A DNA stretch of 64,000 nt. Origin: Deltaproteobacteria bacterium (GTDB lineage: Bacteria > Desulfobacterota > Desulfobulbia > Desulfobulbales > JAJRZW01). A program made the translations under genes and the position numbers. The notes under the pieces are model-generated. The model made no database searches. It worked only from the letters and a program-made list of their open reading frames with translations, and was not told the DNA's origin. The first letter of the stretch is position 1; each line of letters starts with the position of its first letter. This document shows, one piece after another, positions 1 to 64,000 of this stretch. The DNA is taken from positions 30,814 to 94,813 of the forward strand of contig JAJRZW010000064.1 in the NCBI GenBank assembly GCA_024275015.1, given 5' to 3'.

Positions 1-1204
1 GGAGGTTCCACATCGGCAGGAAGATAGACAGGGCGATAAAGGCGACCATGATCCCTAAAAACAGGAGGAGCAGGGGTTCTATCAGGGTCGCGAGGTTTTT
101 GATGGTGTAGTCGGTTTCCATCTCATAATAATCGGCGACCTTGGCCATCATGGTGTCGATCTGCCCCGATTCCTCACCGATGGCCAGCATGTGGGATATC
201 ATTTCCGGGAAGATACTGTGGCGGCTGATGGCGGTGAAGAGGTCGGCGCCCTCACGTACTTCCCCGGTGATCTGGTGCAGTTTTTCAAACAGCACCAGAT
301 TGCCCAGCGCCGCCCCGGACAGGGTGAGGGTCTTGATGATGTCAATACCGCTGCTGGTCAGAACCGCGAAGACCCGGCAGAAACGGGAGAGGTGGATTTT
401 GAGTGCCAGTTCTCCCATCACCGGCACCTTGAGGAGTAAACGATCCAGGACTATCCGGCTTCCCGGCCTTTTTTTCAGTTCCCGGAAGGCCATGATCGTC
501 AGTATCACCACCACCAGGATCATCTTGTAGTGGCCGGAAAAAAAAGAGCTTATGGCAAGCAGCATCCGGGTCGGCAGCGGAAGGGCGACCTTTGAGGCGG
601 AATAGAGATGGGCGAATTTGGGGACCACGAAGGTCATGAGGATGAAGACGGCGATGAAGATGGCGGTGACCACGATCTTGGGGTAGCGGGTGGCGGATTT
701 TATCCGTTCCCTGACGTTTTTTTCATTTTCCAGGAGCTCGGCGAGATAGAGAAAGGAGTTGTCAAGGTTGCCCGACTCCTCGCCGATCATGATTACGTTT
801 AAAAAGAGCTGGTTGAAGATCGTCGGCTGCGCTCCCATGGCCTCATGGAGGCTGGCGCCGCCCTCGATGGCCATGGCGATCTCGTCCACCGCCCGGGCCA
901 GGATCGGGTTCGCGGTCTGACGGGACATGATCTCAAGGGTACGCAGGATAGGAACTCCGGCACCCAACATGGTCGCGGTCTGACGGCTGTAGAGGATCAG
1001 ATCCTCAAGGGTGACCCCGCGAATCCGGTCAAGGATACCCGGTTTTTTCTCCTCTGCCTTTCCCTCGTCTTCAACCTCGATTCTGATCGGGATAAGGCCT
1101 TGGCTATCGAGCCAGTGTTCTACCTGGCCCATGATTTCGGCGGTATGGTGGCCACTTTTCAGGTTACCGCTGGCATCAAGTGCCTCAAAATGGAACAGGG
1201 CCAT
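1..1204 (-). CDS. mshG: MSHA/type IV pilus inner-membrane platform protein, GspF/PilC family (3' end cut by window)
   Basis: The reading frame runs leftward from the ATG at 1204 off the window edge, so it is missing from the ORF track; I translated about 401 residues by hand. It starts MALFHFEALDASG and carries two GspF-type domains. The first has YSRQTATMLGAGVPILRTLE followed by a hydrophobic segment (VVTAIFIAVFILMTFVVP). The second has SRFCRVFAVLTSSGIDIIK and ends in a hydrophobic stretch finishing SIFLPMWNL, typical of the last residues of the family. GspF proteins form the inner-membrane platform that the assembly ATPase drives. It follows mshE by 3 nt, as in MSHA loci. Only a few C-terminal residues should be missing. 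Family assignment is firm; the MSHA name rests on context. Confidence 0.9.
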   Translation of the reverse strand, partial: MALFHFEALDASGNLKSGHHTAEIMGQVEHWLDSQGLIPIRIEVEDEGKAEEKKPGILDRIRGVTLEDLILYSRQTATMLGAGVPILRTLEIMSRQTANPILARAVDEIAMAIEGGASLHEAMGAQPTIFNQLFLNVIMIGEESGNLDNSFLYLAELLENEKNVRERIKSATRYPKIVVTAIFIAVFILMTFVVPKFAHLYSASKVALPLPTRMLLAISSFFSGHYKMILVVVILTIMAFRELKKRPGSRIVLDRLLLKVPVMGELALKIHLSRFCRVFAVLTSSGIDIIKTLTLSGAALGNLVLFEKLHQITGEVREGADLFTAISRHSIFPEMISHMLAIGEESGQIDTMMAKVADYYEMETDYTIKNLATLIEPLLLLFLGIMVAFIALSIFLPMWNL

Positions 1205-1207
1205 TTA

Positions 1208-2851
<1,644 letters not shown>

Positions 2852-2854
2852 GGT

Positions 2855-3715
2855 TTACGGTTTCCCGAATAATTTTCTCATGTTTGCCGCAAGCCCGGTC
2901 TGCCTTTTCAGTCGTAGCGAGGCCGCGGCCTCGCGGATAGTCTTCTGGTGTAGCTCGCCGCCGTTGGCGCATGCGACCAGCAGGGCCCGGCCCATTGTTT
3001 TGTTTATCAGTCGGGGACAACCGCCGGTATGGTTGAACAGTTCTCGCCGGGCCGGGGGGGTAAGACGCATATCGCCGCGACCGGCGCGGGAAAAACGGAA
3101 ATTCACATACAGGCCGGTCTCCTTTTCCGAGAGCGGGGTCAGGGTCTCCATAATCCCGACCCGCTGCCTCAGCTGTCTGAGGTGGGGACGGGCGAGCTTT
3201 GCCTCGAGTTCAGGCTGGCCGAAGAGGATGATCTGTAGCCATTTGCTTTTGTCGGACTCAAAGTTTGACAATAAACGTAATTGTTCAATGCTGTCGTCAT
3301 TCAAATCCTGAGCCTCGTCCACTACCACCAGGAGTTTTTGGTTTCTTTCGGACAGACGGAAGAGGTAGTCGTTCAAGGCCCGTAGCAACCGGTCAAGGGT
3401 GGCGCGGGCCAGTGATTTCTCCGCAAACCCGATATCGCACAGAATTGACTGGACCAATTGTCTCGGAGTCAGTTGCGGTGAGAGCAGAAGGGCGGTGACG
3501 AATTGTGACCCCATCTCCGCCAACAGCATCCGCAGCAACATGGTCTTGCCGGTGCCGACCTCGCCGAGCACGACAATAAAACCGTCGCCCTGGTTGATCC
3601 CGAACCTTACCGCGTCGGCCATGGCCGTGTGACCCCGGGAAGGGAAGAAAAAATCCCGGTCCGGGGTCAGGCGGAAGGGGTCTTCCGTGAATCCGAAGAT
3701 CTCAAGATGTTTCAT
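2855..3715 (-). CDS. mshM: MSHA biogenesis ATPase, ExeA/MshM family AAA protein
   Basis: An ExeA-like AAA ATPase of 286 residues. It begins MKHLEIFGFTEDPFRLTPD, the usual N-terminus of the family, with Walker A GEVGTGKTMLLR and Walker B LLVVVDEAQDL. The ORF track extends it upstream to 3772, but that extension lies inside mshL and has no family similarity; I start at the ATG at 3715, which overlaps the end of mshL by 14 nt. ExeA/MshM proteins are thought to help multimerise or place the secretin by binding peptidoglycan, though this short version shows no obvious C-terminal peptidoglycan-binding domain. It sits between the secretin and the assembly ATPase, its normal place in msh loci. Confidence 0.87.
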   Translation of the reverse strand: MKHLEIFGFTEDPFRLTPDRDFFFPSRGHTAMADAVRFGINQGDGFIVVLGEVGTGKTMLLRMLLAEMGSQFVTALLLSPQLTPRQLVQSILCDIGFAEKSLARATLDRLLRALNDYLFRLSERNQKLLVVVDEAQDLNDDSIEQLRLLSNFESDKSKWLQIILFGQPELEAKLARPHLRQLRQRVGIMETLTPLSEKETGLYVNFRFSRAGRGDMRLTPPARRELFNHTGGCPRLINKTMGRALLVACANGGELHQKTIREAAASLRLKRQTGLAANMRKLFGKP

Positions 3716-4973
3716 GCCCATCCGTCGGTTCGTCCATGTCGGTCCCGGCCTTATCGTTAGTCTCGAAATCAACTATCCTCGGAGTCAGAAATACCAGAAG
3801 TTCGGAGCGTTCATTTACCTTTTCGGTGTTGCGGAAGAAATGCCCCAGCAACGGTAATTTTGATAATATCGGCACCCCGCCTTTCTGGTGGTCGCGGCTC
3901 TCAAGGAGGATGCCGCCGATGACCACCGTGACCCCGTCGGCGAGGATGAGGTCGGTGGTGATCGCCTGTTTATTGATCAGCGGTTCGCTGCCCACCTGGT
4001 TGTTCTGGTCAACCGAGTCGTTGGTCACCGCGATATCAAGCTGGATCCGGTCGCCCGCCATTACCCGCGGGGTGACCTTGAGGCTCAGGTTGGCCTCGCG
4101 AAATGAGGTGTTTTGGATATTGTCGGTGGTCTGGGTGGTGTAGGGAACCTCCTTGCCCTGTTTAATTTCGGCGGTACGGCCGTCGAGAACCATAATTTCG
4201 GGGGAGGAGAGGATGTTGAGTTTGTTTTCCTGTTCCAGGGCCTGGATGTCAACGGAGAGATCGAGGCTGTTCCTGAGGAATCCAATATTGAAATTGCTGT
4301 TATGGTCGACACTCAGATCAATTACCGAGGAGATTGGATTAGCGGTCTGGAGGTTATTGTAATTCCATCTGATTCCGAGCCTCTTTTTTGCCTCCCTGGT
4401 GACGGTGACGATCCTCGCCTTGATGTGGACCTGGGATACCGGCAGGTCGATTTCAGCCAACATGTCCCGGGCAAGTTTCAGGTTTTCGCCGCGATCGTGG
4501 ATCACCAGACAATTGCCGCGGTTGCTTTTGACCACTCTTCCGACCGGGCTCAGGATCGCCTTGATTTCATCGGTATGATCAGCGATTTTGCTGTATCTGG
4601 TACAGAGCCTGATATTGGCCATATCACGTTTGGCCTGGTGAAAATCTTTTTCGGTCTCGACCATGATTATCCCGTTTTTGACCCGGTAGCGCAGATTCTT
4701 TTCGTCAAGGAGGAGAAGAAATACCTGGTCGAGATTGACATCGTCAAGGTCGAGATTGGCCCTACCCTTTATCTTGCCGGATACGAAGACGTTGACTCCG
4801 GCCTCACGACCGAGTGCGACGAGGAGGGTGGCAAGAGCAAAATTTTTGCCGTGGATACTGATTTTTTTTGCCGCCATTCTTTCCATCGGCAGGGACGGCG
4901 TCGATCCTGCCGGCGGCGGGACGGCAATAACCAGGATCAGGGCGGCACAGGCAGTCAGGAGATATTTTTTCAT
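3702..4973 (-). CDS. mshL: MSHA pilus secretin, PulD/PilQ family
   Basis: A 423-residue secretin with an N-terminal signal sequence (MKKYLLTACAALILVIAV). A secretin N-domain follows (LATLLVALGREAGVNVFVSG), then a KH-like N1 region, and the C-terminal pore domain with NILSSPEIMVLDGRTAEIKQGKEVPY and VTVVIGGILLESRDHQKGGVPILSKLPLLGHFFRN split over the end, both typical of the PulD/PilQ pore. It forms the outer-membrane channel for the pilus. It is somewhat shorter than MshL of Vibrio, with the difference at the N-terminus. Its start overlaps the mshK-like stop by ATGA and its end overlaps mshM. Function is secure; the MSHA name comes from the neighbours. Confidence 0.92.
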   Translation of the reverse strand: MKKYLLTACAALILVIAVPPPAGSTPSLPMERMAAKKISIHGKNFALATLLVALGREAGVNVFVSGKIKGRANLDLDDVNLDQVFLLLLDEKNLRYRVKNGIIMVETEKDFHQAKRDMANIRLCTRYSKIADHTDEIKAILSPVGRVVKSNRGNCLVIHDRGENLKLARDMLAEIDLPVSQVHIKARIVTVTREAKKRLGIRWNYNNLQTANPISSVIDLSVDHNSNFNIGFLRNSLDLSVDIQALEQENKLNILSSPEIMVLDGRTAEIKQGKEVPYTTQTTDNIQNTSFREANLSLKVTPRVMAGDRIQLDIAVTNDSVDQNNQVGSEPLINKQAITTDLILADGVTVVIGGILLESRDHQKGGVPILSKLPLLGHFFRNTEKVNERSELLVFLTPRIVDFETNDKAGTDMDEPTDGHETS

Positions 4974-5404
4974 GGTCTGTTTCCTTTTCCGAGCCTTAAT
5001 GAGGGCATATCCAGGCGGATGGTTTGTTGGCTCCTGCCACGGCGCAGGGTGATGCGGTCGGGGGCGATTGTCTCTATCCGGTAGCCCTCTATGGTATCGT
5101 TAATGGTTAGGATTTTGCCGTTGACAAGAACCAGGGGGGTGTCCGGATTGTAGATGATACCGTCAAGGCGGATCAGATTTTTTATATTGCCTAGTTTTTT
5201 CCGGCTCAGGTCATCGAACTTTTTTTGTTGTTTCCCGGGCCAGTTGAAGGGGTCGCGGATGGCCGCTGTCTCCGGCCCACGAGGCGGCGTTGGCAGGAGA
5301 TTCTCCCGCACGATCAGAGTTGTAAAGGTGGGACCGGCCACGGCAATATTGGCGGTGGCTTCAGTGGTAACAACCGCGGCTAACAGCAACGGCAGCAGTT
5401 TCAT
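4970..5404 (-). CDS. mshK: MshK/PilP-like pilus assembly protein
   Basis: A 144-residue exported protein with an N-terminal signal sequence (MKLLPLLLAAVVTTEATANIAVA). It has a proline-rich stretch with RDPFNWP and a C-terminal segment with the GspC/PilP-like pattern: LIRLDGIIYNPDTPLVLVNGKILTIND, then IEGYRIETIAPDRITLR. These short beta domains, whose sequence says that a stored value is set and then acts on the next component, are seen in MshK, GspB and PilP proteins that link the inner-membrane complex to the secretin. It overlaps mshJ and mshL by ATGA on both sides, so it is translationally coupled to them. Sequence is weakly conserved, so the symbol leans on position. Confidence 0.68.
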   Translation of the reverse strand: MKLLPLLLAAVVTTEATANIAVAGPTFTTLIVRENLLPTPPRGPETAAIRDPFNWPGKQQKKFDDLSRKKLGNIKNLIRLDGIIYNPDTPLVLVNGKILTINDTIEGYRIETIAPDRITLRRGRSQQTIRLDMPSLRLGKGNRP

Positions 5405-6063
5405 CCCTTGTCCCTCCGGTCTTTCAGTTTGTTTCTGATCAGCGTCAGGCTGAAATCCACCCGGCCCAGGGGGGTGCGGGTCAGGGTCATACTGTCGATA
5501 TTGCCGATCTCCGGTTTGGCCTCAAGAAAGATGAGATAGGAGAGAAAATTTTTATAGGTCGCCCTGCCGGTGAGTTGGGTCGGGTACAGGGTGAAGGGGC
5601 CGGCGCTGCGGCTTTCCGCCATGCTCATGCTCACAAGTTTCTTGTCAAAATGAAAGGGTGCGTTTCGGTCGGTGGTGAAGATAACCCGGTTAAACCCGGC
5701 GGCACTGCCGTAGGCCTGCCAGTGTCGCCGGCGGAAGTCAAGCTCGGTTTCAATGAGCTTTATTTTTTTCTGCAGCATGATTTTTTTTCTTTGCATCTGC
5801 CCCAGAACCGGGGCCGTTGCGGTGGTGCCGGGCAGGCCGGAGGCGGTGGCCCGGGCCTCTTGTACCCCAACGTTGAGTCGCTGGAGTTTTTTTTCCATCG
5901 GCGCCAGAATAAACTGACGTCCGGCGTGAAAGATAAGGACAATAATCGCGGTGCCGAGGATAAGTACCCGGGATGCGTCCCTGACCCCCTGATCGGTCTT
6001 GAACAGAAAGACCAGGTTGTTCAGATTTGAGAATGTTTTTTTTATCAATCCGCCGGAAGTCAT
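5401..6063 (-). CDS. mshJ: MshJ/PilO-like inner-membrane pilus assembly protein
   Basis: A 220-residue protein with one membrane segment near the N-terminus (SRVLILGTAIIVLIFHAG). A coiled-coil periplasmic part follows (MEKKLQRLNVGVQEA, QRKKIMLQKKIKLIETELDF), then a ferredoxin-like C-terminal domain (TGRATYKNFLSYLIFLEAK, IDSMTLTRTPLGRVDFSLTL). This is the layout of PilO, GspM and MshJ. It would partner the neighbouring MshI-type protein in the inner-membrane alignment complex. Its start overlaps the mshI stop by ATGA. PilO-like architecture is clear; direct MshJ similarity cannot be proved by eye. Confidence 0.75.
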   Translation of the reverse strand: MTSGGLIKKTFSNLNNLVFLFKTDQGVRDASRVLILGTAIIVLIFHAGRQFILAPMEKKLQRLNVGVQEARATASGLPGTTATAPVLGQMQRKKIMLQKKIKLIETELDFRRRHWQAYGSAAGFNRVIFTTDRNAPFHFDKKLVSMSMAESRSAGPFTLYPTQLTGRATYKNFLSYLIFLEAKPEIGNIDSMTLTRTPLGRVDFSLTLIRNKLKDRRDKG

Positions 6064-7658
6064 TTTTTGGTCCTGTCCTTGTCGGGACTAAGGCTGAACG
6101 CTGCCTTGAACGTCAGCGGCGCCTGGGGATTGTCGGTACGGTCTATATCATTTAAGGAAAAATCCGTAACCTGCGGCAGGTTGCGGAGGCGATTACTCAT
6201 GAGTTCGATGGTCTCGTGATTTACCGCCTGGCCATGGATCTCAACCCCGGCGCCGTTAAAATCTATTCTATCACAGCGGACCTGCGGCGGCATGGTCTGG
6301 CTGATGATCTTAAGGATGGCGGCGTAATGTCTTTTTTTCAACATCGGGCTTTTTAGAGGCAGAAGTTGTTCTTTCAGGTCTTTTTGTTTCAGGTTGAGTT
6401 CGCGAATCTGCCGGGCAAGATTACCTCTGCTGGCGCTGATAATCATTACCGCCTTTTCCTTTGTCTTTAACGAGGCGAGAAGGGCGGTGGCGTTATGGCT
6501 TTTGCGTTCGAGGTCGAGGTAATTTGCCCCTAAAAAAGTGAAGAGGATGATTGCGGTGGTGGTGATTATCAGCACTGGTAACTTTTTGAATTTCTGGGCC
6601 AGGGGTTCCGCCGGCACCAGGTTGATCCGTTCAAGACCGATGTCGTGGTCGATGGCGGCGCCGATGGCCAGGGCATTGGCTAACCGCTTTTTTCGTCCCG
6701 GGGTTCCGTTGAGCAGGGTTTCGGTATCCATCTCATTATGGCGGGAGACACTTACGGACAATGCCTCGATAAAATCCCCTTCCCCGGCCAGAATGAGTCT
6801 TTCAATAGGGGCCCCCTTCATGATCGCGCTGTAGTAGTCCCGGCCCCTGATGATCTCAAGGTTTAATTGTTCGAGATAGATTTTCCACGGATTGTTCTGT
6901 GGTTCCGTGTTTTCCATTACCGGCACGGCCATTTCCGGTTCCGGACTTGCCGAGAGGGAAAATGCGGAGAGGATATCGTCGCCGGCGCCGGTGGTTGTCG
7001 GCTGATTTTCGTCCGTGTTTTCGAGGACTTCGAATGGGGCGTCGGGGGTTGCGAGTTTTACAACCCGAACCAGGCGTAATACCCCGGCCTCGTAAACTCC
7101 CTGGGAGATGAAATTGTTATAGACTATCGCGGTCAGGACGGTTTTACCCGGCGGCAGCCTTCCCATGGTGCCGAGGAAGGCAAAGGCCGAAAATACTCCG
7201 GGCTCGATATTGACAAGTTTTACCCCGGCGCCGGTCAGTGCCGTTTTCAGCCCTCGTTCAATAAGCGCCGGCAGGAGAAATACTGCGATCCTGACCGAGT
7301 CTTTTTGTCTTTTTACCACCTGCCAGTCATAGACAAAATCGTTCAGGGGACGGTCAATGGTCTTGCCGAGATAAAACGGGAGGACCCTGGCGATGGCCTC
7401 TTCGTTGCTCAGGGGCAGATTGAGGGTGACGGTTTCAAACAGGTTCAGGGGAAGGGAGGCCGACAGGGCGCCGCGGCGACCGGCAAGGCTGTCTCCCAGG
7501 CCGGAATACGTGGCCGCGGCGGCCGGGTCGCCGGGAAAGTGCGCTATTATCTCAACCGTGGGAAGGGCGTTGGTTGTGGGGATTATTTTACAGAGGACGG
7601 CCTCGGTCGGTCCTGCCACCAGGGAAAATATCCCCCTTTTCCGCCCACTTATCTTCAT
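6060..7658 (-). CDS. mshI: PilM-PilN fused pilus assembly protein (MshI/GspL-like)
   Basis: A 532-residue protein joining two modules that are separate genes in many type IV pilus systems. Residues ~1-350 form an actin-like PilM domain (VTLNLPLSNEEAIARVLPFYLGK, GKTVLTAIVYNNFISQGV, PIERLILAGEGDFIEAL). One membrane segment follows (LPVLIITTTAIILFTFLGANYL), then a coiled coil and a PilN-like periplasmic domain with the typical ILKIISQTMPPQVRCDRIDF. This matches GspL and MshI, which recruit the assembly ATPase on the cytoplasmic side and bind PilO-like partners outside. The start overlaps the TPR gene stop by ATGA, and the stop overlaps mshJ the same way. Confidence 0.82.
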   Translation of the reverse strand: MKISGRKRGIFSLVAGPTEAVLCKIIPTTNALPTVEIIAHFPGDPAAAATYSGLGDSLAGRRGALSASLPLNLFETVTLNLPLSNEEAIARVLPFYLGKTIDRPLNDFVYDWQVVKRQKDSVRIAVFLLPALIERGLKTALTGAGVKLVNIEPGVFSAFAFLGTMGRLPPGKTVLTAIVYNNFISQGVYEAGVLRLVRVVKLATPDAPFEVLENTDENQPTTTGAGDDILSAFSLSASPEPEMAVPVMENTEPQNNPWKIYLEQLNLEIIRGRDYYSAIMKGAPIERLILAGEGDFIEALSVSVSRHNEMDTETLLNGTPGRKKRLANALAIGAAIDHDIGLERINLVPAEPLAQKFKKLPVLIITTTAIILFTFLGANYLDLERKSHNATALLASLKTKEKAVMIISASRGNLARQIRELNLKQKDLKEQLLPLKSPMLKKRHYAAILKIISQTMPPQVRCDRIDFNGAGVEIHGQAVNHETIELMSNRLRNLPQVTDFSLNDIDRTDNPQAPLTFKAAFSLSPDKDRTKK

Positions 7659-8233
7659 CTTGTCACCTTTTTGCCCCGGTTAAGCGTCGGATCTGAGTCA
7701 GGGGTGATCCCATGGGTCTTTATGATTTCAAGGTTGCGGATAAGGGCTGGGTTGTCAGGGGCAATGGCGGCGGCAAGGTGGAATTTTTCCATCGCCGGGC
7801 CGAATAGACCCAGCTCGCTCAAGGCGACAGCCATGTTGATCAACGGTTCGGGGCGGCGGGGGGCAAGTCTGTTTGCTTTTTGGAAAAGTATTATCGCCGG
7901 CCAGTATTTTTTTTCATTCACAAGGCGGCAGGCCTTGAGGTTTAAGGATGCCGGGTCATGGACAGGGGCTGGGGCTATGGTCTTGCGAGGAGGCTGAATA
8001 TTAATGCCCGGCGCGGATTTCAGAGAGGTCGTCTCATGGCTGCGATGGTGGGATACGCGACCGGCATAGGTCCAAAGGACGGCGACCACGAGCACGGTGA
8101 TTATCGAGGACAGTAAGAAAAAACGATGCTTTTGCCGGAGACTGTTTCCACCTCTGCCGCCGGTTCTCACGCCGTCTGCGGGCCGCGCCTCATTTTCCCG
8201 AATTTTTTCCAGGGTTTCAAAGAGTTTGCTCAC
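7655..8233 (-). CDS. TPR-containing membrane protein of the MSHA operon (MshN-like)
   Basis: A 192-residue protein starting at GTG 8233 with a good upstream GGGAGAG. It has a cytoplasmic N-terminus (SKLFETLEKIRENEARP), one membrane segment (FFLLSSIITVLVVAVLWTYA), and a periplasmic part with about three TPR-like helical hairpins (ACRLVNEKKYWPAIILFQKA, PLINMAVALSELGLFGPAMEKF, AAIAPDNPALIRNLEII). MshN of Vibrio has the same membrane-plus-TPR plan but is longer, so this is a possible short MshN. It overlaps mshI by 4 nt and follows the pilin gene by about 20 nt. Confidence 0.7.
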   Translation of the reverse strand: MSKLFETLEKIRENEARPADGVRTGGRGGNSLRQKHRFFLLSSIITVLVVAVLWTYAGRVSHHRSHETTSLKSAPGINIQPPRKTIAPAPVHDPASLNLKACRLVNEKKYWPAIILFQKANRLAPRRPEPLINMAVALSELGLFGPAMEKFHLAAAIAPDNPALIRNLEIIKTHGITPDSDPTLNRGKKVTR

Positions 8234-8254
8234 CGTCTCTCCCGGATCTTTTTG

Positions 8255-8851
8255 TTACCACTGCGCCGGTCGGCGGTCGCTGGAATCGACATTGTCGGTC
8301 AGGGGGCGGTCGTCGTTGACAAAGAATACCGCCGCCACCTCGCGGCCGTTGCTGTCGCGCTCGTTGCCGGGATAATAGGCCCAGCAGGTGGCCTCATTGG
8401 CTTTTCTGATGGTCGCCCGGATATCGGCGACGGTCCGGGCGGTTACGGCGGAGGGATTGTTAGCCATTCCCGGCGGCATGTCGGGGAGGTTGCACGGCGG
8501 CAGGGAACGGTTCTGCTCAGTGGAATAGGCGTCGGAGCGGACGATGCGCAGGTATTTTAATGATTCCGGTCTTGAGGAGAGACGCAGTTCATTGAACTGC
8601 ATTTCGGCAAGGGTCGGCCAGTCGGGATTGGTTCCTTGGGGGCCGGTATTGAGGCCGGATGCCATGATTTTGGCGTGCGCCAGTTCCACTCCGGCGCGGA
8701 TGGCGGATAATTTTCCTTTGGTCACCGCGAGCTTCGCTTCTTTCTGGAGATTGAGGTAATAGGGTACCGCCACCGCAGCCAATATACCGAGGATGATAAT
8801 CACAATCAGCAGTTCTATCAGGGTAAAGCCTTGAATTTTAGTCTTTTTCAT
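8255..8851 (-). CDS. Type IV/MSHA-type pilin (PulG-like major pilin candidate)
   Basis: A 198-residue prepilin with a very short leader (MKKTKIQG) and a strict type III signal, GFTLIELLIVIIILGILAAVA, including the Glu at +5 of the mature protein. The globular part is hydrophilic. The short leader and its position next to the assembly genes suggest that this is the main pilin of the locus (MshA/MshB role), while the longer-leader proteins upstream are minor. A 91-nt gap with a possible promoter separates it from mshP, the largest gap in the operon, so it may have its own promoter. Confidence 0.85.
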   Translation of the reverse strand: MKKTKIQGFTLIELLIVIIILGILAAVAVPYYLNLQKEAKLAVTKGKLSAIRAGVELAHAKIMASGLNTGPQGTNPDWPTLAEMQFNELRLSSRPESLKYLRIVRSDAYSTEQNRSLPPCNLPDMPPGMANNPSAVTARTVADIRATIRKANEATCWAYYPGNERDSNGREVAAVFFVNDDRPLTDNVDSSDRRPAQW

Positions 8852-8898
8852 GATTTTTCCCGGTGCTTTGTGTAACTGTAATTTCCAGTTTTAAGTAC

Positions 8899-8926
8899 TT
8901 TATGTGAAAATTCAATAAGATGGCAA
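8899..8926 (-). promoter_or_regulatory. Possible sigma-70 promoter before the pilin gene
   Basis: On the minus strand TTGCCA (8926-8921) and CATAAA (8904-8899) are separated by 16 nt, in the only sizeable AT-rich gap of the pilus operon and ~50 nt before the pilin ATG. It would let the pilin be made in excess of the minor components. Match to consensus is moderate. Confidence 0.35.
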
Positions 8927-8942
8927 GGATTAATAACAAAAA

Positions 8943-9458
8943 TCATAAAATATATTTCACCTGAATCTTGCGGACTATACTGCCGATACTGCCGCGGGAT
9001 TCCAATGCCGCCGGAGCGTCGGGGGCGGTAAAGGTGTCGTTGCTGATGCTGCCGTTTACTCCTTCAATGGTCGGAGCGATGAATCCCGTACCGCCGCCGT
9101 CGTGATCGAGGATCTTCAGTCTCGCGGTGGATTCGGCGGTATAGAGAGCCTGGGCCCAGATGCGGGCCTCGGCCGAGCCGGTGGCGGTGGACTGCAGATG
9201 TTTTGCCGCAAGGAGCCCGAAGAGGCCCAGAAATACGACGGCGAAGATGGCGGCAATGATGCCGAAACCGGATTCAGAAGCCGGGAACCAGAAGACAGAA
9301 GACAGGTGGGGGGGGGGATTTTCGTTTTGCGCCGGGAACCGTAGCTGTCTTCGTTCCTTCCCGGCCGTCGCCGGAGCGGCTGGGAGCATGGTCTGAACCG
9401 GCGCGCGGCCATCAACCGCACCACCCTCTTTCTTCTGGCTTATGATATCACGGAACAT
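8943..9458 (-). CDS. mshP: Minor pseudopilin, MshP-like
   Basis: A 171-residue prepilin-like protein. The ORF track starts at 9509, but the ATG at 9458 (MFRDIISQKK) has an AAGGAGG about 12 nt upstream and overlaps the mshO stop by 11 nt. The long leader (~60 residues) ends SESGFGIIAAIFAVVFLGLFGLLAA, which is a hydrophobic pseudopilin helix without the usual Glu at +5, as in MshP. The rest is a small polar domain. A run of nine C residues on the coding strand (9316-9308) lies in the leader, so slippage there would switch the gene off. The leader shares a stretch with that of mshO. Confidence 0.72.
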   Translation of the reverse strand: MFRDIISQKKEGGAVDGRAPVQTMLPAAPATAGKERRQLRFPAQNENPPPHLSSVFWFPASESGFGIIAAIFAVVFLGLFGLLAAKHLQSTATGSAEARIWAQALYTAESTARLKILDHDGGGTGFIAPTIEGVNGSISNDTFTAPDAPAALESRGSIGSIVRKIQVKYIL

Positions 9459-10332
9459 TATGAATATGGACCTCCTTGTGAAAACCGACCTCTTCTTCGC
9501 CCCGTTCAAGAATGAAGTTGATCCTTACCGTGGCGTTGCGGGTCAGGCTCGCCGGGGTATAGGCAAATGATAAACTTCCCGTCTTGATCCCGGTGGCCAG
9601 GGGCTTGCCGAGGTTATCGGCGGGGAAGTTGGTCGGGTCGGTGGTTTCGGCGTTTATTTTGATCTCTGAGCGCATGATCCGGCCGTTAAAAAGATAATAG
9701 CGCACCGCCCGGTCAACCCCGTAAAATCGCTGTCGCGGCGAGGAAGCGATGACCCCGGGTTTGTTGCTGCTGTCCAGGGTCATGGTTTTGCCGGCCACCG
9801 CGGTTACCTGATAGAGACGGCGGTTGGCCAGGGTGGCGGTACTGAAATCGGTCCAATTGCGGTTATAGATGGATAGTACCGTCCCCACCGCCAGGGCCGC
9901 GGTCTCGTCGGTGATGCTCAAAGTCGGCGCGGCCTCCTGGTAATGGCCGAAGACGGTGCGCATGGCGGTCTCGTCGATCATTGCGAATCTGAGGTCGGTG
10001 GGGTCGGCGCCCAGGGTAACGGAGTCAACCGCGTTGGGAATGGCGTTGTGGATTTCCCGTTCCATCCGTGCCAGGGTCAGGCTGCCCTCCTCGAACATCG
10101 CGGCCCGGTTTTCGGTGTCGTGGAATCCCTTGAAACCTTTACTGATGAAATCCGCCCCCATAATCCCGATGATCCCGAGGATAACGATAACCATCACCAA
10201 TTCGATGAGGGTAAAAGCGGTTTCAAAAGACGGAAGCCGGAAGAAGGACGACAGATGGTGGCGCGGATTTGCGTTTTGCGCCTGAAATCGTCGATGGTTT
10301 CGGTATTCTGTCTTTCGACTCAGAAATTGCAT
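9448..10332 (-). CDS. mshO: Minor pseudopilin, MshO-like
   Basis: A 294-residue prepilin. After a long leader of ~40 residues comes ETAFTLIELVMVIVILGIIG, a type III prepilin signal with Ala rather than Gly at -1 and Glu at +5. The mature part has a pilin alpha-helix followed by a large beta-rich domain (SLTLARMEREIHNAIPNAVD, RAVRYYLFNGRIMRSEI), like the MshO/PilW minor pilins that start or cap a pilus. Its first codons overlap the end of mshD by 13 nt. The unusual leader and -1 residue leave some doubt about the true start, but no other ATG lies between 10332 and the helix. Confidence 0.78.
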   Translation of the reverse strand: MQFLSRKTEYRNHRRFQAQNANPRHHLSSFFRLPSFETAFTLIELVMVIVILGIIGIMGADFISKGFKGFHDTENRAAMFEEGSLTLARMEREIHNAIPNAVDSVTLGADPTDLRFAMIDETAMRTVFGHYQEAAPTLSITDETAALAVGTVLSIYNRNWTDFSTATLANRRLYQVTAVAGKTMTLDSSNKPGVIASSPRQRFYGVDRAVRYYLFNGRIMRSEIKINAETTDPTNFPADNLGKPLATGIKTGSLSFAYTPASLTRNATVRINFILERGEEEVGFHKEVHIHNVP

Positions 10333-10922
10333 TTCAGACTCACAAGGGAAAAGTTTTCACCGTTGGGCATATCCACCCTCACCGCCACCCTTTTGGTGTC
10401 GGTTGCGGCGGCGGCGAGTTTGCTCCCGACCGGGTTGCCGGCGGTGATGTTGGCGGTGTTGCTGGCGATATAGGTCACCGTAACCCGGCGGCGATAGCCC
10501 TTGAGGCTGAAGGGGGTGTTGTCCTGGTCAACGAAGTTGTCCTGTTCGTCCAGGGTATCGTAGTCGTCAACATCGTCATAGTCGGGACGGATTTCACCCT
10601 CGGCGCCGATGGCCCCGGCGGCGACGCTGCCGCGGACGCTTTCCGTGGTATTCAGCGGTCCGCCTCCCATGGGGGTGGCCTCGTCCCACTTCTTGTTCAT
10701 GATCTCGTCCATCAGGGCCTGTCCCAGGGCCACCCCCCGGGCCCGGATTACCGGGTCGCCACCTTTACTGATTGATTGAAGCAGAGGAATAAGGATCAGG
10801 GAGAGAAAGGAGAGGATGATGATCGTCATCACCAGTTCAAGGAGACTGAAGCCTCCTGATCCATGAGATTCGAGGGGTGATGGGTGAGGTTTTGTTCCCG
10901 GCAAGATTTTTTCCTTCCTCAT
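10320..10922 (-). CDS. mshD: Minor pseudopilin, MshD-like
   Basis: A 200-residue prepilin. A leader of ~24 residues ends GSGGFSLLELVMTIIILSFLSLILIPLL, with the prepilin peptidase site G-F and Glu at +5. Downstream is ARGVALGQALMDEIMNKKWDEATP, typical of MshD/PilV-type minor pilins. Polar residues with many Asp follow (DYDDVDDYDTLDEQDNFVDQD in part), which could bind calcium. It lies between mshC and mshO in the same order as in Vibrio (C-D-O-P). Confidence 0.8.
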   Translation of the reverse strand: MRKEKILPGTKPHPSPLESHGSGGFSLLELVMTIIILSFLSLILIPLLQSISKGGDPVIRARGVALGQALMDEIMNKKWDEATPMGGGPLNTTESVRGSVAAGAIGAEGEIRPDYDDVDDYDTLDEQDNFVDQDNTPFSLKGYRRRVTVTYIASNTANITAGNPVGSKLAAAATDTKRVAVRVDMPNGENFSLVSLKCNF

Positions 10923-10940
10923 TATTTTTTAAGACACCCT

Positions 10941-11435
10941 TTATTCAATAAATCCGGTCTGGGCGTAAACGGTCATGACTCTGGTGGCGCCGATGGTGAA
11001 GGTGGTGTCGGCGGCAAGCGGGTTGCCGCTTGCCGGATCAACGGGTTCGCCGAGACCGTTGAACCAGACCGTGCCATTGCTTATGGTTTTGCCGCCGCTT
11101 AAGGACTGGTTGACATACTCCGTCTCTGCGGTGGCGGAATCGTCGGCCCGTTTGATGGTGTAGTGGTTGGAGTTTGTCGAGATCCCCCAGGCCGCCGCCG
11201 CGGTCGTGTATTCCCGGGTGATTGCCAGATGCTGGGCATGGCGCACCGCCTGTTTGAAATCACCGGCCGCGGCCGCAAGCCTTAGGTCGGTATCTGGCAT
11301 CGCCATATAGGCACTCACCGAGAGTACCCCGAGGATAACGATGACCATCACCAGTTCCATCAGGGTGAACCCGGTTTCATAATTCAGAGGGCGGCGGCAG
11401 GATTTCAGTCTCAGGCCTTCAGTCTTTTTTTTCAT
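10941..11435 (-). CDS. mshC: Minor pseudopilin, MshC-like
   Basis: A 164-residue GspH/FimT-like prepilin. The leader ends YETGFTLMELVMVIVILGVLSVSA with Glu at +5; next is the GspH-type region LRLAAAAGDFKQAVRHAQHLAITREYT, and then a C-terminal domain with TISNGTVWFNGLGEPVD, a pattern seen in FimT and MshC minor pilins. The start overlaps the mshQ stop by ATGA, so the adhesin and the minor pilins are co-translated. Confidence 0.82.
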   Translation of the reverse strand: MKKKTEGLRLKSCRRPLNYETGFTLMELVMVIVILGVLSVSAYMAMPDTDLRLAAAAGDFKQAVRHAQHLAITREYTTAAAAWGISTNSNHYTIKRADDSATAETEYVNQSLSGGKTISNGTVWFNGLGEPVDPASGNPLAADTTFTIGATRVMTVYAQTGFIE

Positions 11436-14400
11436 CTGACAATCTCCTGCCAGTTTATGATCCGGTCGTTGCCGCGGTAGATACCGAAATAGGCTTCCAC
11501 GGTCAGGTCAGGTTCGAGCCAGGCGGGAAAATCGAGGTTGATTTCCGCCGATCCTCCCGGAGGGTTGGGGTCGGCGGTGGGGTAGAGGGAAATTTCCCCT
11601 ACCCCGGCGGAGAGGGTCAGTGGCGTTGTCGGGTTATTGACCGTGATTCCGGTCTCTGCTCCCTTGCTTAAGTTGACGCTGGTGCAGGAGTCGGCGCTGT
11701 TGGTCTGCCAGTCGCTGCCGTTGTACGACAATGCTGATACCGGCAGAAGCAGGGGGTCGGTTACGCTGGCGGTTTCGGGGCCGTAGGCGTTGTTGGCCAG
11801 ACCCTGGCCGTGGAGGAGATTTGCGCCGATTATTCCGTTTCTGCTGATCCCTGCGCATCCGGAACCGGGGTCGTAACAGACCGAGTCGCTGTCGGTGAAC
11901 CGGGCCGCGGGGATGTTGAGATCAATGCTCGCGGCAAATGGTGTAACCGGGGCGGTGAGCCCGGGCCGGGTATATGTAAAACTGTCGTTCAGGGTCAGGG
12001 TAACCGAGCCGTTGCAGTCGGAATCGCTGCCGGCTGCTGCGGTGGCCGAGGACGTCGCCGGGGACAGGGACACCGGGGCGCTGACGTCGGCATAGGTGTA
12101 ATTCAGGTTCCAGGGGGAAGATAATTTCCAGAATCCGCCGCAGTCGTAGTTGACCGTGGTCGCGCCATTGCTGTTTTGAGCGGTAATGGTGATCTGGGGG
12201 GCGATGGTATAGGTAAAGGGCTGCCCCAGCCAGGTGAAATTGCCGACCAGGCATGAGTCGGCAACGGTCGGGGGATCAGGGTTGAGGCTGACCGTGAAAC
12301 GGGCCGGGATAAAACGGCCGATATTGGCGGAGGTCGAGGTCGGGATCAGGTCACCGGCGGTGAGATAGGCCGGGGGATCGGCGCTGAGGCGGAAGACCCC
12401 GACCTCGCTTACGGTCTGGTTTATATCGTGGACGCCGTTGTCTCCGGCAAGCATATCAAAGGTGGTGGCCCCGATGGTTCCGGCGGCGCCGCCGGCCGGG
12501 GCGATTTTTGTGTGACTGATGGTAATTCCGGTGGCCTGGTAATTGGGGGTTACGCTGTTGCCTGTGCAGAAATCGGTATCCACCTCGCCGGTTGTCTCCC
12601 AGGCCACCGCCCTCACCTGGAGGTTGAAAGGGCTCCCGGCGGCGACAAAGGCGGAACATCCGGCATTGCCCGCGGCGCAGTCGTTGTTGGCCTCTGTTGC
12701 CTCGACACAGAGTCCGGCCGGTACGGAGACAAAGGTGTCGCTGCCGGTCATGATAAGGCCGCTCTCGGCCCCGATTCCGGTGAAGGACGCATCCAGAGCC
12801 ATCTCGCCCGCGTCCGGATAGTTTAAGACCAGGGTGGACTCACCGTTGGCGTCAAAGGTGAGCGATAGCGAGGTGCCGGGAGAGGCGGTGGCGACCGGGG
12901 TTCCGTTGACGGTCATCACCATGGTCCCGGTGCCCGGAGTTGAATATGTTGACCAGAAGTCGACGTTCACGGTTCGGTTGGCAAAGGCGGGAACGCATTG
13001 TTCCGTTACCAGGTCCTTTCTCACCGCGGCGATGGTGATCGCGGCTGAATCTTTGCCCGCGGTCTGGTCGGGAATGGTAAAGGCGAATCCGGAATCGTGG
13101 AAGGTCATGACGCAGTCTGCCGTCACCCCGCCCTGGATACAGATATATGATGCCGCCGGGACAGGCGCGGTGATACCGAGGGTGATATCTCCGGCGGTGC
13201 TGTGGCGCAGGGCGGCGGTGGTGCTGCCGCCGGTGAAGGTGATGGTGTCACCGCCGACCCAGCCGGTGGGGCTTAGGGTAAGGCTGACCGCGCCGGAATA
13301 AAGGGTGGCGCAGGCGGCGTCCTGGCAGGCGCGGATGGTTACTGTTTCAGGCTCACAGGTGAGGGCGCTTGCGTCATGGATGATCTCGTAGTGATCGACC
13401 ATCGTTGTTGGCGGGGGGCAGGGGTGGGTCTGGTGCATCACCGTTTCGATGTCGCCCTGGCTCATGGCCTTTTTGAACAGGCGCACCTCGTCGATCATTC
13501 CCTGAAAACGGTAGGCGGTTTCGCCGAGGTCGGATTCGCCGCCAATGGTGGCGATGCCGTTGTCGGTTCCCCATGTGCCGGTGATCACTGAGTTTACCGC
13601 CGCCATCTGGGTGAAGCCGGAATCATAGATATAGAGTCTTTTTATTCCGTTAGTGATGTCGGCCACTGCGGCGACAAAGTACCATCTGTTGTTGTTTACC
13701 ACATTGCCGGTGTCAAGGCTGACGGGACTGGTTCCCCGGGCGAAGAAGCGGACCCTGCCGGTACCACCGTCGCCGACGCTTATAGCGTAACCGCCGCTGT
13801 TGTTTTCGTCGTCAGTGAAGATTCGCTGCCCGGCCTTGTTTTTTTTCGCGGTGTTGAACCAGGCGGTGATGGTGAAGTCGCTGGTTAGATTGGGAAATCC
13901 GGGGATGGCGAGGTAGTCGTTCGCGCCGTCAAAGGTTCCGTAACCACAGGTGCCGGGGTCGCCGGTCAGGGCTGGGGTGGCGGAAGCGGTGGTGGCACCG
14001 TTGTTCGCGGTGCCGTTGTAGTTCCCCGTCTGTTCCACCACCTCGCCGGCGGCACCGGTCCAGGATGCCTCGTCAAGCCGCCACCAGGCCAATTGTCCGA
14101 AATCAGCGGCAAAGGCCTGCGAAAAGACGGCGATCCCACCCCGTTCCTGGATGTGGTTGCGTTCGCTGTCATTTGCTTGGTCTTCGTCCACGGTAAGGCC
14201 GACCGCGGTGGCCGAGAGTGAGCAGCGTCGGAGCCAGCCGCCGTTATTGCCGTTTCTCGTTGCCTGGTTCGCGATTACCAAGGGGGCGGCGGTGTAGGTG
14301 TTGACGAAATTGACGGTGAAACAGCCATTGTTCCAACCCCGAATGATATTGCCGGAATAGATCGATTCATAGACAACGCTTGTGCCGTTTACGTCTTTAA

Positions 14401-16000
14401 AGTTCCCGGAGATCCCGGAGGTGATGGCGAGGTAGGCGATTCGTTCCGGGGTAGCCACCGGACCGGTGCCGGTTTCGGCCCGTTCCAGGGCCAGTTGAAA
14501 ACCGCCGCTGGTGACGTTACGGACCGCGGTGGCAAGCCATGGGGTGGAAGGAGCCCCGGGCAGGGCCGCGGTTTCGTTGTTCATTGTCTGGATGGTGGCC
14601 AGAAGGGCCGGGGCGGCGGAGAAACTGCCGTTCAAGATCACCGAGTTCCAGCCGTTCCCGGTGGCCGGATTGCTTTGTACCGTGGGGGTGGAAATGGTCC
14701 CGGCCTCGACAATGGTCCCATCCGGCATCTGGTGCAGCCCCGGCTCAACCGCGAGGTAATGGAGGGTGGAAGCGGGCTGGGCCCCGTCTTCATTGGGAGG
14801 CTCAACCGGGACGATCTCGAAGCCTGAGGCGGTCACGTTTCTGATCCGGGCCGCGGCAGGCTCAGGGTTTTCGTTGGCAGTGAGGAGAAAGACCAGCGGC
14901 GCGGCAGCATAACTCTGTTGAAAGGTGACGGTGGTGAAGCCGACATCACCGCTGTTTATTGCCGCAAGACTTATGCTCCCTGCCTCCATTTTCCAGGCGG
15001 TGTCGGCGACACTGGGCGGCGGGGGGGTAAGGTCGGCGTCAAAGGCCTGGGAGAAGATCGCGACCCCGGCCTGTTCGTTGGTGTGGTAGTCGACATCCTT
15101 GTATTCGTCTTCGTGTACCGTCAGCCCCACCGCAGTGGTTGAAAGCGAGCAGCGTCTGAGCCAGCCGCCGTCGCCGCCGTAATGGGTGTCCTTGGTCGCG
15201 AGTACCAGCGGCGGGGTGGAATATGACGCGGTGAAGTTGACCGGATAGCAGCTGTTACCCGGGACCCAGCCGCGGATATTGTTGGCTGAGAATATGGTCT
15301 CGAAGTTGACGGTGTTGGAGGCGCTGTCGGTGAAATTTCCGGTTACTCCGGCGGTTATTGCGACCCAGCCGATGGTCTCGCTTGTACCCATCAGGCCGCT
15401 GTTGACCTCGCTGCGTTCAAGGGCGGTCTGGAATCCGGTGGCGCTTACCGTCTGGATTACCGTGGTCAACCACGGGGATGAAACTGCTCCCGGAGGGGTG
15501 CCGGACTCGTTGTTCATGGTCTGGATTTGTCCCAGGACCACCGGGGCGGCGATGAATCCGGCGCTGAAACTGACGCTGGCCCAGCTTTCAGGGCCTCCGA
15601 CCCCGGTGCCGTGCTGGACCGCGCTGGTGACAGTGGTGCCGGCTTCTAATCTTGTTCCGTCGGGAAACTGGTGACTGCCGGGCTCGATGGCGAGATAATG
15701 GACTATGTCAGCCGGTTGCACCCCGTCTTCCTTGGCCGGTTCAACCTGGGCGACTTCAAAACTTGTGCTGGTGACGTTTCTGATCCGGATTGCGTTGGGA
15801 CGAGAATTGGCATCGCCGGGAACAAGGACGATAACCGGGGTTGAAGGGTACGTCTGTCTTAAGTTAACGGTGACAAAGGAAGTTGAACCTGAACTGACCG
15901 CCGGCAGGTTGACGCTGCCGGCCTCGATCAGCCAGGCCCCGGCGGTGGCCGGCGCCATAACGAAGAGGCAGAATGTAAAAAATTGAAGAGTTCGTCGCAT
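11432..16000 (-). CDS. mshQ: Giant MshQ-like pilus-associated adhesin with duplicated lectin-like modules, LamG and DUF6701 regions
   Basis: A 1522-residue secreted protein with a signal peptide (MRRTLQFFTFCLFVMAPATAGA). Residues ~23-335 and ~338-645 are two clear internal copies: each has AWLIEAG/AWKMEAG, RIRNVT, VHYLAIEPG/LHYLAVEPG, IQTMNNE and GGWLRRCSLS. Each copy is itself built from beta units resembling H-type lectin domains. A LamG/concanavalin-like domain follows (~655-860; AWWRLDEASW, DYLAIPGFPNLTSDFTITAWF), and then a long Cys-containing C-terminal region resembling the DUF6701 part of MshQ. It is likely the tip adhesin of the pilus. It is first in the operon, whereas mshQ is last in Vibrio. 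The duplicated N-terminal half is an addition I do not know from standard MshQ. Confidence 0.78.
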   Translation of the reverse strand: MRRTLQFFTFCLFVMAPATAGAWLIEAGSVNLPAVSSGSTSFVTVNLRQTYPSTPVIVLVPGDANSRPNAIRIRNVTSTSFEVAQVEPAKEDGVQPADIVHYLAIEPGSHQFPDGTRLEAGTTVTSAVQHGTGVGGPESWASVSFSAGFIAAPVVLGQIQTMNNESGTPPGAVSSPWLTTVIQTVSATGFQTALERSEVNSGLMGTSETIGWVAITAGVTGNFTDSASNTVNFETIFSANNIRGWVPGNSCYPVNFTASYSTPPLVLATKDTHYGGDGGWLRRCSLSTTAVGLTVHEDEYKDVDYHTNEQAGVAIFSQAFDADLTPPPPSVADTAWKMEAGSISLAAINSGDVGFTTVTFQQSYAAAPLVFLLTANENPEPAAARIRNVTASGFEIVPVEPPNEDGAQPASTLHYLAVEPGLHQMPDGTIVEAGTISTPTVQSNPATGNGWNSVILNGSFSAAPALLATIQTMNNETAALPGAPSTPWLATAVRNVTSGGFQLALERAETGTGPVATPERIAYLAITSGISGNFKDVNGTSVVYESIYSGNIIRGWNNGCFTVNFVNTYTAAPLVIANQATRNGNNGGWLRRCSLSATAVGLTVDEDQANDSERNHIQERGGIAVFSQAFAADFGQLAWWRLDEASWTGAAGEVVEQTGNYNGTANNGATTASATPALTGDPGTCGYGTFDGANDYLAIPGFPNLTSDFTITAWFNTAKKNKAGQRIFTDDENNSGGYAISVGDGGTGRVRFFARGTSPVSLDTGNVVNNNRWYFVAAVADITNGIKRLYIYDSGFTQMAAVNSVITGTWGTDNGIATIGGESDLGETAYRFQGMIDEVRLFKKAMSQGDIETVMHQTHPCPPPTTMVDHYEIIHDASALTCEPETVTIRACQDAACATLYSGAVSLTLSPTGWVGGDTITFTGGSTTAALRHSTAGDITLGITAPVPAASYICIQGGVTADCVMTFHDSGFAFTIPDQTAGKDSAAITIAAVRKDLVTEQCVPAFANRTVNVDFWSTYSTPGTGTMVMTVNGTPVATASPGTSLSLTFDANGESTLVLNYPDAGEMALDASFTGIGAESGLIMTGSDTFVSVPAGLCVEATEANNDCAAGNAGCSAFVAAGSPFNLQVRAVAWETTGEVDTDFCTGNSVTPNYQATGITISHTKIAPAGGAAGTIGATTFDMLAGDNGVHDINQTVSEVGVFRLSADPPAYLTAGDLIPTSTSANIGRFIPARFTVSLNPDPPTVADSCLVGNFTWLGQPFTYTIAPQITITAQNSNGATTVNYDCGGFWKLSSPWNLNYTYADVSAPVSLSPATSSATAAAGSDSDCNGSVTLTLNDSFTYTRPGLTAPVTPFAASIDLNIPAARFTDSDSVCYDPGSGCAGISRNGIIGANLLHGQGLANNAYGPETASVTDPLLLPVSALSYNGSDWQTNSADSCTSVNLSKGAETGITVNNPTTPLTLSAGVGEISLYPTADPNPPGGSAEINLDFPAWLEPDLTVEAYFGIYRGNDRIINWQEIVR

Positions 16001-16022
16001 ATAGTTCTCCCTTTTTTATCTT

Positions 16023-16067
16023 ATCAGACCGTTGAAAAAGTCGTCCATGGTTTTTCAACGGGATGTT
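16023..16067. repeat. Family A repeat, short internally deleted copy
   Basis: It has the left end (CAGACCGTTGAAAAAG), the CCATGG hairpin centre and the right end (TTTTTCAACGGGATGTTA), but lacks the middle ~100 bp of the full element. Confidence 0.7.
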
Positions 16068-16121
16068 ATGGAAAAAGGGAGGAAAACGGCAAGGCGTAAA
16101 AAGGTTTTCGTTGAAAAAAAG

Positions 16122-16149
16122 TAAGCGCTCAATAAACCACACTCTTGAC
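16122..16149 (+). repeat. Short motif AAGCGnTCAATnAnCCACAC, copy 1
   Basis: AAGCGCTCAATAAACCACAC matches similar stretches at 29621 and 31081. Two of the three copies sit just before a family A element. Function unknown. Confidence 0.45.
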
Positions 16150-16155
16150 TTTAGC

Positions 16156-16311
16156 AATCCGTTGAAAAACGGACTGCTAAGCGGCGCATGGACGCGCCGC
16201 CGATTTTGCCGGGTTGAAAACCCCGGTGAAATCGAGAGGTTGGCCGGAACTTGTTTTGGCCAACCGGGTAGAGAAAAAGCCATGGACGGCTTTTTCAACG
16301 GTCTGTTAGGG
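16156..16311 (+). repeat. Family A repeat, full-length copy
   Basis: About 155 bp. It has terminal inverted repeats (CCGTTGAAAAACGG at the left, CTTTTTCAACGGTCTGTTA at the right) and four nested palindromes: GGCGCATGGACGCGCC, CCGGGTTGAAAACCCCGG, GGTTGGCC...GGCCAACC and AAAAAGCCATGGACGGCTTTTT in part. It is nearly identical to the copy at 20568. It lies between the mshQ start and the ferredoxin gene. No ORF of its own; MITE-like. Confidence 0.85.
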
Positions 16312-16317
16312 TACCTT

Positions 16318-16455
16318 GGAAAATGGTCTTTTCGTCTGCCCCCGACGTCATGAGCAAAATGAAAAATGCTCATGACGTCGGGGGCGGGACTGCGTTTTTA
16401 AATTTTGCTCATCTTTTGGCCCCGAACGAAAGTCCTCATTTTTCAAGAAACTTTT
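16318..16455. repeat. Family C repeat, copy 1, with a perfect 19-bp palindrome
   Basis: It begins TTGGAAAATGGTCTTTTCGTC and ends CCGAACGAAAGTCCTCA. Inside is a perfect 19-bp stem (GCCCCCGACGTCATGAGCA and its complement) with a 10-nt loop at 16338-16385. It is a direct repeat of 16874-17006 on the far side of the ferredoxin gene. Confidence 0.75.
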
Positions 16456-16504
16456 ATAACATCTCGTAATATAAGCGTTTCAGGGCCTCATGGAGTGCTT
16501 ACAA

Positions 16505-16543
16505 AAAAATCCCCGGGCCGGAAGATCCGGGCCGGGGATTTAA
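16505..16543 (-). terminator. Rho-independent terminator after the ferredoxin gene
   Basis: On the minus strand AATCCCCGGCCCGGATC...CCGGGCCGGGGATT makes a GC-rich stem of ~13 bp followed by TTTTTTT. It lies ~28 nt past the ferredoxin stop codon. Confidence 0.85.
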
Positions 16544-16570
16544 AGGCAATCGGAAACCTGCGATAAAAGA

Positions 16571-16756
16571 TCAGATCTCGGTAACGGTGATCGCTTCGGT
16601 GGGGCAGACCTCGATACAGGTCTCGCAGCCGAGACACTCATCGGCGTTTACCGGCTCACTCTTGCCGTCGACCATTTCGTAAACCTGCGCCGGGCAGGCG
16701 TTTACGCATTCTTCATCACCGCTGCACTTGTCCTTGTCAACTATGACTTCCCACAT
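16571..16756 (-). CDS. 2[4Fe-4S] ferredoxin
   Basis: A 61-residue bacterial ferredoxin. It has two four-cysteine clusters: CSGDEECVNACPAQVY near the N-terminus, which is of the expanded CxxxxCxxxCP type, and CLGCETCIEVCPTEAI near the C-terminus, which is the classic CxxCxxCxxxCP. It would carry electrons at low potential in the cytoplasm. GGAGG precedes the ATG, a candidate promoter lies ~60 nt upstream, and a strong terminator follows, so it is a single-gene unit. Two copies of repeat family C flank it in the same orientation. Confidence 0.93.
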   Translation of the reverse strand: MWEVIVDKDKCSGDEECVNACPAQVYEMVDGKSEPVNADECLGCETCIEVCPTEAITVTEI

Positions 16757-16818
16757 AATAGAACCTCCGTTTGAATAAATATGAAATTGGGAACAATGAC
16801 TATAAAAATTATCCTCTT

Positions 16819-16847
16819 CACTTAGGCCATGAGAGAGGAGGTGTCAA
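16819..16847 (-). promoter_or_regulatory. Candidate sigma-70 promoter for the ferredoxin gene
   Basis: On the minus strand a perfect -35 TTGACA (16847-16842) is followed after 17 nt by TAAGTG (16824-16819), ~60 nt before the ATG. The -10 is a weak match. Confidence 0.45.
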
Positions 16848-16873
16848 GTCAAATCTTTACTGATTTGAGGGTA

Positions 16874-17006
16874 GATTGGAAAAATGGCCTTTCCGTCCGA
16901 TCCCGGCGTCATGAGCAAAATAAAAAATGATCATGACGCCATGGCGGGACAGAGTTTTTTGATTTGCTCATTCCTTGAAGGTCTCGGACGAAAGTCCTTT
17001 TTTCCC
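16874..17006. repeat. Family C repeat, copy 2, running into the dus gene
   Basis: It aligns along its length with 16318-16455 (TTGGAAAAATGG, CGTCATGAGCAAAAT, ATGATCATGACGCC, CGGACGAAAGTCC). Its right part forms the last ~12 codons and the stop of dus. Confidence 0.72.
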
Positions 17007-17969
17007 AAGACCTCCTCGTGATATTGACATTCGCAGGGATTTCATATCCCGGGCGGAAAATATCTCCTGCCTGAGTTTCGCAGCCCCGGCAAAGCCGCGG
17101 GCGAAACGGCTGATGATGTTTTTGCCCCGTCCGGGGGCGCAGGCGGCGTGTCTTTCCATGAGATCAAGCAGTTCCAGGGCCGCGTTCATAAGGGCTGCCG
17201 GGGTTGTCGGCCGGGGTTTTGCCGCGAAGATCCAGGGATTGCCGAGACCGGCCCGGCCGATCATCATCAGTTCGCATCCGGTCTTTTCCCGCATGGTGTC
17301 GATGTCCGCCGGGGTGTTGATGTCGCCGTTGGCGATTACCGGAATTTTTTTTATTGCCCTGCGGACGGCGGCTATATCGTCATAACTGACCCGGCCGCCG
17401 AAACCATCGCTCCAGGTACGGCCGTGAATGGTGACTGCGGCACAGCCTTCGTCCTCGGCGATTTTCGCGATCTCCACCGCGTTTTTTTCTTGATGGTTCC
17501 AGCCGCTTCTGATCTTGACCGTTACCGGTTTCGGCGAGTTTTTCACCACCGCCGCGATTACCTTTCGGGCCAGGGCGGGGTCGCGCATCAGGGCCGCGCC
17601 GGCGCCTTTTTTTACCACCTTGCGCACCGGGCAGCCCATGTTGATGTCGATCACGTCGGCGGGGCTTTCCGCCAGGATCGCCGCGGCTTCCCCCATGCTC
17701 TCCGGCTCGGCCCCGAAGATCTGAAGCGCCAGCGGCCGTTCCGCCTCGATGCTGCGGCAGAGGTCAAAGGTCGCCTTTTGTCGGTGGATCAGGCCGTGGC
17801 AGCTGATCATCTCGGAAAAGACCATCCCGGCACCATGGCGCCGGCAGAGGAGGCGGAAGGCGAGGTCGCTGTATCCGGCAAGCGGGGCGGCGATGAGCGG
17901 CGAGTCGAGGGCAACCGGACCGATGGAATGGGAAGAGCCTGGGGTAGCTGTCACTTTCCCGTTTGTCAA
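16968..17969 (-). CDS. tRNA-dihydrouridine synthase (DusB-like)
   Basis: A 333-residue FMN-dependent Dus enzyme that reduces uridine in the tRNA D-loop region. Visible motifs are the FMN-site start [19 protein letters not shown], the catalytic-Cys loop [44 protein letters not shown] and [14 protein letters not shown]. The start overlaps the transketolase stop by ATGA. The last residues, about [14 protein letters not shown], come from a family C repeat, so the native tail and stop appear to have been replaced by repeat DNA. Family is sure; DusB versus other Dus subgroups is less so. Confidence 0.9.
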
Positions 17970-19954
17970 ATCTGAGAAGTCATCTTTTTAAACTCTTCAA
18001 GCACTCGTTCCACGGTCAGACCGAAGAATTTGAACAGCTCTCCGGCCGGGGCTGATTCGCCAAAACGGTCAATGCCGATGACCCGGTCGGCGTATTTACG
18101 CCAATAATCGCTGACCCCGGCCTCAATCGCCAGCACTGGAACCCCGGGGGGAAGGATACGGTCGCGGTAAGCGGTATCCTGGGCGTCAAAACGGTCGCAG
18201 GCGGGCATGGATACCACCCTTACCTTCCGTTTGTCGGCGGTGAGGGCGCCCGCGGCGGTCATGGCCAGTTCCACCTCGCTGCCAGTGGCGATGATGATCC
18301 CTTCCGGGGGGTCGTCGCAGTCTTTGAGTATATAACCGCCGTGGGTGATATCGTTTATTTGTTTTCGGTCGCGTTCCTGGTGCGGCAGACCTTGGCGGGA
18401 GAGGATGAGACAGGTGGGGCCGTCAGTCCGTTCAATAGCCATCCGCCAGGCTACCGCGGTTTCCACCGCGTCGCAGGGACGCCAGATGCTCATGTTGGGG
18501 ATGAGCCGCAGGGTGGCGGTCTGTTCAATGGGCTGGTGGGTAGGGCCGTCCTCGCCAAGGCCGATGGAGTCGTGGGTAAAGACAAAGATCTGCTGTTGTT
18601 TCATCAGCGCCGCCATCCGCAGGGCGTTGCGGGCATATTCGGAAAAGATGAGAAAGGTGGCGCAATAGGGAATAAATCCGCCGTGGAGGCCGATGCCGTT
18701 GCCGATGGCTGCCATGGCGAACTCCCGGACCCCGAAGTGGATGTAATTGCCGCCCGGATCTTCGTTTATCGCCTTGCTGCCGCTCCAGATGGTGAGGTTT
18801 GATCCGGCGAGGTCGGCGGAACCGCCGATCAGTTCCGGCAGATGGGGGGCGTAGCCGTTGATGCAGATCTGGCTTGCCTTACGGGTTGCCAGATTTTCGG
18901 CCCGAGTGTTGGTGGCGTTGATAAAGGCGTCGGCGGCACTGTCCCAGGCGGTAGGGAGGTCGCCGGCAAGACGGCGCTTAAGCTCGGCTGCCAGGTCCGG
19001 GTATTGCTTACGGTAAGCCGCCATTTTTTCATCCCAGTTTGATTCAAGGGCTTTACCCTTGTCGCGGCAGTCCCAGGCTGATTTTATCTCTTCCGGCACC
19101 GTCAAGGGCGGATGGGGCCAGCCGATGGTCTCGCGCACCAGGGCGATTTCGTCTTCCCCCAGGGGGGCGCCGTGGCAGATCTCTTTGCCCTGTTTATTGG
19201 GGGAGCCGAAACCGATGATGGTTTTGCAGCAGATCAGGGTAGGTTTTTTGTTTTCGGCCCCGGCCTCTGCCAGGGCCTTTTTTATCGCTTCGGGATCATG
19301 GCCGTCTACGGCCGGGATTACATGCCAGCCGTAGGCGGTGAAACGGGCCGGGATATCTTCGGTAAACCAGCCGCCGACCTCGCCGTCGATGGAGATATTA
19401 TTATCGTCGTAGATGGCGGTGAGCTTGCCCAGTTTCAGGGTCCCGGCAAGGGAGCAGGACTCGTGACTGATGCCTTCCATCATGCAGCCGTCACCGAGGA
19501 AGACATAGGTGTTATGGTCAATAATTTCATGCCCCGGGCGGTTGAACTGGGCCGCGAGGGTGCGTTCGGCAATGGCCATCCCCACCGCGTTGGCGATTCC
19601 CTGACCCAGAGGACCGGTGGTGGTTTCAATTCCCGGGGTGTAGCCGTATTCCGGATGGCCGGGGGTTTTTGAGTGGATCTGGCGGAAGTTTTCGATTTCG
19701 ATCATGGGGAGGTCGTAGCCGCTGAGATGGAGGAGAGAGTAAAGGAGCATTGAGCCGTGGCCGTTTGAGAGGACAAAACGGTCGCGATTGGGCCAGCCGG
19801 GGTTGGCGGGGTTGTGGCGGAGAAAATCACGCCAGAGGACAGTGGCGATGTCGGCCATTCCCATGGGGGCGCCGGGATGACCGGATTTCGCCTTCTGGAT
19901 GGCGTCCATGCTTAAGGCGCGGATGGCGTTGGCAAGGTCTTTCTGGCTTGGCAT
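17966..19954 (-). CDS. tkt: Transketolase
   Basis: A 662-residue transketolase of the pentose phosphate pathway, which moves two-carbon units between sugar phosphates with thiamine diphosphate. Motifs seen are [37 protein letters not shown], the TPP-binding [20 protein letters not shown], and the central [22 protein letters not shown]. The ORF track begins at 20044; I start at ATG 19954 ([14 protein letters not shown]) because AGAGGA lies just upstream and family similarity begins there. It overlaps dus and follows lptE by 86 nt. Confidence 0.95.
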
Positions 19955-20040
19955 TTTTTTCCTCTTTATCTGAAATTTACTAAGGTTACGGTGTTTTCTG
20001 GTAATGGCACCGGTCTTTTCACAACGGTCTTCTGGAGCCG

Positions 20041-20601
20041 TCACGGGTTCAGGGGGGTTGATATGAGATGGTTGAGCTGGACATAAATCTGTTCCGCCAC
20101 CTCGGCGGCCATGGCCTTCAGCGCCTGTCTGCGGTTTGAGCGGATCATTGCCGCCTCTGAGTCACCGTTATATCCACCTTCACGGCGTTCATGTTTTTTC
20201 CAGACGATGCGGTTGTCGCGGTTTCGGCGTATCTGCCACGAAGTGTCCATGATCGCCTTGATGGCGGTGGGGGTGTCGTGGCTGTCAAAGGCGCTGCCGC
20301 TGAATTCAATCCGGTCGATGCTGCCAGCGATGGTGTAGTCGGCGCTCTCATCGGCGAATACCACCTTTATTATCCGGCTCTCCTGGAGCCAGTTGATGAT
20401 TGCCTGATTGAAGAAACCTTCAAGGCCGAATTCTCGTGCCTTATTGTCCCATATATTGACCCGGACCCGGATCGGCGTGGCCCCGGCTTTCGGGCCGTAG
20501 CCCTGGTGGTGATAGCCGCATCCGCCGAGTAGCAGAAAAAATATCAGGGCCGCGGGAATGGTCTTAACAGTCCGTTGAAAAACGGACTGTACACGGCGCA
20601 T
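20041..20601 (-). CDS. lptE: LPS-assembly lipoprotein LptE-like; 5' end built from a family A repeat
   Basis: A predicted lipoprotein of ~186 residues. The signal peptide ends [18 protein letters not shown] with a clear lipobox (LGGC). The mature part has the LptE pattern: [37 protein letters not shown], and a C-terminal helix [15 protein letters not shown]. LptE plugs LptD in LPS export. The context leuS-lptE supports this. The frame is open back to a TTG at 20733 that overlaps the leuS stop, but residues from there to ~VFQRTV are translated family A repeat. Only the ATG at 20601 gives a sensible signal peptide, and its first ~12 residues are still repeat-derived. Confidence 0.8.
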
Positions 20602-20720
20602 GGACGCGCCGCCGATTTTGCCGGGTTGAAAACCCCGGTGAAATCGAGAGGTTGGCCGGAACTTGTTTTGGTCAACCGGAGCTGAAAAAGCCATGGACGG
20701 CTTTTTCAACGGTCTGTTAA
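20568..20720 (+). repeat. Family A repeat, full copy inside the leuS-lptE junction
   Basis: Bounded by AACAGTCCGTTGAAAAACGG and GGCTTTTTCAACGGTCTGTTA, ~153 bp, almost identical to 16156-16311. It supplies the proposed lptE start codon. Confidence 0.87.
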
Positions 20721-20729
20721 GCCCGCCCT

Positions 20730-23219
20730 TCAATTGGCCACCACGTTGACCAGGCGATTTTTGACCACGATTACCCTGCGGATGGTTTTGCCGGCGGTGA
20801 ACTTTTGTATTCCCGCGTCGGCCCGGGCCATGGCCTCCAGCTCATCGTTGTCGGTGTCGGGCCTGACCTTAACCTTGCCCCGGAGTTTACCGTTTACCTG
20901 CAGGACCACGGTGATCTCGTCCTCCTTGGTCGCGTCTGCGTCGATCTTCGGCCATCCGGCCCGGGAGATGCTGTCTGTTTCACCCATCTCCTGCCACAGT
21001 TCTTCGGCGATATGTGGGATCATCGGCGAAAGCAGGAGGATGATCGTCCGCACCGCCTCTCTGATGACCTCCGGTGCCGGGGGGGGCGTATCTTCGCCGC
21101 AGGCGGCGTAAAGGGCGTTTGCCAGTTCCATCACCTTGCTGATCGCGGTGTTGAAGTGAAATCCGCGTTCCATCTCGGCCTCGACCTTTACGATGGTCTG
21201 GTGGGTTATCCGGTGCAGGGCAAGGTTTTGCCGCTCAAGTTCCTTCGGGATGGCAGCGGCGTCTTTTATGACCGCAAGGTGCTGGTGAAAGAAGCGGAAA
21301 AATCTGGCGATGAAGCGGTAACAGCCGTCGACTCCGCTTGAGACCCACTCAAGGTCGCGATCCGGGGGGGCGGCAAAGAGGATAAACATCCGCACTGTGT
21401 CGGCACCGTAGCGTTTGATCATTTCATCCGGGTCAACCACGTTGCCCTTGGATTTGCTCATCTTGGCGCCGTCAAGGGTGACCATTCCCTGGGTGAGGAG
21501 GTTTTTGAACGGCTCGTCGATATCGAGGTAGCCGAGATCGCGCAGAACCCGGGTGAAGAAACGGGCATAGAGGAGGTGGAGAATGGCGTGTTCCACCCCG
21601 CCGATGTATTGATCAACCGGGAGCCAGTACGCTGCCTCTTTTTTGTCAAAAGGAGAGGTCTCGTTTCTGGGGGAGCAATAGCGGGCGTAATACCAGGAGG
21701 ATTCGACAAAGGTATCCATGGTGTCGGTATCGCGGCGGGCCGCTTTGCCGCATTCGGGGCAGGTGGCGTTGACGAAGAGGTCAAGCCCGGCCAGCGGCGA
21801 GTGGCCGTCCTCAAGGAGTATCGCCTCTTCCGGCAGGGCCACCGGCAGGTCTTCCTCTCTTACCCCCACCGGGCCGCAATCGGGACAGTGGATTATCGGG
21901 ATCGGGGTGCCCCAGTATCGTTGTCGTGAGATGCCCCAGTCGTTTAAGCGGTAGGTCACCCTGGCCCGGCCGAAGCTGTTTTTTTCCGCCATGGCCGTTA
22001 TCGCGGCCTTGGCCTCGTCTGAGTCGCTGCCGTCGAACTTGCCGGAATTGCACAGGGTTCCCGCCCCGGTAAAGGCCTCGGTCATGGTTTCTGGAGCGAG
22101 TGTCTCTCCCGCCGGGGTAATGACCACCCGGATCGGCAGGTCGTATTTTTTCGCAAATTCGAAGTCGCGCTGATCGTGGGCCGGAACCGCCATAACCGCG
22201 CCGGTGCCGTATTCCATCAGGACGAAGTTGGCGAGGAATATCGGCACCTCGTCGCCGGTAAAGGGGTTGATGCAATACGCGCCGGTGAATATCCCCTCTT
22301 TTTCCTCGGCCGCGCCGGGGCCGCGGGCGATTTTTTCCCGTTTCACCCTGTCGATGAACTCCCAGACCGCGGCAGCATTCTTGTATCCCTTGATCAACTC
22401 GGTGACCATGGGATGTTCCGGCGCAAGCGACATGAAACTGACCCCGAAGACGGTGTCGGGCCGGGTGGTGAATATTTTTATGGTTTCCCTCGAGTTTTTG
22501 AGAGGGAATTCGATTTCAGCCCCGTGGCTTTTGCCGATCCAGTTCTTCTGCATCGTCCGGACCTTTTCCGGCCAGCCGTCGAGATGGTCGAGGCCGTCGA
22601 GGAGTTCTTCGGTGTAGTTGCTGATCCGGAAGAACCATCCGTTCATCTCCCGGTCAATCACCTCGGAATCGCAGCGCCAGCAACAACCGTCTTCCACCTG
22701 TTCCCGGGCGAGGACGGTATGGCATGTCTCGCACCAGTTTACCGAGGTTTTTTTTCTGTAGACCAGGCCTTTTTTCAGCATTTCCAGGAAAATCAACTGC
22801 TCCCATCGGTAGTATTCCGGCCGACAGGTGGTGATCTCCCGCTGCCAGTCATAGCTGAAGCCCAATTGTCTGAGCTGGCCGCGCATGTAGGCGATGTTGT
22901 CGTAGGTCCAGTGGGCCGGATGGTTGCCGGTTTTGATCGCGGCGTTCTCGGCCGGGAGACCGAAGGCGTCCCAGCCCATGGGGTGGATGACGTTGAATCC
23001 CCGCATCCTTTTATAACGGGCGACCACATCGCCGATGGTGTAATTGCGCACGTGCCCCATGTGCAGCCGGCCGGAGGGGTAGGGGAACATCTCCAGGGCG
23101 TAGTATTTTGGGCGGTCGGGATCAGGGGTTGCGATGAACCCTCCATGCTCACGCCAGTATCTCTGCCATTTGTCTTCAATGGCGGCGGGGGTGTATTTTT
23201 TCTCTTTTGTGTTGCTCAT
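20730..23219 (-). CDS. leuS: Leucyl-tRNA synthetase
   Basis: An 829-residue class I synthetase that charges tRNA-Leu. It has the HIGH-type motif PYPSGRLHMGHVRNY, the editing domain (TTRPDTVFGVSFMSLAPEHP; GTGAVMAVPAHDQRDF), the catalytic KMSKS loop (GAKMSKSKGNVVDPDEM) and a C-terminal anticodon-binding part ending in VVKNRLVNVVAN. Length is normal for bacteria. The stop overlaps the alternative TTG of lptE. A degenerate repeat A fragment separates it from dnaB upstream. No breaks in the frame. Confidence 0.97.
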   Translation of the reverse strand: MSNTKEKKYTPAAIEDKWQRYWREHGGFIATPDPDRPKYYALEMFPYPSGRLHMGHVRNYTIGDVVARYKRMRGFNVIHPMGWDAFGLPAENAAIKTGNHPAHWTYDNIAYMRGQLRQLGFSYDWQREITTCRPEYYRWEQLIFLEMLKKGLVYRKKTSVNWCETCHTVLAREQVEDGCCWRCDSEVIDREMNGWFFRISNYTEELLDGLDHLDGWPEKVRTMQKNWIGKSHGAEIEFPLKNSRETIKIFTTRPDTVFGVSFMSLAPEHPMVTELIKGYKNAAAVWEFIDRVKREKIARGPGAAEEKEGIFTGAYCINPFTGDEVPIFLANFVLMEYGTGAVMAVPAHDQRDFEFAKKYDLPIRVVITPAGETLAPETMTEAFTGAGTLCNSGKFDGSDSDEAKAAITAMAEKNSFGRARVTYRLNDWGISRQRYWGTPIPIIHCPDCGPVGVREEDLPVALPEEAILLEDGHSPLAGLDLFVNATCPECGKAARRDTDTMDTFVESSWYYARYCSPRNETSPFDKKEAAYWLPVDQYIGGVEHAILHLLYARFFTRVLRDLGYLDIDEPFKNLLTQGMVTLDGAKMSKSKGNVVDPDEMIKRYGADTVRMFILFAAPPDRDLEWVSSGVDGCYRFIARFFRFFHQHLAVIKDAAAIPKELERQNLALHRITHQTIVKVEAEMERGFHFNTAISKVMELANALYAACGEDTPPPAPEVIREAVRTIILLLSPMIPHIAEELWQEMGETDSISRAGWPKIDADATKEDEITVVLQVNGKLRGKVKVRPDTDNDELEAMARADAGIQKFTAGKTIRRVIVVKNRLVNVVAN

Positions 23220-23267
23220 GGTGTCGTTTGGTTCAACGGGTTACGGTGCCGATTGCACCCCTTCAGC

Positions 23268-23326
23268 CCCCATGGCCGGGCAAAACAAGTTCCGGCCGAC
23301 ATCTCCGTTTTTCAACGGTCTGCTAT
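23268..23326. repeat. Family A repeat, partial copy between dnaB and leuS
   Basis: CCATGG...CAAAACAAGTTCCGGCC followed by CCGTTTTTCAACGGTCTGCTA. The middle is deleted. Confidence 0.6.
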
Positions 23327-23343
23327 TCCCTATGCGGGACAAT

Positions 23344-24738
23344 CTATTCCATATCCTGGTAATCGGCCGGGGCCAGGTTCTCGAAGGTTGTGGTCCGGTC
23401 GAGGTAGGCGAGATGGATGGTGCCGGTGGGGCCGTTACGCTGTTTGCCGACGATGATTTCAGCCTTGCCGCTGTTGGGGCCGTTGTGGTAGCGTTCGTCG
23501 CGGTGGATGAAGAGGATGACATCGGCGTCCTGTTCCAGAGCTCCGGATTCGCGCAGGTCGGATAGGCGGGGGCGTTTGTCGGTGCGGCTCTCAAGACCGC
23601 GGTTGAGCTGCGACAGCGCGATTACCGGCAGGTCCAGTTCTTTGGCGGTGGCCTTGAGCCCCCGGGAGATTTCACTGATTTCCTGTTCCCTGCTCTTTTC
23701 CCGTCCTCGACTTGATCCCTGCATGAGCTGGAGGTAATCAACCACCAGCAGGCCGATATTGTGGTTCATTTTCATCCGCCGGGCCTTGGCGCGCAGCTAG
23801 CGGATCGAGATTCCGGAGCTGTCGTCGATGTAGATCGGCGCCTCGGTCAACATCGACCAGGCCCGGTTAAGTTTCTGGAAATCGCTGTCCTTGAGATTGC
23901 CGGTGCGGACAAATTGTGAGTCAACCCGGGCCACGGAACTGAGCATCCGCATCCCCAATTGGTGGTCGGCCATCTCAAGGCTGAAGATGCCTGTCGCTAT
24001 CTGGCTGAAGAGGGCGGCGTTCAAGGAGATGTTCAGGGCGAGGGCGGTTTTACCCATGCTCGGGCGGGCCGCGAGGATGATCAGATCGGCGGGCTGGAGC
24101 CCGGCGGTCATCTGATCAAGGGCGGTGAAACCGGTGGGAACCCCGGTGATGGCGTTTGGGTTCTGGACCAGCTTTTCAATCTTGTCAAAGGCCTCGCGGA
24201 TGACCTCTTTCATGCCCTGGCTGCCTTTGCTGCCCTTGGCCTGGGATATCTCGAAGATTTCTTTTTCGGTGTCGTCAAGGAGGGCGCCTATATCTTCCGG
24301 GGCGTTGAAACAGCGGTCACAGATATTGGTCGTGGTGGTGATTAACCGGCGCAGAGTTGATTTGTCACGGACGATGTTGCTGTAAAAGGCGATATTAGCG
24401 CTTACCGGAACGATATCGGAAAGTGATGCCAGGTAAGCGGGGCCGCCGACGGCATCGAGGTGGCCGTTGCTTTCAAGCTGGTTGGCAACGGTGATCATGT
24501 CGCAGGGCTGATTGCGGTCGAAGAGAGCCAGCATGGCCTGATAGATAAGGCGATGCTGCTCCAGGTAGAAATCATCGGGGTCGACAGTTTCAACGGTGGA
24601 GAGCAAGGTACTTTTTTCCAGCAGGATGGAACCGAGGACGCATTTTTCCGCCTCAAGGTTATGGGGGGGGATGCGACCCTGATTCTGCGTCATTGTCTGC
24701 CCTGCCGTCATGATCCCGATGTCGTCCGGAACAGTCAT
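23344..24738 (-). CDS. dnaB: Replicative DNA helicase DnaB, interrupted by an in-frame TAG
   Basis: Two same-frame ORFs (24738-23797 and 23775-23344) together make a full DnaB of ~464 codons. The N-terminal domain ([17 protein letters not shown]) and Walker A ([13 protein letters not shown]) lie before the break; Walker B ([12 protein letters not shown]) and [12 protein letters not shown] lie after it. The break reads [21 protein letters not shown], and homologues have GISIRELRAKARR, so codon 314 is TAG where Glu is expected. DnaB opens the fork for every replication round, so a true null should be lethal unless there is readthrough or another copy. The start could also be 24711 or 24693 ([12 protein letters not shown]). 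Confidence 0.92.
23797..23799 (-). other. In-frame TAG stop inside dnaB
   Basis: The coding strand reads GGA-ATC-TCG-ATC-CGC-TAG-CTG-CGC-GCC. Flanking codons align to the family without a gap; GAG-to-TAG would restore it. Confidence 0.87.
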
Positions 24739-24819
24739 GACGCCATCGGTTTAATCTATACACGAGTCCATCAATAATGGCTCAATGGTAACACCTGCAC
24801 ATGTGGGTGGCCCGGCCCG

Positions 24820-24905
24820 GTCGGTAAAAACGAGTTTCGGCCAGCCTCTGTATTTTGCCGGATTTTTCTTTCCCGGCAAAATCGGCGGCGCGGACTGTGC
24901 GTGGG
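24820..24905. repeat. Family A repeat, partial copy between rplI and dnaB
   Basis: Diverged: AACGAGTTTCGGCCAGCCTC, TTTTGCCGGATTTTTCTTTC, CGGCAAAATCGGCGGCGCGG match the middle of family A in reverse orientation to the 16156 copy. Confidence 0.6.
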
Positions 24906-24923
24906 GACAGGCGGCCGTCGGGA

Positions 24924-25424
24924 TTATTCCGCTGCTGTTTTTTCTGTTTTCACGTCGGATTCGGCCTTGCCCTTGTCCGCGCTTGGCGGGACAACCTGGA
25001 CCTTGATCTCGGCGGTGACCTGGTAGGCGATTTTGATGGTGATGGTAAATTCGCCCGCGGTCTTGATCGGTTCGGCAAGGAGAATTTTTTTGCGTTCGAC
25101 CTCTATTCCGAGATCGGCAAGCCCCTTGGCGATGTCGGCGTTGGTGACTGAACCGAAAAGACGGTCTTCCTCACCTACCATCTGTTCAATGACCAGAGTG
25201 GTGGCGGAGATTTTCGCGGCGACCTTTTCGGCCTTACGGCGAATTTCACTTTTTCTGGCTTCAATGGCGGTCCGCTGCATTTTAAGGATCGCCATGTTGC
25301 CGCTGGTTGCGGGGACGGCCAGTCCCTGGGGGACGAGGTAATTGCGGCCATAACCGGCCTTTACCTTTACGAGATCGCCCTCTTCACCAAGGGTGTCTAC
25401 GGTTTTTTTGAGAATAAGCTCCAT
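24924..25424 (-). CDS. rplI: 50S ribosomal protein L9
   Basis: A 166-residue L9. The N-terminal 23S-binding domain reads MELILKKTVDTLGEEGDLVKVKAGYGRNYLVP; the long connecting helix (AILKMQRTAIEARKSEIRRKAEKV) and the C-terminal domain (RLFGSVTNADIAKGLADLGIEVERKKI) follow. The C-terminal tail rich in Lys, Glu and Ala is a little longer than usual. GGAGG precedes the ATG. It is one nucleotide from the DUF2232 gene, in the classical rpsF-rpsR-rplI order. Confidence 0.97.
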   Translation of the reverse strand: MELILKKTVDTLGEEGDLVKVKAGYGRNYLVPQGLAVPATSGNMAILKMQRTAIEARKSEIRRKAEKVAAKISATTLVIEQMVGEEDRLFGSVTNADIAKGLADLGIEVERKKILLAEPIKTAGEFTITIKIAYQVTAEIKVQVVPPSADKGKAESDVKTEKTAAE

Positions 25425-25425
25425 T

Positions 25426-26433
25426 TTATTCCTCCGGATTTTCCTTTATATCACTTGAGTTTTTATCGCGGTCCATCCTTTCAAGTTTACCCCTGAAATC
25501 GGCCCAGACATCGATGATACCGGTAAAACTTAAAAAAATTATGCCATAGGCCTGGAGGACCATGAGTCCATAAACAATTGCCCTTAACCCCACCGGCGTA
25601 TGCCAGTATTCGAAGAGACGGGTAAGTATCGCAAGTCCCTGGTAAAAATAGATAACATTCAGGGACAACAGCACGCCGATTGCTACCGGTCGCAGACCGG
25701 ACAACGGCATCAGCAACCCGAATCCGGCAAGAATTACCGCAAAGACCAGGGGCTCGGGCGCCTTCCATGATGAAAACGGAGGCCAGATTACGAGTTCCGG
25801 TCGTCTTTTTTGTAATAACCACTGACCCAGAACCAGGTTGAGCATGGTGCTGCCGACAAGGGATGCAAATATAACCCCGGGCAGGACCTGGGGCAGTATT
25901 TTTTTTATGGCCGCCGCTGTGGTCCTGATTTCCTGTAATTGTCCGGGATCCAGATCTTTGGTGTTCTGGAACAGATCAAGGCTGGCCTTCATCGCCTCCT
26001 GGAGATTGCCGAGCAGGAGGCCGTAAACGTTGCGACCGCTGAGCATGGCGATGCCGATTCCCATAATAAACCAGGAAACGGCCATTACGATAAACATTCT
26101 GGTCGCGGTCGAGGTCGGGCTGTATTTTTTTTCAAGCCCTACCTTTATTGTCACCCCTGCGGGGATCATCGCCAGCCCGAAACAGGCGCTTGTTATTTCT
26201 CCTTTGACCGTGGCCGCTATCAATGCGACCAGAATTATCATCCCGATACAGTTACGGTTTTTTTCGTTTTCGGCAAGGACGATAAAAACAGCCATCGGCA
26301 CCAGAAACATGATCCAGGCCAGGCCGGGATTTAATGTCGGCAGAACCAGGGCCGCGCCCAAGAAGAGCATGGCACCGTATCTGTGAACAATACCAGGTCG
26401 GGTATTGTTCATCCCGGAAGCGCGGGGGTCCAT
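25426..26433 (-). CDS. DUF2232 family membrane protein
   Basis: A 335-residue polytopic membrane protein with about eight hydrophobic segments, for example MLFLGAALVLPTLNPGLAWIMFLVPMAV (in part), FIVMAVSWFIMGIGIAML, LVFAVILAGFGLLMPLSGL and IVYGLMVLQAYGIIFLSFTGI. Position between rpsR and rplI is typical of the DUF2232 proteins that Desulfobacterota and Firmicutes carry there. The last segment includes WADFRGKLERMDRDKN before a hydrophilic tail. Function is not known. The start could also be the internal Met at 26412. Confidence 0.78.
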   Translation of the reverse strand: MDPRASGMNNTRPGIVHRYGAMLFLGAALVLPTLNPGLAWIMFLVPMAVFIVLAENEKNRNCIGMIILVALIAATVKGEITSACFGLAMIPAGVTIKVGLEKKYSPTSTATRMFIVMAVSWFIMGIGIAMLSGRNVYGLLLGNLQEAMKASLDLFQNTKDLDPGQLQEIRTTAAAIKKILPQVLPGVIFASLVGSTMLNLVLGQWLLQKRRPELVIWPPFSSWKAPEPLVFAVILAGFGLLMPLSGLRPVAIGVLLSLNVIYFYQGLAILTRLFEYWHTPVGLRAIVYGLMVLQAYGIIFLSFTGIIDVWADFRGKLERMDRDKNSSDIKENPEE

Positions 26434-26446
26434 ACCGACCGTTTAT

Positions 26447-26689
26447 CTATATCTGCGGCGAGCCGGAATACGGCAGCAACGCAATCTGACGGGCCCGCTT
26501 TATCGCCTCGGTAAGCTGTCGCTGGTGTTTGGCGCAGTTACCGTAAATACGCCGGGGGATAATTTTACCCCGTTCGGTCAGAAAGTTTTTCAGGACCCTG
26601 GGATCCTTATAATCAATGATAATGGTTTCGTCGGTACAGAATCGGCATACCTTTTTTCTGTTGAAATGCCGGAATTTCTTTTTTGCCAT
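26447..26689 (-). CDS. rpsR: 30S ribosomal protein S18
   Basis: An 80-residue S18 with the family core [43 protein letters not shown] split over its length and the basic end [11 protein letters not shown]. One Cys pair (RFC, NCAK) remains. It follows rpsF, from which a complete family A repeat separates it, and lies 13 nt before the DUF2232 gene. Confidence 0.96.
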
Positions 26690-26734
26690 TGTCGCTCTCC
26701 AGATGGTTCGATTTGGGGCGAAGCCCTTTACAAA

Positions 26735-26882
26735 GTGTTAAAAATCCGTCCTGGCTTTTTCAATCGCCGGTTGGATAAAACAAGTTTCATCCAACCTCTC
26801 GATTCCACCGGGTTTTTCAACCCGGCAAAATCGGAGGCGCGGACATCAGCAGCGACCAGCCCGTTTTTCAACGGGCTGGTCG
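26735..26882 (-). repeat. Family A repeat, full copy between rpsF and rpsR
   Basis: Ends AAAAATCCGTCCTGGCTTTT and CCCGTTTTTCAACGGGCTGG, with internal GGTTGGATAAAACAAGTTTC and ACCGGGTTTTTCAACCCGG. Closest relative is the copy at 48510. Confidence 0.82.
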
Positions 26883-26893
26883 CGGTCGCTGGA

Positions 26894-27259
26894 TTATTCA
26901 GCTGCGGCTTCGGTTTCTTTTACCTCTTCCTCTTCCGTGGCCGGCTGGGTACTCACGGCGGCGGGGTCGAAAACGTCTGCCAGTTTAACGGTGAGGAACT
27001 TGAGGCATTGGTCGTCAATACGCATGACGCGTTCCATTTCCTTGACCGCAGTGGGAACGGTGCCGTATTCCAGCAGAATATAGTATCCCTGGGGCTCTTT
27101 TTTTATGGGATAGGCAAGTTTGCGGAGTCCCCACTTGTCAGTCATGGCAAGGGAACCTCCGTCAGCTTCGATGATTTCCCGGGACCGGTCGATGACGGCG
27201 TTTACGCCTTCTTCTCCGGCAGCCTGGGAAACAATGATAATGGTCTCGTAGTGACGCAT
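26894..27259 (-). CDS. rpsF: 30S ribosomal protein S6
   Basis: A 121-residue S6, with MRHYETIIIVSQAAGEEG at the N-terminus, then KWGLRKLAYPIKKEPQGYYILLEYG and RVMRIDDQCLKFLTVKL. The C-terminal tail is acidic (EEEEVKETEAAAE). AAGGAGG precedes the ATG. First gene of the ribosomal-replication operon; the promoter should lie beyond the family A copy at 27344. Confidence 0.96.
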   Translation of the reverse strand: MRHYETIIIVSQAAGEEGVNAVIDRSREIIEADGGSLAMTDKWGLRKLAYPIKKEPQGYYILLEYGTVPTAVKEMERVMRIDDQCLKFLTVKLADVFDPAAVSTQPATEEEEVKETEAAAE

Positions 27260-27343
27260 TTTTCGGCCTCCTTATGGGCTTTTGAATTAGGCCTCTCCCT
27301 TTTTGTCTGGAAAGGCAAGGAGTATGGCGGGAATGGTAACAGC

Positions 27344-27500
27344 TTAGCAGGCCGTTGAAAAAGCCGTCCATAGCTCTTTCAAACCCGGTTGGCCAAAACA
27401 GGTTTCAGTCAACCTCCCGATTTTATCGGGTTTTTAATCTGGTAAAATCAGCGGCGCATTTATGCGCCGCTGTGCATTCCGTTTTTCAACGGAATGTTAA
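27344..27500 (-). repeat. Family A repeat, full copy upstream of rpsF
   Basis: Ends GCAGGCCGTTGAAAAAGCCG and CCGTTTTTCAACGGAATGTTA, ~157 bp. Hairpins GGCGCATTTATGCGCC and GGTTGGCC present. It may lie between the rpsF promoter and its start codon. Confidence 0.84.
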
Positions 27501-27630
27501 ATGTAAGCCGTCAACCGGAAAAGAATTTAGTTAGCACAGGGGGGGGGCGGTGTCAATGATTTTGTCCCGGAGCTAATCCCCGTCTGGATGGTGATAAATA
27601 TATAAAAAAGGTGGGGTCCCATGTTGTTAT

Positions 27631-28416
27631 CTATATGGATTCAGGTTTTTTTGCCTTATCCCACAGCCTGATGACTTCATCGGCGTCCAGATCGGCAAAA
27701 TTATCTTCCGAACTGTCGACGATCCGGCTCAGTCGGGTGAATCGGCGGATAAATTTTTTGATTGCGTGGTTAAGGGCGTTTTCGCTGTCAAGCCCGGTCA
27801 TCCTCGCGAGGTTGACGACCACGAAGAGGATGTCGCCCAGCTCGTCCAGCATCTCCTCGGGATTGCCACCGTGGATGGCGGAGCGCATCTCACTGATCTC
27901 CTCATCTAATTTGGTGAAGATGGCGGCAACGTCGGGCCATTCGAAGCCGGTCCGGGCCGCTCTTTCTGAAACCTTGTGGGCCTTGCCCAGGGCCGGCATT
28001 CCGGCCGGGACCTTAAGCGGCGCGGGAGTTTTTTCTCCCTCCGCCTCTTTCTCTTCCGCCTTTATCCGTTTCCAGTTGCGACGGATCTCCTCTTCGCCGG
28101 CTCCTTTTTTGTCCCCGAATACATGGGGGTGACGGCGAACCATTTTAGCGCATATCGCCTTAAAGGAGTCGTCGATAGTGAAGACGCCCGCCTCTTCGTA
28201 AAGATTTGCTAAAAAAATGAGTTGGAACAGCATGTCGCCAAGTTCGTCACGGATGTGACCGGGGTGGGCTTCGTCGATGGCCTCAAGGAGTTCATACATT
28301 TCTTCAATGAGGTAGGGGCGAAATGATTCGACCGTCTGCTTTTTATCCCAGGGGCAGCCGTCTTTGTCCCGGAGTTTTTTTATTATATGGATAAGGTCGT
28401 TGATGGATTGGTTTTC
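27631..28416 (-). CDS. mazG: Nucleoside triphosphate pyrophosphohydrolase MazG
   Basis: A 261-residue MazG with the two tandem MazG domains of the long form. Domain 1 reads LRDKDGCPWDKKQTVESFRPYLIEEMYELLEAI, with DELGDMLFQLIFLA. Domain 2 has KLDEEISEMRSAIHGGNPEEMLDELGDILFVVVNLAR. The EExxE and ExxD metal ligands are kept in both. The enzyme hydrolyses NTPs to NMPs and helps clear damaged nucleotides and lower ppGpp. The ORF track begins at 28461; the ATG at 28416 (MENQSINDLIHII) has AGGAG upstream and starts the family similarity. It is a single gene between non-coding regions. Confidence 0.94.
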   Translation of the reverse strand, partial: ENQSINDLIHIIKKLRDKDGCPWDKKQTVESFRPYLIEEMYELLEAIDEAHPGHIRDELGDMLFQLIFLANLYEEAGVFTIDDSFKAICAKMVRRHPHVFGDKKGAGEEEIRRNWKRIKAEEKEAEGEKTPAPLKVPAGMPALGKAHKVSERAARTGFEWPDVAAIFTKLDEEISEMRSAIHGGNPEEMLDELGDILFVVVNLARMTGLDSENALNHAIKKFIRRFTRLSRIVDSSEDNFADLDADEVIRLWDKAKKPESI

Positions 28417-29143
28417 CATGGGGACGGGATCTCCTGGGTTGGTGTCTGTTTGAGGTGACAAATATAATCCTGAATCTGTGACGGCTTAGTGGCAACCGAG
28501 TATTCATTACATTATGAATTCATACGTTTTTTGCCGGATTTTCACCCCGCCGCCCTTCGGGCGTCCGGGAACGGCGCATCCGCGGTGTCGGCAAGCCGTT
28601 GATATACCGAAGTATAATCAACGTGCTTGCCTCCTTGCGCCTGCGCCGTTCCCGAGTCACGGATCCAGGATAATGTTTTCGGGGGTGACAATATCCCGGG
28701 GGATGGAATTTATAAAGGCCTGCCCCCTATCATTATATTGCCGATTGAGGCGTTGCGCGCAGCCTGTTTTTCAACGGATTGTTAACCGGAAAAGGGCGTT
28801 TGAGGAGAGGATCCTTGGAATATTATGGTGGCGCTGCGAAAAAAATCAATCAGTTGTTTTTTCTCGGGAGATCAGGGGGATAGAGATAGTCATCCCTTGA
28901 TGGCCGCCGCTTTGCGCCTGAAAGCCTGTTTTTTTGAGGCAGTCTTTATTTTTCAATGAAAATGTTTTATAATAATTCCTGACAATGAAGAAAATTTTAT
29001 GGTCATACCTGTTTTGCAGGTTCAGTTGATTTTTCTATGTGCGTTAAGGTCTTATCTCCGCCGGGGCCCTGATCCGGAACGAAACTCGCCTAAGACAATA
29101 TTGTTTTTTTTATTTCAATCCTATTTTTATGAGGGACAGTAAC
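28417..29143. other. ~730-bp non-coding region with a long inverted repeat and a family A remnant
   Basis: No convincing ORF. It holds an 89-bp inverted repeat (28566-28654) and a terminal fragment of repeat A near 28763-28785 (CCTGTTTTTCAACGGATTGTTA split over the site). The rest, 28790-29100, is AT-richer with nothing I recognise. Confidence 0.6.
28566..28654. repeat. Long imperfect inverted repeat (hairpin-forming)
   Basis: Outer arms CGGGAACGGCGCA / TGCGCCGTTCCCG, then GGCAAGC / GCTTGCC, then an inner stem GTTGATATAC / GTATAATCAAC around CGAA. The arms total about 30 pairs. No ORF. Confidence 0.75.
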
Positions 29144-29614
29144 ATGGTCAAGGAAAAAGATTTTGCCAGGAAGTATAAAGATGGCGACAAGAAAAAAATT
29201 CTGTTGGAGAAACACAAGGATGTTGCCAGGATAGATCAGGAGGAAAAACGAACCCATGGTTGGTATGTGCGGGTCAGGTTTTATGGTAAGACCCATTCCA
29301 AGTTTTTTTCCGATCGCAAATGCGGTGGACGTTATTCAAGCCTGCTTGCCGCCCTTGCCTGGCGTGACAAGACCGAAGCCAGGATCGGCAAGATCCGTAC
29401 CGACAAGCATGTGGTGACGGTGAGCAACACCAAGACCGGGGTGGTCGGGGTAAGGCTTAACGACAAGCTTAACCGTTACGAGGTCAGCTGGGTAACCCCG
29501 GGCGGCAAACAAGGCAAAACCTCGGTTTCGATCATCAAGCATGGCAAGAAGAAGGCCTTTGAGCGGGCCTGCGCCATCCGGGAAAAGAAAGAGATGGAGC
29601 GGCTTGCCGCCTGA
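29144..29614 (+). CDS. Small basic protein with two AP2-like repeats, possibly DNA-binding
   Basis: About 156 residues, Lys/Arg-rich. Two similar beta-beta-beta-helix units are visible: HGWYVRVRFYGKTHSKFFSD followed by helix SLLAALAWRDKTEA, and RYEVSWVTPGGKQGKTSVSI followed by helix KKAFERACAIREKKE. This pattern resembles AP2 domains seen in bacterial mobile-element and homing-endonuclease proteins, and TGVVGVRLNDKLNRY is the typical lead-in. There is no nuclease motif. The ATG at 29144 has GAGGG upstream; 29129 is the other start. It stands alone with a terminator after it. Its lysine-rich composition differs from neighbours. The AP2 call is by eye. Confidence 0.65.
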   Translation: MVKEKDFARKYKDGDKKKILLEKHKDVARIDQEEKRTHGWYVRVRFYGKTHSKFFSDRKCGGRYSSLLAALAWRDKTEARIGKIRTDKHVVTVSNTKTGVVGVRLNDKLNRYEVSWVTPGGKQGKTSVSIIKHGKKKAFERACAIREKKEMERLAA

Positions 29615-29620
29615 TTGGCA

Positions 29621-29655
29621 AGCGATCAATTAACCACACCTGTACAAAAAAAATC
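29621..29655 (+). repeat. Short motif AAGCGnTCAATnAnCCACAC, copy 2
   Basis: AAGCGATCAATTAACCACAC directly after the AP2-like gene. Similarity to 31081 extends to CAAAAAAAATCG. Confidence 0.45.
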
Positions 29656-29728
29656 GTACTCATATAAGGGGTTCAGGAAGCCGCCATGTTGTGCGCTTAC
29701 CCTGATTGCTTCTTGCGGTCGTGTTCAC

Positions 29729-29760
29729 GGCGTCCCCGTCCAGGCGGGGCGCTTTTTTTT
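29729..29760 (+). terminator. Rho-independent terminator after the AP2-like gene
   Basis: GGCGTCCCCGTCCAGGCGGGG-CGC stem-loop followed by TTTTTTTT. Its U-tract overlaps the stop codon of the convergent HAD gene. Confidence 0.8.
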
Positions 29761-30442
29761 ACGCAGTCTTCAGGCATTGTTTTGCCAATAGATCGGTGAT
29801 TTTCATGGGGTGGGAGATTATATGTTCTGCGCCGTTATCCTGGAGCTCTTTTTGCCCCCGGAAACCCCAGAGGACGCCGGTTGCCGTCATTCCGGCGCTG
29901 CGGGCGCATTTCATGTCGGTGGCGGTGTCACCCAGATAGAGGATCCTCTCAGGGGGGACGGCGATTTTTGTGGCAATATCAAGGGCCCCGTCCGGGGCGG
30001 GTTTCCTGGCAATTACGTCGATAAAACCCTGTACCGCGGCAAATTTTATCTGTGGGAAAAAATGACGGCACATTCTGACCGTGAACCGGTCGGGTTTGTT
30101 TGACAGTACTGCCAGGGGAAGACCTTTGTCGCGCAAAAAAAACAGCATTTCCATGATTCCGTCGTAGGGTCTGCTTTTGCAGGCCCATGATCGGCCGTAC
30201 TCCCTCAGCATCTTTTCCCGGCATGTTTTTGTTGTTTCATGGTCGGTGTCGGCGGGCAGGACTCTCTTTACCAATCGGCTCATCCCCTCACCGACAAAAT
30301 AACGGTAATCATTCCTTGGGTGCGTCGGATACCCCATGTTCTCAAGCACCCGGTTCATGCTGTCGGCAATATCGTCCAGGGTGTCGATGAGGGTACCGTC
30401 AAGATCGAATATGACCGCGGAGATTTCAGGCACTGTCGGCAT
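29759..30442 (-). CDS. HAD-family hydrolase, phosphoglycolate phosphatase-like
   Basis: A 227-residue HAD phosphatase. Motif I is FDLDGTLIDTLDD, the cap domain is alpha-helical, motif II is LAVLSNKP, the Lys of motif III is in ARKPAPD, and motif IV is YLGDTATDMKCARSAGM. This is the Gph/PpaX layout, so 2-phosphoglycolate or similar small phosphoesters are likely substrates. The ORF track runs upstream to 30643 but that part overlaps the response regulator; the ATG at 30442 (MPTVPEISAVIFDLDG) begins 2 nt after the regulator's stop, so the two are co-transcribed. Confidence 0.88.
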   Translation of the reverse strand: MPTVPEISAVIFDLDGTLIDTLDDIADSMNRVLENMGYPTHPRNDYRYFVGEGMSRLVKRVLPADTDHETTKTCREKMLREYGRSWACKSRPYDGIMEMLFFLRDKGLPLAVLSNKPDRFTVRMCRHFFPQIKFAAVQGFIDVIARKPAPDGALDIATKIAVPPERILYLGDTATDMKCARSAGMTATGVLWGFRGQKELQDNGAEHIISHPMKITDLLAKQCLKTA

Positions 30443-30444
30443 GG

Positions 30445-30921
30445 TCAGGATTTGTTGATTGCGGTCTCGATGATTCGGCGGCCTACGCCCAGACGGGCTC
30501 TGAGAATTGAAGGCTTGCTCGGTTTGGTCAGGTAGTCGTCGGCACCGCCGTCCAGGGCCATGATCTGTTCCTGGGCGGATTTGCGGGCGCTGAACATGAT
30601 TATGTAGATGTAGTTGCCGGGGCGGGTGCGGACACGCTGGCATATCTGCATGCCGCTTAAGCCCGGGAGGTTCCAGTCAAGGATGGCCAGACGCAGGTCG
30701 GGATTGGCCTCAATGGCCGCCATGGCCTCATCGCCGGTCTCGGCCTCGATCGGCTCATATCCCCATTTGTTGAGGAAATTGGTTAACCCCCTGCGGACTA
30801 CGTTATTGTCTTCGGCCACAAGGACCATGGGCGGAGGATGGCTGCTGATTGTTACCTTTTCCCCGGTGGTATCGCTTTTTTCCGGTGTTGCCGGCTCTTT
30901 GTTTTTTTTGTCTTCGTCCAT
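30445..30921 (-). CDS. Single-domain response regulator (receiver)
   Basis: A 158-residue protein. A ~30-residue polar N-terminus is followed by a complete receiver: VLVAEDNNVVRRGL with the acidic pair, phosphoacceptor Asp in LAILDWNLPGLSG, Ser of IIMFSARKS, and Lys in DDYLTKPSKPS. No output domain follows, so it would act by protein contact. No histidine kinase lies nearby. It shares an operon with the HAD phosphatase gene. Confidence 0.9.
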   Translation of the reverse strand: MDEDKKNKEPATPEKSDTTGEKVTISSHPPPMVLVAEDNNVVRRGLTNFLNKWGYEPIEAETGDEAMAAIEANPDLRLAILDWNLPGLSGMQICQRVRTRPGNYIYIIMFSARKSAQEQIMALDGGADDYLTKPSKPSILRARLGVGRRIIETAINKS

Positions 30922-31080
30922 TTTACACCTTGCGATATCAGGATTATGGCGTCGTTGTCGTATGTTGGGACATTAATTGATTATAAGGAAAAGGTCCGGG
31001 GGACAAAAGAAAAAATTATTTTTCATCCGGGAAGAGCTTTTCCGTCAGGGGCGGTAGCGGTTTTTTCACGCTATGTTCGC

Positions 31081-31120
31081 AGGCGATCAATCAGCCACAC
31101 CTGATGCAAAACAATCGCAG
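31081..31120 (+). repeat. Short motif AAGCGnTCAATnAnCCACAC, copy 3
   Basis: AGGCGATCAATCAGCCACAC then CAAAACAATCGCAG; ~10 nt before a family A fragment. Confidence 0.42.
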
Positions 31121-31126
31121 TCTGTA

Positions 31127-31215
31127 ACAGCCCTTTGAAAAACCGGCTGGCTGAAACTTGTTTTGGCCAACCGGGGAGAGAAAAAGCCATGGACGGATTT
31201 TTAAAAGGCCTGACA
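31127..31215 (+). repeat. Family A repeat, partial copy upstream of ppaC
   Basis: TAACAGCCCTTTGAAAAACC, then AACTTGTTTTGGCCAACCGG and GAAAAAGCCATGGACGG; right end decayed. Confidence 0.7.
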
Positions 31216-31373
31216 AGGGTTCCATGGCCGCCGCCATGGATCCCTTACCTCTGTTTTTGTGCTTGACGACCTTTGGCAATGGCACTATGTTTCTGAGCTT
31301 GCCAGATTTTTGCTTGTTGTTTTTTTCAAGAAAATTGCCGTTTTTGATTCTGTAGGGGCGGCAATGTTGATGG

Positions 31374-31470
31374 ACTCGTAACAAATATCTCAAACGGAAG
31401 CGGGTCCACGTAATTTCAATAAGCTATAAGCGCAATTGCTGTTGGCCCGCAATTTATTGCGAGGCCAACA
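31374..31470. repeat. Family B-like repeat, variant copy upstream of ppaC
   Basis: Ends ACTCGTAACAA and TTTATTGCGAGGCC. Its internal AATATCTCAAACGGAAGCGG recurs in reverse at 41375-41413. The right 18 nt, TTTATTGCGAGGCCAACA, recurs at ~52125. Confidence 0.6.
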
Positions 31471-31520
31471 ATGTTGAAAATCTTTTTAATATCCCAATTT
31501 TTTTCTGAGGAGGACATGAG

Positions 31521-32444
31521 ATGAGTGTTTATGTCGTTGGCCATAAAAATCCCGACACCGATTCGGTCACCAGTGCCATTGTCTATGCCGAGCTCAAAAA
31601 GGCTACCGGTACCGATGCCGTTGCGGTTATGCAGGGCGGGCTCAACCCCGAGACCGAGTTGGTTCTTGATAAATTTGGTTTTGCCGTCCCGGAGATCATG
31701 ACCGATGCTGCCGGCAAGCAGGTTATTCTGGTTGACCACAGTGATATCGCCCAGGCCCCCGATAATCTCGACAAGGGCGAGGTCGTCGAGATCATTGACC
31801 ATCATAAGATCGGTGATGTCACCACCAATAACCCCATCTTTTTCTGCGCCCAGCCCGTCGGCTGTACCGGTACAGTGTTGAAGCAGCTTTTCGAGATCAA
31901 CAAGGTCGCCGTCTCTGAAAAGGTTGCCGGTCTCATGCTCTGCGCGATTCTCAGCGACACTGTCATGTTTAAATCGCCCACCACCACCGAGGCCGACAAG
32001 ACCGCATGTGAGGATCTGGCCAAGATCGCCGGGATCAGCGACATGGAGTCTCTGGCATTGGAGATGTTCAGGGCCAAGAGTGCTGTTGACGGGGTTGACC
32101 CTAAGGACCTGATTTTCCGTGATTATAAGGACTTCGACATGAAGGGTAACAAGGTGGGATGCGGTCAGCTTGAGCTCGTTGACCTTTCCCTGGTTGCTGG
32201 TATCCGCGACGATCTTTTTAACGCCATGAAGGAAGTCAAGGAAGAGGGTGGCCGTCACACCGTCCTCCTTATGCTTACTGACATTATGAAGGAAGGCACC
32301 GACCTGATGGTGGTCAGTGATGACGCCTCTTATGTTGAAAAGGCCTACGGCGTAAAGCTTGACGCCCCCAGCGTCTGGGTTGATGGTATGATGAGCCGCA
32401 AGAAGCAGACCATTCCGCCGCTGCAGGAGGCCTTTGGCTGCTGA
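31521..32444 (+). CDS. ppaC: Manganese-dependent inorganic pyrophosphatase (family II)
   Basis: A 307-residue family II PPase, which splits PPi to phosphate. It has the DHH-type motifs: VVGHKNPDTDSVTSAIVYA at the N-terminus, ILVDHSD, and EIIDHHKIGD for the metal site, plus the C-terminal DHHA2 SRKKQTIPPLQEAF. No CBS or DRTGG regulatory insert is present, so it is the simple cytosolic form. GAGGAGG lies upstream. Codon use is restrained, consistent with high expression. Followed by the long hairpin repeat at 32475. Confidence 0.96.
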   Translation: MSVYVVGHKNPDTDSVTSAIVYAELKKATGTDAVAVMQGGLNPETELVLDKFGFAVPEIMTDAAGKQVILVDHSDIAQAPDNLDKGEVVEIIDHHKIGDVTTNNPIFFCAQPVGCTGTVLKQLFEINKVAVSEKVAGLMLCAILSDTVMFKSPTTTEADKTACEDLAKIAGISDMESLALEMFRAKSAVDGVDPKDLIFRDYKDFDMKGNKVGCGQLELVDLSLVAGIRDDLFNAMKEVKEEGGRHTVLLMLTDIMKEGTDLMVVSDDASYVEKAYGVKLDAPSVWVDGMMSRKKQTIPPLQEAFGC

Positions 32445-32474
32445 GTCGTTTTTTCTTCTGTATAATATTGATTG

Positions 32475-32652
32475 CCTCGTAACAAGTACCCGTTCCGGCT
32501 TGAAACGGCATTTCCGGGCCTCCGGGCGACGGGATGCTAACCCCGTAAACTAGGGCTAAGTCCTCAGGCAGACGTGGGGGGTATCCATCCCGCCGCCCGG
32601 GATTTTCCCGGAAATTGCCGGAGACGCCTCCGCGGGGACTTTTGTTACGAGG
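32475..32652. repeat. Family B repeat, long copy with nested hairpins
   Basis: Perfect 11-bp ends CCTCGTAACAA / TTGTTACGAGG enclose ~178 bp that folds back on itself. Inner arms include GGGCGACGGGATG / CATCCCGCCGCCC. The centre, CCCGTAAACTAGGGCTAAGT, is not shared with other copies. No ORF. It may act as the ppaC transcript end. Confidence 0.78.
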
Positions 32653-32663
32653 CCATCATATTT

Positions 32664-32692
32664 AACAGTCAGTTGAAAAACGGTCTGTTAAG
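32664..32692. repeat. Family A repeat, minimal end-only copy
   Basis: TAACAGTCAGTTGAAAAACGG joined straight to GTCTGTTA. Confidence 0.6.
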
Positions 32693-32703
32693 CCCTGAAT
32701 CCT

Positions 32704-34305
32704 TTACCGGGTGCCCCGCAGCCTGAACGACTGACCGGGTTCCGTGTCCGGGCCGCAGATGATCTCCAGATCCCGTCGCAGGTTGAAATCGTCGTCATGC
32801 TCGGAGGTATGGCAGCCGGCGCAGGCACTGGCGGGAGAGGGATTGCCTGGTTCTGCCCCGTTGGGATCGGCGGCATGGTTCTGTCCCGGGCCATGGCAGG
32901 CTTCGCATCCAACCTGGCGCAGGGAGGAGGGGATGTAGAGCAGATATGGCTCTGCCGCCTCTCGGGTGGTGGAGACATGGCATTTGAGACATTTGGGGTT
33001 GGCGGTCTCGTTTTTTTCTCTCAGGGTATTCCAGGCCCTTGAGTGGCGGCTTGCGAGCCATTTTTTTGCTTGAGCTTCATGGCAGCGACGGCAGGTCGGC
33101 AATCCGGTGTAACCGAGGGCAAATATCTTCCGTCGTGCCTGCGCCGCGGTTTGTGTCTTTATGTTCAGTTCTTTTTTCAGGGCCAGGACTTTTTTCTTTC
33201 CGGCCGTGATCAGTCCGAGTACCTCCGGGGCGTCTTTGACCTCTGGCTCAATTGCGAGGAATCGTCCCTGCCATTTCATCCCTGCCGCCGTGTTCTTCTC
33301 CCTTGCGGCGATTTTTTCAAGACTGTCTGTGGCCGCTTTTTTTTGTTTTTCAAGGGCGGCGAGGTATTGTGGCTGCGGTACGGTTTTTCTTTTCCGTAAC
33401 CGATCCAGGCGCCAGTTGATGCTGTCAATCCTCCGGAGGAGGTTTTGTCTTTTATTGTCAAGGTTTTCAATCCAGGGGCCGGCGAGGGTGCCGTTTATAT
33501 CCAGGCGGGCAAGGTATTTGCCCCGGGCGGAGATAACCCCTACGAGCAGGTTGCTGATCAGCTTCGGGCTCATGTTGCCGGTCCGGGAGGTCGTCGCGTC
33601 GATTATCATTCTTATATCGGGAAAGGCGCGGGATATTTCCTGGTAATTATTGCGGACCACGCTTGAGAGGAGGACGATGAAGTCGGGATTTTTTTTCTTT
33701 ATCCCGGCGATTACCCCGGGCAGGGATTTTTTCCAGGAGATGATACGGTATTTGTGTTTCAGTATCGGTCCAAGGTCACTGGAACTGCCGGTGAGCCCGA
33801 TTACCGCGAGCCTTACCCCGTCGCGGTTGATGATCGTGTAGGCGGGGAAGACCCTTTTTCCTGCCGTGGTTATCAGGTTGGCGCTGATCCATTTGATTTT
33901 ATTGTCACGGCCGAGGACGCGGATGAAATCGATTCCGGCGGCAAGGTCGTAAGGGCCGACTCCCAGGGCATCGTAGCCCATAGCCTTATAGGTCGCGGCA
34001 ATGGTGGCGGCGGTTATCTCCGCCTGTTTGCGGCGGTATTCCGGCAGATGTATCTTTTCGAACAGGCCGTTGCCTCCGTCAAGAATGAACAGTGGTCCGG
34101 CGGCGGATTTTTTTATCTCTTTCAGTATGGTCGCGCGCTTGGCAAGACCGCCAAGCTGATGGCTTTTTCAGCCGCAGGGGTCGGTTTCGCCGTGATTTCC
34201 GGCGGAATAGCTGATGACCAGATTTGTTTTACCACCGGCCGTGGCGGGATACGACATGGTGACGGCTGCTGTCACAGCCAGAAATATTATCATCGGAATT
34301 TTCAT
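32704..34305 (-). CDS. Metallophosphatase/5'-nucleotidase fused to a tetrahaem cytochrome c; probable selenoprotein (UGA at codon 46)
   Basis: The frame from ATG 34305 to 32704 spans 533 residues with a single in-frame TGA (34170-34168). Signal peptide MKIPMIIFLAVTAAVTMSYPATA; then NLVISYSAGNHGETDPCG-TGA-KSHQLGGLAKRATILKE. The TGA falls where I expect Cys in this family's CGC motif. A hairpin GCTTGGC-GGTCTT-GCCAAGC starts 12 nt after the TGA, giving a SECIS-like element. A UshA-type metallophosphatase domain (LFILDGGN, YDALGVGPYDL) follows, then a coiled region, then four haem motifs: CRRCH, CLKCH, CEACH, CAGCH. It would be exported. The start overlaps the rarA stop by ATGA with AAAGGAAAG upstream. 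Gene finders will split it. Confidence 0.82.
34130..34170 (-). promoter_or_regulatory. Sec codon plus predicted bacterial SECIS hairpin
   Basis: TGA (34170-34168) is followed by 11 nt, then a perfect 7-bp stem GCTTGGC/GCCAAGC (34156-34137) closing the loop GGTCTT. The GGTCT starts 18 nt after TGA. As I recall the E. coli fdhF element, its loop AGGUCU places GGUCU at the same distance. The stem also encodes LGGLAK, so some constraint is coding. Confidence 0.72.
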
Positions 34306-35612
34306 TCTTTCCTTTTTCCTTTCTGGGCCTTGTCGGCCAGGATGCGGCGCCACTTTTGCAGACGGTCGCTGATTATCGCCTCATGGCCGCGGTTGGTTGG
34401 TTGATAAAAAACAGTGTCCCTGATTGCTTCCGGCAGATGCTCCTGGGGGACGAGGGCATCTGTCTGATCGTGGGCGTAACGATAATCTTTGCCATAGCCG
34501 AGGTCCTTCATCAGCCGGGTCGGGCTGTTTCTTACCGCCATCGGCACCGGCAGGGAGCCGGTTTCTTTGATCTTGGCCATGACCTGATTCATGGCCCGGT
34601 AGGAGGCGTTGCTCTTGGGGGCGGTGGCGAGATAAATCGCGGCTTGGGCCAAGGCCAGTTCCCCTTCCGGGCTGCCGAGTATATGGTAACTTTCCCGGGC
34701 TGAGAGCGCAAGGGTAATGGCGGCGGGGTCGGCGTTGCCGATATCCTCGGAGGCGAAGCGGATCAGGCGCCGGGCAATATAGAGGGGGTCTTCGCCGGCG
34801 GCAAGCATCCGGGCAAGCCAGTACAGGGATGCGTCGGGGTCGCTGTCGCGCATGGATTTATGCAGGGCGCTGATCAGGTTGTAATGCTCCTCTCCGGACT
34901 TGTCATATCTGAGGCTGCCACCCTGGATCGCCTCCTTGACCTCGTCGGGGGTTATTTCGTTTTTTTTCGCTTCCGTTGCCAGGGCGGCCGCGGTCTCAAG
35001 GGCGTTCAGGGCTCGTCTGCCGTCACCGTCGGCTGCCTGCGCCAGTTGTTGTTTTGCCTCCGCATTTATTTTGAGCCCCAGGTCGCCAAGCCCCTGTTCC
35101 CGATCAGTGAGGGCGCGGTCAATTATGGCGGCAATGGCTTCCGGGGTCAGAGGGTTCAGGACTATTACCCGACAGCGGGAGAGGAGGGCGGCGATTACAT
35201 TGAAGGATGGGTTTTCGGTGGTGGCACCGAGGAGGGTGATGAGTCCGCTTTCCACATGGGGGAGAAAGGCGTCCTGCTGGCCTTTGTTGAAGCGGTGAAT
35301 CTCGTCGACGAAGAGGACGGTATTCCGTTCCTGATGCATTTTTGCGCCAGCGATTATCTCCCGGATTTCCTTGACCCCGGAGAGGACGGCGGAAAAGAAG
35401 ACAAACCGGGCGTCGGCCTTGCGGGCGATAATTTTTGCCAGGGTGGTCTTTCCTACTCCGGGCGGACCCCAGAATATCAGTGACGGCAGGTGTTCACCCA
35501 GACGGTCGAGAATATGCCCCGGCCCAAGGAGGTGCTCCTGGCCGGTGATGTCCTTGATCTGTGCCGGCCGCATCCTTTCGGCCAGAGGGGGGCGGTGCCC
35601 GGCTTTATTCAT
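34302..35612 (-). CDS. rarA: Replication-associated recombination protein A (MgsA/RarA AAA ATPase)
   Basis: A 436-residue clamp-loader-like ATPase. It has the N-terminal PLAERMRPAQIKDITGQEHLLG, Walker A FWGPPGVGKTTLAKI, Walker B VLFVDEIHRFNKGQQDAFLP, sensor GATTENPSFNVIAALLSR, and the C-terminal tetramer region with SAFIKSMRDSDPDA-like LHKSMRDSDPDASLYWLARML and LVPQEHLPEAI. It acts at stalled forks. Length and motifs are standard. It overlaps the start of the selenoprotein candidate by 4 nt, so the two are coupled. Confidence 0.95.
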   Translation of the reverse strand: MNKAGHRPPLAERMRPAQIKDITGQEHLLGPGHILDRLGEHLPSLIFWGPPGVGKTTLAKIIARKADARFVFFSAVLSGVKEIREIIAGAKMHQERNTVLFVDEIHRFNKGQQDAFLPHVESGLITLLGATTENPSFNVIAALLSRCRVIVLNPLTPEAIAAIIDRALTDREQGLGDLGLKINAEAKQQLAQAADGDGRRALNALETAAALATEAKKNEITPDEVKEAIQGGSLRYDKSGEEHYNLISALHKSMRDSDPDASLYWLARMLAAGEDPLYIARRLIRFASEDIGNADPAAITLALSARESYHILGSPEGELALAQAAIYLATAPKSNASYRAMNQVMAKIKETGSLPVPMAVRNSPTRLMKDLGYGKDYRYAHDQTDALVPQEHLPEAIRDTVFYQPTNRGHEAIISDRLQKWRRILADKAQKGKRKE

Positions 35613-35678
35613 TGAGATGGTCCTGTGAAAAAATGGTATGGCCTAAGCGAGGTGAAGTCGTATACGCTTCCTGGTCGA

Positions 35679-36467
35679 TCAGGGGCGGCATAAATCCGTG
35701 AATCGGTCGCACATTCTTTCAACGGAAAAAACCAGAGATTCAAGATCAAGGAAATCAAGGACATGGCGGTCGAAGAGGATCTTTACCTTGGCCGTGAAAC
35801 CCTCATCCGGACATTCTTCCCAGTAGATGATTTTCTGCGGCAGTCGTGGCAGGACCGGAATCACCAGGGCGAGGGAGGCGCCATCCTGGTTTTCGGCCTT
35901 GCCCCCGCATTCACGAGCCAGGGCCTGGATCTTTTTAAGGGCAAGGGTGGAGAAGAGTTCCGCCAGGCGATCTTCACCGTATACCGCAAGAGTCCTGGTT
36001 TTGGAGATTGAGTTGGGCAGGGTTTCCATTCCTATCCAGTCCCCGGTTGGGGCGGGTGCGCCGCCGGAATGGACGTAATTATAAAGCAGAATCTGGTCGC
36101 GGGGATCATCGGGCTCATGGCCGGCAATGGTTACCGCCTTGGCGTTTAAGGCTACCTCGCGGCCCATAAATTTGAATAATAGTTGCGCTTCCCGGGGGGC
36201 GAATTCGGCTCCTAATGCGGCGGCAATGTCCGGCAGGCGGAGCTGCGAGATCTTGCCACGCAGGTGGTGGATCAGTTCAAGGTCATGGTCGTTTTTTTCA
36301 CCGGGGACGGGTGGGGATAAATCGAGGCCGTCACGATTAAGGTGGGGGCAGCGGCGGAGGTCAAACCCGGTTTTGGCTACTGCGGCGGCAAAGGCCAGGC
36401 AGGTGGGAAATCCGCATTCCCCGCAATTGTTCTTCGGGGTACGGCGCATGATCTCAAGAGGATTCAT
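35679..36467 (-). CDS. DUF3786 protein with N-terminal 4Fe-4S (corrinoid-protein type) motif
   Basis: A 262-residue protein. The N-terminus NNCGECGFPTCLAFAAAVAKTGFDLRRCPHL has four cysteines (CxxCxxxxC...C) as in the 4Fe-4S domain of the corrinoid iron-sulfur protein and RNF-associated proteins. The DUF3786 part follows (LLFKFMGREVALNAKAVTI, DQILLYNYVHSGGA, GDWIGMETLPN, KIIYWEECPDEGF). Such proteins are frequent in acetogens and sulfate reducers, perhaps in corrinoid or C1 metabolism, but no function is established. It lies 20 nt after the bactofilin gene. Confidence 0.83.
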   Translation of the reverse strand: MNPLEIMRRTPKNNCGECGFPTCLAFAAAVAKTGFDLRRCPHLNRDGLDLSPPVPGEKNDHDLELIHHLRGKISQLRLPDIAAALGAEFAPREAQLLFKFMGREVALNAKAVTIAGHEPDDPRDQILLYNYVHSGGAPAPTGDWIGMETLPNSISKTRTLAVYGEDRLAELFSTLALKKIQALARECGGKAENQDGASLALVIPVLPRLPQKIIYWEECPDEGFTAKVKILFDRHVLDFLDLESLVFSVERMCDRFTDLCRP

Positions 36468-36487
36468 AAAGCGGCAAGGGGGATGAT

Positions 36488-36925
36488 TCAGGTCTGGGGA
36501 AGGGGCTTTACCTCTTTTTCCCAGTCCTGACCGGCGGCGGTGGCGGGGGTGCTGTCGATCAGTTGCAGATCTTTATCCTGAGCCTTTATCTCTCCATGCA
36601 GAGTACCGCCGGAGTCAACCGAGAGGTCGTTGGTCTCAAGGCGGCCGTTAATGGCGCCGTCTTTCTTCAGGAACAATTGCTGGACCTTGACGTTGCCGTC
36701 GACCTGACCGTGGCAGACAAGAACATTGGCCTCGATATCGCCGTTGATATTTCCGCCGTTACTCAGAACCAGGTAGTCGCCCATAACGTTACCCTCGACG
36801 TTGCCGTCTATCCGCACTTTGCCTTCAAAGGAGATGTCGCCGATAATCGTCATTTCGGTACCGATGATACTGCTGATGGCATCTGATGAAGTGATTTGGG
36901 TAATATTCTTTTTAAAAATAGACAT
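36488..36925 (-). CDS. Bactofilin (polymer-forming cytoskeletal protein)
   Basis: A 145-residue bactofilin. It begins MSIFKKNITQITSSDAISSIIGTEMTIIGDISFEGKVRIDGNVEGNV (in two parts) and continues as a right-handed beta-helix with hexad-like repeats (LSNGGNINGDIEANVLVCHG, GNVKVQQLFLKKDGAINGRL). Bactofilins polymerise without nucleotides and position cell-wall enzymes. The ORF track begins at 36964; I use ATG 36925, just past the M23 peptidase stop. The pairing with an M23 peptidase is a known arrangement. Confidence 0.9.
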   Translation of the reverse strand: MSIFKKNITQITSSDAISSIIGTEMTIIGDISFEGKVRIDGNVEGNVMGDYLVLSNGGNINGDIEANVLVCHGQVDGNVKVQQLFLKKDGAINGRLETNDLSVDSGGTLHGEIKAQDKDLQLIDSTPATAAGQDWEKEVKPLPQT

Positions 36926-36926
36926 T

Positions 36927-37817
36927 TCAGCTTCCGTGGCTGTCAAGGGAAATATACTTGGCAATCTTAAGGTATTTTATTGGATTAATCGCCCGGCCCT
37001 TGTACCTGATTTCGTAATGGACATGGGGTCCGGTTGAACGACCGGTTGATCCCATGATTGAGATTTCATCCCCGCGCCGCACCATCTGCCCGCGTTTGAC
37101 CAGGAGTTTCTTGTTGTGGCCGAAAAGGGTGGAAAAACCGTTGCCGTGGTCGATTCTGACATACCAGCCAAAGGTGGAATTATAACCGGCCCCAACCACC
37201 TTGCCGTCGGCGGTGGCGTGGACGTGGCTGTTTAAGGGGCCGGTCATGTCAAGGCCGGAGTGAAAGGCCTGGCGGTGCAGGATCGGGTCGTTACGGTAGC
37301 CGAAGCCGGAGGAAATATTACCGTCAATGGGATAACCGAGCGGTAGGGGACGGATGGTCTTAAGGGTGTGGTCAACCTTGAGGATGAGTTTTTCACATTG
37401 CTGTTCGGGTTCGATGGAGAAGGGACCACCGCTGTTTTTATTGGTTGCCGGCATCTTTGACTGCGGGCCGCCGGGATCGATATCGAGGGTGCGGAGGATG
37501 GAGTCGATAACCTCGCTGCGCTGGTTTAATTCGCCAAGGGCGCCGTTTAACTGGGTACGGTTTTTTTCTTCAAGGAGGGCGACTTCATTTTGAAGCTGCC
37601 TGTTTTTGCCGCTGACCCTGGTGACCTTGCCTTCAAGGTTGCCGACGCGACAGCGAAGGCCGATATTTTCCGAGGAAAAACGGATACCGGCATAGGTGGA
37701 AGCGATGAAAATTATCCCGGCGGTAATGATGAGGTATTTGAGCTTTTTTTTTGAGAAGGCAAATGAGCGCGCCCGTCCCGCCTCACCGGCAATGATTATA
37801 TGGAGTTTTCTGTTCAT
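36927..37817 (-). CDS. Membrane-anchored M23 (LytM-type) peptidoglycan endopeptidase
   Basis: About 296 residues: a short basic cytoplasmic N-terminus (MNRKLHIIIAGEAGRARSFAF), one membrane segment (YLIITAGIIFIASTYAGI), a coiled coil (VGNLEGKVTRVSGKNRQLQN), and a C-terminal M23 domain. The zinc ligands are all present: HSGLDMTG (HxxxD), FGHNK, and HVHYEIRYKG (HxH), so it should be an active endopeptidase. The ORF track begins with a TTG at 37877; ATGs at 37865, 37841 and 37817 are possible, and I prefer the last because the family-like basic N-terminus begins there. It is next to bactofilin, its likely partner in shaping the wall. Confidence 0.88.
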   Translation of the reverse strand: MNRKLHIIIAGEAGRARSFAFSKKKLKYLIITAGIIFIASTYAGIRFSSENIGLRCRVGNLEGKVTRVSGKNRQLQNEVALLEEKNRTQLNGALGELNQRSEVIDSILRTLDIDPGGPQSKMPATNKNSGGPFSIEPEQQCEKLILKVDHTLKTIRPLPLGYPIDGNISSGFGYRNDPILHRQAFHSGLDMTGPLNSHVHATADGKVVGAGYNSTFGWYVRIDHGNGFSTLFGHNKKLLVKRGQMVRRGDEISIMGSTGRSTGPHVHYEIRYKGRAINPIKYLKIAKYISLDSHGS

Positions 37818-37983
37818 CGTTATATTAAGGTCCCTGTGCATGGTTATCTGAAACCTATACCGCATGCTCCGGGACAAGCTTTCCGGAGAGGCACCTGTAC
37901 TTAAACATAGCCTTTTAAAATCACGAAACAGAGGAATTTAAACACTTTGGTGGAAAGATGTCAAATTCTGAAGCTGGCCGGGT

Positions 37984-38757
37984 TCAGCAGAACAGGGCCA
38001 GGGCGGTGATGTTGTCGGTGCCTCCGGCCTCATTTGCCTGTCTGATGAACTCTTCGCAGGCATTTTTCGGGGTCGCGGCCGTGGAAATAATCGCGGCAAG
38101 CTGGTTTTCATCCAACATTGACCAGAGTCCGTCGGAGCATAGGAAAACCCGGGATCCGGGGGCGAGGGGGATGGCGTGATACTCGGGCGGCTCCGGAAAA
38201 GGGTAGCCGATGACCCGGGTCACGACATTGCGCGGCGGCAGTTCCGGCATGGTTTCTTCTGATTCCAGCGCCATCTGGTACTGAACCAGAGTGGTATGGT
38301 CGGTGGTTATCTGAACCAGGCCGTCGGCGGGTGAGTAAAGATAGGCGCGGGCATCGCCGACGTGGCAACAGTGCAGGGTGCGGCCGTCAATTATGACACA
38401 TGCCAGGGTACAGCCCATGCCCTTGAGATCCGGATCGGATTTGGCCCTGTTGCGGACGATCTCGTTTGCGACCTCAAAATTTCTGGTCATGATATGGCGG
38501 ATGGCGGTGGCGTTTCCGTGCAGGCTGGATCCGGGGTCGGGCGGAAAATTGGCGATCAGGGTGTCGATGGCCAGTTTGCTTGCCACCTCGCCGCCGTTAT
38601 GGCCTCCCATACCGTCGGCAACCATGAAGATGTTGGCGGCGGCCATGATTCCGAAATTGTCTTCATTGTTTTCCCGTACCATGCCCCGGTCGGTGAGACC
38701 GTAACTTTGGACTTCGATGGTGGCGGGGGCGAAAAGTTTTGTTAAGAATAGCAACAT
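37984..38757 (-). CDS. PP2C-family Ser/Thr protein phosphatase (Stp1/PrpC type)
   Basis: A 257-residue PP2C. Metal-binding and core motifs are in order: LTDRGMVRENNEDNFG, FMVADGMGGHNGGEVAS, LHCCHVGDARAYLY, RVFLCSDGLWSMLDENQL, and GTDNITALALF at the end. It would reverse the action of the neighbouring kinase. A ~30-residue N-terminal stretch is mildly hydrophobic. About 190 nt of sequence without a gene separates it from the kinase. Confidence 0.93.
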   Translation of the reverse strand: MLLFLTKLFAPATIEVQSYGLTDRGMVRENNEDNFGIMAAANIFMVADGMGGHNGGEVASKLAIDTLIANFPPDPGSSLHGNATAIRHIMTRNFEVANEIVRNRAKSDPDLKGMGCTLACVIIDGRTLHCCHVGDARAYLYSPADGLVQITTDHTTLVQYQMALESEETMPELPPRNVVTRVIGYPFPEPPEYHAIPLAPGSRVFLCSDGLWSMLDENQLAAIISTAATPKNACEEFIRQANEAGGTDNITALALFC

Positions 38758-38945
38758 TTTTTATTGATCCCGGACAGATGGTTTATGTGGCGAACGGTTT
38801 CAGGGCATCTTGATAAATTGTCTTTTTCAGCGATAACGGCATCATTTGCAAAAATGGAAACCGTGCTTTTTGTTTTTTGCATCCCTTGTCCTCAAATAAT
38901 AAAAGGACGAATTTTTCAAGGCACCCTTCATCTTATTTGCAGGAG

Positions 38946-41357
38946 TCAGAACTCAAGGGTGAAAATGGTCATAAACAGGGTTATGGAGCCGTCGTTGAAT
39001 CCGGCCATGAAAAGACCGGGTTTCGGCCCCGTGGCCAGGCTTCTTACCCCGTCGCCGCGGCCGTCGATAATCAGACGGCATTCTCCAGTGGTCACGTCCC
39101 ATATTTTGATAATGTCGTCTTCGCTGCCGCTTACGGCGTGACGGCCGTCAGCCATCATCAGGATCGAGGTTATGGCCTCGGTCCGGGGATGAAATTCTCT
39201 TATGAGTCTGCCGGTGGATCTTTCCCAGGCCTTGATGCTGCCGTCGGTGCTGGCGGAAACGAACTCCCGGTAACTGTTACCCGATGATAAACCTACGACC
39301 GGGAGGGTGTGGGCGTCAACTATTTTAATGCACTCGTTGCTGTCTTCTTCCCAATAATAGATCCTGCCGTCCTCGCTGCCGCTTACCAGGTCATGGCCCT
39401 TGTTGAAATAGCTTATTCCCGTGACCGCGCAATCGTTCTGGCGGTAAATGCCGATCCTGCCGCTTTCGAGGTCGAGAAGCTTTATGGTCCCGTGACCGTC
39501 GCCCGAGGCAAGGGTTTTGCCGTCGGGACTGAAGCTCATCGCCCGGATTGCGGCCTTGTGTTTGTGCGGGGATATCTTGTGGCCGTCGCGGCAGTCGATC
39601 AGTGTTATGCTGCCGTCTTCATAGCCGATGGCGATGTGGCGGCCGTTGGGAGCAACGCTGATTGCCCGGATCGACACATTTTTTTTGGCAAACGACTTGC
39701 TCGTCTCCCGGTCTGATATTTCCCGCAGGGTTAACCTGCCGTCCGGCCCCCCGTATATCATGCTCCTTGATCCGGGGATATGGCTCAGGGTGGTTACCGG
39801 GGTCTTGTTCCCGCTTAAGGTCATGATCCGCTGGCAGCCGATGGCCGTGGATGTTTTGCCCTGCCCCAGAAGCCAGTCGTATGCCTTTGAGAAAACACGG
39901 TCCTTGCGGAAACCGTTATTGAGCCAGGCGGTGGTCAGGACATCGTGGCAGGCGGCGGCCCGGTTGTTTTTCATGTGGTTTTTTATATTGCGCCGGATGG
40001 AATTATGCAGCTGGGCCTCTCTGAATACATTGAGACTTTCCGGCGGCAGGCAGAGCCTGAATTCAACCTCTGTCCCTCTGTCGGCATTTGATTTTCCCGC
40101 GGCATCAAGTCGCATTTCCTCCTTGAGGGCATCTTCAAGGGGAAGAAAGATGTCGGCATTAGGCAACATTTTTTGAGCTGCCTCAACCTGGCGGTAAAGC
40201 CTTCCGGCCTTAACCTTGCCCGATTTCCAGCGCAGGAGGATAAGGTTATGCAGTCCTTCGGGGAGGCCGTCGTTTAACTCCAGGGTTTCCAGGAGGCATT
40301 TTTCCGCCTCATCTTTTTTCCCCAACTCAAAGAGGGACACCGCGTGGTTATTGAGGCTGTCGGCGCGCAGATCGATACAGGGCAGTTCCGCGTAGGGGCA
40401 GGGTACCTTGAACAGTTCCAGGTGGATCTGATTGAGTTCATGACGGATTTCGGTAAAATCGTGATGGCGGCGGGCGGGATCGAAGGCCACGGCTTTTATG
40501 AGCAGTTTTTCGATCCGGGGGGGGAATCGGCCGCCGGCTGCCGGGGTCGGCAGGGGGATTTTCTGTTCAAGGTCATTACGCTTGAAGGGCCTCCTGCCGC
40601 AGAGCATGAGCCAGAGGCAGAGTCCGAAGGAGAATATGTCGCTTTTGGCGTCTATGTTATGGGCGGAACGTAACTGCTCCGGAGATGCGTAGGCGGGGGT
40701 GCCGCGGAACCCCACGGTTCCGTCCCGGGTCGCCGGCGTCAGGGCCGCGTTGTTTTCACGGCCGTTGCCGCTGGTGTTTTTACGCAGGAGGATGCCGAAA
40801 TCGGTTATTTTCAGGAGTGAATTTCTGGTGATCAGGATGTTCTGGGGCTTGATGTCCCGGTGAATTATGCCCTTGGCATGGGTGTATTCCATCCCGTGAC
40901 AGAATTGAATCGCAAGGCTTAAGGCGGTACGCATATCCCGGCAGCGTCCGGTTTTTATCCACTCCGCCAGGCTGCCGCCGTCGACGTATTCAATGAACAG
41001 GTGCGGAACCATGTTTATGTTCAGGACGTAATAGCAGCTGGCGATGTTGGGGTGCATCCCCATGCTGATCCAGGCGTCGGCCTCGGTAAGGATACGTTTC
41101 ATCCCCTCGGCGTCTTTTAAGACCTCGGGACGGGGGGACTTGATCGCCATCTTGACTCCCCATCCGAGATGTTCACAGAGGAACACGTGTCCCATTGATC
41201 CGGAGGTGATGTCAATGATCCGGTAGCGCTGTAGAATTATGTCTCCCGGTTGCCATTGAGGAGGGGCGCGTTTTACGGAGGGTTTGTTGCCCGGGACGTT
41301 GGCCGTGGACCTGATGATGGATGCGTACTTTCTGAAAATGGCGGTGAGCTTTTTCAA
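38946..41357 (-). CDS. Ser/Thr protein kinase with TPR-like linker and C-terminal WD40 repeats
   Basis: An 803-residue cytoplasmic protein without a membrane segment. The kinase domain (~40-310) has a glycine loop TSGSMGHVFLCEH, Lys in VKMAIKSPRP, the HRD loop IIHRDIKPQNIL, and ITDFGILLRK, with ASPEQLRSA. A helical part follows (AVSLFELGKKDEAEKCLLETLELNDG). The C-terminus has about six WD40-like repeats, for example AIRAMSFSPDGKTLASGDGHG and GRHAVSGSEDDIIKIWDVTTG. No ATG fits; the start is the TTG at 41357, with no clear ribosome site. The partner FHA and PP2C genes lie on either side. Confidence 0.92.
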   Translation of the reverse strand: MKKLTAIFRKYASIIRSTANVPGNKPSVKRAPPQWQPGDIILQRYRIIDITSGSMGHVFLCEHLGWGVKMAIKSPRPEVLKDAEGMKRILTEADAWISMGMHPNIASCYYVLNINMVPHLFIEYVDGGSLAEWIKTGRCRDMRTALSLAIQFCHGMEYTHAKGIIHRDIKPQNILITRNSLLKITDFGILLRKNTSGNGRENNAALTPATRDGTVGFRGTPAYASPEQLRSAHNIDAKSDIFSFGLCLWLMLCGRRPFKRNDLEQKIPLPTPAAGGRFPPRIEKLLIKAVAFDPARRHHDFTEIRHELNQIHLELFKVPCPYAELPCIDLRADSLNNHAVSLFELGKKDEAEKCLLETLELNDGLPEGLHNLILLRWKSGKVKAGRLYRQVEAAQKMLPNADIFLPLEDALKEEMRLDAAGKSNADRGTEVEFRLCLPPESLNVFREAQLHNSIRRNIKNHMKNNRAAACHDVLTTAWLNNGFRKDRVFSKAYDWLLGQGKTSTAIGCQRIMTLSGNKTPVTTLSHIPGSRSMIYGGPDGRLTLREISDRETSKSFAKKNVSIRAISVAPNGRHIAIGYEDGSITLIDCRDGHKISPHKHKAAIRAMSFSPDGKTLASGDGHGTIKLLDLESGRIGIYRQNDCAVTGISYFNKGHDLVSGSEDGRIYYWEEDSNECIKIVDAHTLPVVGLSSGNSYREFVSASTDGSIKAWERSTGRLIREFHPRTEAITSILMMADGRHAVSGSEDDIIKIWDVTTGECRLIIDGRGDGVRSLATGPKPGLFMAGFNDGSITLFMTIFTLEF

Positions 41358-41374
41358 GTCGCGGATAGTTGCTG

Positions 41375-41413
41375 GCCTCGCAATAAATGATGGACCCGTT
41401 TCTGTTTGAGATA
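41375..41413. repeat. Family B-like repeat fragment before the kinase gene
   Basis: GGCCTCGCAATAAATGATGG and CCGTTTCTGTTTGAGATATT match the 31374-31470 element in reverse. Confidence 0.5.
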
Positions 41414-41487
41414 TTTACGAATTCATCTTAATTTACGGCAAGGTGGTCGCTACCTGCTTGTGCGGTAAGTCCTGTCGCGGGTCCGGA

Positions 41488-42201
41488 TCAGTCAAATCTG
41501 ATCCGGTTGTCGCCGACCTCAATCAGGTCTCCCCTGCGTAGTTGTTGCTCTTCTTTGATTTTGGTGCCGTTAATCCTGGTTTTGGCCCAGCTTGACTGGG
41601 GGACGAGAAAGAAATTATTCCCCCGGCTGATGATGTAGAATTGTGATTTGGCGACCCAGAACCCCTGGATGACCATGTCGCAGGAGGGGGATTTGCCGAT
41701 TTTAACACTGTCCTTGTCGTCCAAAATCAGGGTCGCGGGCGCGACCTGGCCTCCGACGGCAGTGAGAGAATTGCCCCTGTGCCTGACGCCCCGGGGGGTC
41801 TTTACGATCTCCTGGGTTGAGGTTTTGCGAGCCTTGGAGCTGACAAATATGGTTTCATCGTTCAGGTCGGGGGTGGATGATGATTCAAGATAGGTCCCCA
41901 GGTGATCAACCGCTTCCGCCGGCTGCAGGTGAAATTTACCGATTTCGATGGCGTCGTTTTTTGCCACCGGAATCGATGATTCGATTTTCTCTCCGTTAAC
42001 TTTGGTCCCGTTCAGACTGTACAGGTCGGTGAGGTAGTATATCCCCCCCTTCAGTTCCAGGCTCGAGTGCTGTCTTGAGATGGCGGTGTTGTCAACCACC
42101 ACGTCGGCATCGCTGCCGCGACCGATGGTTAATACCTGACCGTCGCTGATGGTGAAGCGTTTGATGATTTTATCGTTGAGAGAAAGAACCCACTCGTCCA
42201 T
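41488..42201 (-). CDS. Protein with two FHA domains
   Basis: A 237-residue protein. The N-terminal FHA domain is complete: VLTIGRGSDADVVVDNTAIS, then RQHSSLELKGGIYYLTDLYSLNGTKVNGE, with the Arg, Ser, His and Asn expected for phosphothreonine binding. A linker with many Thr/Ser (SSSTPDLNDETIFVSSKARKTS) could be phosphorylated. A second, weaker FHA follows (VKIGKSPSCDMVIQGFWVAKSQFYI, KTRINGTKIKEEQQLRRGDLIEVGDNRIRF). ATG 42201 (MDEWVLSLN) with AGAGGA upstream is preferred to 42231. Probably the phospho-reader for the kinase downstream. Confidence 0.91.
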   Translation of the reverse strand: MDEWVLSLNDKIIKRFTISDGQVLTIGRGSDADVVVDNTAISRQHSSLELKGGIYYLTDLYSLNGTKVNGEKIESSIPVAKNDAIEIGKFHLQPAEAVDHLGTYLESSSTPDLNDETIFVSSKARKTSTQEIVKTPRGVRHRGNSLTAVGGQVAPATLILDDKDSVKIGKSPSCDMVIQGFWVAKSQFYIISRGNNFFLVPQSSWAKTRINGTKIKEEQQLRRGDLIEVGDNRIRFD

Positions 42202-42271
42202 AATCGTCCTCTGATCTGGTTGCGCAGGCATGTTCGTTCCTGCGTTGATATGGATTTAGCCACTTTCCTTA

Positions 42272-42341
42272 ATTCAAGCCGGCAAAATCGGCGGCATGTC
42301 CATGCTTAGGCTGCCCGTCTGTTTTTCAACGGGATGGTAAT
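42272..42341. repeat. Family A repeat, right-half fragment upstream of the FHA gene
   Basis: GCCGGCAAAATCGGCGGCATG...CATGC and CTGTTTTTCAACGGGATGGTAA. Confidence 0.65.
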
Positions 42342-42441
42342 ATACCGCATGGGAATAATATAACAAAAACCTCGGCGGCGTAAGAAAAAAACTACAATCA
42401 CAACGGTTTTTGTGATGAAATACAAGGAGTATGAGCAGGTT

Positions 42442-42592
42442 GCGGCTGTCTGTTCGTAAAATGGCTGTTTCGTCCGGTTTCTGCTCTGTGCGAAACGAAT
42501 AAGGCTCTGGAATCAAATAGATGCCTGCGCTTATTCTTTTTGTGATCTTTTGTCTCGAACGAAAAGCATTATTTGTTGACAGGCATTATTAC
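42442..42592. repeat. Family C repeat, copy 3
   Basis: TGTCTGTTCGTAAAATGGCTG, TTTCGTCCGG, ATGCCTGCGCTTATTC, CGAACGAAAAGCATT, TTGACAGGCA. It matches 53848-53995 in reverse orientation. It lies upstream of the HDOD pair. Confidence 0.68.
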
Positions 42593-42667
42593 TGAACCCA
42601 CGCCCGGTCGTTACAAGGCCGGCAAAGGTAAACCATTCGGCAGGCACGGGGCGGAAAACCAAGATTT

Positions 42668-44188
42668 ATGACGGAAAACAGGAAAATTGATTTTAAGGAC
42701 CGGGATGTGTCATCACGTCTGGGGGAGATTTTTACCCTGATCAACATGACCGATCTCCCGGCGATGAGTCCTCATGTCCGGGAGTTAATGGCCCTGGCCT
42801 ATAATTCAAAGGCCGGGTCCGACCAGTTGGCGGCGGTGATCCTGAAGGATTATTCCCTGACCAATAAGGTGTTGCAGTTGGTTAATTCCGCCTATTACGG
42901 CCTGTCGCAGAAGGTCAGTTCCATCTCTCGGGCCGTGACCATTATCGGTTTTGAGGCGATCAGAAACATGGCCTGCGGGATCGCTATTTTTGATGATTTC
43001 GTCAAAAGCGGGGTGGAGCGGGATGGTATAAGTAAATTGATGACCAAGTCCTTTCTGAGCGGGATATGGGCCCGGACCCTGTGTGCTTCAAGGGGGATAA
43101 ATGTTCAGGCCGAGGAGGTCTTCATCTGCAGCCTGCTGCATAACCTCGGTCGGGTCATCGTCTGTATTTACCTGCCCGAGGTTCATAATCTCATTGAAGA
43201 GGGGCGGCGGCAGGGTCTTGGTAATGACGAGGCGGCATGGATGGCCCTTGGGGAAATCAGTCTGGCCGAAATCGGCCGGGAGGTTGCCCGGTTCTGGAAT
43301 ATGAGCGACAAGATTGTTGCTTCCATGGAGGTTGCTCCACCGCTGCCGGAAAGCACCTGTGATGAGGCTGGAATAGCCCGCTGTCTTGCCGATTTCAGTA
43401 ACCGTTTCACCGAATTTATCTGTGACCGGGATGATTTTGAGGCCTTGTTTGTTGAGTATGGCCCGTTTTTTGGAATTTCGGCCCCGGCGGCGGTGAAATT
43501 GATGCTTGAATGCGTTGATGAATCGGCGGGGTTTTCCCGGGCGGTCGGTTATGGTCTGGGGCGGCTCAAGGTGCGGGCCCATCTTGTCAGACTGGTGGAA
43601 GAGTTCAAGGCAAGGCGGAGTCTGGTCCAGGAAGAGGAGGAGGGGGGCAAGGTTATCAAGGGGCGGGGAGGCCGGGACGAGCTTGAAAATCTGCAAAGAC
43701 AGGTAGGTGGAGAACTGACAGGAGCCTTTGACATGAAACATTTTTGTCAAGCCCTTGTCCGGGGTCTTAATCAGGCCATGGGTTTTGACCGGGCCGTGGT
43801 CGGGCTTATCCGTAAAGTTCACCGGCGTCCGTCTCTGCTGTGCAGGTTTTTTTCCGGGAATGTTGATGGCGGTTTTGCCCATCTGCTCGAGAAAGAATTC
43901 GAACGCGATGAAAGTCCTCTGCGCATCGCCTTTGCCACCCGGAAGGAAATGGTTCTGCTGCCGGAGGTTTTATCGGGGGTGGGTACTGAACTTGCGCCGC
44001 TGCTTGCCGGGCGGCGGGTATATCTTCTGCCTCTGGTCTATCGGAGTGGGGTCTCGGGGTTGATCTATCTTGATCGTCAAGGTGGCTCCCTTAGTGAACG
44101 GAAAATAAAGGTTCTGAAAATTCTGCGTCAATATGGCGAGATGGCAATAAAAAAATATCGGGTCGCCGGGGGACGGAACAGTAAATGA
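42668..44188 (+). CDS. HDOD-GAF signalling protein, paralogue 1
   Basis: A 506-residue cytoplasmic protein. The N-terminal HDOD domain (~20-270) has LPAMSPHVRELMALAYN, ILKDYSLTNKVLQLVNSAYYGL, ISRAVTIIGFEAIRNMACGIAIF and the relic HD-site HNLGRVIVCIYLP. The C-terminal ~160 residues look like a degenerate GAF domain (ALVRGLNQAMGFDRAVVGLI, VYLLPLVYRSGVSGLIYLDRQGG). HDOD proteins act in signal transduction without a known reaction. It overlaps its paralogue downstream by ATGA. The two share order and many motifs, so a tandem duplication is clear. Confidence 0.88.
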   Translation: MTENRKIDFKDRDVSSRLGEIFTLINMTDLPAMSPHVRELMALAYNSKAGSDQLAAVILKDYSLTNKVLQLVNSAYYGLSQKVSSISRAVTIIGFEAIRNMACGIAIFDDFVKSGVERDGISKLMTKSFLSGIWARTLCASRGINVQAEEVFICSLLHNLGRVIVCIYLPEVHNLIEEGRRQGLGNDEAAWMALGEISLAEIGREVARFWNMSDKIVASMEVAPPLPESTCDEAGIARCLADFSNRFTEFICDRDDFEALFVEYGPFFGISAPAAVKLMLECVDESAGFSRAVGYGLGRLKVRAHLVRLVEEFKARRSLVQEEEEGGKVIKGRGGRDELENLQRQVGGELTGAFDMKHFCQALVRGLNQAMGFDRAVVGLIRKVHRRPSLLCRFFSGNVDGGFAHLLEKEFERDESPLRIAFATRKEMVLLPEVLSGVGTELAPLLAGRRVYLLPLVYRSGVSGLIYLDRQGGSLSERKIKVLKILRQYGEMAIKKYRVAGGRNSK

Positions 44189-45720
44189 ACGATCAGGATA
44201 AATCGCCGTCGGATGGGGCCGGGACACGGTTGGCCGAGGTTTTCGCCGGGATGAATCTGAGCGAATTGCCGGCCATGAGCGCCCATGTGCATGAGCTCAT
44301 CTCCCTTACTCACAGTTCCCACAGTGCCGCCTATGAGCTTTCCAAGGTGGTACTTAAGGATTACTCCCTGACCAATAAGGTCCTGCAGGTGGTCAATTCC
44401 GCCTATTACGCTCTGGAAAAGCCGGTGACCTCAATATCCCGGGCGGTTACTATTCTTGGTTTCGACGCGGTCCGGGATCTGGCCATGGCCATTGCCATTT
44501 TTGAGGATTTTATAAAATCCGGGGTCGAAAAGGAGGGGATCAGCAAGATCCTTGCCCGGTCGTTTCTGAGCGCCATTGAGGCCCGGGAGATCGTTGCCCG
44601 GAAAAAGCTCCCTTTTTCTCCGGAAGAGTCTTTTATCTGCGCCCTGCTCCATAATCTGGGCCGGATAATTGTCTGCGTCTATCTCCCTGACCGTTATCAG
44701 CAGGTAGAAAAGTTGACTGGCGCCGGGGCTGGGGCGGAAGAGGCCGAGGCCAGGATTCTTGACGGGTTGAAGTTCGAAGATATAGGCCAGGAAATCGCTC
44801 GTTTCTGGAACCTGGGCGACAGCGTGATCGCGGCAATGGTGCATCAGCCGCGAATGCCCCGTAATCGTAACGATCAGGTCGGCTGTATGGCAAATATCGC
44901 CGCCATGAGCAACCAGATGACAGACTGCGTCTGTGACGGTGGGGATCTTCGACAGGTGGTCAAACGCTACCGCAAGCTGGCGGGCCTGAGTATTGACGAG
45001 GCGGTGGAGATTATCAGTTCAAGCGTCGAGGCCTCCGAGGATATCTCCGATGCCATGCGTTTCGGTCTGTCGCGGCTGCGGATTAAAAGTCGTCTGGCCC
45101 GGGTGAGGAAGGAGGTCGGCGGAAAAGGGGAAAAAACAGCGGCCCCATCGTCTGCCGGGGCGGTGTCGGCGGATGACGGCCGGGCCGGGCTGCCGACGGA
45201 CGGCGGTAAATCAGTAAATGATTTTATCCGTGAGATCACCGAGATCCTGACCTCTGATTTTCAGATCAACGATTTTTATGTCAACCTCCTTGAGGGTCTC
45301 TACCGGGGCATAGGGTTTGATCGGATCATCCTCGCCGTTGTCCGGCTTGAGGATAAACAACATGTCCTCGTCGGTCGCTTCGGCCTTGGAGATGCCGAAC
45401 CGGCGACCATTCACGCCATCCGTCATTCCCTTGCCGCTGACGACCCGGTGGCCGCCGGGTTGCGGCAATGTCAGGATCAGGTATTTCCCGCGGCGGAAAA
45501 AAAGGGATTGCCGGGGGTTTTTCGCGCTTTAACCCGTGGCCGGACGGCCTATCTCCTCCCGGTGTGCCTGTTCGGCAAGGCAATTGCCCTGATATATATG
45601 GACCGCCTGGGCAAAAGGCCGTTGCTGACCCCGGGTGAGATGAAGAGCGCCCGTCTATTCCGTGATCTCGCGGTCATGGCCCTGCAGAAAATGGCCGTCG
45701 GGCCGGGAAGAGGGGATTAA
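44185..45720 (+). CDS. HDOD-GAF signalling protein, paralogue 2
   Basis: A 511-residue protein of the same build as its upstream neighbour. HDOD motifs are LPAMSAHVHELISLTHSS, VLKDYSLTNKVLQVVNSAYYAL, ISRAVTILGFDAVRDLAMAIAIF and LLHNLGRIIVCVYLP. After a low-complexity linker (APSSAGAVSADDGRAG) the C-terminal GAF-like part has LLEGLYRGIGFDRIILAVV and TAYLLPVCLFGKAIALIYMDRLGK. The linker is the main difference from paralogue 1. It is convergent with the M48 protease gene, 6 nt from its end, with no terminator seen between. Confidence 0.88.
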   Translation: MNDQDKSPSDGAGTRLAEVFAGMNLSELPAMSAHVHELISLTHSSHSAAYELSKVVLKDYSLTNKVLQVVNSAYYALEKPVTSISRAVTILGFDAVRDLAMAIAIFEDFIKSGVEKEGISKILARSFLSAIEAREIVARKKLPFSPEESFICALLHNLGRIIVCVYLPDRYQQVEKLTGAGAGAEEAEARILDGLKFEDIGQEIARFWNLGDSVIAAMVHQPRMPRNRNDQVGCMANIAAMSNQMTDCVCDGGDLRQVVKRYRKLAGLSIDEAVEIISSSVEASEDISDAMRFGLSRLRIKSRLARVRKEVGGKGEKTAAPSSAGAVSADDGRAGLPTDGGKSVNDFIREITEILTSDFQINDFYVNLLEGLYRGIGFDRIILAVVRLEDKQHVLVGRFGLGDAEPATIHAIRHSLAADDPVAAGLRQCQDQVFPAAEKKGLPGVFRALTRGRTAYLLPVCLFGKAIALIYMDRLGKRPLLTPGEMKSARLFRDLAVMALQKMAVGPGRGD

Positions 45721-45726
45721 CCCGGG

Positions 45727-47139
45727 TTAAATTTTCTGTTTTTCCAGGTGTTTGATCTTTTTCATGGTTTCCTCCGCCTTTTTTTGCAGAGGTGATTCGG
45801 ACGGCAGCAGTTCCATGGCCTTTTTAAATTCCCTGATTGCCGCCTTTCCCCGACCGCCATACCATTGCGACAGTCCCAGATGGTAATGGGCGGCGCCGTG
45901 GCTGCCAAGGGCGTCAAGGCAGAGGCCCTGATGCAGGTGGAGGCTTGCGGAAAAGGCGAGGGTGCTGCCGGTCCGGCGATATAACTTCAGGGCGGCGTTA
46001 TAGCGGCCGCGTTCTTCAAGGGTACGGGCGAGGTAAAAGGTATTATAGGCATCGGGGTTTGTTTCATGGGCCCTTTTCAGAACTTTTTCCGCTGCCGCCA
46101 ATCGTCCGGCCCGGAACAGGGTGACCCCGAGGTCGGTCTTTATCACCGTTTGGGTGGGGAAATATTGTTCCACCCGCCGCAGGCGTTTTTCCGCGTTTTG
46201 GTAATCCCCCTGTTCAAGGCTGTTCAAGGCCATGCCGTACAGATTGAACTGTTTGCGTCCGGCCGCGGATGCTTTTTGGGGTTCGTTCAGGCCGATACCG
46301 CCGGAGAGAGAACTGCTCAGGGACATGATCCGCAGGCGGAACCTCTTGAAAACGAAGTCATCGGGTCTGGCTGTTGTTTTCGGGCGGGTATATTTATCCC
46401 TTTGCAGCAGATCCCGGATATATTCCATCCTTGCCCCGGGATCGGGGTGGGTAAGGAGATAAGACGGCAGACTGGCACTCTGGATGATCGATATACGGCG
46501 CATCCGTTTAAGCATGGTCAGCATCGCCCCGCGGTCACGGCCCATTTCTCCCATCCAGTTATAGGCCAGACGATCGGCCTCCTCTTCGTCCTCGCGGCTG
46601 AATTTCAGGGCCATGGATGCATTGGCGGCCATGGAGCCGGCGATCATGGCGTTGCCGATGGGACCGGCGCCGATGGCGATTCCGGCTATGAGCAGGGCGA
46701 GGGTGCCGATTCCGACCTTGGTGGATTTCTCCATCTGCCGGGCGATATGGCGGCTCTGGATATGGCCGACTTCATGGGCGATGACCGCGGCCAGTTCATC
46801 TTCGTTTTCACAGGCGGCGATAAGGCCGCTGTGGACGAAAATGAGCCCGGATGGGGCGGCAAAGGCGTTGAATTCGCGGTCGTCGATGACAAAAAAATGA
46901 AAGTCGAAAAAGGTGGTGCCCGAAGCGCGGACGATTTCCTGGCCGAGATTGTTGATATACTCGACCACATCGGGCTCTTCGATGAGCTTGAATTTACGGC
47001 TGACCAGGGATAAAAGTTTTTCCCCGACCTCTTTTTCCTGTTTGATCCCGAATTCGGCGGCAGCAGGAAGAGGTATGGCGGCGATGAGGAAGAAGAACAG
47101 CACCGCCAGGGCCAGGGGCCGTAATTTAAGGCTGGTCAT
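45727..47139 (-). CDS. Periplasmic M48 metalloprotease with TPR repeats (BepA-like)
   Basis: A 470-residue exported protein. Signal peptide RPLALAVLFFFLIAAIPLPAAA, then the M48 catalytic part with LAAVIAHEVGHIQSRHIARQ (HExxH) and the third ligand in FSREDEEEADRLAYNWM. The C-terminal ~200 residues contain TPR units (ALNSLEQGDYQNAEKRLRRV, GVTLFRAGRLAAAEKVLKRA). This is the BepA/YfgC plan, a chaperone-protease of outer-membrane proteins such as LptD. The ORF track begins at 47229; ATG 47139 fits the signal peptide. Confidence 0.92.
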   Translation of the reverse strand: MTSLKLRPLALAVLFFFLIAAIPLPAAAEFGIKQEKEVGEKLLSLVSRKFKLIEEPDVVEYINNLGQEIVRASGTTFFDFHFFVIDDREFNAFAAPSGLIFVHSGLIAACENEDELAAVIAHEVGHIQSRHIARQMEKSTKVGIGTLALLIAGIAIGAGPIGNAMIAGSMAANASMALKFSREDEEEADRLAYNWMGEMGRDRGAMLTMLKRMRRISIIQSASLPSYLLTHPDPGARMEYIRDLLQRDKYTRPKTTARPDDFVFKRFRLRIMSLSSSLSGGIGLNEPQKASAAGRKQFNLYGMALNSLEQGDYQNAEKRLRRVEQYFPTQTVIKTDLGVTLFRAGRLAAAEKVLKRAHETNPDAYNTFYLARTLEERGRYNAALKLYRRTGSTLAFSASLHLHQGLCLDALGSHGAAHYHLGLSQWYGGRGKAAIREFKKAMELLPSESPLQKKAEETMKKIKHLEKQKI

Positions 47140-47146
47140 CACGGAG

Positions 47147-48430
47147 TCAGTCGTCAAAATCGCCTTCCGGGCCGCGGTCGTGGTTGAGATCGGCGGCCAT
47201 GGCCGCGATCCGGTCGCCACTCCAGTCACGGGGGTCTTCGGTTCGTTCGCATTTGGGGACGGGGGTGGCGCAACCGGATGTTAAAATAGCGTCAATGGTG
47301 GCCTCGGCAGTGTTGCCGGCGTTAAAAACCCCGGTTAAAAGGGAAAAGACGAAGTCTTCAACCCGGGCCGCCATTCGGTCCCGGATTGTCTGCGGTTGTG
47401 CCATTATCCGGTTTTCAAAGGGGAGATTGAGCTTTTTATAGTTGCCTCTACTCCAGCCGTTTTCGGCGGCGAAATTCTTCATCTCCTGCCACAGGTTTTC
47501 AGTGAGTCCCTCGCCGGGAACCTTGATGAATTCACCACGGTCATCCAGGATGGCGTTACCGTAGTCGTTGACCTCGAGCCCCCATGAGATCATTTGCAGG
47601 GCGGTGGCAACATTGGCCTTGGTGGTTCTGGTCTCAGCGGCGATCCGGCGCAGACGTTTGGTGCTGTTGCCCGAGGTGCCGTGCTGGGCCCCGCTTGTCC
47701 CGTATGGTTTGAGCTTTTCGTGGATCGCGGTGGTAAGTTCCACCTGGATTCCCTGTCCCGAGGTCTCGATTCCGTGGGTGGTGCCGTTGTTGAGGGCGAT
47801 CCAGTCGGGGAAGATGTTGTGGGCGTTTAGGCCCCGGATCAGAAACAGGGCTTCGCCGGCGGAAGAGAGGCCTTCGCTGCCCTTGATTTCGCCAACCTCG
47901 GTTTCAAGCCCGGCCCAGGCGGGAACGAACTGGGTCAGGGCCAGGTTGGCGAGGAGGTTTTTGTCGTCGGTCATGTGGGAGGCGTCGATGGCGATTGAGG
48001 TTATCCCGGCCTCGAACAGGGTCGGGATTTCGACCTTGGCGAAGTCGAGGTCACCTTCCTGCTTGATGCCGTAATGGTCGGCGTGAATGGCCACCGGCAC
48101 CGTGATTCCCATCTCGTTGCACAGGGCGTCGACCTGGCGGGCTATGTTCCAGTAGTTGGTGGCGCAATATGCGGCAGCGCCGCCCTCGGAACGGGCGATT
48201 TCGATGATGACCGCGCTGTCGGCCTTCTGGGCCGCGGCCAGCGTTCCCCTGATGACCAGATGATTGCGGCCGTTGGCGGCAATGGTCATTGCCGCTCCCT
48301 TGGCCAGGAGACCGCGGTCGATAAATTTGCCGCTGACAATCAGGGCCCGTGAGTTGGGAAAGAGTTTGACGATATTTTCGGGGCGGCCGACGGCCAGGGC
48401 CCGGGTGAAACCGGTGCGGCTCACGGTCAT
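47147..48430 (-). CDS. Class II fructose-bisphosphate aldolase (long form)
   Basis: A 427-residue zinc aldolase. Motifs are VIIEIARSEGGAAAYCATNY, the metal site VPVAIHADHYGIKQEGD, SIAIDASHMTDDKNLLANL, GLETEVGEIKGSEG, and PDWIALNNGTTHGIE. It interconverts fructose 1,6-bisphosphate and triose phosphates. It is longer than the E. coli enzyme and resembles the large class II forms found in Chlamydiae and Desulfobacterota. ATG 48430 (MTVSRTGF) has AAGGAG 9 nt upstream and is preferred to 48505. The M48 gene follows 7 nt later. Confidence 0.86.
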   Translation of the reverse strand: MTVSRTGFTRALAVGRPENIVKLFPNSRALIVSGKFIDRGLLAKGAAMTIAANGRNHLVIRGTLAAAQKADSAVIIEIARSEGGAAAYCATNYWNIARQVDALCNEMGITVPVAIHADHYGIKQEGDLDFAKVEIPTLFEAGITSIAIDASHMTDDKNLLANLALTQFVPAWAGLETEVGEIKGSEGLSSAGEALFLIRGLNAHNIFPDWIALNNGTTHGIETSGQGIQVELTTAIHEKLKPYGTSGAQHGTSGNSTKRLRRIAAETRTTKANVATALQMISWGLEVNDYGNAILDDRGEFIKVPGEGLTENLWQEMKNFAAENGWSRGNYKKLNLPFENRIMAQPQTIRDRMAARVEDFVFSLLTGVFNAGNTAEATIDAILTSGCATPVPKCERTEDPRDWSGDRIAAMAADLNHDRGPEGDFDD

Positions 48431-48509
48431 GGGAAATTCTCCTTTTTCTTTTTCATAAATATGCCGGTAGCGCCTGCGGGGGTTTTTGGGGCTTTGCAGG
48501 GGCAACCAT

Positions 48510-48665
48510 TATCAGAGTGTTGAAAAAGCCGTCCTGGTTTTTTCAACCGCCGGTTGGATAAAACAAGTTTCATCCAACCTCTCGATTGCACCGGGTTTTT
48601 TAAACCGGTGAAATCGGCGGCGCGTCCATGCGCCGCAACCAGCCCGTTTTTCAACGGACTGTTAT
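48510..48665 (-). repeat. Family A repeat, full copy upstream of the aldolase gene
   Basis: AGAGTGTTGAAAAAGCCGTCC to CCGTTTTTCAACGGACTGTTA, ~156 bp; GGCGCGTCCATGCGCC hairpin. This is the last family A copy in the window. Confidence 0.84.
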
Positions 48666-48827
48666 ACGGATTGTCCGCATTCTACAATAAAGTTCCATCT
48701 TATTGCCAAGGGATTTTGTCGTCAGGGACGTTGTTGGTTTATATCTCCTTGAAAAAGGTGAAAAACTGCGTCATAAACAATTCTTGCTCGAGTTTTTGCA
48801 GAGCATTTTTTTATGGTGGAGACGTGA

Positions 48828-50003
48828 ATGGCAGACCTTGATGCCGACCTGGAGAGAAAACTTTTTGCCATGCGGGCGCTCCTTGACCGTCAGGAGGCGG
48901 CGAGGCTGTCACCGGGAGCTACTTTGAGCGCCACTGCCGTGCGTCGGCGCCGGGAAGATCGTTGCGGCCATCGTCAGGAGTTCGCCCTTGACGGCGACCG
49001 TATCCTCCATTCCCGGGCTTATACCCGTTATATCGACAAGACCCAGGTGTTTTACATGGTCAGAAACGATCATATAACCCATCGGGTTCTGCACGTGCAG
49101 CTGGTAAGCAAGATCGCCCGGACCATAGGCCGTTTCCTTGGTCTTAACGAAGACCTGATCGAGGCCATTGCCCTGGGCCATGACATCGGTCATCCCCCCT
49201 TTGGTCATGACGGCGAGAAGATTCTGGATGAACTCTGTCGTGCCCACGGGCTGGCCGGGTTTCAGCATAATATTCAGAGTGTGATCTTCCTTGATCGCAT
49301 CGAACGCGAGGGCGCGGGCTGGAACCTTTCCCTCCAGGTTCTCGACGGCATCCTTACCCATGACGGGGAATCGTCCGGTCACCGGCTCCGGCCGGACCGG
49401 GACAAGGATTTTGTTGTCCTTGACTCCCAGATGGCGAAAAAAGAGGGTGAGCCGAAACGCGATTTGCGCCCCATGACCCTTGAGGGCTGCGTTGTCCGTC
49501 TGGCCGATACCGTCGCCTATATCGGCCGCGACATTGAGGACGCCATTGAACTGAAGCTGATTCGCCGGAACGATATCCCGGCTGAATGTCGCCGGGTTCT
49601 CGGGGATTCAAACGGCACTATTGTCTATCGTCTGGTGGCCGATCTTATTATCGGCAGCAACGGGGAAGAGATCGGTTTCAGCCCCGAGATCGGCGAGGCC
49701 CTGAGCGAGCTTAAGGAATTTAATTACCAGCGCATCTATCTTGATCCGAGGATCAAGTCCGGGCTTGATCTGATCCGGCAGGGATATGAACGACTGTTCG
49801 CATCCTGTCTTGAGGGGATTGACGGCGATTCTCCGGTCGCAAGGGATCTGGGCGCTGATATGCCGGCACTCTACACCAGAAAAATTCCCGCCGCTGCCGT
49901 GGTCCGGGACTTTATCGCCGGGATGACCGATGAATATTTCCTCGCCCGGACAGGTGAGCTTGGATGCCGGAGGCCGACGGTAATTGAACGAAATTTTTTA
50001 TGA
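48828..50003 (+). CDS. dgt: Deoxyguanosinetriphosphate triphosphohydrolase-like protein (HD domain)
   Basis: A 391-residue dNTPase. Motifs are ILHSRAYTRYIDKTQVFYMV, THRVLHVQLVSKIARTIGRFL (first His), and the HD pair IALGHDIGHPPFGHDGEKIL, with later FQHNIQSV and RLADTVAYIGRDIEDA. It hydrolyses dGTP or related dNTPs to nucleoside and triphosphate. GGTGGAGA lies upstream of the ATG. The sequence is of the shorter dGTPase type (dgtP-like), not the 505-aa E. coli form. Followed by repeat B and clc. Confidence 0.93.
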   Translation: MADLDADLERKLFAMRALLDRQEAARLSPGATLSATAVRRRREDRCGHRQEFALDGDRILHSRAYTRYIDKTQVFYMVRNDHITHRVLHVQLVSKIARTIGRFLGLNEDLIEAIALGHDIGHPPFGHDGEKILDELCRAHGLAGFQHNIQSVIFLDRIEREGAGWNLSLQVLDGILTHDGESSGHRLRPDRDKDFVVLDSQMAKKEGEPKRDLRPMTLEGCVVRLADTVAYIGRDIEDAIELKLIRRNDIPAECRRVLGDSNGTIVYRLVADLIIGSNGEEIGFSPEIGEALSELKEFNYQRIYLDPRIKSGLDLIRQGYERLFASCLEGIDGDSPVARDLGADMPALYTRKIPAAAVVRDFIAGMTDEYFLARTGELGCRRPTVIERNFL

Positions 50004-50034
50004 TCTGGTTGCTTGATGTTTGATTTTTGACAGT

Positions 50035-50169
50035 CTCGTAACAACTCCCCGCGCAGGCGTCTTCGGCGATTTCCGGAAAAAGCGGCGGGTGGCGGAATTT
50101 CTTAACAGCCCGTCGCCCGGGGTCCGGGAATCGTCGTTTTCTTCCCGGAGCGGGGGCTTGTTACGACTC
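50035..50169. repeat. Family B repeat, 5' of the ClC gene
   Basis: CTCGTAACAACTCCCCGCGC at the left and GGGGGCTTGTTACGA at the right; internal GGCGATTTCCGGAAAAAGCG. Its reverse complement aligns with 51984-52140. Confidence 0.78.
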
Positions 50170-50190
50170 CATCAATTTTTAAGGTTAATA

Positions 50191-51984
50191 ATGCTTGATA
50201 TCAGTGCTGTAAAGCGGTCATTTTCAGGGCGGCGGATGAAAAAACTCCTGCCCGGAGAAAACACCATGATGGTTGTGGTGGCCTCCTTTATCGGCATCGC
50301 CGCCGGGGTCGGTAATATTGTCTTCCGTACCGTGACAGAGATGGTGCGCGAGAATATATTCGTTCCCGGGCATGAACTCGTCAGTCGTGGCGGCTGGTGG
50401 ATGTTGATCCTGCCGCTTTTGCCGATATGCGGCATGATTCTGCTCATTCCGCTCTCGATCTTCTTCCCGGGGGAGGTAAACGGTTACGGCTTCCCTAAAT
50501 TTCTCCGCAAGGTCAACATTGAAGGCGGTATTGTAAAGTTCCGGACCATTGTCCTCAAGATCATCTCCTGCGCCCTGACCATCGGTACCGGGGGATCGGC
50601 CGGGGTTGAAGGCCCGATTGCCCAGGTCGGCGGGGCCATCGGTTCCCAGGTGGGGCAGTTCTTCCGGGTGTCAGGAGACCGGATGAAGGTCTATATCGCC
50701 GCCGGCGCCGCCGGGGCGGTGGGGGCGGTGTTCAACGCCCCCATTGCCGGGATTTTTTTCGCCTCCGAGATCGTTCTCCTCGGTACCTACGATATCTCGT
50801 CGTTCTCGGCCCTGGTGGTGTCATCGGCCATGGCCACCGTGGTGTCGCGGGCCTTTTACGGCACTGTTCCCGTCTTTCCTATTCCCGACTATCAATTAGT
50901 GCGGCCGTTGGTAGAGGTCCCCCTCTATATGCTCATGGGGGTTATTATCGGGGTCATCGCCGTGGTCCATATCAGGGTCTTTTATTCCGTCCGTGATTTT
51001 TATGCCAACCTGCGTCTCAATCCATTGGTGAAACCGATTACCGGCGCCCTGGTGGTCGGGAGTATCGGTATTATCTTCCCCCAGGTGATGGGTGACGGTT
51101 ATGACTATATGGAGACCATTCTTACCGGAAACGGGGTCTTTGTTATTCTCCTGTCCCTGGTTTTTCTGAAGATCATCGCCACCGCGATTACCCTTGGCAG
51201 CGGCGGCGCCGGCGGGGTATTCGCGCCGGGGCTTTTCATCGGCGCGATGATCGGCGGCGCCTTCGGCAGTGTGGTGCATTCCTTTTGGCCGCAGTTTACC
51301 GCCACCCCGGGGGCCTACGCCGCCGTGGGTATCGGGGCCTTTCTCGCCGCCACCACCCATGCGCCGATGACTGCCATCTTCCTCCTCTTTGAGATGACCG
51401 GGAATTACATGATCATCATTCCGGTCCTCCTGGCCAGTATCATCGGCACCGTGGTCGCCCGGTGCCTGGAAGAGGATTCCATTGACACCGTTGATTTCAG
51501 CCGTGAGGGTATTGACCTCCATGAGGGACGGGAGATGGCGGTGATGAAGTCGCTGAAGGTCGGGGCCGTGGTCAGTGAGGATGTTGATCTTATCAGTGAA
51601 CGGGCCAATATCAATCAGCTGTTGACCATATTTCAGATGGGCAACAGTTTTTATTTCCCGGTTATCAACGAGAGCGGAACCATGACCGGGGTGGTGTCGC
51701 TGCAGGACGTCAAGGGCATTCTTCAGGACGAAAAGCTGCGGCTTAATAAATTGGTGGGAGACATCTGCACCCGTGATGTGCTTTTTCTGACCCTGGACGA
51801 TAACCTCTATTCCGCCATGCAGTTGTTTGACCGCAAGGGGCTGGATGAGCTCCCGGTGGTGGAGGCGGAAGACAGCCGCTGGGTCGTGGGAATGCTGAAA
51901 CGCCGCGACGTGCTCAACGCCTATCACCGCGAGGTGATAAAAAGGGGCATCAGCGCCAGGGCCGAGGCCATGCCGCTGCGGTGA
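50191..51984 (+). CDS. ClC-family chloride channel/antiporter with C-terminal CBS pair
   Basis: A 597-residue membrane protein. ClC signatures are TGGSAGVEGPIAQVGGAIGS (with the gating Glu in GVEGP), GAVGAVFNAPIAGIFFASE, and GSGGAGGVFAPGLFIGAMIGG. About ten or more hydrophobic segments end near FLLFEMTGNYMIIIPVLLAS. Two CBS domains follow (VGAVVSEDVDLISERANINQL; VGDICTRDVLFLTLDDNLYSA), which may bind a nucleotide. The ORF track begins at 50020, but residues before ATG 50191 are translated repeat B. AAGG lies upstream of 50191. The gene is bracketed by inverted copies of repeat B. Confidence 0.92.
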   Translation: MLDISAVKRSFSGRRMKKLLPGENTMMVVVASFIGIAAGVGNIVFRTVTEMVRENIFVPGHELVSRGGWWMLILPLLPICGMILLIPLSIFFPGEVNGYGFPKFLRKVNIEGGIVKFRTIVLKIISCALTIGTGGSAGVEGPIAQVGGAIGSQVGQFFRVSGDRMKVYIAAGAAGAVGAVFNAPIAGIFFASEIVLLGTYDISSFSALVVSSAMATVVSRAFYGTVPVFPIPDYQLVRPLVEVPLYMLMGVIIGVIAVVHIRVFYSVRDFYANLRLNPLVKPITGALVVGSIGIIFPQVMGDGYDYMETILTGNGVFVILLSLVFLKIIATAITLGSGGAGGVFAPGLFIGAMIGGAFGSVVHSFWPQFTATPGAYAAVGIGAFLAATTHAPMTAIFLLFEMTGNYMIIIPVLLASIIGTVVARCLEEDSIDTVDFSREGIDLHEGREMAVMKSLKVGAVVSEDVDLISERANINQLLTIFQMGNSFYFPVINESGTMTGVVSLQDVKGILQDEKLRLNKLVGDICTRDVLFLTLDDNLYSAMQLFDRKGLDELPVVEAEDSRWVVGMLKRRDVLNAYHREVIKRGISARAEAMPLR

Positions 51985-52140
51985 GGAGAAAACGACGATT
52001 TTCGGACACCGGACGGCGGGCTGCTGAAATCCCGAACTCGGGCTATGCCCTCAAACATGTGGGATTTCTTAACCCACCCCGCCGCTTTTTCCGGAAATCG
52101 CCGAAGACGCCTCCGTGGGGATTTATTGCGAGGCCAACAA
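51984..52140. repeat. Family B repeat, 3' of the ClC gene, inverted relative to the 5' copy
   Basis: AGAAAACGACGATT, CGCCGCTTTTTCCGGAAATC and GCCGAAGACGCCTCCG match the reverse complement of 50035-50169; it ends TTTATTGCGAGGCCAACA. It begins at the clc stop codon. Confidence 0.72.
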
Positions 52141-52143
52141 ATA

Positions 52144-52176
52144 TAAAAGCCGGGCATAATCCGGCCCGGCCTTTAT
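52144..52176 (-). terminator. Probable terminator after ctpA
   Basis: On the minus strand AAGGCCGGGC-CGGATTAT-GCCCGGCTTTT, a ~9-bp GC-rich stem followed by a short T run, ~36 nt past the ctpA stop. Confidence 0.6.
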
Positions 52177-52211
52177 ATTCAGGGAGATAACCCTTCTCCT
52201 GCCTGGGGGGC

Positions 52212-53582
52212 TTATCTCCCCTTGACGCTCAGAACCGCCGGGCTACCGTAGCGGTAGATGTTAAGGCCCCTGAGAACCATGAGGGCGCTACGGAGCTGGT
52301 TGTCTTTTTCAAGGAGTTCCTTGATCTTTTTTTCCTTTTTTTCCGCAGCCTTTTTTTGCGCTTACTGTTTCTCCTTGCTGGTTTGCCGCCGCGATTTATT
52401 TTTGCCAATGCTTTCGTTCGTCATATGGTTTCTGAGGTCGCTTTCACGGAGGATATCTTTTTTCTTTTCGTTGTGTTCCGGCTGTTCCATCTGCTCGACA
52501 ATGATATCCGGGGTGATACCCTTGGCCTGGATTGACCGGCCTTTTGGGGTGTAATAGCGGGCGGTGGTCAACCTCAGCCCGGCGCCGTTGGCCATGGGGA
52601 TAATGGTTTGCACCGAACCCTTGCCGAATGTCTGGGTGCCGATGATGATCGCCTTGCCCTGGTCCTGCAGGGCGCCGGCAACGATCTCCGAGGCACTGGC
52701 GCTGCCTTCGTTGACCAGGACTGCTATCGGATATCCGTGCGCGGTGCCGCCGGAACGGGCCTTGTATGTGGTGTTCTGGTCTTTTACCCGGCCTCTGGTG
52801 GAAACAATTACCCCGTTATCAATAAATATATCCGAGATCCTTACGGCCTGGGACAGGAGGCCGCCGGGATTATTACGGAGATCAATCACCAGTCCCCGGA
52901 TCCGTCCCTTTGAGCCCAGTTTTTTCAGCGCGGTTTTGAAGTCTCGGGTGGTCTTGGACTGGAAGTTGGTGATCCGCACATAGGCATATCCCGGGGCAAG
53001 CATCTTTGATTTGACACTGTGGAGGGGGATAACGTCGCGGGTGATGTTGATCTTTTTCAGTTCGGTCCAGCCTTTGCGGTATACCGAGATATTGACCTTG
53101 GTTCCCTTGGGGCCGCGAAGCTTTCGGACCGCTTCCATCAGTCCCATGTCCTTGGTGGTCTTGCCGTTTATTTTGACGATCCGGTCACCGGCCTTGAGGC
53201 CGAGGCGGTATCCCGGAGTCCCCTCAATCGGGGAAACCACGGTAAGGTAATTGTCACGCAGGGTGATTTCGACCCCGATTCCGGTAAAGCTGCCCTTGGT
53301 TTCAAGTTTGAGTTCCTTGAAATCTTCGGGGGCCATATAGGAAGAGTGGGGGTCAAGGGAAGCGAGCATCCCTTTGATTCCGCCCTGAAGGAGGTCTGAA
53401 GGCGAGACTTTCTCAACATAATTTTTCTGTACCAGACTCAGGACGTTGGAGAAGTTCTCAAGGCTTTTATAGGTATCTTTGGGCTTGGCCTGGCCGGGAA
53501 CCGGAAAGAGGAGAATAAGGGCGGTGATCGTCATGACCGCCGTTTTTACCGTTCGTGGGTGTGTGTGGATTGTGTTGTTCAT
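52212..53582 (-). CDS. ctpA: C-terminal processing peptidase (S41), interrupted near its end by an in-frame TAA
   Basis: An S41 protease. Signal sequence VMTITALILLFPVPGQA, then SLVQKNYVEKVSPSDLLQGGIKGMLASLDPHSSYM (in parts), a PDZ domain (LGLKAGDRIVKINGKTTKDM), the catalytic Ser in VNEGSASASEIVAGALQD and Lys in TFGKGSVQTII. The ORF track stops at TAA 52364-52362 (codon 407), but the frame continues 49 codons: AQKKAAEKKEKKIKELLEK, then DNQLRSALMVLRGLN, the usual end of these proteins in Desulfobacterota, to TAA 52212. The protease core is intact before the stop, so the shorter form may still work. Confidence 0.88.
52362..52364 (-). other. In-frame TAA inside ctpA
   Basis: Coding strand AAG-GAG-AAA-CAG-TAA-GCG-CAA-AAA. 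GAA, CAA or AAA to TAA would each explain it; the basic stretch is not conserved enough to say which. Confidence 0.75.
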
Positions 53583-54041
53583 AATACCCGATCTTTTGTG
53601 GTTAATGACCTTGGCGGCCGGGAATAATATTGATGGCGTCGTAAAAATTCCGATCTATCGCGTCGCGGCGCATTTTTGTTCGTTCGTTCCCGTCATGGCG
53701 GGATATGGTCTCACGCGCAAAAAGATTCTGCTTCAATTGTATATCGAAATTCTTATTTAGCCATCCTGAGTAATTGTTACGGGTTCATCAATACTTGCAA
53801 CCATTAGCGGACTTTTTTATCAAGTCCAAAAAAATAATTTATATAGTGTCTGTCCATGAGGTGCGGACTTTCGTTTGAGATCAAGGATCGCGAAAAAAAA
53901 GCGCAGGCATATGTTCGATATTCCAAGCATTATTTTTTCCGCACGACGCAGAGATCGGACGAAAAGACTATTTGCGGACAGGCACTATCTAAAATAGCAT
54001 GGATATTACCGTGGGGCAATGGAATCGGGAATCTTGAAGAT
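53583..54041. other. ~460-bp non-coding region between envC and ctpA
   Basis: Contains a family C repeat (53848-53995) and TAATTGTTACGGGTTCATCA, which is like a family B end. The left part (GGCGTCGTAAAAATTCCGAT, GTCGCGGCGCATTTTTGTTC) looks like repeat DNA but has no second copy here. The 93-aa plus-strand ORF across it shows no protein features. Confidence 0.55.
53848..53995. repeat. Family C repeat, copy 4
   Basis: AGTGTCTGTCCATGAGG at the left, CGGACAGGCACTATC at the right, with GCGCAGGCATATG and TCGGACGAAAAG inside. Inverted relative to 42442-42592. Confidence 0.68.
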
Positions 54042-55325
54042 TCATCCCCGATCCGTCTTTTTCTCAACCTTCAGTTTTCCGGCCTTGATCCACTTCAGCG
54101 GGTTCTGGGGCTCGGTTCCGTGGCGGATTTCAAAGTGCAGGCCTTCACCTATAATTCCTTCCTGTTCATCCATTGAACCGATTTTCTCGCCGCGGCTGAC
54201 GAGGTCTCCTTCACTTTTATCTATCTCGGCAAGCCTGGAAACCAGGGAGTAATACTGATTGCCGTGGTCGATAATGATTATCTTGCCATAGCCCCGCAGG
54301 GTTCCGGCATATACCACCTTGCCGGCGGCCACCGCCTTTACCTCCGCGCCGTTTTCGGTGCGGATATCAACGCCGTTGGCAAAGGTGGTTATACCGAAAC
54401 GGTCTTTTTTGTGGCGACCGAAACTGATACTGAGGGTTCCGGCAACCGGCGGGTCAAGCCGACCCTTGTAAGAGGCAAAGCCCCGGGCGGGCCGGCGTTT
54501 TTTCGACGATTGGCGTCCCCGCTGCCGACCACGTTTGCGTCCGGCGGCGCGGTATTCTGATTTCAGGCCTCTGATTCTGGCGCTTAACCTTTGCGCCGCC
54601 TTTTCCATCTCGACCAGGGCCTGCTGGTAGAGGCGTTTTTCGCTGTGGATGCGGTTTAATAATTCCATCCGGTTGGCGCGGGTTCCGGCCAGGTCACTTT
54701 CCTGGGCCTTGATTCCCGCGATTACCTGGATCATGTGATCTTTTTCAATTTGCAGTTCGTCGCGGATCTTTGACAGCCGGCTTATCTTGTCACGGTAGCC
54801 GCTAATCAGTTTCTGGTCGTGGTTGAACATTACCTGATAATACTCTTCCGTGGTCAGCATATCCGGCAGGGACGCTGCGGAGAAGGTGACGTTCATTATT
54901 CCGGTTTTGCCCATGCGATAGAAGGCGAGAAGGCGGGCCGCGACCTTGGTCCTTGCCGCGTCCTTTGCCAGCGTGACCTTTTCGAGCTCGGCAATCTTGT
55001 CGTTGATAAGTTTTTCCTGGATCTTCAGGCTGCCCCGGAGTTTTTTGAGCCGGGATCTCTGTCGGTCGAGCTTCTGGTCGATGCCTTCGAGATCTTCAAG
55101 CAGGGTTTCCTCTTGCGCCCGGGTAACCCTGATCTTGTCGCGGTGTTCTTCCATTCCGCTTCGCAGGCGTTCAAATTTATCCTGTTCCGCTGTTATTTTT
55201 TGTTTTATCGCTCCGGCGTCCGCCGCCAGACAGGAGGAATACTGCGGCCACAGCATTGGCGTGAGAACGATGATGGCCGCAGCGGTCAACAACGGCCGGA
55301 ATATTTCCTGGAAAACACGGTTCAT
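54042..55325 (-). CDS. EnvC-like divisome activator with coiled coil and degenerate M23 domain
   Basis: A 427-residue exported protein. N-terminal signal LLTAAAIIVLTPMLWPQYSSC, a long two-part coiled coil (QDKFERLRSGMEEHRDKIRV; RSRLKKLRGSLKIQEKL), a basic linker (RKRGRQRGRQSSKKRRPARG), and a C-terminal M23 domain. The zinc site is incomplete: FANGVDIRT lacks the first His, SLVSRL lacks the second, and only LHFEIRHG keeps one. This matches EnvC, which does not cut but activates amidases. It follows ftsX by 11 nt, so the FtsEX link is strong. ATG 55325 is preferred to 55385. Confidence 0.9.
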   Translation of the reverse strand: MNRVFQEIFRPLLTAAAIIVLTPMLWPQYSSCLAADAGAIKQKITAEQDKFERLRSGMEEHRDKIRVTRAQEETLLEDLEGIDQKLDRQRSRLKKLRGSLKIQEKLINDKIAELEKVTLAKDAARTKVAARLLAFYRMGKTGIMNVTFSAASLPDMLTTEEYYQVMFNHDQKLISGYRDKISRLSKIRDELQIEKDHMIQVIAGIKAQESDLAGTRANRMELLNRIHSEKRLYQQALVEMEKAAQRLSARIRGLKSEYRAAGRKRGRQRGRQSSKKRRPARGFASYKGRLDPPVAGTLSISFGRHKKDRFGITTFANGVDIRTENGAEVKAVAAGKVVYAGTLRGYGKIIIIDHGNQYYSLVSRLAEIDKSEGDLVSRGEKIGSMDEQEGIIGEGLHFEIRHGTEPQNPLKWIKAGKLKVEKKTDRG

Positions 55326-55336
55326 CTTTGCTCTGT

Positions 55337-56224
55337 TTATATGCGCATGTATTTGCGGATGGCGATGAAGCTGCCGCCGGTACACAGGGCGATTGAGACA
55401 AGAATTACCGCCACCGCGGTCAGGGGCGGGAGGAAGGTGAGGTCGAGCAGTCTCAGAAAGCCCGGGCCGGAGATACGCTCTTTGGCCCAGGTGAACAGGA
55501 TATACAGAAGGCCTATGCCCAGAGTGGATCCCGTTATCCCCTGCAGCAGGCCCTCGATGAGAAGCGGGGTCTGGACGTAGGTGCTGCTCGCCCCCAGCAG
55601 CCGCAGGATTTCAAGCTCGGCCTCCTTGGCGACCACGGTGAGCCTGATGGTGTATGAAACCATGAAACTGGTGGCCATAATCAGCAGGATCCCGCTTAGA
55701 ATAACGGTGAACCGGATGAGCTCGGTGAAATGCCCGAAGCGTTCAACCCATCCCTGGCCGTACTGGACCTTCTGGGCCCCGGGGAGGGTGGCGAGATAGT
55801 CGGAGAATTCCTTGAGCTGGGTCAGGTGGTCAAGGTCACGCAGGGGATAGACCTCGATTGAGGGCGGCATGATATCCGCCCCCAGGTCTTCAAGGACGTC
55901 GCTGTCGCGGCCAAGTTGTTTCTTGAATCGGGCAAAGGCCTGAGACCGGGAGACAAAGACGATGTTTTCGACCGCGCTGAATTCCATGATTTTTTTTCTG
56001 ATCTGTGGCTGCATCTCGGGGACGATCTCGTGGTTGAGGTAGACCACCAGGCGTAACTCGTCGCTGAATCGATTACCGGCATTGATGAGGTTGACGTAGA
56101 CGAGGAGGAAAAAGGAGAAGATCAAAACCGACATGATGACGGTAAACAGGGTCATTATCTGGGTACCCCAGCTCTGCCCGAGGTTTCTCCAGGTCTGTTT
56201 CAGGTGGTATCTGTACCTGGCCAT
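55337..56224 (-). CDS. ftsX: Cell division protein FtsX
   Basis: A 295-residue membrane protein with the usual four membrane segments: TLFTVIMSVLIFSFFLLVYV near the N-terminus, IRFTVILSGILLIMATSFMVSY, LLIEGLLQGITGSTLGIGLLYILF and LTAVAVILVSIALCTGGSFIA. The extracytoplasmic loop between the first and second has FVSRSQAFARFKKQLG and LGADIMPPSIEVYP, typical of FtsX. It pairs with FtsE and transmits ATP hydrolysis to the EnvC-like protein encoded next. Confidence 0.95.
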   Translation of the reverse strand: MARYRYHLKQTWRNLGQSWGTQIMTLFTVIMSVLIFSFFLLVYVNLINAGNRFSDELRLVVYLNHEIVPEMQPQIRKKIMEFSAVENIVFVSRSQAFARFKKQLGRDSDVLEDLGADIMPPSIEVYPLRDLDHLTQLKEFSDYLATLPGAQKVQYGQGWVERFGHFTELIRFTVILSGILLIMATSFMVSYTIRLTVVAKEAELEILRLLGASSTYVQTPLLIEGLLQGITGSTLGIGLLYILFTWAKERISGPGFLRLLDLTFLPPLTAVAVILVSIALCTGGSFIAIRKYMRI

Positions 56225-56274
56225 TTTTATCTGCCTGATGGAATGGTTGAGGGTTTAAACCGGCCTTTTAGAAC

Positions 56275-56955
56275 TCAGTTGAACAGGCCGTGTTCCAGTT
56301 TTACCATCCGGTGTGAAGTGCCTTCATAGATGGAAGTATCATGGGTGGCGATAATGATGGTGCTGCCGCTGTTATTAAGGTCGAGGAACAGGTTCATCAC
56401 CATTTTCGTCACCTCGTGGTCGAGATTGCCGGTGGGCTCGTCGGCAAGTAGCAGGGCCGGACGATTGACCGCGGCCCGGGCAATCGCCACCCGCTGCTGT
56501 TCACCCCGGGAGAGTTTGCCGGCGGGCAGGTCTTTTTTGTGGCTCATCTGCAGACTGTCCAGGAGTTCACTTACCCGGTCGCGGATCTCGCGGGCCGGTT
56601 TGTACATGACCTCCATCGGCATGGCCACGTTCTGGAACACCGTGTGCCGCGGCAGGATTTTGAAGTCCTGGTAGGCTATGCCGATCTGCTGCCGCAGTTC
56701 CTGGATCTCGTTTTTCTTTAATTTGCCGGTGTCCCGGCCTGCCACCTCGATCAAGCCTTTATTGGGCCGTTCCATGCAGCACAGGAGTTTGAGCAGGGTA
56801 GACTTGCCGGCGCCGCTCATCCCGGTAAGGAAGAGGATTTCGCCGCGGTCGACTGAAAGGGATATATTCTGCAGGGCGACAATGTCGGGGGAGTAGACCT
56901 TGGTCACCTTGACTACATCCACAAAGGCTCTGTTCTCAGTTGTTGACTCAGTCAT
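56275..56955 (-). CDS. ftsE: Cell division ATP-binding protein FtsE
   Basis: A 226-residue ABC ATPase. Walker A FLTGMSGAGKSTLLKLL, Q-loop AYQDFKILP, signature KLSRGEQQRVAIARA, Walker B ALLLADEPTGNLD, and switch His in TIIIATHDTSIY. HTVFQNVAMPMEV is typical of FtsE. It lies 50 nt before ftsX and heads the ftsE-ftsX-envC-ctpA unit. There is no strong ribosome-binding site; the ~220-bp gap to the divergent activator gene holds the promoters. Confidence 0.95.
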   Translation of the reverse strand: MTESTTENRAFVDVVKVTKVYSPDIVALQNISLSVDRGEILFLTGMSGAGKSTLLKLLCCMERPNKGLIEVAGRDTGKLKKNEIQELRQQIGIAYQDFKILPRHTVFQNVAMPMEVMYKPAREIRDRVSELLDSLQMSHKKDLPAGKLSRGEQQRVAIARAAVNRPALLLADEPTGNLDHEVTKMVMNLFLDLNNSGSTIIIATHDTSIYEGTSHRMVKLEHGLFN

Positions 56956-57179
56956 TAATCAAAGTAGTCTTGGGTGTTTGGTTTGTCAGAAAATATCTTT
57001 CCGTCCCTGGTGAAATAATCAGAACGATGAAATATAACATATTCAGAAAATTAAACAATTTCCTCTGCCCCCCGGGGGATATTGTCGTGGGGCATTCTCT
57101 TGCTATTGCCCATCTGCGACGGTATCATATTCGTTGAACTGATGATAGCCACGAGATCAAGCGCTTAATTTACCGTATA

Positions 57180-58544
57180 ATGCCTATGATGACAGTAATC
57201 TTAATTGATCACTCCGGCCTTGGTGGCGACGGGTTTCGTCATAAATTGGCCTCGGCCTGTGATCGGGTCGTGATCCATGATGCCTCCGCCGATGTTGCCG
57301 ACATTCCTGAAAACGGGGCTGACATCGTTGTCATGGTTGTTGCCGTCTCGACCAAAGAGGCGGTGGCAATGCTTTCCACCTGTCGCGGCAGTTTACAGGA
57401 AAACATCATTAATCCGATTCTGGTTCTGCCGGAATCGGCCATTGTCGATGCCTTTGTCGCCGGGCGCATCGGTTTTGCCGGAGTTGTCTCCCTTGCCGCC
57501 GGGGCTGCCGGGATTCGGGAAATCATCAGGACAGTTCTTGATGATTCCGGCAAAAAGGGAAGCGTCAACAAGGGCCTGATAGGGGAGAGTGCCGCTATTC
57601 ATGATGTTCTGACCCTGGTCGACAAGATCGCTGATACTGATACCACCGTGCTGGTATGCGGCGAGAGCGGTACCGGCAAGGAGTTGATCGCCCGTGCCCT
57701 GCATGAAAAGAGCGGTCGTCGCGGGCCGTTTATCCCGGTGAACTGCGGCGCCATTCCGGCGGAGCTTCTTGAAAGTGAGCTTTTCGGTCATGAGAAGGGA
57801 GCCTTTACCAACGCGGTGCGCACTCGTCTGGGGCGTTTTGAACTTGCCGATCACGGCACCATTTTTCTTGATGAAATCGCGGAGATGTCACCGGTGCTGC
57901 AGGTCAAGATTCTCCGGGTTTTACAGGAAAAGACCTTTGAACGGGTCGGCGGTACCCGGACGGTCAGTTCCGATTTCCGGGTTATCGCCGCTACCAACCG
58001 TAATCTTGAGGACGAGGTGACCGCCGGTCGTTTTCGTGAAGATCTTTTTTATCGTTTAAACGTGATTGCCATTGAGGCCCCGCCGCTGCGGGAAAGGCCG
58101 GAGGATATCTGCGTCCTGGCGAAATATTTCATTACCCGCTTCAATAAGAGTAAAAAACGTAATGTCAAGGGGCTGTCCCCGGATGCCCTGGCGCGGATGC
58201 TCAGTTATCCCTGGCCGGGGAATGTCCGGGAACTTGAAAATGTCATTGAGCGGATGGTGATTCTCGCCTCCGGTCGCACCCTGGGTCTTGCCGATCTTCC
58301 GGAAAAGATAGCCGCGGGCGTGAATCAGGCCGTCCCCGCGGCAATGGCTATTCCTGAAGAGGGAATGTCTCTCGCCGCCGCGGTGTCGAACTTTGAGCAG
58401 GATCTGATTCTGAAGGCCCTTGAACGTACGGGCTGGGTGAAAAATCGTGCCGCTGTTCTTCTGAAACTTAACCGTACCACCCTCCTTGAGAAGATGAAAC
58501 GTTATGGCATGACCCCGGCGCTTTCGTCGGATAAGGACGGTTGA
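57180..58544 (+). CDS. Sigma-54-dependent-type transcriptional activator (AAA+), with degenerate receiver
   Basis: A 454-residue regulator. The N-terminal ~120 residues have a receiver-like fold pattern ([25 protein letters not shown]) but lack the usual acidic pair and phospho-Asp site. The AAA+ domain has [21 protein letters not shown], the sigma-54 loop as GAFTNA instead of GAFTGA, Walker [13 protein letters not shown], and [20 protein letters not shown]. The C-terminus is a Fis-type helix-turn-helix ([20 protein letters not shown]). It is divergent from ftsE and precedes the TPR gene by ~105 nt. Several starts are possible (57180, 57186, 57189). Confidence 0.9.
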
Positions 58545-58650
58545 TTTGTAGGCGCGCATATGGCGGCGTCCCTGAACCACTTGCATGGTGCGATTGCTGT
58601 TGTGTCAGGGTGATGATCGCTTGCGTTGATTTCTGGATACGGAGAATTTG

Positions 58651-60675
58651 ATGGCCGCACCTGTACGACGTCTTGTTATTACCTGTCTTTTTTTCTTCAC
58701 CCTGCCGGTTTCGGTGTTCGCGGCCCCGAACGCGGACAAGCCTCCTCCGCCTGACGCGGCGTTGATTATTTCCCGGGCAAAGGCGGCGGCGGCAAGTGGT
58801 GATCTTGTCCATGCTGTGGATCTGTATGCCTCGGTTTCCCGTCTTTTTCCCCAGGATAAACGCGTGGGCGAGACCCTGTGGCAGGTGGCGGAACTTTCCC
58901 GGCGCCGGGCAGAGGCGAACGAGGGAGAGGTCGGCTGGAGCGACGTCCGGAGCATGTACCGTGATTTCATCGTTGCCGCCCCTGCTTCCTCCCATATCGT
59001 AGCCGCCTACCTTGAAATCGCCCGGATAAATTACCGCCTTCGTCTTTTTCCCGAGGCCCGCAGTTACCTGCGGCTACTGGTGAAAAAATATCCCCGTTCA
59101 CCCCTGGTGGATGAGGTCCGGTTCCTGATGAGCCGGGTCGAAATGGGGATGGGGCGTTACGAGGTCGCAGAGGAGTATGCCCGTAAACTTTTCAAGACCG
59201 CGGTTGCCGGGAAAAGGGTTCGGGTCTCCCTGCTGCTGGCGGAGATCCTGACCGCCCGCGGTCGTCTTTCCCGGGCGATTTCACTGGTGCGCGGGATTGA
59301 GCCCCGGCTTGAGCCCGGTTCGGCCGAATTTCTTGAGGCCCTGAGGATCAAGGGCCGGGCCCAGCTATTGATGTCCGATCCCACTGCGGTGCGCAGGGGG
59401 CGCGATAATCTTTTTTATTATCTGAATATGATTGACGACCCCCGGCGGGCGGTCGAGACCAGGCTTCTTCTCGCAGAGGGGTTTTTAAAGGAGAAGAATT
59501 ACCCGGCTGCGAAGGGATTGCTGAAACTGGTGGTAAAAGAGGTCGACCCTGACAGCCGCGCCGGGGTACGGGCTCGTTTCCGTCTGGCGATGATTCGTGA
59601 TCTCGGTCTGGCGGGTAAGGTTCCGGCGGACAAGAGCGCCACCTGGGAGAGCAGCGGCGATGACATCTTTCTCAAGATCATCCGCCGTATGGATCGCAGG
59701 GAGGCCGGGCAGACAGCTCGCTATGTCCTTATGCGGCGGATGCTTGTCCGTGGCGATGATGATGGCGCGTATGCCAAGGGCCGGGCCTATCTTGTCGGCG
59801 GCGGCGGTCCCTGGAAGAGGGCGGTCCTTGCCGACAGCGTCGCGATCCTTATCAGGCGTTATCGGAAATGGCTTGATAGTAAAGAGTACGCCCGGGTCTA
59901 TGAAAGTTACCGCAATGAGTATCCGGTCATCAGGATGTATTCCGGCGGCAGCCTTCTCTTCCTCGTCGGTCAGGCCCTTGAAAAGATGGGGCTTTACGGC
60001 CAGGCGTCGGTGATCTATTACCGCGCCCTGGGGTTAAAACTCAGGGCATCCGAGCGTGACAGTCTCTATCTTCACCGGGCCAGGACTTATCTTGCCGCCG
60101 GCGATCTTGTCGCCGCCGGCCGGCTGCTTAAATATCTGCGCGGCAGATATGACAAGGGGGCGGTGGCGGCCGAGGTGCGTTATCTTTCCGGCCGTCTTCT
60201 CCTGCTGCGGGAAAGGCGGGACGAGGCCATGGGCATGCTTGATGCCGCCTTTAAAATGCCCGCCGGACCGCGCACCCTGGCCGGCCTGATTCAAGACACC
60301 GCTCCGCTCCTCATTGGTTCAAACCGTCTCGACCAGCTTGCTCGTCAGCTTGATCGTTGCGCCCGGGTTAAATGTCTGGCCGCTCCGCGGTTGCAGGATC
60401 ATTATATCCGTCTTGCCGACGCCCTGCGTCGGCATGGGCGTAAAGACGATGCCACCCGTGCCTATGGCCGGGCTTTATCTACCGGCGATAAAGATTCGTC
60501 CGCCGGTCGCAAGGCCGCCTATTACCTCGGCCGTGGCAAAGGCCGGACGGAGGGCGAGAGACTGCTCACAGAGGTCGCTGCGGCCAATACCCCCCTCTGG
60601 TCCGACCTCGCCCGGGCCGAGGTCGGGGATATAAGAATAAAAAAACTCGCAGACGCGACGGCGACCAGGGATTAG
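58651..60675 (+). CDS. Large exported TPR-repeat protein
   Basis: A 674-residue protein. Signal peptide RRLVITCLFFFTLPVSVFAA, then nearly all TPR-like helical hairpins: AKAAAASGDLVHAVDLYASV, YLEIARINYRLRLFPEARSYL, LGQALEKMGLYGQASVIYYRA-like VGQALEKMGLYGQASVIYY, ARTYLAAGDLVAAGRLLKYL, LADALRRHGRKDDATRAYGR. No catalytic motif. It is probably a periplasmic scaffold. ATG 58651 has GGAGA 7 nt upstream; the track's TTG at 58648 is less likely. It lies between the activator and the caspase-like gene. I cannot name a function. Confidence 0.82.
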   Translation: MAAPVRRLVITCLFFFTLPVSVFAAPNADKPPPPDAALIISRAKAAAASGDLVHAVDLYASVSRLFPQDKRVGETLWQVAELSRRRAEANEGEVGWSDVRSMYRDFIVAAPASSHIVAAYLEIARINYRLRLFPEARSYLRLLVKKYPRSPLVDEVRFLMSRVEMGMGRYEVAEEYARKLFKTAVAGKRVRVSLLLAEILTARGRLSRAISLVRGIEPRLEPGSAEFLEALRIKGRAQLLMSDPTAVRRGRDNLFYYLNMIDDPRRAVETRLLLAEGFLKEKNYPAAKGLLKLVVKEVDPDSRAGVRARFRLAMIRDLGLAGKVPADKSATWESSGDDIFLKIIRRMDRREAGQTARYVLMRRMLVRGDDDGAYAKGRAYLVGGGGPWKRAVLADSVAILIRRYRKWLDSKEYARVYESYRNEYPVIRMYSGGSLLFLVGQALEKMGLYGQASVIYYRALGLKLRASERDSLYLHRARTYLAAGDLVAAGRLLKYLRGRYDKGAVAAEVRYLSGRLLLLRERRDEAMGMLDAAFKMPAGPRTLAGLIQDTAPLLIGSNRLDQLARQLDRCARVKCLAAPRLQDHYIRLADALRRHGRKDDATRAYGRALSTGDKDSSAGRKAAYYLGRGKGRTEGERLLTEVAAANTPLWSDLARAEVGDIRIKKLADATATRD

Positions 60676-60679
60676 CAGT

Positions 60680-60760
60680 CTCGTAACAATCCCCCGCTCC
60701 GGCTGAAAACGGCGATTTCCGGAAATCGCCGAAGACGCCTACGCGGGGAATTGTTACGAG
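60680..60760. repeat. Family B repeat, short perfect-ended copy
   Basis: CTCGTAACAA and TTGTTACGAG enclose GGCGATTTCCGGAAATCGCC, a perfect palindrome in the centre. 81 bp. It lies 5 nt past the TPR gene stop. Confidence 0.82.
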
Positions 60761-60850
60761 TCTGTGAATATTGCCATCCTCCTGCTGCTTGTCATGCCCG
60801 CTGTTAACGGCTATAATCGGTCCGTTGTCTTTGTTTCTTTTGTCTTTACC

Positions 60851-60859
60851 AAAGGAGGT
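60851..60859 (+). promoter_or_regulatory. Strong ribosome-binding site for the caspase-like gene
   Basis: AAAGGAGGT, a near-perfect anti-16S match, 7 nt before ATG 60867. It supports that start. Confidence 0.8.
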
Positions 60860-60866
60860 ATGAGAG

Positions 60867-62705
60867 ATGAGAAGGAAGGGGGCGGCCTTTCTGATGGCGT
60901 TTTTTCTGTTGACGACGGCGTTTCCGGCCCGGGCCGCGGATGATATGTGCGGAATCGCCGTCGAGGCGCTCAAGCGGGGGACGGCGGCCTTTGCCGACGA
61001 CCGGGCCGCCGGGCTGAAACTGTTTATCAAGGCGCGGCAGCTCTGCCCGGATGATCCGCTCTACGCCTATAACCTCGGGGTGGCCTATTACCGGTACGGC
61101 CGCGCGGACGAGGCCGCAAAATATCTCGGCCAGGCGGTGACCGCCAACGGTTCCCGTCCCCGCTGGCGCAATAATTACGCCGCCGCCCTGCTCGACAGCG
61201 GCCGGGCCGGGGACGCCCTGAAACAGGCGGAGGCGGCCGCGGCCGCGGACGGGGCCAATCCGGAGATAGCCGATACCCTGGCCCGTAGCCGGGCCGCTGC
61301 CGGGAAAACGGTTTCCGCCCTCAAGGGCCTGCGTGAATTCGCCGCGAAGCATAAGTGGAACCGGCGTCTTGAAAAACGTTACGCGGTCATCCTCGACCGG
61401 GCCATGAGCCATGCCCTTGAGATGGTGAAACAGGGCGGTGTTGACCGTGGCCTTGCCGCCCTTTCCCGGCTCGATTTCGACCCCAAGGCGGTCAGGGCCC
61501 GGATCATGGTCATGGCCGCCGGCGGCCGCGCCTCCGAGGCCCTGGCCGTCGCCGCCCTGGCCCGTAAGCGTTTCAGCGATGATCCCGGCATAAAAGAGGC
61601 CTTTGATGACGCGGCCGGGCGGGTGGCCGCCTCCCTCTACCGCCGCTTCAGGCAGGGCGACGCCAAAAAGGCCGTTGCCACCGCCAGGGAACTGGCGGGC
61701 AAGTACCCGGATGCCGAACCCCTCCGCACCGCCTCCAACAAACTTCTCGACGCCCTTCTTTCCGATACCGCATCCATCGAGGTTCCGGCGGCGGTGGCCC
61801 GGGCCGACACCGACGCCGGAACCACCGGCCGGGCCGACAGCCTGCTGGCCGCCCTGGCCGCGCCCTCTGTTGCCGTGGCCGATGTCGATCTCAAGATTGA
61901 CGTGGAAGAAAACATCCCCAGGGGGGAAAAGGCGGGGCCTTACGACGTGGCGGTGGTCATCGGCAACCGCAGGTACAGGGCGGCGGGCGTGCCGCCGGTG
62001 GATTACGCCGAGCGTGACGCCGCGATCATGCGCAGATACCTGGTGCGCACCATGGGCTTTGATAAAAAGAATATCATCAAGGCCGACAACGCCACCCTCG
62101 GCACTTTCAACCAGATATTCGGCACCGGGTCAAACCCCAGGGGAAGGCTCTACAACTTCGTAAAACCCGGGCAGTCGCGGGTTTTTATCTATTATGTCGG
62201 CCACGGCGCCCCGGACCTCGGCAGCGGGGACGCCTATTTCGTCCCGGTGGAGGCCGACCCCCAGTACCTGTCCACCAGCGGCTACCGCCTGGCCACCTTT
62301 TATAAAAATCTCGACAAACTCCCGGCCAGGGACATCACCGTGGTGCTCGACGCCTGTTTCTCCGGCAACTCGTCCAGGGGGCTGCTCTTCAAGGGGGTAA
62401 GCTCCATCGTCATCAAGCCCAGGGAGGTGCGGGACAAACCGGCAAAGGCGGTGGTGGTGGCCAGCGCCCGGGCCGACCAGGTTTCCACCTGGTACCCGGA
62501 AAAGCGTCATTCCCTGTTCACCTATTATTTTCTCAAAGGATTGCAGGGCAAGGCGGACACTGACCACAACCATGAGATCACCGTGGGCGAGATGGCCGCC
62601 TTTCTCCAGGACAAGGTTCCCTACATGGCCCGCCGCCTGAAAGGGGTCGAGCAGCAGCCCACGGTCTCGGGTTCGCCCGACCGGGTTCTCGCCCGGCTGC
62701 GTTGA
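60867..62705 (+). CDS. Exported caspase-like peptidase (C14/metacaspase) with TPR repeats
   Basis: A 612-residue protein. Signal peptide MRRKGAAFLMAFFLLTTAFPARA; TPR region ~30-300 (YAYNLGVAYYRYGRADEAAKYL, NNYAAALLDSGRAGDALKQ); then a C14 domain from ~355. This starts DVAVVIGNRRYR and has the catalytic His446 in VFIYYVGHGAPD and Cys497 in VVLDACFSGNSSRG; VVVASARADQVSTW and FTYYFLKGLQG follow. Both dyad residues are present, so it should be active. GC at third positions is very high compared with genes left of 57 kb. It overlaps or nearly touches the DUF4384 gene, so both are co-expressed. Confidence 0.92.
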   Translation: MRRKGAAFLMAFFLLTTAFPARAADDMCGIAVEALKRGTAAFADDRAAGLKLFIKARQLCPDDPLYAYNLGVAYYRYGRADEAAKYLGQAVTANGSRPRWRNNYAAALLDSGRAGDALKQAEAAAAADGANPEIADTLARSRAAAGKTVSALKGLREFAAKHKWNRRLEKRYAVILDRAMSHALEMVKQGGVDRGLAALSRLDFDPKAVRARIMVMAAGGRASEALAVAALARKRFSDDPGIKEAFDDAAGRVAASLYRRFRQGDAKKAVATARELAGKYPDAEPLRTASNKLLDALLSDTASIEVPAAVARADTDAGTTGRADSLLAALAAPSVAVADVDLKIDVEENIPRGEKAGPYDVAVVIGNRRYRAAGVPPVDYAERDAAIMRRYLVRTMGFDKKNIIKADNATLGTFNQIFGTGSNPRGRLYNFVKPGQSRVFIYYVGHGAPDLGSGDAYFVPVEADPQYLSTSGYRLATFYKNLDKLPARDITVVLDACFSGNSSRGLLFKGVSSIVIKPREVRDKPAKAVVVASARADQVSTWYPEKRHSLFTYYFLKGLQGKADTDHNHEITVGEMAAFLQDKVPYMARRLKGVEQQPTVSGSPDRVLARLR

Positions 62706-62710
62706 AGAAG

Positions 62711-63754
62711 ATGAAGGTGCGTTTTTTTCTGATATTTACAGCGGCCCTGTTCCTGGCCGGGTGTGCCGGTTCCGCCACGGCGCCGTCCGCGCCGGTGGAT
62801 GACATGGCGGCCGCGGGCGGCAAGGCTGAAAAGAAGCAGGATAAACCCGGCCCCAGGGCCGCCCTCGATGTTCTTGTGGCCGCGGTTCCGCATGGCCATA
62901 CCGTGGCCCTTACCGGGTTCAGGCGTTTGGGAGGCGCGGCGGACACCCTGGCCGCCCAGGTTCGCGGCCGCCTCGAGCCCCTGGTCCTTGCCGCCTGCCG
63001 GGATCGCGGCCTCGAAGTGGTTGACCGGGAAAACCTCGACCTGGTTCTGAACGAGTGGAAACTTGCCCAGAGCGGCATAACCGGCAGCGACATGGGCGCG
63101 GCCGGGCTCCTGGGCGCCAGGGTGGCGATAACCGGCGCGGTGGCCCGCGAGGGGAGACAGGTGCATCTCTTTCTGAAAGCGGTTGACCTGGCCACCGGCA
63201 GGGTCCTCGCGACCGCCGGGGCCTTCCAGCCCGCATCCCTCTATTCCTTCGACCCGGCGCCGCGACAGACGCTTCCCGCCAACATGGGGGTGAGCGCCGA
63301 CGGCCGCGTCACCCTGGCCGCCGACGCGGCCGCCTATTCTTTCGGCGACCATATCCGCTTAAGCTTTTCGGTGCGCGAGCCCGGTTACGTAACCGTGATC
63401 GACGTCAACCCTGAAGGCAAAAAAACAATCCTCTTCCCCAACTCCTACCAGACCGACAACTTCTGCCGCCCGGGCCGCAAGTACCATATCCCGCCGGACG
63501 ACGCCGCCTTTGACCTCGAGGTGACCCCGCCCGCCGGGGTTGACCGGGTGATGGCCCTGCTGTCCGACTCGCCCGGCCTGGCAGCCGCCGCCGCCACCCT
63601 GCCCACCGCCGCCCTTACCCGCGGCATCGTGGTAAGGAGCAGGGCAAGGGCGGTGATAAGGGTGGCGATCAGGCGAAAGCCGCAGGAGCGTCCTCCTGTG
63701 GGAGCGGCCTCCCGGCCGCGAACAGACCGAACAACCATAAATCATAACCCCTGA
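62711..63754 (+). CDS. DUF4384 lipoprotein with CsgG/curli-like N-terminal region
   Basis: About 347 residues. Lipoprotein signal MKVRFFLIFTAALFLAGCAGS (lipobox LAGC). The middle resembles the FlgO/CsgG-type fold: VALTGFRRLGGAADTLAAQV, DRENLDLVLNEWKLAQSGIT, GARVAITGAVAREGRQVHLFLKAVDLATG (in parts). The C-terminal DUF4384 domain has YSFGDHIRLSFSVREPGYVTV, GKKTILFPNSYQTDNF and VMALLSDSP. Its last ~25 residues (RKPQERPPVGAASRPRTDR) come from a REP-like palindrome. A TTG at 62702 overlapping the caspase stop is the other start. DUF4384 proteins often accompany C14 peptidases. Confidence 0.85.
   Translation: MKVRFFLIFTAALFLAGCAGSATAPSAPVDDMAAAGGKAEKKQDKPGPRAALDVLVAAVPHGHTVALTGFRRLGGAADTLAAQVRGRLEPLVLAACRDRGLEVVDRENLDLVLNEWKLAQSGITGSDMGAAGLLGARVAITGAVAREGRQVHLFLKAVDLATGRVLATAGAFQPASLYSFDPAPRQTLPANMGVSADGRVTLAADAAAYSFGDHIRLSFSVREPGYVTVIDVNPEGKKTILFPNSYQTDNFCRPGRKYHIPPDDAAFDLEVTPPAGVDRVMALLSDSPGLAAAAATLPTAALTRGIVVRSRARAVIRVAIRRKPQERPPVGAASRPRTDRTTINHNP
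63697..63721 (+). repeat. REP-like palindrome at the 3' end of the DUF4384 gene
   Basis: TGTGGGAGCGGCCTCCCGGC then CGCGA; the core GCGGCC-TCCC-GGCCGC is a hairpin. It resembles REP sequences of many Proteobacteria and is read as protein here. Confidence 0.65.
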
Positions 63755-63766
63755 ATAAAATCAAAA

Positions 63767-64000
63767 ATGCGAATTTCAAGATTTTTTCTTTCTTTTTCTC
63801 TCTTGTCGGTTTTCCTCTTTCCCGCCCTCACCCTGGCCGGGTTCATCCCCGGTTTCGAGATTCCCGGGGTCTCCTCTGCCGGTGGCGGCGCGGTTTTCGG
63901 CAGCGGCTTCACCGACGAGGTGACCGGCATGGAATTTGTTTTCGTGCCCGGCGGCTGTTTCCAGATGGGCAGCCCTGGTTCGGAAAAGGGCCGCGATGAC
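63767..64000 (+). CDS. Formylglycine-generating-enzyme (SUMF1/FGE)-family exported protein, 3' end cut by window
   Basis: The first 78 codons are inside the window. A signal peptide (RISRFFLSFSLLSVFLFPALTLAG) is followed by a Gly-rich linker and EVTGMEFVFVPGGCFQMGSP, which is the standard start of the FGE-sulfatase domain (GMEFVxVPGGxFxMGS). Such proteins are either sulfatase-maturing, oxygenase-like or simply binding modules; the rest is needed to decide. It lies 12 nt after the DUF4384 gene and belongs to the same block as the caspase-like peptidase. There is only a weak ribosome site. Confidence 0.8.
   Translation, partial: MRISRFFLSFSLLSVFLFPALTLAGFIPGFEIPGVSSAGGGAVFGSGFTDEVTGMEFVFVPGGCFQMGSPGSEKGRDD

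Follow-up and report, generated by a model that had tools for sequence, protein, structure and literature searches.

The window analysed here, a continuous stretch of 64,000 nucleotides, contains on its minus strand a gene for a UshA-like selenoprotein of an already catalogued family, and the protein is probably an exported, metal-free metallophosphatase fold in which a Cys-Gly-Sec redox pair is coupled to a cytochrome c554-like tetrahaem domain. The metal-binding residues of the phosphatase fold are lost, so redox chemistry wired to four haems is probable, rather than phosphate cleavage.

Gene layout

The gene runs from an ATG at 34305 to a TAA at 32704 on the minus strand, and it is a single frame that is open apart from one TGA. 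This TGA is codon 46 (34170-34168), it follows ...GETDPCG, and KSHQLGGLAKRATILKE continues in the same frame. With the TGA read as selenocysteine (Sec) the product has 533 amino acids and the sequence ...GETDPCGUKSHQLGGLAKRATILKE... around codon 46; without recoding, standard ORF calling gives a 45-aa ORF and a 425-aa ORF with an internal ATG (33981) as its start. The earlier note on this DNA had described a TGA after DPCG, a continuation into the 425-aa ORF without a frameshift and a gene cut in two by the ORF track, and translation bears out all of this. From its signal peptide-like N-terminus, the protein is predicted to be exported. The start overlaps the end of the rarA-like gene upstream, start and stop codon sharing an ATGA (34305-34302). 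The features are collected in Table 1.

Table 1. Features of the UshA-like gene and its upstream neighbour, in window coordinates.
Feature	Position	Strand	Basis
Whole gene, UshA-like PCGU selenoprotein, 533 aa with Sec46	32704..34305	-	translation with TGA as U; NF041198 match
Signal peptide-like N-terminus MKIPMIIFLAVTAAVTMSYPATAG, residues 1-24	34234..34305	-	sequence; helix 3-17 in the model
P43-C44-G45-U46 motif	34168..34179	-	alignments of 71 sequences and of 48 distant homologues
Sec codon 46, in-frame TGA	34168..34170	-	translation; alignment of 71 sequences
SECIS-like hairpin, 7-bp stem GCTTGGC/GCCAAGC, loop GGTCTT	34137..34156	-	pairing analysis; Sec-relative conservation
Metallophosphatase-fold domain, about residues 27-285, degenerate dimetal site	33451..34227	-	HMM (UshA, other 5'-nucleotidases); Foldseek; ligand columns
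Tetrahaem domain, cytochrome c554-like, about residues 396-508	32782..33120	-	PF13435; PDB 1bvb
Haem site 1, CRRCH, 405-409	33079..33093	-	invariant in 71 sequences
Haem site 2, CLKCH, 439-443	32977..32991	-	70 of 71 sequences
Haem site 3, CEACH, 467-471	32893..32907	-	69 of 71, other two truncated
Haem site 4, CAGCH, 495-499	32809..32823	-	69 of 71, other two truncated
Upstream rarA/mgsA-like AAA+ gene, neighbour outside the proposed function	34302..35612	-	ATGA overlap with the start

Selenocysteine at position 46

Among 71 aligned sequences of the family position 46 is Sec in 58 and Cys in 13, and C44 and G45 are invariant. The suggestion of the earlier note that the UGA encodes Sec at a Cys-equivalent site is thus upheld, and homologues with neither Cys nor Sec at this position were looked for and none was found among the 71. 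Recoding of the TGA as Trp was also considered and was rejected, because the homologues carry Cys or Sec at this position, never Trp. Of 258 genomes from the same order that were searched, 190 gave a family match above the cut-off; exactly one internal TGA is present in nearly all of the best matches, and none in a minority. On the maximum-likelihood tree three Sec/Cys changes are needed, as opposed to 10.4 in shuffles. The two forms may also be found together: genome G243 holds a Sec copy and a Cys copy (L038 and L049) that are near each other on the tree, and genomes G239 and G242 are likewise listed with Sec and Cys copies of the family.

The hairpin downstream of the TGA (GCTTGGC-GGTCTT-GCCAAGC, 7 bp, 34156-34137, with GGTCT beginning 18 nt past the TGA) is present as the earlier note had given it. 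When codons were swapped for synonyms at the frequencies of the gene itself, a stem as good was obtained with P = 0.013, and such a stem together with a GGTC loop with P = 0.001; the hairpin of the window gene is not due to chance. Under the same model about 0.8 of the 58 Sec sequences would be expected to have a GGTC loop with a stem matching their own quality, and we observed a GGTC loop with at least 6 bp in 41 and with at least 5 bp in 53. A 5-nt loop of the GGTCT type is found in 56 Sec homologues, i.e. in all save the window protein and its congener L039, and the five inner stem pairs of this register form in 56 out of 56, the changes at these pairs being G-C/G-U exchanges and two double changes from G-C to A-U. 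The sixth pair is present in 44 of the 56, usually T-A or C-G. Among the 13 Cys forms, these pairs are made in only 5 to 12 sequences. Judged by these patterns the hairpin is under selection, and its reading as a hairpin of the bacterial SECIS type stands, with GG at the start of the loop and pairs that are kept in the Sec forms and decayed in the Cys forms. In the window gene and L039 the register has moved by one base, giving 7 bp and a 6-nt loop, a shift due to Ala in place of Ser in the coded peptide; the position of GGTCT is unchanged. Two Sec forms from other lineages, L127 (uncultured proteobacterium MAG) and L131 (Oligoflexia MAG), carry an identical GGGC-GGTCT-GTCC element. Rfam gave no match for the hairpin after the TGA, and a scan of the window for other TGA read-through candidates left hits without a conserved Sec context.

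The source genome (2.45 Mb, 93% complete) has the full set of selenium genes that was searched for. In profile searches selA (592 bits), selB (339 bits) and selD (342 bits) score above their cut-offs, and selC reaches 74.9 bits against a gathering score of 47, so that selB and selC, whose absence the earlier note had regarded as damaging to its proposal, are both present. The selD gene (L088) is itself interrupted by an in-frame TGA (RTCG-U-AAKIG), and standard ORF calling would mis-annotate it because this TGA splits the gene. Taken on sequence grounds, UGA46 is decoded as Sec via the hairpin just downstream.

Family membership and distribution

The protein scores 441 bits against the NCBIfam model NF041198, 'UshA-like (seleno)protein' (UshA_like_PCGU, cut-off 275), the match spanning profile positions 2-517 of 519 and residues 8-508, and it has the features of this family, i.e. 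P43, C44, G45 and U46 followed by four C-terminal CXXCH motifs. In 2008 the Global Ocean Sampling survey (PMC2398784) listed the family as 'COG0737, UshA-like, CxU' and gave 76 Sec sequences for it, and the reviews PMC9312934 and PMC13188914 include it too; the passages on the UshA-like family in these three papers name no function, haems or loss of a metal site. The gene is a member of this catalogued family and the 'new selenoprotein candidate' of the earlier note is not a new family, because of the NF041198 score and the listing of CxU in 2008.

Within NF041198, the window protein shares the full-length match, the PCGU motif, the metallophosphatase-like domain, the four CXXCH motifs and the predicted export, but it is divergent: it scored about 433 bits in the genome search as opposed to 500-665 bits for many relatives of the order, and it shares 45% identity with its congeneric homologue and no more than 34% with the other relatives examined. 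It also has the shifted hairpin with the 6-nt loop and has lost the residue equivalent to D41 of UshA as well. The UshA-like family 2 (NF049981, a 262-position model with a CxxU motif) is related in the N-terminal region (residues 29-120, 49 bits), but the window protein remains under its cut-off of 140. It is not a member of ExtKL either (NF040886, 8.9 bits, cut-off 250). ExtKL, MccSep (PDB 9wt8) and the window protein have in common that they are multihaem c-type cytochromes containing Sec, but no metallophosphatase domain or PCGU motif is reported for the former two, and the similarity of the haem sites is weak. Sec in multihaem cytochromes is thus an established kind of protein, as seen in ExtKL (PMC5877670) and the solved MccSep, neither of which belongs to the same family.

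The family extends well beyond the order. GTDB species genomes were scanned with the family profile, i.e. with an alignment as query; unlike this query, a single sequence gave no match against genome contigs. The same architecture was found in Myxococcota, Planctomycetota, Verrucomicrobiota, Acidobacteriota and other groups, with identities of 21-36%, most of the distant homologues tested with NF041198 scoring under its cut-off. In 48 distant homologues PCG is invariant, with Cys after it in 46 and Sec in two; no variation is seen either in the haem motifs or at E468, H421 and H477. PCG-C/U is accompanied by the haem domain throughout the 71 and the 48 sequences. Since nearly all distant homologues combine Cys with the haem motifs, Cys-Gly-Cys with a tetrahaem domain is the broad version of the protein, and we infer that Cys-Gly-Cys is ancestral and Sec the derived state, because Sec is concentrated in the order to which the source genome belongs. 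No full-length relative was found in plasmid records.

A metallophosphatase fold without its metal site

The N-terminal domain matches UshA and other 5'-nucleotidases in HMM searches, and the family profile recovers the homology to E. coli UshA (E 1.5e-22 for one sequence). An AlphaFold2 model of the window protein (pLDDT 89, pTM 0.86) has 5'-nucleotidases as its top Foldseek hits, with E down to 6.6e-19. The metal and catalytic residues of E. coli UshA (1USH), which we take to be D41, H43, D84, N116, H117, H217, H252 and Q254, correspond to G, H, N, P, Y, S, T and S in the window protein, the mapping being less certain past residue 201. Only the H43 equivalent, i.e. one out of eight, is kept in the window protein, and between none and three are kept across the family; the alignment shows that the equivalents of D84, N116, H117, H217 and H252 are mostly lost. 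The best His column of the N-terminal domain has His in 43 of 71 sequences and in no more than 12 of the 48 distant homologues, and a conserved dimetal centre containing His is therefore absent. The family invariants are instead C44, G45, position 46 (Cys or Sec), Q50, G52, G78, D120, G262 and W278.

We read the N-terminal domain from these alignments as a metallophosphatase fold whose dimetal site has been lost. The location of the motif 'near the metal site', as put forward in the earlier note, does not hold, the dimetal ligands being gone in the window protein and family-wide. It is possible that D76, D120, C44 and U46 form an alternative metal site. It is useful to compare the protein with E. 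coli UshA. The two share the N-terminal fold and sequence homology, which extend to the 5'-nucleotidases, but the window protein has neither the set of dimetal ligands nor the C-terminal nucleotide-binding domain; it has Sec and haems, the haem domain standing in place of the nucleotide-binding domain.

The tetrahaem domain

CXXCH motifs are found at residues 405, 439, 467 and 495, and the four haem sites claimed for the protein are therefore real features of its sequence. The domain matches the cytochrome c554 family PF13435 (49.2 bits, gathering threshold 20.8) and, over residues 396-508, also PDB 1bvb, the cytochrome c554 of Nitrosomonas europaea. The CXXCH pattern and the surrounding sequence are shared with c554, but in the window protein the domain is fused to a metallophosphatase fold, and the best match spans the first three haem motifs. 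Apart from the His residues of CXXCH only H421 and H477 are invariant, H503 being His in 49 of 71 sequences. Four bis-His haems need four distal ligands, and since there are too few conserved His residues, at least one haem may be differently liganded, i.e. without a His distal ligand.

Gene neighbourhoods

In the same order rarA lies upstream in 19 of the 41 loci examined, and a PPase-like gene is a conserved downstream neighbour. Neither gives a functional clue and the arrangement looks like plain synteny. Between the 3' ends of two convergent genes of the window (32469-32658) there is an intergenic palindromic element of about 190 bp (MFE -105.9 kcal/mol, z -7.7) with at least 41 matches in the 2.45-Mb source genome, mostly 71-78% identical, and compensatory changes at 10 of 65 consensus pairs in 8 copies. 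Matches in the congeneric genome are shorter or weaker, the other genomes sampled from the order have almost none, and the element has no Rfam match.

Other neighbours are found next to Cys forms. In four genomes of one genus the Cys form lies directly after yedF (203 bits for TIGR03527), the two genes overlapping or abutting (L055 and L057, also L050 and L053), and in two of these genomes (L055, L057) a selD-like gene precedes both further upstream; the arrangement is possibly a selenium-metabolism operon. The selD-yedF linkage was set aside as evidence for a selenium-specific role, as all four cases belong to one genus. In five planctomycete or verrucomicrobial loci (L135, L151, L157, L169 and L174), the PCGC-tetrahaem gene overlaps the gene after it, which has a thioredoxin-like CxxC motif (WCPYC, WCGWC, WCGPC, SCPWC and DCPWC), and the one such gene that was scanned has a thioredoxin fold (PF13098, 61.6 bits). 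A DUF4159 family gene precedes the PCGC-tetrahaem gene in eight loci, a DUF1573-type gene is directly upstream of the PCGC form in the planctomycete loci L149, L152, L155, L159, L165, L166 and L173, and in L047, L051, L054 and L056 the gene after the Cys form codes for a membrane protein that has several SorB-like c-type haem domains.

Possible functions

We suggest the following mechanism. UGA46 would be read as Sec, via the downstream hairpin, by the cell's own SelA, SelB, SelC and SelD. The Cys-Gly-Sec pair, ancestrally Cys-Gly-Cys, would be the active centre, and from the alignment it would sit in the loop that once bore the first metal ligands (phosphatase motif I). C44 and U46 would cycle between the selenol/thiol and the selenenyl-sulfide state and exchange electrons with the C-terminal tetrahaem domain, either to or from the haems, so that the protein would act as a periplasmic haem-linked thiol/selenol oxidoreductase. 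The likely reaction would be the reduction or oxidation, in the periplasm, of a disulfide, a selenenyl-sulfide or a small sulfur or selenium compound. A thioredoxin-fold protein or such a small compound is the likeliest partner, and we favour a thiol/disulfide role, as some of the Cys forms have thioredoxin-fold genes next to them. Against this explanation it can be said that the thioredoxin link comes from distant Cys homologues outside the order of the window gene, whose own neighbour rarA has no obvious functional link.

A doubtful alternative casts the protein as a reductase (or oxidase) that acts in the periplasm on a small compound of sulfur or selenium, such as selenite, tetrathionate, polysulfide or thiosulfate, and in which Sec would be the substrate-binding nucleophile and the haems the electron source. 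The relationship of the haem domain to c554 and to octahaem tetrathionate reductase-like cytochromes is consistent with it, as are the distant fold relative SoxB, the yedF gene just before the Cys form in one genus (preceded in turn by a selD-like gene in two of the four genomes) and the comparable multihaem selenoprotein ExtKL, which was proposed for selenite reduction (PMC5877670). However, the linkage to selenium genes is confined to one genus and may be a single event, and the Cys form is frequent in groups that are represented in culture by aerobes (Myxococcus, Blastopirellula, Comamonas), so a specific selenium role is unlikely there.

The clear relationship to UshA and other 5'-nucleotidases, by homology and in fold, could also be taken to mean that the protein is still a phosphatase or nucleotidase, its activity being under redox control by the CGU motif and the haems, much as the earlier note had imagined an 'exported Sec phosphatase'. 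We regard this as very unlikely: with one of the eight metal and catalytic residues kept here and at most three in the family, with most of the ligand equivalents lost and with the nucleotide-binding domain swapped for a haem domain, the loss of the dimetal ligands in the window protein and throughout the family speaks against redox control of a phosphatase. It is harder still to believe that the TGA is a true stop or an error in the sequence, and that the locus holds a broken gene or two separate ones. Standard ORF calling does split the gene and the source genome is a draft of 76 contigs, but most homologues of the order, the congener L039 included, have one TGA at the same place, the hairpin is constrained, and the downstream frame keeps all the family invariants.

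Implications

A haem-linked Cys-Gly-Sec oxidoreductase remains our preferred reading of the window protein. With regard to the family as a whole, we consider it an evenly balanced possibility that the PCGU/PCGC proteins form a broad class, found in several phyla, in which a metallophosphatase fold devoid of metal serves as the base of haem-wired Cys-Gly-Cys/Sec oxidoreductases; Cys would have been upgraded to Sec mainly in sulfate-reducing and related anaerobes, and the reaction catalysed would be one not yet described. A phosphatase is what the name 'UshA-like' leads one to expect, but the metal site has been taken apart and it is Cys-Gly-Sec/Cys and the four haems that are invariant, and this loss warns against transferring a nucleotidase annotation to UshA-like PCGU proteins. 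It is this family-wide mechanism, rather than one further divergent member, that should be of interest to specialists: it predicts haem-linked thiol/selenol redox activity for selenoproteins to which the passages on the family, from the 2008 listing on, assign no function.
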